The translations under genes were made by a program, and so were the position numbers. The notes under the pieces were generated by a model, which had not been told where the DNA came from, searched no databases, and was given only the letters and a program-made list of their open reading frames with translations. Positions 1 through 25,470 of a DNA stretch of 25,470 bases are shown one piece after another. The stretch comes from a virus, in IMG/VR virus record IMGVR_UViG_3300027977_000183, positions 1 to 25,470 of that record. The stretch is one strand, 5' to 3'. Positions within the stretch are counted from its first letter, which is position 1. Each line of letters starts with the position of its first letter.

Positions 1-4
1 TTTT

Positions 5-1567
5 CTATTTGTGCCACTTCGTACCGGATGCACTTTTAAACACACCTTCAAAACGCTTATCCCCTCCCCTGTTCATGTTCACAAAGTTCCCCCTGGTCAT
101 TTGTAGGCGCTCTAACTTAGATACCGTTCCTGAACTCGTTTCCACTTGCTTAATCCGGTAAATTTGTGGGCTTCGTTGTAATTGCTCGAACATGCCCCGG
201 TTCAATTCATTGATGGGTTCTGAAATGTACACCAGCTCGTTTTGTGCATCTGTAATAGTGTCTACTCTGGCAACATCCTGTATTTGATCTTCGTAATCCC
301 GGCCCCCAGGCTCAAAAATTCGCGTTGCTGAGGTCACGCCCTGGTTGAGCGCTCGGAGTTCTCCAAATCGGATGCTATCAAAACTGCCAACATCGCCCAG
401 GTAAATGATCACTTCTTTGCAATCACAATCCTGATGTGAAAATGTTCTGAATAACTTTTCAGAATATGCGGTTTTCACGTCAACATCTGTGTAAGCAAAG
501 ACTTGAATATCTACACTATCAGCAAACTCAAGTAGGCCCGTATATGATCCGTTAAGGGTTCCAGTTGGCACAAAAAAGAAACGATGAGCGTCGGTGTCGG
601 GGCTTGCTGCTACGGTTTCAGTGGTTTCTCCGATGTGAATTGTAAACTCGATTAAAAAAGGATCGGCGGTGCGCCATGCTCCGTCGTTGACCAAGTAAAT
701 ACCCGCAAGCTCAAAGAAGTCATTGCATAGATACCGCCTCAAGGGGTTGCCCGTCACCCACTTTACAAGGGGATCACCTGGGCCGTCGTCGCTGGGGTCG
801 CTGGTGTATGGCGAAAATCCTAATTGGTCAGTGGGTTGAAAAATGGAATTGACAAGGGTAAACAAATCACCTTGTACAACTTCCTCCACGTCTTGTTGGC
901 AAATGCTGTTTTGGTTAATGAGTGCGGCTCTAAAAAGAATGTCCATCCAAAATTTATCTTCAGCCCAAAAGGTAGTGTTCGTTTTTGGTTCGTAGGTATT
1001 GAACAGGAAAGCGGGGTCTAACTTGATTGAACACACCCCATTTGCCCCACTTGGATCAATTGCCGAACTTTTGCGGCCCGCAATGCGGGTTGAATCTTTG
1101 TACAAATCCCAAATCACAAACTTGCTTTTTCGGCTTTCGGTGGTGCCGTTGGTGCTTGATACCGTTGGCGGGTTAACAAACGATGCAAAAGAAAAAGAAA
1201 AAGGAGAAAGTGCGCCAGGCTTTGACTTGGTGGCCACTACTTGCCCATTGTTATGCACTACAACCCAATCAAGAAAATCAGGGCTGATCGAAAGCATGTT
1301 GGCGAAATTCCTTGCAGTGTTTACCTCGTTGGCTTCATGCTCGTAGGTTGTAGCGGTGTAAGGCTCTGCTGAATCGGTGGCGAAAAAGGTATTCACTATT
1401 ATTATTGCAAGCGCATCGGCTTCGGCCCCTGGATCGAAAGTAATTGTGAAGGTGGCGTAAGCGTCAGCACTATTCAAAAAATCCGTTGTGCCTAGCAGCC
1501 ATTCCAAGTACTTGCTTTTTGGCTGTGGTACAGTGTCGCTTGGTTGCTGTGTTATGGTGAAACTCAT
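5..1567 (-). CDS. Tail-associated structural protein, unassigned
   Basis: A complete 520-residue protein directly downstream of the tape measure gene; its ATG overlaps the tape measure stop in an ATGA junction. I do not recognise a named domain. The sequence is rich in beta-forming stretches, Thr, Asp and Phe, has no signal peptide or membrane segment, and contains a short Cys pair (DCDC) around residue 385. Genes in this position in siphophages usually encode distal tail or tail-tip components that contact the tape measure, so a tail-tip or baseplate-like role is inferred from position only. The C-terminal ~100 residues are more charged and could be a separate attachment domain. Confidence 0.6.
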   Translation of the reverse strand: MSFTITQQPSDTVPQPKSKYLEWLLGTTDFLNSADAYATFTITFDPGAEADALAIIIVNTFFATDSAEPYTATTYEHEANEVNTARNFANMLSISPDFLDWVVVHNNGQVVATKSKPGALSPFSFSFASFVNPPTVSSTNGTTESRKSKFVIWDLYKDSTRIAGRKSSAIDPSGANGVCSIKLDPAFLFNTYEPKTNTTFWAEDKFWMDILFRAALINQNSICQQDVEEVVQGDLFTLVNSIFQPTDQLGFSPYTSDPSDDGPGDPLVKWVTGNPLRRYLCNDFFELAGIYLVNDGAWRTADPFLIEFTIHIGETTETVAASPDTDAHRFFFVPTGTLNGSYTGLLEFADSVDIQVFAYTDVDVKTAYSEKLFRTFSHQDCDCKEVIIYLGDVGSFDSIRFGELRALNQGVTSATRIFEPGGRDYEDQIQDVARVDTITDAQNELVYISEPINELNRGMFEQLQRSPQIYRIKQVETSSGTVSKLERLQMTRGNFVNMNRGGDKRFEGVFKSASGTKWHK

Positions 1568-4500
1568 ATTTTACTTTTTTGTTCTGCCTGTGTAATCCTT
1601 TCATTTTCTCGGTTGGCTACAACTAGCCCGGCCTCTACCCCTCGTTTAGCTCCGACTCCAACGGCGGCAGCCATATTCTGGATCGAGTTGGCATCTATTG
1701 AAACCATGCTAATTCCACCGGACACGCCAACATTCATTTTGGAAAAATTCGGCTCAAGCAATCCCCCTTGCTCAAACTTCACCCCGTAACCCCGATCCGC
1801 ATTGATGGCAGATAACACAACCCGTTTGCCTGGGAAGTTTACCGCGCTGAGTTGTTTCAAAATAGGGTAGTAGCGCCCGGTGTTGTGCTTATTGATGATG
1901 GCGGTTCCCCCTTGACCATCATCACCTATCCATTCCCCGCCTTCGGCTTCAATAGTGGTGCTGCCTACCTGAACAGGAACGCCCCCGTGTGCGTGGCTTG
2001 GGCCTTTTATGATCATGCCTTTGGCGGCTTTTTGTGCGCTGATTTGGGCAATCTGTGAAGTAGTGGTAAATGTCAGAAACGCAATTTGGGCAGCCTTGTA
2101 AAGTGCGCCCAATGGATCAGGGATAATTGATGGAGTAGCCAGGATGTTAACCGTACCGGATGCCAGCGAAGAAAGCGCCGCCGCAATCCTAAACCGCTTT
2201 TGCTGTTCAAACTCTTTCTTTCTTATACGCTCCTGCTCTGCTGCAAGCTCCTTTTCAAGCTTTTCTTTCTTTTTGGTGTTATCACCTGCCAACTCAATTT
2301 CTTTGGCGTAACGCTCTTCTATGGCGTTTAATTCAGACTCATTTCTCGCACTAGCAAGGCCAGATATTGCGGCCCCGGCCTCTGTGAGCGTGTCAAAGAA
2401 TCGGCCAGAGGTAAAGAAGTCGCCAAACTCTTCAAGCAAAGCATCTAAACTCACCTCTAAATCTGTCCTGGTTCTGGTTGTGAATTGCTGCACACCTTCG
2501 CCAATTTCTTTTCCAAGGCCAGCAAGCCTAGTGAGAAGGCTTTCTCCAACCACTCGCAACCCCTTTTCGGATACCTGCACCTGCTTTATTGCCCCGTCCT
2601 CAGTTACGGTTTGGGTACGCTGGAATGTCTTTTCTGAAACGTCCTGAACTTCCTTTACTGCTTCTACAAATCCGGTCAAGTTATCAATCAGCGCCTTTTG
2701 TTCCTTTTCGGCTTTTCCTAATTGGTTCTTTGCAGAAAACAAGCGTTCAAATAATGCGGGTTGGTCTTTGGGTGCGGCCTTTTCAATCTCCCTTTCTAGC
2801 TTTGATACTTCCCCTTTTAGAAATGCAAGCGACCCCTTTGCAAACTCTTCAGCGACTTTTTTAGCCTTGGTGATGCTAGTGGTTACCTTATCGACTTTCT
2901 TCGCTGCTTCTTCATTCCCTGCTCCGAATTGGAGTACATCTTCCTTTCCTGTCTTTAGTAGATCGGTGAAGGTTTTTAGATTCTTTACAGGCGTTGTAAA
3001 TAAGTTTTGAATAGGCTTTGTGACTATGTCGTAGAATTGGCCAATGCTTCCAACTGTGCCGTTTAGCGTCTTTCTTATTGCGTCAATTACGGAAAATATT
3101 GTACGAAATGGAACGAGCGCAACCTCGCCAGCCTTTCCAAGAATTGACAACGTAGCACCAAAAGAAGTCGCCTCTTCGTCTGCTGCTCCAAAGCTTTTTG
3201 AAAGGTCGCCTACTAGGTCAAAAAGTGGCTGTATGGTTGTTCCTAAGTCCCGGAATGCTTGGATAGTCAAAATCAAAGCCTCTAAAAGCTGGGTTTGGAT
3301 GATCGTCGTTACATCCTCCAAATTTGTTCCAGCCCCGCCAATGGCCTCGGATACCTCTACGACTTTCCGGTTAAACTCTGTATTGATTTCAAGCGTGCGA
3401 AGCTGTGCGGTTTGGTATTCGTTGGTGGTGTCTATCAACGAAAGCGTGGCTTGGTCAACATCTTTGAGGGACTTGATAAACTGTATGCCAGCATCCTCAC
3501 CCGGGCCTCTGAACACATCCGCAAGAACAGCCCCGGCCTTTGGCCCATTTTCTTGCACTGTGTCAAGTTGCTTGGCTACCTCAGCAATGGCCCCGCCTAT
3601 GCCCTTTTCGCCAATTATTTTTTGGATTTCCTCGCCGCTGATTCCAATTCCTTCCAGTGCCTTGAGTGTAGCTGGGGTAAGTTCTCGCAAGCTCAGTGCC
3701 GCTTCTTTAACTGCGTCGGCTCCTTTGTCGGAAAAAATACCCTCTGTCGCTTGTCTGTTGGCGACTTTGAAAAACTGATCTGCATTGAGTCCGGCCTCTT
3801 GGAATAGCCGTGGGTACTCGCTAACGGTGTCTAAGAACTCACCATTGGCATTTGAACCTGCAACAAACCCCTCTTCAATCCTGGTTAGTGCTTCGCCAAA
3901 GGTGATGTTAAAAGCATTGGCAACGGCGTTGGCGCTTTCAATGATCTTGGTTTGATCCTCTCCGAAGGTGTCAGCAACGCCTTTTATTCGTGCGGTAAAG
4001 TCGTCAAGATCAGCCCCTGATGCGTCGGTAAGTGTTGATATTTCCCCTCGTAATTCCCGAATGCCTTGCACCAATTCGTAGACATTTTGCAAGGCCCCTA
4101 TTAAAGCTTCTCCTATTGCCGCTGCTGCACCTGGGATTGAAGCGAATGCGGCAATGTCAAACCCTGACAGTTGGGTGAATACGCCTTGGAAGGCTTCGCC
4201 GTAATTACCAACATTGCGTTGAAATTGACCCAGGCTTGCGTCTATGTCCTTTAATTCCCGGTCAAGTTCTTGAATGCGCCTCACTGTTTCCTCTCCAAAT
4301 GATCCCCGGCGCTCCTCTGCTGTGAGGTCTTTATAGGAGTTGCGAAGCCGCGACAATTCCGCATTCAATGCCCGGTATGAGTTCTTGCCCTTATCGGCGT
4401 TTTGCTGAAACTGATTGATAGCGTTTCGCTCTTCCTGGCGTTGCTGCTGCTGTATTGCCCGTAAGGCTGCAAGCTGTTCACTGAGTCGCTTATACTCTTC

Positions 4501-4626
4501 GGTGTTGAACTTTTCAGCTTTACGGGCATTGGTGGTTTCCCGTATGGCCCTAGCTAAATCCTCCTGGCTTTCAACCGCCGATTTAACACCTTTAATCTCA
4601 ACTTCGTATATAAGGACTCTGGTCAT
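1564..4626 (-). CDS. Tail tape measure protein
   Basis: A 1020-residue protein with the layout of phage tape measure proteins. The N-terminal ~150 residues are charged and coiled-coil-like, with many Gln, Glu and Arg. A hydrophobic, Ala/Ile-rich patch follows near residues 155-180, then long helical repeats, a second strong coiled coil near residues 775-825 and another hydrophobic stretch to about 865. The C-terminal part has a GPSHAHGG motif (about 875-882) followed by an EAEGGEW stretch, a pattern I associate with tape measure proteins of Bacteroidota phages. The protein sets tail length and helps DNA entry; at about 0.15 nm per residue it would fit a tail near 150 nm (inference). Both ends overlap neighbours by ATGA junctions. 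Confidence 0.88.
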   Translation of the reverse strand: MTRVLIYEVEIKGVKSAVESQEDLARAIRETTNARKAEKFNTEEYKRLSEQLAALRAIQQQQRQEERNAINQFQQNADKGKNSYRALNAELSRLRNSYKDLTAEERRGSFGEETVRRIQELDRELKDIDASLGQFQRNVGNYGEAFQGVFTQLSGFDIAAFASIPGAAAAIGEALIGALQNVYELVQGIRELRGEISTLTDASGADLDDFTARIKGVADTFGEDQTKIIESANAVANAFNITFGEALTRIEEGFVAGSNANGEFLDTVSEYPRLFQEAGLNADQFFKVANRQATEGIFSDKGADAVKEAALSLRELTPATLKALEGIGISGEEIQKIIGEKGIGGAIAEVAKQLDTVQENGPKAGAVLADVFRGPGEDAGIQFIKSLKDVDQATLSLIDTTNEYQTAQLRTLEINTEFNRKVVEVSEAIGGAGTNLEDVTTIIQTQLLEALILTIQAFRDLGTTIQPLFDLVGDLSKSFGAADEEATSFGATLSILGKAGEVALVPFRTIFSVIDAIRKTLNGTVGSIGQFYDIVTKPIQNLFTTPVKNLKTFTDLLKTGKEDVLQFGAGNEEAAKKVDKVTTSITKAKKVAEEFAKGSLAFLKGEVSKLEREIEKAAPKDQPALFERLFSAKNQLGKAEKEQKALIDNLTGFVEAVKEVQDVSEKTFQRTQTVTEDGAIKQVQVSEKGLRVVGESLLTRLAGLGKEIGEGVQQFTTRTRTDLEVSLDALLEEFGDFFTSGRFFDTLTEAGAAISGLASARNESELNAIEERYAKEIELAGDNTKKKEKLEKELAAEQERIRKKEFEQQKRFRIAAALSSLASGTVNILATPSIIPDPLGALYKAAQIAFLTFTTTSQIAQISAQKAAKGMIIKGPSHAHGGVPVQVGSTTIEAEGGEWIGDDGQGGTAIINKHNTGRYYPILKQLSAVNFPGKRVVLSAINADRGYGVKFEQGGLLEPNFSKMNVGVSGGISMVSIDANSIQNMAAAVGVGAKRGVEAGLVVANRENERITQAEQKSKI

Positions 4627-5162
4627 GCTGCTATGTTTCGTGCTTCTTCAATGGCCGCTTGGTAGATTTCATCAAAGTTTTCCACCAAAAGCTCGAATAC
4701 CTTGAATTGTTCTTGAATGATTTTGTCTGCATTCACCTCAAAGCCAAACTTTATCCACTCAGTACGCCTACCGTTCTTTGAAAAGGCAAACGATCCAGGT
4801 AGCGGGAAACCAAGTATAGTGGCTTTATTGAGCGTTAGGAACGTGAACCGCTTTAAATTCGACTCAGAAAGCCCAGGTTTTACGACTCTGGCCCACTGTA
4901 ATAGCCTTGCCTGGGCCGCCGCACTTGTGTCTACCTTACTCGCTGGTATTCCCGTGTCCAAATCTAAAAGGTAATCGTTGCCTTCAATGCCAATGCGCAA
5001 AGTATCTCCGACACTTTCGACAACTTTTGCCTTTAATGAGGCTATGCCTTGACCTGTTGCAACGTGGCCCTGTTCCCTCAATTCGTCCTTGCCTTTTTCT
5101 ACTAGGCTTTCCACGGCGTTGAGGGCAATACCTACCAATTCCTGATACGTGACTATCCGCAT
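4623..5162 (-). CDS. Putative neck or tail-completion protein (HK97 gp10-like)
   Basis: A 179-residue protein just upstream of the tape measure gene. The N-terminal helix followed by an ATGQG..SLK stretch and a DYLLDLDTG segment (residues 63-71) resembles the layout of HK97 gp10-type proteins, which join head and tail or close the tail end. This is a fold-level impression. The ATG at 5162 lies inside the end of the upstream gene (10-bp overlap), and the stop overlaps the tape measure start (ATGA). No membrane segment or signal peptide is visible. Confidence 0.45.
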   Translation of the reverse strand: MRIVTYQELVGIALNAVESLVEKGKDELREQGHVATGQGIASLKAKVVESVGDTLRIGIEGNDYLLDLDTGIPASKVDTSAAAQARLLQWARVVKPGLSESNLKRFTFLTLNKATILGFPLPGSFAFSKNGRRTEWIKFGFEVNADKIIQEQFKVFELLVENFDEIYQAAIEEARNIAA

Positions 5163-5893
5163 GACTCGCAGTTTGTGACAGGGACAACGAATTGGGCAAA
5201 ATCCTTGTAAATCATTCTCGTTGTCTCAACTTCACAAACCTGAATTGTAAGCGGCGTTGCATATCCACGCGCCCCGCCTATCGCTCCGTCACTCCATTTT
5301 GTAAAAGCCCAACGGGCGTTTGGCACAATAAGACTTTCGATCCATTCGCCTTGGGTGCTAAGTAGCCCGTATGTGTCTTGCTCAATTAGATAATTTGCCT
5401 CTGGTTGGGTAAACCAAAAATCATCAGTACCGTTGGTGAATACTTCGTGTTTCAAAAGCCTGCGAAGAAACGAGCGAAGAATGTAGAAAGAGTTTTGAAA
5501 GGCGCTTTCGGTTTCCAGGACTTCCGGAGGGCAATTCTCGCAAGTGTTGCGGTCAAAAGCAATGATGTTTAATTCCAGGTAAACCCGGTCGCTTTCGATT
5601 GAGTCGGTATAGCTTCCAGTTTCTTCAATCACCAATCCGGGGTATTCAAAGACCATCTTAGACGGATCAGCCCCCGCCGCATCCCAGTTACGGGAAAAAA
5701 AACGCCCGGCCTTGTAATCGCCATACGTCGCCCCCAATGATGGGTGCATGACGCTGGGTTGCATATCGTCCACAAAAGCAGCAAAGGAGTTAACCCGGTG
5801 AGGCACTCCCTTTTTGTTTTGTTCCCTTGAGGCCATTTGGGCCACGATCTTGCGGCAAATGGCAATGAAGTCATTTTTGGTTAGTACTTTCAC
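5153..5893 (-). CDS. Structural-module protein of unknown function ending in CESCG
   Basis: A 246-residue protein between the probable tail-assembly pair and the gp10-like gene. It starts with GTG, and that GTG overlaps the upstream TGA stop. No domain is recognised. It is aromatic-rich, has a Cys pair (CENC) near residue 140 and ends in Asn-CESCG. The same five-residue ending occurs in the small gene after the large terminase. The position suggests a neck, tail terminator or tail completion role, inferred from context only. Confidence 0.55.
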   Translation of the reverse strand: MKVLTKNDFIAICRKIVAQMASREQNKKGVPHRVNSFAAFVDDMQPSVMHPSLGATYGDYKAGRFFSRNWDAAGADPSKMVFEYPGLVIEETGSYTDSIESDRVYLELNIIAFDRNTCENCPPEVLETESAFQNSFYILRSFLRRLLKHEVFTNGTDDFWFTQPEANYLIEQDTYGLLSTQGEWIESLIVPNARWAFTKWSDGAIGGARGYATPLTIQVCEVETTRMIYKDFAQFVVPVTNCESCG

Positions 5894-6135
5894 ACCCGTG
5901 AATTTTTAAGTGAAGTAAGAAAAACAAAATCCTCAAAGTCGCTTTTCCAAAGTGATTCCATACCTCCGATGTACCATTGTTCCCGTAGTGCTGCGTCCAG
6001 TAGTAACCGCCACCCCATCAGCTCGAAAGCTTCCCGCGCCGCCGCTTCACGATCCCTGGTTTCTTTCGACTTAGTTCCTGAACCCTGGTAGGGCGAGCCG
6101 TTCCAGAAGAATTGGTAGTCTGGTTTTGCAGCCAA
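5890..6135 (-). CDS. Downstream reading frame of a probable frameshifted tail-assembly pair
   Basis: This frame encodes an acidic/aromatic segment with the sequence style of a real protein (for example a WNGSPYQGSG stretch and a helix with REAAAREAFELMGWR). The only start inside it is a TTG at 6135. The frame is open further upstream, through the T9 run at 6154-6162 of the preceding gene, and lies in its -1 frame. A -1 slip there would join it to the preceding product. The alternative is an independent small gene with a TTG start, or a broken single gene if the T run is miscounted. The stop (TGA) overlaps the GTG of the next gene. Confidence 0.6.
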   Translation of the reverse strand: MAAKPDYQFFWNGSPYQGSGTKSKETRDREAAAREAFELMGWRLLLDAALREQWYIGGMESLWKSDFEDFVFLTSLKNSRV

Positions 6136-6821
6136 AGTAAGTATGAATTGATCAAAAAAAAACGAAGGATTAAGACTTCGCCAGCGGTTACGGTTCTGAA
6201 AGTTTGCATCCTATCGTTTAGAAAAGATTCCAACTCTTTTCTGTTCCAGGGTAGCACCTCCCCTTTCTTTCTTACAAGTATTGCCAATTCTCGCAGCCCT
6301 AAAGTAAAGTCCATACTACCCAAAGCAAATTTCTTTTCTTCCAGGTTTTTTTCTGCGATGCGTCGAAACTCAAGCACTTCAATTGCTTCGCCTGTACTCA
6401 CACCCTCCAAGGTCAAAAACTTAGCCGCCTTGAGTTGATCCAATTGGTATTCTTCGCCGCTGACAACCAACTTGAAAACTTTGTCTTTGAGCGTTTCAGG
6501 CTTGAAGGTGTTGATAACTGTGTTCAAGTGTGCGTACAGACGCATAACAGACAGATCGGCTTCCAGTGTTACAGTAAAGCCGTTCAAAAACAATTCTTCA
6601 ATCGGTTCATCAAGCGAAAACGGTAAGTCCCAAATCCAATCTCCGTACACGTAATCTAATGCCCTGGTGATTGCAATGATTGCAGCCTGGCTGTCTTCTG
6701 TTTCTTGTGCTGTAAAATATTCCTGCTCTTGGTCTTTGAAGTCGCAAAACGCCTCCCACGGTATTTCATGTGCGGTAAGTGGTAGATTGATTGTAGCTCC
6801 GGTAGATAGTTGTGCAATCAT
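6018..6821 (-). CDS. Putative tail assembly chaperone, frame-0 product
   Basis: A protein of 267 residues if started at the ATG at 6821, which overlaps the previous stop as ATGA; a TTG two codons earlier is also possible. The N-terminal ~220 residues are acidic and helical with normal composition. After the T9 run (residues 221-223) the frame-0 sequence becomes Arg/Lys/Thr-rich and looks out of frame. This matches the gpG/gpGT type of tail assembly chaperone, in which a slippery site gives a short and a -1 frameshifted long form; here the long form would be about 310 residues. The function is inferred from architecture and from position upstream of the tape measure gene. Confidence 0.6.
   Translation of the reverse strand: MIAQLSTGATINLPLTAHEIPWEAFCDFKDQEQEYFTAQETEDSQAAIIAITRALDYVYGDWIWDLPFSLDEPIEELFLNGFTVTLEADLSVMRLYAHLNTVINTFKPETLKDKVFKLVVSGEEYQLDQLKAAKFLTLEGVSTGEAIEVLEFRRIAEKNLEEKKFALGSMDFTLGLRELAILVRKKGEVLPWNRKELESFLNDRMQTFRTVTAGEVLILRFFLINSYLLWLQNQTTNSSGTARPTRVQELSRKKPGIVKRRRGKLSS
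6154..6164 (-). promoter_or_regulatory. Candidate -1 frameshift slippery site (T9)
   Basis: The coding strand reads CGT TTT TTT TTG in frame 0, giving a perfect T_TTT_TTT heptamer. Slipping by -1 continues into the open frame that ends at 5890. The next frame-0 codons give poor-looking protein, while the -1 frame gives a convincing one. No clear downstream stem-loop was identified by eye. A homopolymer-length error in the assembly would give the same picture. Confidence 0.5.
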
Positions 6822-7327
6822 CCGCAAGATTCACATTCGCCTGACGTTTCCCGCCCGGCTTTGGCTGAGTAATCTAGTTCCTTTTTGTACTCGCTTGGCT
6901 GCTTGGCTTGCTTTGCGGGTATCTCTTTGGGTTGGTGGTTGAGTCCTTCTTGGTTCAAAAAGAAGTCCACAATGCGAGGTTTGTCAGCTATGTAGAACTC
7001 ACCCAAGGAAAGCATCATTGAGCGCCAGAATTGCGCCCTAAACCCTGCTTCTTTGGCATCTTCATATGCTTCAAGTAGTGCGTTAAAAATAGCCTCTGCT
7101 TCGGGGTGTACCCACTCGCTTTTGATGGGTTCCATCACATCTACATCAACCTCGCCTTTTAGGAAGCTTTTAAGGGCTTCCGCAACTTCTGAAAAGTCGT
7201 TTGATGGGTAATTTACCTCCCCTCCAATGACCAACATTTCTTTATTGAAAAGCGTGGTCATAAGGAAATTAAATTTGTTCAATTCCTTTGGTGGTGTTTG
7301 TTCAATTTCGGTTTTGACTTTTGCCAT
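6818..7327 (-). CDS. Protein of unknown function after TerL, ending in CESCG
   Basis: A 169-residue acidic protein starting at the ATG at 7327, 10 bp after the large terminase stop; upstream in-frame codons overlap the terminase gene and are less likely. It is largely helical, with an acidic middle and a Lys/Gln/Pro-rich linker before the tail. It ends in Gly-Glu-CESCG, the same five residues that end the 246-residue protein at 5153. Its stop overlaps the next ATG. In a classical gene order the portal would sit here, but at 169 residues it cannot be one. A head-tail or tail structural role is possible from position. Confidence 0.6.
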   Translation of the reverse strand: MAKVKTEIEQTPPKELNKFNFLMTTLFNKEMLVIGGEVNYPSNDFSEVAEALKSFLKGEVDVDVMEPIKSEWVHPEAEAIFNALLEAYEDAKEAGFRAQFWRSMMLSLGEFYIADKPRIVDFFLNQEGLNHQPKEIPAKQAKQPSEYKKELDYSAKAGRETSGECESCG

Positions 7328-7337
7328 TATGTTTGAT

Positions 7338-8588
7338 TTATCCTTTACCTGTTTTGATTTCCCCCGGCCTTGGAACATGCTTCACAATCCAGGTAAACCC
7401 ATATCGACCAGCGTCCAAGCTGTGGTTATATTGATCTATCGGAGTGTCGCTTTTCTTGTCGGCCCACACATAGTTGTCAAGCTCGTTTTTGATGTTTGGG
7501 CTATCGGACGTAACAACGATTTCATAATCCTTCATGTCTTTGATGCCCTGAATAATGGAGTTTGGCCCTTTCTTCGCCTCAATCACCCTAAACCCCTTGG
7601 AGCGCAAAAACATTACAGTGCGCTTTTCGTTGGTATCCGATACAATGGGCTTGCCCTTATCCGGTATCGCGTCCTCCATCATCCTTAAAAGCCCCTCATT
7701 TGAAAGCTCCGTTTCGTAAATCAATTCTTTGAGGTAAATCTTTTTCCGCTTTCGATCCACTGCAATCTTCACAAGTGCAAGCGGGTCAGGGAAGTACCCA
7801 AAGTCCATAGCGTAAATATACGGTAACTTTTCATCAAATACACCCTCGGACCAATCCTCGTAAATTACACCCTCTGCTTTTTCAATCCATTGGCCAATGA
7901 TGTAATGGCCATACTTCTTTGGGTTGTTGACCTTGAGGTCGTAAATCCTGCGAAGGTAAGACTCTGAAAGGTTGTCTTTGTTGTCCAGGTACGTGACGTG
8001 GATGTGTGTAACGTCTGGGTGTGTGGAGATACTCACGGGCACCCCATCAATAATTTCAGTCCTGCGAGTGTCTTGAATCCAACGCTTGTAAACCCAGTGG
8101 GTTTTATTCGTCGGGTTCATAATCAAGATGATCAGGTTTGTTTTGTTTTTGTCCCTGATCGAAAGGTCAATCTTATCAAATTCATCCTCATTGGTCAATT
8201 CCTCGGCTTCATCTAGCACAAAAATATTGGACTTGATTGACTTTAGTTTTGCGGTTTGGGATTTAGACCCGGACTTTAAGCCCCTGAATGATACGGCTGA
8301 TCCGGTAGAGCCGCAATACACATCGTTTTTCTTTTGGGTAAAGTAGGGGTGAAGGTTTTGAATGTCGATCTTTTCAGCAAATTCAAGGACTACCGAATCA
8401 TTGGCCGCCGCCATTGTGTAGCGGGTGTATAAGATTCTTTGGTTGTGATGCTCTGCCATGATACGAGAGCAAAGAAGGGTAATAGCAAAAGACTTAGCAG
8501 CACCACGGCCACCAGATAGCAGAACGTAGCGAGTTTTTGGAGCTTCAAATAAGGGGGCAAACTTTTCATTTACTCGGATTTCACCCAT
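7338..8588 (-). CDS. terL: Terminase large subunit (Terminase_3/PBSX-like)
   Basis: A 416-residue DNA packaging motor. The N-terminal ATPase has a Walker A GGRGAAKS (residues 26-33), a Walker B with catalytic Glu in IFVLDEAEE (122-130) and a coupling motif around LIMNPT (155-160). The C-terminal RNase H-fold nuclease shows its acidic residues in MDFGY (D262), SDTNE (D318) and SLDAGRY (D392). The length is normal for the family. It translocates DNA into the procapsid and cuts the concatemer. It starts at an ATG inside the end of the small subunit gene. Confidence 0.93.
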   Translation of the reverse strand: MGEIRVNEKFAPLFEAPKTRYVLLSGGRGAAKSFAITLLCSRIMAEHHNQRILYTRYTMAAANDSVVLEFAEKIDIQNLHPYFTQKKNDVYCGSTGSAVSFRGLKSGSKSQTAKLKSIKSNIFVLDEAEELTNEDEFDKIDLSIRDKNKTNLIILIMNPTNKTHWVYKRWIQDTRRTEIIDGVPVSISTHPDVTHIHVTYLDNKDNLSESYLRRIYDLKVNNPKKYGHYIIGQWIEKAEGVIYEDWSEGVFDEKLPYIYAMDFGYFPDPLALVKIAVDRKRKKIYLKELIYETELSNEGLLRMMEDAIPDKGKPIVSDTNEKRTVMFLRSKGFRVIEAKKGPNSIIQGIKDMKDYEIVVTSDSPNIKNELDNYVWADKKSDTPIDQYNHSLDAGRYGFTWIVKHVPRPGEIKTGKG

Positions 8589-8974
8589 ACTATTTTTGGA
8601 ATGTCTGCCAATTCTTGTGTTGTTCCAACGCCCATTTGAAGCAGTCGTTTACCGTATCCCCTGGCGCTGCCCTTGTTGTTCAGCACATACATGATAAGCA
8701 TATGGTTGCCCTCTGCTATTTGCTTGTACATATTCATCTCTACGAAGTCCAGGTTGTTTTCTTGTATCTCAAGTACGGTATTTGCATACTCCTGGTCTTC
8801 GTTCACCCATCGCCAGTGAGTGCTTCGTTCAATGCCCACTTTCTCGGCTGCTGGCTTGACAAGTCCAAACGTCGTTTTAAGCGCGTCAAGCATCTGCTTT
8901 TTTTGTGTTGCAGTTCTGGCCTTGCGTGTGGCGTTTCCTTTGTCCCTATCTGCCTGGGTTAGCTCGTGTGCCAT
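8570..8974 (-). CDS. terS: Terminase small subunit
   Basis: A 134-residue protein when started at the ATG at 8974; an in-frame start nine codons upstream would sit in the terminator T tract and is less likely. Residues ~25-60 form a helix-turn-helix (KPAAEKVGIERSTHWRWV), the DNA-recognition fold of small terminases, followed by a helical segment suitable for oligomerisation. It overlaps the large subunit gene by 19 bp, the usual arrangement. It should recognise the packaging site and regulate TerL. Confidence 0.85.
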   Translation of the reverse strand: MAHELTQADRDKGNATRKARTATQKKQMLDALKTTFGLVKPAAEKVGIERSTHWRWVNEDQEYANTVLEIQENNLDFVEMNMYKQIAEGNHMLIMYVLNNKGSARGYGKRLLQMGVGTTQELADIPKIVWVKSE

Positions 8975-8986
8975 ATAGTGTATTTG

Positions 8987-9012
8987 AAAAAACGGGGACA
9001 ATAAAGCCCCCG
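8987..9012 (-). terminator. Probable intrinsic terminator between DUF5131 gene and terS
   Basis: On the minus strand the stem CGGGG/CCCCG (9008-9012 with 8993-8997, 10-nt loop) is followed at once by T6 (8987-8992). It lies between the DUF5131 stop (9034) and the terS start (8974), at the boundary between the modification genes and the packaging/tail genes. The stem is only 5 bp but entirely G/C. No TAnnTTTG box was seen between it and terS, so late transcription may read through. Confidence 0.6.
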
Positions 9013-9033
9013 AAAATTAAACGAAAAAAGGTA

Positions 9034-9906
9034 TTATACTGTTTCAAGTAACAACTTGTCTTTTTCCCCTTCTTTCTTTGGTTTCCCGGCTTCAATCCAA
9101 TCTAAGTAGGCGTTGTCAATTTTCAAGCGATCCCCTGGAATGCGGGGGAACTCGCTCCAAAACTTCCCGTCTAATTCTCTTCCTGCTGCCTCTGGATATG
9201 CGCCGCCCCACTGCTTGTGAAAAAACTTAGTGCCTGCCCTTATCGCTTCGTCTCTTATTTCCCTAACCCAGTCCATCCGATCTTCGCGAGGGAACCATGT
9301 TTTTGTTGGCTTGTCGTAAAAAACAAGTCCGCGTTTTTCACACTCTTCTTGCTTCCACATGTGTGGGCCACTTTCTCCACCTGTAATCACCCATTGGATT
9401 GTTGATAGGTCTAATTTTTCAAGTCGCTCTATAAGCGGCTCAAAAGAAACAAACCTTATCTCTGCCTCAACTTGCTTGAGTATGTCAAGCCGATAAAGCG
9501 ACTTTTGGTTTTCAATCGTGGTTCCAGCCCAAAAGTTAGGCGGCAACTTTCTCCGCTTACTATATTTAAGCATTAATTCAGGTCGCTTCGTTAGAACCTG
9601 ATATTCATGCTGCGGAGTCTGTTCAATCACATCAACAATCTGGTCTCTGTAGTACTCTGGCACCTCATCCCAAAAAAGGTCTGACATACTATTTGTAAAA
9701 ATCATAGTCGGTTTCTTGAGCTTAAGCGGCTCTTTAAGTTTGTGTGGCCTGATCGTTAGATCAAAGCCATTTGGAAAAGCGGCTGTACCTCTGTATTTTT
9801 CAGCAAGGGTTAGAGCGTAACACCATTTACACCCCGCTGAAATTTTCTTGCAGCCAGACATTGGATTCCATGTTGCTTCTGTCCAAATAATACCTGTTTC
9901 GTTCAT
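9034..9906 (-). CDS. DUF5131 family protein (phage Gp37/Gp68 type)
   Basis: A 290-residue protein started at the ATG at 9906; the longer in-frame start would overlap the methyltransferase gene by about 30 bp. The N-terminus has WNPMSGC...GCKWCYA with Cys19, Cys26 and Cys29, the three-Cys motif of the DUF5131/Gp37-Gp68 family. The later KP..IFTNSMSDLFW, QVLTKRP and WVITGGESG segments are also typical. The three Cys suggest an Fe-S cluster or radical-SAM-like fold, but the biochemical role is unknown to me. It follows the ParB-methyltransferase gene. Confidence 0.82.
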   Translation of the reverse strand: MNETGIIWTEATWNPMSGCKKISAGCKWCYALTLAEKYRGTAAFPNGFDLTIRPHKLKEPLKLKKPTMIFTNSMSDLFWDEVPEYYRDQIVDVIEQTPQHEYQVLTKRPELMLKYSKRRKLPPNFWAGTTIENQKSLYRLDILKQVEAEIRFVSFEPLIERLEKLDLSTIQWVITGGESGPHMWKQEECEKRGLVFYDKPTKTWFPREDRMDWVREIRDEAIRAGTKFFHKQWGGAYPEAAGRELDGKFWSEFPRIPGDRLKIDNAYLDWIEAGKPKKEGEKDKLLLETV

Positions 9907-9955
9907 TTTTTTTTCATTTTGGTTAATAATACCCAATTTACTGATTATCAGCGTA

Positions 9956-11038
9956 TTAAGCAATTTTTTCAACCAAAATATTTTCATCGGCCTGCTTCAT
10001 TCTATCAATCATTAACTGGCAGTATTTCGGATTGAGTTCCTGAGTATAGCAAATTCTACCCAATTGGTCGCAAGCAAGCATTGTTGACCCTGAGTGTCCA
10101 AATAGGTCAAGAATAGAATCACCTGGATTGGTATAGTGTTGTATAAATTCAGAAGGTAATTCTATCCGTTTAGCCATAGGGAATTTGCGGTGTTCTTTTG
10201 TTGTCCTCATCGTAGCTATTTGTATCAAGGTGCTAAACCCATCCATTAAGTTGGTCATTTTTATATTCCCAAACTTGCAAATCAGAGTATGTCTACTCAT
10301 TGCCTGGGTATTACTTATGATTGTAGCGTTTCTGAAATCTTGAACAAAAAAATGAGCAAAATTGCCAAAGTCATTCATTGCCAATTGAACCGCCTGTTTG
10401 TCCCCGGCTATCCAAAAACCAAACCCTTTTGAATGAATTTTTGAATTAGCATAAGCAGCAAAAAGTAGGTCAATAGTCATTGAGAAATCAGGATCGGTAA
10501 AAACCATATCCGCTATTGTCCCACCCATGAGCTTTGAGGTTAGTTCTGAGTTTGTACTATCTCCGCAAAGCAAGTAATGATTACCCACCTTAAATAAATC
10601 GCCTTCTTTTATGTCTGTTTCTACGTCGTTGTCTATATTGAAGTCGCCTTCTTTGGTCTTTATTTTTTTAGAGCCAAACTCTGGAATGTCAACCCCCCAA
10701 TCAGCAACAAAATTCAAGTCCCAATCTGATTTAATAGTCTCCCACTCCCATTCCCCAAAACTAGCATTATCCGTAATCACAAACCGCTTTTTCTGATCCT
10801 CGGTAAGCTCCGACGCTTTTTTGATCCAGTTGTTTGGCACTTCTTTTTTTCCCAACTCTTGCAATGCCCGAAAGCGCATATTACCCCCGATGATTGTATT
10901 TGTCTCGTCAATGACAATTGGCCGTAACTCAATCATCTCCGGGAACTCTTCAATACTTCGCTTTAGCTTTTCAAACTTCTCATTGCGGATAATGCGCGGA
11001 TTGTTTGGATTCGGCTTAATAGTGCTTAGTTTGATCAT
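9956..11038 (-). CDS. ParB-like domain fused to a DNA methyltransferase with altered motif IV
   Basis: A 360-residue fusion. Residues 1-70 form a ParB/Srx-like domain (NPNNPR near 10-14, IIGGNMRFRAL at 49-59). Residues 145-350 are a beta-type N6-adenine/N4-cytosine DNA methyltransferase: GDSTNS (159-164), motif IV TDPDF (181-185), SAM-binding LDLFGHSGS (310-318), then GR..YTQELNPKYC. Motif IV normally reads (D/N/S)PP(Y/F); the second Pro is Asp here, and the usual HPTQKP segment before the SAM motif is replaced. The enzyme may be inactive, redirected or a divergent subfamily. Both ends are tightly packed; the start overlaps the glycosyltransferase stop (ATGA). Confidence 0.8.
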   Translation of the reverse strand: MIKLSTIKPNPNNPRIIRNEKFEKLKRSIEEFPEMIELRPIVIDETNTIIGGNMRFRALQELGKKEVPNNWIKKASELTEDQKKRFVITDNASFGEWEWETIKSDWDLNFVADWGVDIPEFGSKKIKTKEGDFNIDNDVETDIKEGDLFKVGNHYLLCGDSTNSELTSKLMGGTIADMVFTDPDFSMTIDLLFAAYANSKIHSKGFGFWIAGDKQAVQLAMNDFGNFAHFFVQDFRNATIISNTQAMSRHTLICKFGNIKMTNLMDGFSTLIQIATMRTTKEHRKFPMAKRIELPSEFIQHYTNPGDSILDLFGHSGSTMLACDQLGRICYTQELNPKYCQLMIDRMKQADENILVEKIA

Positions 11039-11766
11039 TTCGCGTGTGATTTAAATTCAAAATTTACAACCCCTCTCAATAAATTATCCCACATCTGCTC
11101 CAAGTACGCTTCCCCGTGCTTTTGGTACAATCGGTATTGCCGCACAAATGGGTGATCGTAGTAGCCAGCCCTCATAAACGCCTTGAAAAATGTTATTTTT
11201 TTTCGCCTGAATTGGTCGTAGCTTCGGTATTGGTAGTGGTTGAGGTGAACGCCATAAGCCGGTAAAATAGAATCTACTCCTTCAATGACGTGGTTTCCTA
11301 TGCTGATGTTCCAATCTGGATTTAAGCGGCCAAAAACTTTTTGATGATTTGGTTCAAACCAAGAAACGCCATTGGGCATAATGTTTTTGTATCGGTATTG
11401 ACCATAAGCATACCCTTCTTTTGTTGTGCAAGATTGAAAGTCTTTAAGAGATTTTATGATTGAAGATTCGTCGAGACACAAAAACTCATCTGCATCAATC
11501 GGGAAAAGCCATTGGTGTCCAGCCTCAAGAGCTTTTGTTTTCAAGTAGTTTACAATATACCGCTGAGGGAAATTATCTTCATAAGCATTGAGGTGGTACG
11601 CCTGTTTTCCGCATTTAGCCAGGGTTGAAACGGCTATTTTGTGAGATTTGTCGGTGCTGTTATTGTCGCACAAAAAGAACTCATCAACCCCAAGCCCGGA
11701 CCAATGCTCAATACATTGCCCAATTATATCTTCCTCGTTCCGGTACATCATCAAAACAGCTATCAT
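11035..11766 (-). CDS. Family 2-like glycosyltransferase
   Basis: A 243-residue GT-A enzyme started at the ATG at 11766, which overlaps the methyltransferase stop (ATGA). Visible motifs are RNEEDII near the N-terminus, a nucleotide-sugar binding DNNSTD (34-39) and the metal-binding DADEF (91-95). The closest group I can name is the Glyco_tranf_2_4 type. The C-terminal part is rich in Tyr, Arg and His. There is no membrane segment, so it acts in the cytoplasm, probably with the two genes upstream, on a phage or host glycan or on a virion protein (inference). Confidence 0.78.
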   Translation of the reverse strand: MIAVLMMYRNEEDIIGQCIEHWSGLGVDEFFLCDNNSTDKSHKIAVSTLAKCGKQAYHLNAYEDNFPQRYIVNYLKTKALEAGHQWLFPIDADEFLCLDESSIIKSLKDFQSCTTKEGYAYGQYRYKNIMPNGVSWFEPNHQKVFGRLNPDWNISIGNHVIEGVDSILPAYGVHLNHYQYRSYDQFRRKKITFFKAFMRAGYYDHPFVRQYRLYQKHGEAYLEQMWDNLLRGVVNFEFKSHAK

Positions 11767-12359
11767 AGCTCGTATCTTTTGCCAGTCATAACAACCCCCC
11801 AGGTACAAACGGTTTTGTTTAGGGAGTGAAATTTTAGACCGTGTTGTTCAAAAAAATCAATCCAATCATTTACGGGCTTGATGTTGATATGGCCCCACTC
11901 TGCATCTGCTTCGGGCGTGGTGTAGTTTGGCGTTGAGGTGAAAAAGAAAAACTTTCCCTTTTCAGCTATTTGCTCAACCAGCGGAATAAGCGTTTCATCA
12001 ACGATGTGTTCAAAGACCTCAGTTGAGTAAAAAGCGTCGTATTCTCCATCAATTCCGAACTGATCAGGAACGCCCAAAATATAGCTGTTTGGATCAATAC
12101 CGCGTGAAATAGCAAAGTCTCGTTCATATGGATTTATGTCGTAGCCCTTAGCCTGAACACCTACCCGCTTTGCGCCTTGCAGGAAAAACCCAAGCCCTGA
12201 GCCGATTTCAAAGGCTGTGCGCACTCCATGGTCAAATAGCCACTGTGCGCCCTGCTGATGGAGATTTACAAGACCATTGTAATTTGTGGTTGTGTACCCG
12301 CCTTTGACCTGGGCATCAAAAAAGTATTTGTGGTAGTCGTTGGTGTTGTAGTCGGTCAT
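11763..12359 (-). CDS. Class I SAM-dependent methyltransferase
   Basis: A 198-residue protein with the SAM-binding motif I EIGSGLGFFL (51-60), a post-I acidic segment GYDINPYE (72-79) and a STEVFEHI motif (112-119), the pattern of Methyltransf_11/23-type small-molecule or sugar methyltransferases. It is not a DNA methyltransferase by motif. It lies between two glycosyltransferase genes with 4-bp overlaps at both ends, so O-methylation of a transferred sugar is a reasonable guess. The start ATG at 12359 is set by the overlap with the preceding TGA. Confidence 0.8.
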   Translation of the reverse strand: MTDYNTNDYHKYFFDAQVKGGYTTTNYNGLVNLHQQGAQWLFDHGVRTAFEIGSGLGFFLQGAKRVGVQAKGYDINPYERDFAISRGIDPNSYILGVPDQFGIDGEYDAFYSTEVFEHIVDETLIPLVEQIAEKGKFFFFTSTPNYTTPEADAEWGHINIKPVNDWIDFFEQHGLKFHSLNKTVCTWGVVMTGKRYEL

Positions 12360-13366
12360 GACTGCATCATTTTATCAAGTAATTCAAAACGCTTTTGCTC
12401 CAACCCAGATACCAAGTATTTTTCTTTCACGATTTCGACCATTTGAACATATTGAGCAAAAAGATGATTATTGTCACTTAGTAATGAGTTGAAAAAAACT
12501 GGAATTTCTTGATCATTTCTTGGAAAAAATTCTTTAAACTCTGGTAAATCTGGGCAAAGTGGATAGGCTCCGCCCCAAACGGCTTCCATTGCCGCAATAC
12601 CAGACTTGCAGCGGTTAAATTCATTATCCTCAAGTGGAACAAACAAAACATGAGGCTGCGATCTCCTAAAGCTCATAAAGTAGTCCAAAACGGATTTTTC
12701 GTAAGGCTTAACTTCGTATTCATCCAATGACCCGTACCACTTTGTATTCAATAGCCTGGGATCATAACCCCAAAATTGCCATTTGATGTTATCCCGCTTG
12801 GTAAATGCCCATTTGTAAGCAAGTAAATCAGGTACATGGGTTTCTGATCCCCTCCAATTTATCGTTACTTCCCCGCCTTGGTAGTTCCAATCAGGTGGGA
12901 AAAACTCGCCCAAAACAAAATCGTTGATGGCGTTATTGACCGTGGCAATTGGACACCGGATAAAGTTGAATTTGGAAATGTATTCATTGAGTGGATCTGT
13001 GCTTACTGTGATGAGGTCAGCCAAACGCAAACAATTGTCGATGATCTTCAGACGGTCTTTGTCGAAAAAGTTATGGGCGCGGTTCAGTGGCGGTATTTCC
13101 CAATAATTATCATCCAAGTCAATCCAGATTTTCAAGCCCCAAATTGCAGCGCGTTCAATCAGTTCGTAGTCTTCTTTGGTGTGAGGCAAGTGAATAAACA
13201 GCGCATTGAAGCACGGTAGATTGTTGTCATAAATAATCTGTGTTCCCCGGCCAATAATTTGGTGTGTGATCCCTGATCGTTGCACCATTTGAAGAATTGG
13301 GAGTGTCCGGTAAAACCACGGCGCTCTGCATTCTTCGTCTCCTTTGATCAATAGTTTTAAGCTCAC
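12356..13366 (-). CDS. GT-B-like glycosyltransferase (GT4-type)
   Basis: A 336-residue protein, GTG start at 13366, 21 bp after the DUF5675 stop. The N-terminal half has a Rossmann-like domain with a WIDLDDNYW segment (81-89). The C-terminal half has VPLEDNEFNRCKSGIAAMEA (243-262), matching the sugar-nucleotide binding region of GT4-like enzymes seen in phages. No membrane segment is visible. It opens a three-gene cassette with the methyltransferase and the GT2-like enzyme. Confidence 0.72.
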   Translation of the reverse strand: MSLKLLIKGDEECRAPWFYRTLPILQMVQRSGITHQIIGRGTQIIYDNNLPCFNALFIHLPHTKEDYELIERAAIWGLKIWIDLDDNYWEIPPLNRAHNFFDKDRLKIIDNCLRLADLITVSTDPLNEYISKFNFIRCPIATVNNAINDFVLGEFFPPDWNYQGGEVTINWRGSETHVPDLLAYKWAFTKRDNIKWQFWGYDPRLLNTKWYGSLDEYEVKPYEKSVLDYFMSFRRSQPHVLFVPLEDNEFNRCKSGIAAMEAVWGGAYPLCPDLPEFKEFFPRNDQEIPVFFNSLLSDNNHLFAQYVQMVEIVKEKYLVSGLEQKRFELLDKMMQS

Positions 13367-13387
13367 TTTCGGTTCGGTTATGATAGG

Positions 13388-13915
13388 TTAAAAATGTTCG
13401 TCAACAACCCACTTTACAGGAACTTTAAAATCTTTCATCCCTGGTTCCCATATCTTACGAAGCATCGGGTATAAAATGCCGTTGAACGCATCGCCTGAGC
13501 TTCCAGATATAAAGGCAAAGTTACCCGCTTTGTTGATATGCGGTTTGGCCCCTGTCAGCGGGCAACCATCGGTGTGGATAATGTCAAGCCCGGTATGCAC
13601 TCGGATATTGCCGTGGGTAATCACCTTGCCCCAGCGATCTACCCCTTTGACCATTTGCAAGGCCAAAGCAAAGTCCTGCTTGTTGGTCTTGGCCTTTTCG
13701 TAGAACTTACCTTGGAACCAAGGTACTAGCCACCCCTCCCCTGCTTCAATTGCGGTGCTGCCTTTGATCTTGTCCGGTGTCCCGTTCTGGTTTTGATCGA
13801 ACGCGGGTAAATCTTCCAGCAAAAAGAAAAGCACCTTACCCCCTGTTTCCAAGGTAGATAAAGTGCTCTTGCCTGTTTTTGCAATTCTTCTATGGTTGAA
13901 GGTAATTTCCGACAT
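13388..13915 (-). CDS. DUF5675 family protein
   Basis: A 175-residue protein with ATG at 13915; GTG and TTG codons slightly upstream are possible alternatives. The layout matches DUF5675: an N-terminal strand pair, LEDLPAFD, KIKGSTAIEAGEGWLVPWF, then RVHTGLDIIHTDGCPLTG. The last segment has His, Asp and Cys that could form an active site. DUF5675 proteins are common in Bacteroidota phages, often near lysis or morphogenesis genes, but no activity is established to my knowledge. No signal peptide is seen. Confidence 0.75.
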   Translation of the reverse strand: MSEITFNHRRIAKTGKSTLSTLETGGKVLFFLLEDLPAFDQNQNGTPDKIKGSTAIEAGEGWLVPWFQGKFYEKAKTNKQDFALALQMVKGVDRWGKVITHGNIRVHTGLDIIHTDGCPLTGAKPHINKAGNFAFISGSSGDAFNGILYPMLRKIWEPGMKDFKVPVKWVVDEHF

Positions 13916-13935
13916 GGTGTTGATTTTCACCAAAG

Positions 13936-14322
13936 TTACGGATTTTCTTGTTCCCCTTCTTCGTTTTCCTCCATGAATTTTTCAGGAGTGTCAAACTGAT
14001 CAAAAAAACAAGCCTGGTTAAGGTACTTGTTTATGAAGTCTCTAAGTGGAACAAGTGCATGAGGAGTTAGATCAATTGAAAAATTCCTTTCCGAACCTTC
14101 TGACCCATAGAATTTAAGGCAAAATTCCTCATCATCAAAAGTTGCCCTCATTACAAATTCATAATAATCTTCGTCTTCAATCAAAATCCTGTCTTGCATG
14201 GTTGATAGTTTATGAGTTGTGAAAAAAATTAAATTGTACACCATTTTTTTTAGGTCGGCTTGAGTTACAAAGTACGCGTCTTTCGGCATCTGCTTTGGCG
14301 TGTATTCCCGTTTCCCTGTCAT
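13936..14322 (-). CDS. Hypothetical protein, acidic C-terminus
   Basis: A 128-residue protein with ATG at 14322. No family is recognised. It has a basic N-terminus (about residues 1-15), a helical middle and a strongly acidic tail ending in EENEEGEQENP. It lies 43 bp downstream of the resolvase gene and 20 bp before DUF5675, in the same direction. Confidence 0.6.
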   Translation of the reverse strand: MTGKREYTPKQMPKDAYFVTQADLKKMVYNLIFFTTHKLSTMQDRILIEDEDYYEFVMRATFDDEEFCLKFYGSEGSERNFSIDLTPHALVPLRDFINKYLNQACFFDQFDTPEKFMEENEEGEQENP

Positions 14323-14365
14323 CCCAGACCGTCGTTCCTTTTTGCATTGTTGTGAATTTTGAGCG

Positions 14366-14827
14366 TCAACTATTCGCCTTAAACTTCAAAGGCGTGTTCC
14401 AAATCTGTGCCTTGAGCTTTGCAAAATTTACGTCAATGGGTATTCCCTCCATAATGTACACCCCAACCTTTGGTTTTTTATCTACTGCCAAAATGGTTTT
14501 ATGGAGAATGCCTCCGTTTACCCATTTCCAGCCGTCGTTTCCAAAAACCGGGCTTGATCTGAGTCCGTCCAAGATAAACTTTGTGGACATCCCAGCTACG
14601 TTGTCATGGTCACGTCGCTTGTTCTCTTCATGCCAAACAAAGATAAGCGCACAAGCTTCTTCGACTGATTTGACATTGTGAAGGAATGCGTAATCACAAA
14701 CCTTTTTTTCCCATTCCTCTTTGAGGCTTCCGTACTTATCCGGCCCCCATTTGCCGTAAAGCAAGCTCAAGACCTCGTTTGTACTTGGCGGCTTCCCGGG
14801 TATCTCAAAGTATTGAATCCGCTTCAT
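14366..14827 (-). CDS. RusA-like Holliday junction resolvase
   Basis: A 153-residue protein with the RusA pattern: N-terminal PGKPPSTNE, then the acidic catalytic cluster RRDHDN (D73, D75) followed by KFILDGL (D87) and GNDGWKWV (D98). RusA-type enzymes act as small dimers cutting four-way junctions during phage recombination or before packaging. It is slightly longer than E. coli RusA (about 120 residues), with an added C-terminal basic tail. Its ATG lies inside the preceding gene (23-bp overlap). Confidence 0.83.
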   Translation of the reverse strand: MKRIQYFEIPGKPPSTNEVLSLLYGKWGPDKYGSLKEEWEKKVCDYAFLHNVKSVEEACALIFVWHEENKRRDHDNVAGMSTKFILDGLRSSPVFGNDGWKWVNGGILHKTILAVDKKPKVGVYIMEGIPIDVNFAKLKAQIWNTPLKFKANS

Positions 14828-15080
14828 ACAGTTTGTTTAGGGCTTGAATGGTATCTTTTGTCAACTCCAAAGTTTTCACCGGGTTTTTGATGTGGGTTTT
14901 TTCCCAAACTTCTACCCTGTCGTGAAATACCTTGAGGCGGTTTTCTTTGTTTTGGGCGTAATGAAACGGATTTGCTTTGCCGTCAAGTGAGCTAACTATT
15001 TTAATTTCACCTGATGCTTCGGGAAAGATAGCCCTGAATGCCCAAACTAGCTTGCGGTCACTGTTGAATTTGTCGTTCAT
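14805..15080 (-). CDS. Small hypothetical protein
   Basis: A 91-residue charged protein, mixed alpha/beta by appearance, with no recognised domain. Its ATG overlaps the stop of the 30-residue membrane peptide gene (ATGA), and its end overlaps the resolvase start. This coupling suggests it is expressed with RusA. Confidence 0.6.
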   Translation of the reverse strand: MNDKFNSDRKLVWAFRAIFPEASGEIKIVSSLDGKANPFHYAQNKENRLKVFHDRVEVWEKTHIKNPVKTLELTKDTIQALNKLYEADSIL

Positions 15081-15169
15081 TTCACCCGCTTTTTAAACAG
15101 TTTCAAATCGGATATACACCAAGGTACTGCAACAATTATGATCAGTTCAAAAAATATGTTGAGAATCAT
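15077..15169 (-). CDS. 30-residue single-pass membrane peptide
   Basis: A short gene that fits exactly between its neighbours: its ATG overlaps the upstream TGA (ATGA at 15166-15169) and its own TGA overlaps the next ATG (15077-15080). The product begins MILNIFFELIIIVAVPWC, a membrane-spanning helix, followed by a Lys/Arg-rich end (KLFKKRVK). The double ATGA coupling is the main evidence that it is translated. Function unknown; a holin-like or regulatory membrane peptide is possible but not shown. Confidence 0.5.
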   Translation of the reverse strand: MILNIFFELIIIVAVPWCISDLKLFKKRVK

Positions 15170-15501
15170 AAGGTACAATTTTTAGATGCCCACAAAAGGG
15201 CAATGGTGATAAAAATATAAGTCCCCCACTCTACCGCAATCACAAAAAAAGCACCAAATAAAGTGGGGAAAATCGCAATAAACCAAAATCTTTCCGTCCT
15301 TCCACTACCTTCAAAACCGTACACCCTCGCCCAACTCATTTTCTCGTGAACCCATTGCTCCACCTGCCAAGCAAAAGGTATACGGATTTTGAAGATGTAG
15401 AAATCAAATCCCTTGTTCGTCTCGTTCACTTGGCCCAGGCGTAACCCCGGACTCCCGGTTATCCCAACTTTCACCGTCCATACGTACGGGATGTTCGCCA
15501 T
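15166..15501 (-). CDS. GIY-YIG/T5orf172-like protein with membrane tail
   Basis: A 111-residue product from the ATG at 15501. Just before this ATG the frame reads LYI, and after it VKVGIT, then RLGQV and EQWVHEKM, the layout of the T5orf172 branch of GIY-YIG proteins. The first strand of the domain begins at or before the ATG, so a CTG at 15510 or an earlier start may be the true one. Residues ~72-105 are hydrophobic and could span the membrane twice. The frame overlaps the preceding gene by about 100 bp. A nuclease role is inferred from the fold; catalytic residues are only partly visible. Confidence 0.55.
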   Translation of the reverse strand: MANIPYVWTVKVGITGSPGLRLGQVNETNKGFDFYIFKIRIPFAWQVEQWVHEKMSWARVYGFEGSGRTERFWFIAIFPTLFGAFFVIAVEWGTYIFITIALLWASKNCTL

Positions 15502-15991
15502 TATGTACAGCCATTGGCGCGCGCTGGTATTGTTCCCACTTCGCTTCCTCTTTTTGAAAATGCGCAACCTGGAACCCAAAGAGGCTGAATATTTCCGCTT
15601 CGGCTTTGGCGACAAACCCCGCATAGTCCCGGTCGGATAACTTTTCCGGGTCGTTTGCGATCTTGAGTATTTGGCCGATGGCGTTTGTTTCTTCATGTTC
15701 TCCTAAAATGGTTCTGGATAGGTAATCGTTTGCGCTGTCTAAGTGTTCCATATTGTGCGGGTCTACCTGGTTCCCGGCTTTCATAAGCCCGTAAACAAAG
15801 GCGGGTAAAATTTGGAGCTTGTAGTACATTTTTCGCCATTTTTCTGGCTGCCTTTCTACGCCCCTGATCGTGATTTCTACAAGGCCGCCCCCAAAGTGAG
15901 CAGCTAAAGATTCCTCTAGCTGTTCTTGAATGTGCGGTGGAAGACGGCCTTTGTAGTTCACGCTAGATGAAAACTTAATCTGTTTCCGCAC
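15404..15991 (-). CDS. Hypothetical replication-region protein
   Basis: A 195-residue protein from the GTG at 15991; a TTG five codons earlier is an alternative. No family is recognised with confidence. The N-terminal 130 residues, with PPHIQEQLEESLAAHFGGG and a KWRKMYYKLQILPAF stretch, read as a helical domain. The last ~35 residues, which overlap the GIY-YIG-like gene, are polar and low-complexity and are probably not a folded domain. Confidence 0.6.
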   Translation of the reverse strand: MRKQIKFSSSVNYKGRLPPHIQEQLEESLAAHFGGGLVEITIRGVERQPEKWRKMYYKLQILPAFVYGLMKAGNQVDPHNMEHLDSANDYLSRTILGEHEETNAIGQILKIANDPEKLSDRDYAGFVAKAEAEIFSLFGFQVAHFQKEEAKWEQYQRAPMAVHNGEHPVRMDGESWDNRESGVTPGPSERDEQGI

Positions 15992-16355
15992 TGCCAGCAA
16001 GTCCAAAAGTTACAAATGCGCCGTCGTCATCGCCTCCGAATGGTAGTTCGCCCTGGTCGGGGTCGTAATTGCTTTTGGCTTCCAGAAATTCGCGTTTCAA
16101 TTCCAAGCCCTTTTCGTAGGCTGATTTCATTTGTAGCGCGCACAAGCTCAAAGCAATTGTTTTGCCTTGTTCGTCAAAGCTCAACTGTTTGGTGGTGACA
16201 CATGCGGTAATTTTGATATTGCCCTTGGTTTGGTCAAAAGTCAATTTGCACTGCATATCTGAGGCGATTCCGTCGATTTCAACCCTTTGGTTAAAAATAA
16301 ATTCTTCTTTGGATTCCTGCGGGGATATTAAGCCGCCGCTTTCTTCTTTTGCCAT
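15975..16355 (-). CDS. Hypothetical protein with internal QGELPF motif
   Basis: A 126-residue protein with ATG at 16355. Residues 15-60 read as beta strands, followed by a helix (65-95) and an acidic tail. QGELPF at 101-106 fits the Q-x-x-L-P-(L/F) pattern of sliding-clamp-binding peptides, and the tail is acidic as in SSB-type tails. No domain is recognised. It lies downstream of the helicase and the duplicated protein. Confidence 0.55.
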   Translation of the reverse strand: MAKEESGGLISPQESKEEFIFNQRVEIDGIASDMQCKLTFDQTKGNIKITACVTTKQLSFDEQGKTIALSLCALQMKSAYEKGLELKREFLEAKSNYDPDQGELPFGGDDDGAFVTFGLAGSAETD

Positions 16356-16378
16356 TTTGGTAAAGTTTGTTTGTAAAA

Positions 16379-17050
16379 TTATTTTAGCTCTTTTCCTGGG
16401 GCAGCATTTGACTTTGGAGATTCTTTGGGGAAAAGACTCTCAACCCACTCTTGGCATTCGCTTATCGCCATTCCAAGATAAACAAAAAGCTGTGGCTGAT
16501 TGTCAATATGGTCGCTTAAAATTGAGGACAAAGAAGCCATTCCGGCCATAAAGCCCAATTCGTATGTGGTGGTGTCTTCCACTCCATCGCATTCAAGGTC
16601 TTTAATAAATGGTTTGAATTTTTCGTTGAACTCTTCCAGCGTGTAAACTTCGGTTGACACAATCTCGTTGCCTGCGTTGCTTGGTGCTGGCTGCCTTTCG
16701 CGTGTTTCCTCTTCCGCTTTTTTTGCTAGTTTATTGGCAAGATCAAGCCAATCTTTGCAAACCCCTTGTGGTTGATCGTGTACATCAGGAAATACTTTTT
16801 CAAATTCCCTAAATGCTTTCTCTAGCCTTTCAGTCGATTCGATCACCTGACTTTCAACCCACTCTTGGCATTCGCTTATCGCCATTCCAAGATAAGTAAA
16901 AAGCTGTGGCTGATTGTCAATGTTCTCAGATAAAATTGAAGATAAAGCCGCCATTCCAGCTAAAAACCCCTGTTCGTAGGGCGTTGTGTCTTCGATGCCT
17001 TCACGCTCAAGGCCTTCGATAAATGGTTTGATTAGAATTTCGGTTAGCAT
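16379..17050 (-). CDS. Protein with two copies of a ~60-residue unit
   Basis: A 223-residue protein. Residues ~9-66 and ~147-204 are two near-identical copies of one unit, each with EDTT.YE.GF.AGMA.LSSILS and IDNQPQLF.YLGMAISECQ. They are joined by a charged coiled-coil-like linker with a KKAEEETRERQ stretch. No known family is recognised. The gene starts just after dnaB (9 bp gap). The DNA copies are still very similar, so the duplication looks recent. Confidence 0.65.
   Translation of the reverse strand: MLTEILIKPFIEGLEREGIEDTTPYEQGFLAGMAALSSILSENIDNQPQLFTYLGMAISECQEWVESQVIESTERLEKAFREFEKVFPDVHDQPQGVCKDWLDLANKLAKKAEEETRERQPAPSNAGNEIVSTEVYTLEEFNEKFKPFIKDLECDGVEDTTTYELGFMAGMASLSSILSDHIDNQPQLFVYLGMAISECQEWVESLFPKESPKSNAAPGKELK
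16435..16617. repeat. Internal direct repeat, copy A
   Basis: A ~183-bp DNA segment that matches 16849-17031 at a fixed offset of 414 bp. The first ~70 bp are nearly identical; the remainder has scattered differences. It encodes the C-terminal copy of the duplicated protein unit. Confidence 0.85.
16849..17031. repeat. Internal direct repeat, copy B
   Basis: The partner of the segment at 16435-16617, encoding the N-terminal copy of the unit. The 414-bp spacing is a multiple of three, so the frame is kept. Confidence 0.85.
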
Positions 17051-17059
17051 AGATTTTAT

Positions 17060-18469
17060 TTAAAAGGGTAATTGAATTTGGTTGTCTTCGTAGTCATCGT
17101 CCAAACTTGAGTCATACTGAAATTCTGTGCGCTCCTTCACAAACCTAGTGAGTACCGTTCCAGGCTCTCCGTTTCTGAATTTGGCAATGATGATTTCAGC
17201 GAGTCCTTTTGTGCTGTTTCCGTGTTCGTCTTCAAAAATCTGGTAGTATTCAGGGCGATAAATGAAGGTCACTAAATCGCTATCCTGTTCAATTGCTCCA
17301 CTCTCTCTGAGGTCCGAAAGTTGGGGCCGCTTTGATCCTCCCCTGATCTCAACCTGCCTTGAAAGCTGGGACACTTGAATAATCGGTACTTTCAACTCTT
17401 TTGCCAAACCTTTCAAGTCCCTGGTCATGTCGGAAATTTCCTGCTCCCTGAACTTGCCCCCGTTTTTCATCAATTGCAGGTAGTCAATCAGGATAATTTG
17501 ACAACCTTGCGCTGCCATTGAACGGATTTTAGAGGTCACCACGGCAAAATCTGGACTCCCATCATAGTATACGACCGGAAAGCCCTCAATAATCTCAGAG
17601 GCGGCAAGGAAACGTGCGTATTCGCTATTGTCCATCGTGGCCGCATTGACCAACTTAGATAAATTTAATTTGGCTTCCTGAGCTACCATCCTAAAAAACT
17701 GTTCCTCGCTGGTCATTTCAAAGCTGAATAGGCCACATTTTACACCTTCGGCTGCCATGTTTCGGATAATGGTAGTTACAAAACTACTCTTTCCCATACC
17801 CGGCCGAGCCGCAAGTGTGATCAATTGACCAGGTTTAAAGCCCCCAGTTTTGCGATCCAGGTTTGCAATGCCGCATTTTAGCCCTGCGAAGATCCCGCCG
17901 TTGCGCTGCTCGTTGATTTGCTTTCTGGCCCCATCCCCTATTTGCTCCCCGGTCTTTTCTTGCTTTGAAGAAACAACGCTTGAGATTTCAGACACCGCCT
18001 TTTGTGCATATTCCAGCACATCAAATTCGTCCTGTGTATCGTCATAGGCCTTTTGCGCCAAGTCGTAAGAAAACTGTAAAGCAGCCCGACGCATTTCCTT
18101 TTGGCGCAAAATTCGGCTATGGTATTCAATGTTTGCAGAGCTTGCAATTTTATTGGACAACTCAACAAGCTCATAAGGGCTTAAATCATTATCCAAAAAG
18201 TTCAACCGCTTCAATTCCTCCGTGACCGTCAATAAGTCGATGGACATTATTTTGCGGTAGAGGCTTTGCATTGCCAGATAGATCCGCTTGTGGCGATCTA
18301 GGTAGAAAGTATTTTCGTTGACTCCGATCCCCAAAAGTACCGGATAGGCTTCTTTGTCAATCAAGCATGCACCCAAAACAGCTTTCTCAAGCGGTATGGC
18401 CTGGGGTGGAACTTTGCCAAAGACGAAAGTTGAAAGCTTTTCTTCACGGGTTTGTAGGTGCTGTTTCAT
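17060..18469 (-). CDS. dnaB: Replicative DNA helicase, DnaB type
   Basis: A 469-residue helicase. The N-terminal domain (about 20-130) contains the usual EKAVLGACLID. The RecA-like motor has Walker A ARPGMGKS (221-228), a SFEM segment (249-252), Walker B LIDYLQLM (327-334), QVSQLSR and LRESGAIEQDSD. The C-terminus ends in QIQLPF, a fit to a clamp-binding peptide. It unwinds DNA 5'-3' at the fork and would be loaded by the initiator encoded just upstream, whose stop overlaps this ATG (ATGA). Confidence 0.95.
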   Translation of the reverse strand: MKQHLQTREEKLSTFVFGKVPPQAIPLEKAVLGACLIDKEAYPVLLGIGVNENTFYLDRHKRIYLAMQSLYRKIMSIDLLTVTEELKRLNFLDNDLSPYELVELSNKIASSANIEYHSRILRQKEMRRAALQFSYDLAQKAYDDTQDEFDVLEYAQKAVSEISSVVSSKQEKTGEQIGDGARKQINEQRNGGIFAGLKCGIANLDRKTGGFKPGQLITLAARPGMGKSSFVTTIIRNMAAEGVKCGLFSFEMTSEEQFFRMVAQEAKLNLSKLVNAATMDNSEYARFLAASEIIEGFPVVYYDGSPDFAVVTSKIRSMAAQGCQIILIDYLQLMKNGGKFREQEISDMTRDLKGLAKELKVPIIQVSQLSRQVEIRGGSKRPQLSDLRESGAIEQDSDLVTFIYRPEYYQIFEDEHGNSTKGLAEIIIAKFRNGEPGTVLTRFVKERTEFQYDSSLDDDYEDNQIQLPF

Positions 18470-19266
18470 ACCTTATTCAGATTTGGCGTTGGCAATATCC
18501 GGTCATACTTCATCAGGCTGATCTTCTCTTCTTTACTGTATCGGATTTGGCCATTTTGACCTACTTTAGAACTCTCCTTCCAAGCTTTTGCCGCTTGCAT
18601 GTACTTCTCAGCGTTTGAAGCACGAAACAGCGTTGATGGGCAAATGTATTGCTTCATCCGGTCATCTTTACCCCAATCGTTTACTTTGAAGTCAATGACC
18701 AGTTTAAAATCTTCCAACTCCCAACCGTCAACTTTTTGCCGAGCCAACACAAATTGCATCGTTTCTTTCGTCGTTGCCTTGAATGAGGTGTTGGCTTTGG
18801 CGTTGAGGCAGTCAATTACCTCCTTTACAATTTCAATTTTTGAGAGGTCAGGTTTGTTTTCTATTATCTTATTATACTTATCTTCTTTAATTATATTATT
18901 ATGGTTGACATTTTCGTCAACCCCCCTTGTTCTTTTTGACAACCCCCCTTGTTCTTTTTGACAACCCCCCTTGACATTTTCATCAACCCCCTCCATATCC
19001 GAAAAGTCCATTTTGACTTTTATTTTTCGCTTGTACCCATCTTCAATAACTACATTCAAATAGCCCAGCTTTTGTAATCCAGAAATTGCGCGGCTGATCG
19101 TTTCAGAGGTTTTCCCAAAAGCCTTAGCTAAGTAGTCATTACTGGCAAAACAGTAGTTGTATTTGTTTGAAAGGCTTTGAATCTCAGCGTAAAGCCTACA
19201 TTGAAAATCTGAAACGCGGCTGTCGTGTCGTACGACGGTTGGAAGCTGTCCGTATGTATTGTTCAT
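18466..19266 (-). CDS. Replication initiator with winged helix and phage C-terminal domain
   Basis: A 266-residue protein with a two-domain initiator layout. Residues ~20-90 form a winged helix-turn-helix (SNDYLAKAFGKTSETISRAI then LQKLGYL). Residues ~146-226 match the conserved phage replisome-type C-terminal domain (TIGR02220): VIDCLNAKANTSFK...FKLVIDFKVNDWGKDDRMKQYICPSTLF. The linker (93-121) is encoded by the iterons. Like lambda O, it should bind its own gene, melt the AT-rich tract and recruit the helicase encoded next. The start ATG overlaps the previous stop. Confidence 0.82.
   Translation of the reverse strand: MNNTYGQLPTVVRHDSRVSDFQCRLYAEIQSLSNKYNYCFASNDYLAKAFGKTSETISRAISGLQKLGYLNVVIEDGYKRKIKVKMDFSDMEGVDENVKGGCQKEQGGLSKRTRGVDENVNHNNIIKEDKYNKIIENKPDLSKIEIVKEVIDCLNAKANTSFKATTKETMQFVLARQKVDGWELEDFKLVIDFKVNDWGKDDRMKQYICPSTLFRASNAEKYMQAAKAWKESSKVGQNGQIRYSKEEKISLMKYDRILPTPNLNKV
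18845..18904. other. AT-rich tract next to the iterons (candidate unwinding element)
   Basis: About 45 bp (18859-18902) are almost entirely A and T, including TTATTATACTTATC and TTTAATTATATTATTATG. They lie immediately downstream of the iterons in the initiator gene's reading direction. This is the same order as in the lambda origin (iterons, then AT-rich DNA, inside the initiator gene). Confidence 0.65.
18905..18990. repeat. Four 22-bp iterons (probable replication origin)
   Basis: Four tandem units with cores at 18905-18920, 18927-18942, 18949-18964 and 18971-18986, spaced exactly 22 bp. The cores are TTGACATTTTCGTCAA, TTGTTCTTTTTGACAA (twice) and TTGACATTTTCATCAA, each followed by a C5-C6 run. 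All fit TTG-N10-CAA with partial dyad symmetry. The 22-bp period is not a multiple of three, so the protein sequence does not repeat in register and the repeat must be kept for its DNA. Confidence 0.8.
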
Positions 19267-19478
19267 TTGCCAATATTTTGATGGTTATAAAACCAAGCAT
19301 TGATGGCTTCGATCTTATTGATACAATTTTTATCCGCGCATACAGTGGCTATCAGGTGCGACAAATTCAAAAAATCTTCAGGAGAAAAAACAACCCCCTT
19401 GACTTTTATCATCCCTGTTTTAGGGTAGATTTGCAATTGAGAAATTGGATAAACAACGAATTTTGGTGCGTCTTGCAT
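19263..19478 (-). CDS. Small hypothetical protein before the initiator
   Basis: A 71-residue protein from the ATG at 19478. An upstream extension to 19610 is open, but it would start inside the promoter and run through the leader hairpin, so it is rejected. No domain is recognised; it is mixed hydrophobic with two Cys (ADKNC and TVC). The stop overlaps the initiator ATG (ATGA), so the two are translationally coupled and it may be a regulatory partner. Confidence 0.55.
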   Translation of the reverse strand: MQDAPKFVVYPISQLQIYPKTGMIKVKGVVFSPEDFLNLSHLIATVCADKNCINKIEAINAWFYNHQNIGK

Positions 19479-19506
19479 ATCTTTAATTGGTTTGTGATTA
19501 AATAGA

Positions 19507-19588
19507 AAATGCCCGGCTAAAGGTGTGGAACCGCCGAGCATTTCTGACAAATTATAATCCCAATTAAGATATGCAATGGAGGTTCCAC
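19507..19588 (-). promoter_or_regulatory. Structured leader of the initiator-helicase transcript
   Basis: In the minus-strand RNA an 11-bp stem (AAATGCTCGGC at 19543-19533 with GCCGGGCATTT at 19517-19507, one G-U pair) closes a 15-nt loop. The loop contains GGTTCCAC (19532-19525), which is perfectly complementary to GTGGAACC at 19588-19581 upstream. A pseudoknot or a switch between two folds is possible. The element lies between the promoter at 19610-19617 and the ATG at 19478. Confidence 0.5.
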
Positions 19589-19609
19589 GTCCCGTCGAAT
19601 ATCGATTCA

Positions 19610-19640
19610 CAAATATAAAAACTTATTGGGAATCAGGCAA
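19610..19640 (-). promoter_or_regulatory. Promoter for the initiator operon
   Basis: The minus strand has TATATTTG (19617-19610), matching the Bacteroidota -7 box TAnnTTTG, with a TTG 20 bp upstream as -33 element. The start of transcription would fall near 19603, giving a leader of about 125 nt. Confidence 0.6.
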
Positions 19641-19794
19641 GTTTATTATTTGAAATATCCTTGCTTTTCCTTTTATCCCCTTGCTTTTCCTTTTCTTTTT
19701 TTACCTCCGATTTAACTGGATGAGGAAGTAAAACAGGAAGAGGCTTTAAAGGCGTGGTGTCTATTGCCACTGCCATGATGATAGCTGTTATCAT
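19633..19794 (-). CDS. Small protein with hydrophobic start and Lys-rich tail
   Basis: A 53-residue product from the ATG at 19794: MITAIIMAVAI followed by a Pro-rich stretch and a highly basic Lys/Glu tail. It could be a lipid- or membrane-associated peptide. An open extension upstream to a TTG at 19914 would read through two hairpins and looks noncoding. No family is recognised. Confidence 0.4.
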   Translation of the reverse strand: MITAIIMAVAIDTTPLKPLPVLLPHPVKSEVKKEKEKQGDKRKSKDISNNKLA

Positions 19795-19811
19795 TGTTGA
19801 TTTTTTAAAGT

Positions 19812-19830
19812 GCCGGGCATTACACCCGGC
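19812..19830 (-). other. Intergenic GC-rich hairpin
   Basis: Perfect inverted repeat GCCGGG/CCCGGC with a 7-nt loop (19818-19824), 18 bp upstream of the ATG at 19794. There is no long U tract, so it may be an RNA processing or translation-control element and not a strong terminator. Confidence 0.5.
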
Positions 19831-19876
19831 CCCTAAGTAACTTACTACGATCTTAAACAAATTAATGGGCTTTTTC

Positions 19877-19896
19877 AAGCGGTTGCCCTGCCGCTT
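19877..19896. other. Hairpin just after a stop codon
   Basis: AAGCGG/CCGCTT with an 8-nt loop, a few bases after the stop of the 179-residue gene (19901). On the minus strand it is not followed by a U tract. It resembles the other intergenic hairpins in this region. Confidence 0.4.
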
Positions 19897-19900
19897 TATT

Positions 19901-20440
19901 TTAAAGGCTTTCAAGTTGGTTTTTGACCACCAATACTTGCCCTTGCAGCTGCTTTAGCAACATTTCCAGCGCTGTTTTTTGGTTGGTTTGGTACTCGCTC
20001 CATTCGCTATCAATAAAGCCCCTGTATAAATGATCTTTGGTTCCTGTGGTCGTTGTATAAAGTCTCCAATCGTTACCGTCACAATCGCGTTGAGGCGTGC
20101 GGTGTAGTACTTCGATTGCGTTGGCTTTAATCCGGTATACTTTTTCTGGGAAGGTATCAAAAAATGATTGAATAATTTTTTCCAAGTCTTCTATGCCAAA
20201 GCAATTATTGTAAAGCATTGACCTGTAATCACGGGTTACTGTGCGACCAAGACCATAAAAATCACAAGTCACGTCACATGCTTGATCTTCAAAATCGTGA
20301 CCTTCTGGGAAAAATCCAAGAGCTTGAGCAGTCTCGAAAAAGGTTTTAAGCGTAATATCTTGGATTATTTCTTTGCCTTCGCTGTCTTGTTGGATTAGGT
20401 TGCAGCATTCGTGGTTAATGATGTTGATTGAGTAAGTCAT
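19901..20440 (-). CDS. Hypothetical protein
   Basis: A 179-residue protein with ATG at 20440, preceded by TCAACCTATCAAAC instead of an SD sequence. No domain is recognised. It is acidic with several Cys (HECC, DQACDVTCDF) that could bind metal, and a helical C-terminus rich in Leu and Gln. Confidence 0.6.
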   Translation of the reverse strand: MTYSINIINHECCNLIQQDSEGKEIIQDITLKTFFETAQALGFFPEGHDFEDQACDVTCDFYGLGRTVTRDYRSMLYNNCFGIEDLEKIIQSFFDTFPEKVYRIKANAIEVLHRTPQRDCDGNDWRLYTTTTGTKDHLYRGFIDSEWSEYQTNQKTALEMLLKQLQGQVLVVKNQLESL

Positions 20441-20458
20441 GTTTGATAGGTTGAGCTG

Positions 20459-20752
20459 TTAAATGAATTTTTTTGCATCTTCTCGCACCTCGGAAATGGT
20501 GCTTATCTTTTCTGAAAACTGTACGCTTTTAACTTTCCAGCCTAGTTTCAGAAATTCTTGTGCCGCTTTTGTTTTTATTCCATCCCAGTCACAATCCTCA
20601 CCTAATGGGTAAGGAAACGGGTCTACAAATGTAGGGTTGCTTAGGTCTTGTATTTTAAATCCGTGTGGGATTTTGCAATCTGAACAAGCTGCGTCAAACA
20701 TTTGCGAGCCAGTTGCATCGACTTTAACTACTGTGTTTAATACCTTTTTCAT
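20459..20752 (-). CDS. Small hypothetical protein
   Basis: A 97-residue protein with ATG at 20752, preceded by AACCTCACAAC. It contains CSDC (23-26) and a Pro/aromatic stretch (FVDPFPYPLGEDCDWDG). No domain is recognised. Confidence 0.55.
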   Translation of the reverse strand: MKKVLNTVVKVDATGSQMFDAACSDCKIPHGFKIQDLSNPTFVDPFPYPLGEDCDWDGIKTKAAQEFLKLGWKVKSVQFSEKISTISEVREDAKKFI

Positions 20753-20765
20753 GTTGTGAGGTTAA

Positions 20766-20781
20766 GCCGGGTTGCCCCGGC
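20766..20781 (-). other. Intergenic GC-rich hairpin
   Basis: GCCGGG/CCCGGC with a TTGC loop, between the stop of the 74-residue gene (20789) and the ATG at 20752. It has the same six-base arms as the hairpin at 19812-19830. Confidence 0.5.
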
Positions 20782-20788
20782 ATTTGAG

Positions 20789-21013
20789 TTAATTTTGCAG
20801 TGAGTTGTAAGCACGGATAACCGCGTCTACGATTGTTGCTTTTAATGCGTTTAGTGGCGCGTTGTTCCAAGCTTCTCGGGTTAATTCAAATTCTTCTTGA
20901 GATAATCCCAAGTTGGTGCATGCTTGATTAGAAAAGCCGTAGTTCCATTTTCCAGGACGAATAAGTTTCGCGGTAATGATTTGGTTTGCAGCTTTCTTAG
21001 TTAACTTTTTCAT
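20789..21013 (-). CDS. Small hypothetical protein
   Basis: A 74-residue basic protein with ATG at 21013. It begins MKKLTKKAANQIITAKL and is mostly helical; a small DNA-binding or regulatory protein is possible. It is the first gene after the promoter at 21045-21052, so it is probably expressed strongly. Confidence 0.6.
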   Translation of the reverse strand: MKKLTKKAANQIITAKLIRPGKWNYGFSNQACTNLGLSQEEFELTREAWNNAPLNALKATIVDAVIRAYNSLQN

Positions 21014-21044
21014 AGTTGTAAATTGTTTTGTTGTTAATCATACA

Positions 21045-21052
21045 CAAATATA
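21045..21052 (-). promoter_or_regulatory. Promoter (TATATTTG)
   Basis: The minus strand has TATATTTG inside a 19-bp sequence identical to that at 23970-23988 upstream of the recombination operon. The predicted transcript starts near 21038, about 25 nt before the ATG at 21013. Confidence 0.65.
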
Positions 21053-21114
21053 CATACACTTCTTCACATTCACTAATATTAGGGAAATTATTTTCAAATT
21101 ATTTTTTAGGGCAT

Positions 21115-21142
21115 AAAAAAGGGCTGCTTAAAAAGACAGCCC
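21115..21142 (-). terminator. Intrinsic terminator of the recombination operon
   Basis: The minus strand has GGGCTG/CAGCCC (21142-21137 with 21126-21121, 10-nt loop) followed by T6 (21120-21115). It begins 26 bp after the exonuclease stop. The plus strand has no T tract after the stem. Confidence 0.8.
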
Positions 21143-21168
21143 GTAAAAACTCAGTATGAAACAAACAC

Positions 21169-21747
21169 TTAAAAATATCCTTGCTCAACCATGTAAAAGT
21201 AACATTCTTTTGTGGCAATTACGTCGTTTAGGGCGTTGTGAGCGCCTTTGTTTTCGACTCCACAGAAAGTGCAAAGCTCGGTCAATGATGGCCATTTGTA
21301 CCCGGTTTTGTTTTTGTTAGGGATTTTGCAAATGTTGATGCTTTTCTGCATGGTGCAAAATATCTTCTCCCTTAACGATATTGATGATAAAGAAGTGTGA
21401 TTTGCCCGAATTTGTTCGCCTGAGATAATACCTACATCAAAAGAGGAATTGTGAAAAACAACCGTGTCGGCAAGTTCTACCATTTCCTCAAGTTGATTCA
21501 GAACCATTTGAATGTCGTTTCCTTTTGCCTGTGCTTCCTCGGTGGTTATCCCGTGAATGTTCGACGCTTCCATGGGGATTTCGTAACCATCGGGCTTGAT
21601 GATGTATTCATTTTGCCCTAGTATTTCATCCCCGCGAACTAGGGAGAACGCCAAAGATACCATCCTGGGCCATTGGTCATACGGTGCTTTCCAGTTTGAA
21701 GGTAAGCCCGTGGTTTCGGTGTCTAAAAACAAGATTGTTTTGCTCAT
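21169..21747 (-). CDS. DnaQ-like 3'-5' exonuclease
   Basis: A 192-residue DEDD exonuclease. ExoI is FLDTETTG (D9, E11), ExoII is HNSSFDVGII (D104) and ExoIII is HNALNDVIAT (H170, D175), making it a DEDDh enzyme. It probably degrades or proofreads DNA ends in replication or recombination. It is the last gene of the operon, 9 bp after the nuclease gene. Confidence 0.9.
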   Translation of the reverse strand: MSKTILFLDTETTGLPSNWKAPYDQWPRMVSLAFSLVRGDEILGQNEYIIKPDGYEIPMEASNIHGITTEEAQAKGNDIQMVLNQLEEMVELADTVVFHNSSFDVGIISGEQIRANHTSLSSISLREKIFCTMQKSINICKIPNKNKTGYKWPSLTELCTFCGVENKGAHNALNDVIATKECYFYMVEQGYF

Positions 21748-21756
21748 TTTATTTGA

Positions 21757-22623
21757 TTAAAGGTCAAAAAATCCATCCCAATTAGGACTCCAAAAATCAT
21801 GGGACTGCTCCCAATTTCCATTGAAAACGCATTCCTCAAACTTATCAATCACATTTCCGACGTACTTCATCCAGTGTGTTAAGTCTGCATCCCCTACCCT
21901 AACGGCTCTGAAATGGCAAGTACGATCAAAGAACAACAAACGAGCTTCATGCACTCCCAGGCCGTGGGCATAGATCGCGAGTTGCTGAAGTAGCAATTCC
22001 TCCCTGATCTTGTACCGAATTTTGCTTTCTCCGGTATCGGGTGCCATTTTTAGATCCGCTACCCACTCGCCAGTTTTAGCCATGTCTGCAAAACCAAGTA
22101 TGTCCCAGCCCTCAAACTGGAATGTGATTTTGGTTTGGAATTGGTCAGCCTCTTCCAGCGTGTAATGAAACGGCTGATTGCGGTGCATTTTTGCCACCAG
22201 TTTTTCGGCTTCATTGTAAAGCGCCTTATTGATTTTGGAACGCTGTTCTCGATCCATCATTTCCAGTGCCAGGGCTTTAGCATCGGCAAAGTTTACAGGG
22301 CAAGGAACACCCCAAAAACTCAACCAGGCCGCAGCCCCTTCTTTGCTGGTCAGCTTTGCCCCTTCTGGTGGAAAGTAGAAATGTTTGTCGAACGTGTCCG
22401 GTTGCGTTACAAGACAGTCAACCAAGCTCCCAAAAATCATTGCGGGGGTTGGCTTGAACTTGCCCAGCTTGTAGGCTATAAAATGCCGTGGTGATCTGCA
22501 AAAAGCCCTAAGTGATGAAGGACTCAAAGAGATTTCACGGGCTTCTACTCGCTCAATGAAAGCATTGATTTCAGAGCTTGAGAAGTCAAGGTTTTCGGTG
22601 ATTTGGTCGTCAATTTCCTCCAC
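21757..22623 (-). CDS. PD-(D/E)XK exonuclease, RecB/RecE-like
   Basis: A 288-residue nuclease. The N-terminus has LSPSSLRAFCRSPRHF and the GSLVDCLV segment (65-72). The catalytic core has GFAD (D180), then WVADLKMA (D190, K192), then QQLAIYAHG (213-221), the motif set of RecB-family exonucleases. It overlaps the annealing-protein gene by 14 bp. With it, this makes a RecE/RecT- or Red-like pair that resects and anneals phage DNA ends. Confidence 0.82.
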   Translation of the reverse strand: MEEIDDQITENLDFSSSEINAFIERVEAREISLSPSSLRAFCRSPRHFIAYKLGKFKPTPAMIFGSLVDCLVTQPDTFDKHFYFPPEGAKLTSKEGAAAWLSFWGVPCPVNFADAKALALEMMDREQRSKINKALYNEAEKLVAKMHRNQPFHYTLEEADQFQTKITFQFEGWDILGFADMAKTGEWVADLKMAPDTGESKIRYKIREELLLQQLAIYAHGLGVHEARLLFFDRTCHFRAVRVGDADLTHWMKYVGNVIDKFEECVFNGNWEQSHDFWSPNWDGFFDL

Positions 22624-23260
22624 TGCTCAGTAGTTTTTCGCGTTTCATTAAATCCCCTTTTCGGAGGTTGAACATCTTCACCAGTCCAGTAGTGCCAGCC
22701 AATTCCCAAACTTCCCCAAGTTCTTGGATGCTTTGGGCTTGTTCGATCATGCTAGACACCCGCTTCTTTTCATCAATGCCAGCGGCAGGTAAATTTACCT
22801 CAAGCACTTTTTTGTCAGCATCACGGTTGAGGTCACGGCCAAAACAGCGGCCTAAACTTCTTGCTGCATTCTTGAGGGCTTCGGCTTTGGCGTGTGGGTA
22901 GTCTTTAGCCAGGGTATTGCTGATCTTTGCGTCAACGTCAGAGGGCCGCGCCGGGACTTTCTTTTTGTTGACTGCATCCCAGTCGCCTCTTTGCTGGATC
23001 ATTGCGGCCCCGGCCCCGGTACGGATCACCCACTGATTCATGGGGTAGAAAAAGACGTGAAGCTCAAGCGTCATACAAACTTCGTTCCCGATCACGGTAG
23101 TTTGCACGTTTTCGGTTTTCCATAACCCGTGGAAAATCCGGTCTAGTTTGGACTCAATAAAGCCGATTGGGACATACAGCCGTGCATCTTGGGCTTTGAT
23201 CTCTTCGGGCTTTGGTTCCTCTTGCAAAGTGTACAAGAGTTCTTGTAATGCGTTATCCAT
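22610..23260 (-). CDS. Rad52-like single-strand annealing protein
   Basis: A 216-residue protein. Residues 29-90 have the YVPIGFIESKLDRIFHGLW and RTGAGAAMI segments, and residues 126-146 carry AEALKNAARSLGRCFGRDL, which resembles the Rad52/Sak core. The C-terminal ~60 residues form a linker and helix. It is placed before the exonuclease, as in other phage recombination operons. The start ATG follows an AACCTCACAAC leader. Confidence 0.75.
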   Translation of the reverse strand: MDNALQELLYTLQEEPKPEEIKAQDARLYVPIGFIESKLDRIFHGLWKTENVQTTVIGNEVCMTLELHVFFYPMNQWVIRTGAGAAMIQQRGDWDAVNKKKVPARPSDVDAKISNTLAKDYPHAKAEALKNAARSLGRCFGRDLNRDADKKVLEVNLPAAGIDEKKRVSSMIEQAQSIQELGEVWELAGTTGLVKMFNLRKGDLMKREKLLSSGGN

Positions 23261-23287
23261 GTGTGTTGTGAGTTGTGAGGTTAAAAA

Positions 23288-23548
23288 TTAGGCTTTCGCC
23301 TTTTTTGCTTCAAGGGCTTCCTTTTCCTGCTGCCTGCGCTCAAAAATACCTGCAAAATATTGGTCACAAGTATCTTTGCCCACGTATTCAATCATGTGAA
23401 CAATGATTTGTGTGAGCGTTGGGTACTTACCCGTTGCGGCCCGCATTTGTTTTTGGTAGCCCTTGATAATGGTCATTGTTGATTTTGGCAAATCCCACCG
23501 GACGTTGGTAGTCTCTGGTGGATTAAGAATGTTTTCGAGTTCTGACAT
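23288..23548 (-). CDS. Small hypothetical protein
   Basis: An 86-residue helical protein with ATG at 23548. The last ~20 residues are Lys/Glu/Ala-rich (RRQQEKEALEAKKAKA). No family is recognised. It lies between the SSB-like and annealing genes, so a recombination accessory role is possible. Confidence 0.55.
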   Translation of the reverse strand: MSELENILNPPETTNVRWDLPKSTMTIIKGYQKQMRAATGKYPTLTQIIVHMIEYVGKDTCDQYFAGIFERRQQEKEALEAKKAKA

Positions 23549-23559
23549 TGGATTGGTTT

Positions 23560-23943
23560 TTAAAATGGTAAAGCATCAAATTCTTCGCCAAATGGCTTTG
23601 CTGACTCTGGCAATGGTAAAACGCAATCTTGCACAGCCTGTTCCAAATCAGTTTTTTCATTAGATGATGGGCGATTTAAGCGCCATGCATTCAGGTTGGT
23701 AAAATACTTACCGTCCCATTCGCGCCCACGTAAATCAAAATGTACTTGGATTTCTTCGCCCTCCGAATAGCTATCAATCAAGTCGCATCTTTCTTGTGTG
23801 AGTTGAAATTTTATCAACTGTGAGTACTGGCCACTTTCGAACTCAATTACAAACTCTCTGGCCTGAAAGCTGCCAGATTTGTTTTCGGATGGAAATACTT
23901 TGTGAAGCTTTCCTTGGATTTCAAAAGACTGTGATTTTTTCAT
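23560..23943 (-). CDS. DUF3127-like OB-fold protein, SSB-like
   Basis: A 127-residue protein from the ATG at 23943. It matches DUF3127, a Bacteroidota family with an OB-fold: SFEIQGKLHKVFPSE, FVIEFESGQYSQLIKFQL, EIQVHFDLRGREWDGKYFTN and LNAWRL. The C-terminus ends in GEEFDALPF, the acidic plus Pro-Phe tail typical of SSB. It probably coats ssDNA and recruits the recombination proteins encoded downstream. It is the first gene after the operon promoter. Confidence 0.72.
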   Translation of the reverse strand: MKKSQSFEIQGKLHKVFPSENKSGSFQAREFVIEFESGQYSQLIKFQLTQERCDLIDSYSEGEEIQVHFDLRGREWDGKYFTNLNAWRLNRPSSNEKTDLEQAVQDCVLPLPESAKPFGEEFDALPF

Positions 23944-23971
23944 TCTTGCGAATTTGGTTGTGAACAATTCA

Positions 23972-24005
23972 CAAATATACATACACTTATCGACATACAA
24001 AATTA
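23972..24005 (-). promoter_or_regulatory. Promoter of the recombination operon
   Basis: The minus strand has TATATTTG (23979-23972) and an upstream TTTTG, with an 18-bp spacer, close to the Bacteroidota -33/-7 layout. Nineteen bases around the -7 box are identical to the promoter at 21045. Confidence 0.65.
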
Positions 24006-24066
24006 AAAATGCACAATTATTTTTAGCACTGATTTAATATTTTTTAATCTGTGATTGGATCGAAAG

Positions 24067-24098
24067 TTTAATTTATTGTGTTTTTGCACATACATTTG
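24067..24098 (+). promoter_or_regulatory. Promoter of the divergent membrane-protein gene
   Basis: TACATTTG at 24091-24098 fits TAnnTTTG. A GTTTA sequence 20 bp upstream is only a weak match to the -33 TTTG. Transcription would start near 24105, just before the direct repeats. Confidence 0.5.
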
Positions 24099-24108
24099 CA
24101 CTTAACGG

Positions 24109-24153
24109 ATTTCTCTAGGATTTCTCTAGGATTTCCCAAAGGGTTTCTCTAGG
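24109..24153. repeat. 11-bp direct repeats in the leader
   Basis: ATTTCTCTAGG occurs at 24109-24119 and 24120-24130, and GTTTCTCTAGG at 24143-24153. A half-like ATTTC sits between the second and third copies. The repeats begin just after the predicted transcription start of the membrane-protein gene and are candidate operator or RNA-binding sites. Confidence 0.6.
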
Positions 24154-24179
24154 ATTTTTACACGAAAATTTAACGGAAA

Positions 24180-25250
24180 ATGAGCAAGATTATTAAGTGG
24201 CTTTCGTGGGTTAAAGGCAAGTGGGTGGACTTCTCTTCCCTTGGCCGTATGACTCATTCAAATTTTACCTTGACCGCCAACAAACAAGTGGACTACCTGA
24301 TAAGCTCGTTTGCAAGTGCTGCGGGTTGGGTGGTTACGATCATTACGGGATTGGGTACATTCTACATCGTTGACCAGGAGTTGGCCAAATACGGTACGCC
24401 ACAAATCGCGTCGTGGATTGTGTCCGGTTTGATTGCTGGTTTCATGTGGTGGTTGACTGATCGGACGCTTGGCAACCTGATAGAAAAGGTGGTTCATGAT
24501 GCTACCTGCGTTTTGTGGTGGTCGCTTTCAAAAGCTTACCGAACTGATAAGCCCAAGAAAACAGCACCTCAAAAACTGGTCTACTTTTTTGTGTGGTGCC
24601 TGTTTGCTTCTTTGGTCGTTGGTGCTTACTTGATTGATCAAAAGGCCGTCAGAGTTATCCAGGCCCCGGTAGCTGAAACATTTGTTAAAGACACCACGCG
24701 CAACCTCCAAGCAGAAACGGCAGCGGTACAGGGGCTTACTCAGGGCGAAATTAACCAGCTTTCAAAGCAGATTCCAGCGATTCAAACCAGGATCGACAAT
24801 GCTTTTTGGGCTGTGCTTAATTCTCCAAGGAATAGCCATTTCAAGCGCGACTACAAAAAAGCAAAGGGTTGGGTAGCTCAGAAGTTGGAGCCTCAAGTAA
24901 AGGCGCTCAAGGCTGATTTGAAAGCTCAAAAAGCGATCTTGGAAGCCAGGTACAACGCACTGACTGACAACCAAAACAAAGCCGTGGCAGCGATCACGGA
25001 TGAAGTAACAAGTTTTAATCAGCGCGAATCGGGTAGGGCAGAGGCACAAACTGGATTAATTGTGGGCCTTGTCTTTGCCCTGGGCTTTTGGGCAAAGGTG
25101 CTTTATGGCGTTGCCGTTGCTATTCGGGTACTGTGGTACATGGCAGAAACAAATGGCGGGGCCGATGTCAACGGTGACGGGCAAGTAACTCAGGCAGACA
25201 TTGGCGCATACTACAACAGCCCACAAACCTCACAACAACAAAATTTTTAA
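24180..25250 (+). CDS. Membrane protein with coiled coil and EF-hand-like loop
   Basis: A 356-residue protein. Predicted membrane segments lie near residues 41-63, 77-93, 133-152 and 291-319. A coiled-coil-like stretch (about 185-285) lies between the third and fourth. Residues 329-340 read DVNGDGQVTQAD, a calcium-binding EF-hand/dockerin-type loop (D329, N331, D333, D340). The order of helices and coiled coil faintly resembles DUF4407-type proteins of Bacteroidota. It is divergent from the phage operons and has its own promoter. A role in superinfection exclusion or host-surface change is speculative. Confidence 0.7.
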   Translation: MSKIIKWLSWVKGKWVDFSSLGRMTHSNFTLTANKQVDYLISSFASAAGWVVTIITGLGTFYIVDQELAKYGTPQIASWIVSGLIAGFMWWLTDRTLGNLIEKVVHDATCVLWWSLSKAYRTDKPKKTAPQKLVYFFVWCLFASLVVGAYLIDQKAVRVIQAPVAETFVKDTTRNLQAETAAVQGLTQGEINQLSKQIPAIQTRIDNAFWAVLNSPRNSHFKRDYKKAKGWVAQKLEPQVKALKADLKAQKAILEARYNALTDNQNKAVAAITDEVTSFNQRESGRAEAQTGLIVGLVFALGFWAKVLYGVAVAIRVLWYMAETNGGADVNGDGQVTQADIGAYYNSPQTSQQQNF

Positions 25251-25252
25251 AC

Positions 25253-25281
25253 GGGGCCATAGGTTCGGCACCTACCGCCCC
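25253..25281 (+). other. Hairpin after the membrane-protein gene
   Basis: GGGGC (25253-25257) pairs with GCCCC (25277-25281), and inside it TAGGT pairs with ACCTA around a TCGGC loop. It lies directly after the stop at 25250 and 7 bp before the ATG at 25289. It could be a weak terminator or a coupling element. Confidence 0.45.
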
Positions 25282-25288
25282 TGATTTT

Positions 25289-25432
25289 ATGCCGATTGAT
25301 GACCAAATTGATTTACTCTTATCCTTCATGAAATACGCTGATGACAGCGAAAAACAAGACCTCATATTTCAGATTGATTTGTTAACATCATTCAAGAAAT
25401 ATGAACATGAACCGTCAGGAATTGGAGGCTAA
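25289..25432 (+). CDS. 47-residue hypothetical protein
   Basis: A small helical protein starting MPIDDQIDLLLSFMKYADDS and ending EPSGIGG. It has a coding look (amphipathic Leu/Ile/Phe spacing) and overlaps the start of the next gene. No family is recognised. Confidence 0.5.
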   Translation: MPIDDQIDLLLSFMKYADDSEKQDLIFQIDLLTSFKKYEHEPSGIGG

Positions 25433-25470
25433 ATTGGCCGATGTAGAGCAGGATTTAGCCAAATGGAATG
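25401..25470 (+). CDS. Start of a gene cut off by the window edge
   Basis: From an ATG at 25401 (or 25407) the frame reads MNMNRQELEAKLADVEQDLA and is open to the end of the window. The beginning is a Glu/Leu-rich coiled-coil pattern. It overlaps the end of the preceding small gene by 32 bp. Confidence 0.5.
   Translation, partial: MNMNRQELEAKLADVEQDLAKWN

Follow-up and report, generated by a model that had tools for sequence, protein, structure and literature searches.

Organisation of the locus

The window analysed here is a 25,470-base virus record (IMGVR_UViG_3300027977_000183), the minus strand of which carries, in order, genes for the small and large subunits of the terminase, a 186 aa protein, a gene in which the reading frame appears to change, two proteins of 246 aa and 179 aa, a tape measure protein and a 520 aa protein. 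In relatives, the order continues with a protein of around 700 aa, then a head protease and then a capsid-like protein, so labelled from its position only. The small terminase subunit (8570-9001, 143 aa) matches phrog_4044 (E = 1.4e-8), and the large subunit (7338-8588, 416 aa) matches both Pfam PF04466 (E = 8e-29) and phrog_2 (E = 1.4e-41). The tape measure protein (1564-4626, 1020 aa) was recognised through phrog_37298 (E = 1e-53) and the tape measure family phrog_1506 (E = 2e-6), along with a PhageMin_Tail match just below the Pfam cut-off and tblastn matches to annotated tape measure proteins. As the earlier note had remarked, two genes separate the frame-change gene from that of the tape measure; these are the ORFs at 5153-5893 (246 aa) and 4623-5162 (179 aa), which might be guessed from gene order to encode a tail terminator and a neck or completion protein respectively. 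Judging from the relatives of the terminase, the phages carrying the frame-change gene probably infect Bacteroidota.

The frame-0 ORF of this gene (6018-6821, minus strand) runs from an ATG at 6821 to a TGA at 6020-6018 and encodes a short product of 267 aa. Within it lies a run of exactly nine Ts (6162-6154), read in frame 0 as CTT CGT TTT TTT TTG ATC, of which the first seven (6162-6156) constitute the T_TTT_TTT heptamer that the earlier note had placed at the frame junction, an in-frame example of the X_XXY_YYZ motif. The frame-0 stop is 48 codons past T9, and the -1 frame, which opens 48 nt ahead of the run, continues to a TGA at 5892-5890, its part from T9 onward forming an extension (5890-6162) of 90 codons and a stop. 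A -1 slip at the heptamer would yield 219 residues, then R-F-F, then F-D-Q-F and onwards, giving a 310-residue fusion; hence the ORF layout agrees with the pair of products that had been proposed, both of which are likely to be made. Two small overlaps mark the ends of these frames. At 6016-6020, the sequence TGATG combines the stop of frame 0 with an overlapping ATG in the -1 frame; at 5890-5893, GTGA combines the stop of the -1 ORF with the GTG that starts the 246 aa gene, a 4 nt overlap that recurs at several other junctions in the cluster.

Runs of this length are not rare by number in the window: a dinucleotide model predicts around 3.8 A/T runs of at least nine and two are seen, and T_TTT_TTT occurs in frame five times among the genes. 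However, T9 at 6162-6154 is the only run of at least nine inside any gene, and is placed exactly where the two frames meet, in the only stretch that would permit a frame change. The other nine-base run is a T9 on the plus strand (9906-9914, A9 on the strand of the gene), just ahead of where the gene at 9034-9906 probably starts.

Conservation among relatives

The same layout, with T9, the frame-0 stop and the 90-codon -1 ORF, was found in nine close sequences (L002-L010) from eight IMG/VR contigs. Two of these are identical to the window in the compared region; in the others, the protein, where complete, is 91-94% identical at the amino acid level. For the frame-0 product, identities in close relatives are 90-94%, and across the clade the -1 extension is 94-98% identical. 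Taken alone, the invariance of T9 in this close clade is weakly significant, as invariance is also seen at 78 of the 183 third positions that could be compared. A scan of IMG/VR with a junction pattern allowing seven Ts followed by zero to three arbitrary bases recovered one new distant homologue, L066 (4281 bp), which has the matching order of small terminase subunit, large subunit, unnamed gene and frame-change gene, and has exactly nine Ts; the scan found no other run length in any homologue. Relative to the window, L066 is 40% identical before T9 (88/218 aa) and 52% identical in the -1 extension (43/83), but only 27% identical in the frame-0 tail (11/41). The 26 nt block CCTTCG-T9-GATCAATTCAT (6143-6168) is identical in the two sequences, 20 nt of it having belonged to the search pattern that retrieved L066. 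As that pattern contained the T run and GATCAATTC, L066 is a biased rather than an independent test of T9, and homologues using other slip sites would be invisible to it.

Searching GTDB genome contigs with protein patterns returned no homologues, nor did cultured phages produce a match in tblastn searches that used the gene itself, the homologue from L066 and the two genes downstream. The earlier note had advised comparing homologues for a conserved overlap, and T9 with both ORFs is retained in the nine close sequences and in L066; the run of eight or ten Ts that it had considered as the alternative, which would make a single continuous frame, was not encountered, T9 being unchanged in all the homologous sequences found.

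A number of other features were observed around these loci. Both genes flanking the frame-change gene (6818-7378 and 5153-5893) encode nearly the same C-terminal tail, C-E-S-C-G, the upstream 186 aa protein ending in GECESCG; in L066, the C-termini of both neighbouring ORFs, of 194 aa and 252 aa, read C-[DE]-S-C-P, followed in one case by a Q. These two otherwise differing proteins have a CxxC tail in common. The surroundings of the frame-change gene also appear to be a gathering place for extra genes, with small insertions upstream of it in L006, L007 and L008, and directly after the -1 stop in L004 (3400-3886) and L010 (after position 304), each of these last two starting ATGA. L004 and L005 represent both ends of a single 34 kb contig, IMGVR_UViG_3300020017_000145, which contains two inverted, diverged copies of the module; the copies are identical over roughly the outermost 1.75 kb at each end and diverge further in, and assembly has probably merged two related phages into a chimera. 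A local sequence difference in the record of Flavobacterium phage 6H (L063, 4567-4573), either an error or a mutation, breaks into two frames a gene that phage 23T carries whole; as no T run is involved, it was rejected as a comparable case.

Selection on the two reading frames

Substitutions within the clade were counted as distinct types, rather than through a full codon model. Before T9 they follow frame 0, with 155 synonymous and 47 non-synonymous changes (omega of around 0.12). From position +37 to the frame-0 stop, the pattern is that of the -1 frame, in which there are 17 synonymous and four non-synonymous changes, against four and 18 in frame 0; past the frame-0 stop, the corresponding counts are 28 and 10 in the -1 frame and four and 34 in frame 0. 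Omega for the -1 frame is around 0.09-0.13 from +37 onward. These counts indicate that the downstream -1 frame is under purifying selection and that the frame-0 tail is not. Between +9 and +36 the signal is reversed, with five synonymous changes and one non-synonymous in frame 0 and one and five in the -1 frame, although this amounts to just six changes, four of which come from a single haplotype shared by L007 and L010. In L066, by comparison, the -1 residues are kept right after T9 and frame 0 is lost after LINS. The first dozen or so frame-0 codons past the run look constrained within the close clade, where the stretch may be dual-coding, such that the first residues of the short product after T9 may also matter, whereas its basic tail seems not to. 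The earlier description of frame 0 as poor-looking beyond T9 holds for the rest of the tail, though perhaps not for these first codons, and the -1 frame is, as described there, convincing protein.

Evidence for a frame change at T9

Together, the nine close sequences, L066 and the frame-wise substitutions bear out the proposal that T9 joins two frames of one gene; by these comparative measures, the run is shown to be the junction, with the -1 frame translated and both ends conserved. We regard a frame change at this site as highly probable, and it is very probably a conserved, programmed -1 event. The notion that one continuous ORF is concealed here by gene decay, or by an error of sequencing or assembly, can be all but dismissed: whilst homopolymers are error-prone, T9, the frame-0 stop and the -1 ORF recur in contigs from several metagenomes and in a homologue at 40% identity, and both frames are conserved. 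Independent initiation of the -1 part is also unlikely, as the first ATG, GTG or TTG is found around 48-49 codons past T9 in L066, L007 and L010; in L066 it is excluded, because there the -1 frame opens just 18 nt before the run and no start codon follows for around 49 codons.

Ribosomes might instead terminate at the frame-0 stop and reinitiate at the overlapping ATG, making a 42 aa C-terminal peptide with no change of frame. The overlap is kept, as TGATG or TAATG, in 9/9 sequences compared although the preceding leucine codon varies; yet 65% of the leucine codons used in the window would preserve it by chance, and a later start cannot explain the conservation of the -1 frame between T9 and the ATG (the 17 synonymous and four non-synonymous changes given above), nor the retention of DQFI....P.Y.FF..GSP in this interval in L066. 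As a replacement for the frame change, reinitiation is thus very improbable, though the 42 aa peptide may be an extra product. Slightly less credible still is a change of frame some 36 nt beyond T9, at the switch of the selection signal within the clade. Beyond the few, largely single-haplotype changes on which that switch is based, the site has no slippery motif (CTG CAA AAC CAG), and dual coding of the first dozen codons accounts for both signals; it was set aside as a real shift site after the comparison with L066. The 4 nt overlap at the -1 stop, as at neighbouring genes, and the ATGA beginning the genes inserted there in L004 and L010 suggest that ribosomes do reach the end of the -1 frame.

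Ribosomal or transcriptional slippage

If the frame does change at T9, most expression would end in frame 0, producing the 267 aa protein, and a fraction would switch to the -1 frame, producing the 310 aa fusion with its conserved C-terminal domain. Most likely, this would happen through a one-base backward slip of the ribosome while tRNA-Phe occupies both of its sites, T_TTT_TTT permitting perfect re-pairing of both tRNAs. We lean towards the ribosome as the slipping machine, since it is by ribosomal frameshifting that phage tail genes usually change frame (PMC5009743). No stimulatory RNA structure downstream of T9 is shared among the sequences compared (z-scores of +0.96, +0.53 and +0.14), and L066 has a z-score of -2.1 for a different fold. 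Such structures are common at -1 frameshift sites, but are not required.

The alternative, which we consider a serious possibility if the less favoured one, is that a single U is added through slippage of RNA polymerase on T9, so that a U10 message is read in one frame through to the end of the fusion; a U8 message would stop at once, at a +1-frame stop at +8, resulting in a third, shorter product. The lack of an RNA stimulator is consistent with this, as is the presence of an A/T run of at least nine at a conserved frame transition, this being the only such run inside a gene of the window. Nine is the run length from which selection against slippage is evident in many bacterial genomes (PMC1088944), and the run also falls among those described as Tn with n>8 (PMC3711429). 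In Shigella mxiE, addition of a U at such a run brings a second ORF into frame (PMC1088944; PMC3711429). The two systems are alike in that a T run joins two overlapping ORFs and the end of the extension overlaps the next gene; they differ in that the gene here is concerned with phage morphogenesis and RNA polymerase slippage is only a candidate. Against this, the run holds a perfect tandem -1 heptamer, and tail chaperones usually employ ribosomal slippage. Furthermore, the eighth and ninth Ts are fixed anyway by the leucine codon and the -1 frame, hence run length alone cannot distinguish ribosome from polymerase. More speculative, and on balance unlikely, is the further suggestion that polymerase slippage on T9 sets the ratio of the two products whilst translation of the next gene is coupled to the -1 stop; were this true, one slippery run would tune the dose of two proteins.

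Role of the encoded proteins

The position of the gene and its two-product design make it reasonably likely, by analogy, that it works as a tail assembly chaperone in the manner of gpG/gpGT. The 267 aa and 310 aa products would then probably serve tail assembly as a comparable pair, and the extension would give the longer one a second surface for binding. The whole explanation, combining two-frame decoding, a ribosomal slip and a gpG/gpGT-like tail assembly pair, we hold to be slightly favoured. Conservation of the frame change in the window, the nine close sequences and L066 is as expected of such a pair. Relative to lambda gpG/gpGT, the sequence is unrelated, the slip site is T9 rather than G_GGA_AAG, and the gene lies two genes before that of the tape measure, with no major tail protein gene identified upstream. 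The defining row of tail tube (major tail protein) gene, chaperone gene and tape measure gene is absent, as the 246 aa and 179 aa genes intervene on one side and the 186 aa gene and that of the large terminase subunit lie immediately upstream on the other. Neither the frame-0 part nor the -1 part is similar to any named family in Pfam, PHROGs or PDB sequences, and hhalign found no profile similarity to an annotated Elizabethkingia chaperone. AlphaFold predicts a helical frame-0 protein at very low confidence (pLDDT 34), a hint at most, and gives a pLDDT of 42 for the 246 aa neighbour. The earlier reading of the gene as a gpG/gpGT-like tail assembly protein therefore stands with respect to its two-frame, two-product design, but gains no profile match to chaperone families, and we describe the gene as acting in the manner of that pair rather than as belonging to its class.

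It is plausible, if less so, that the frame change is real and the protein is something other than a tail assembly chaperone, such as a connector or adaptor between head and tail that is produced in a shorter and a longer form. The gene lies close to the terminase genes, with two others between it and the tape measure gene, and a protein that by eye alone resembles a tail tube is encoded far off, after the capsid gene. Flavobacterium and Cellulophaga phages also have proteins of similar size and position: phrog_25418, which includes Cellulophaga phage Ingeline gp5 and Flavobacterium phage laban gp17, consists of proteins of approximately 260-302 aa encoded upstream of neck and tape measure genes in Bacteroidota phages, with a similar-looking helix before the equivalent of the junction, but each is a single ORF rather than a two-frame gene. 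The likeness is not significant, as the hhalign score of 15.5 is within the range for shuffled sequences (mean 14.4, maximum 19.5) and the phrog_25418 profile gave no hit at E values up to 10; hence this by-eye resemblance was dropped.

Implications

As a phage gene decoded in two frames, the gene is of an ordinary kind, but its sequence family is new, adding one without named relatives to those already known. Gene callers otherwise give the 267 aa ORF only, missing the conserved C-terminal domain. With an invariant T9, no RNA stimulator and homologues down to 40% identity, the family also provides a clean test case for ribosomal versus transcriptional slippage. Its position in the cluster suggests that two-frame genes of this kind need not adjoin the tape measure gene.
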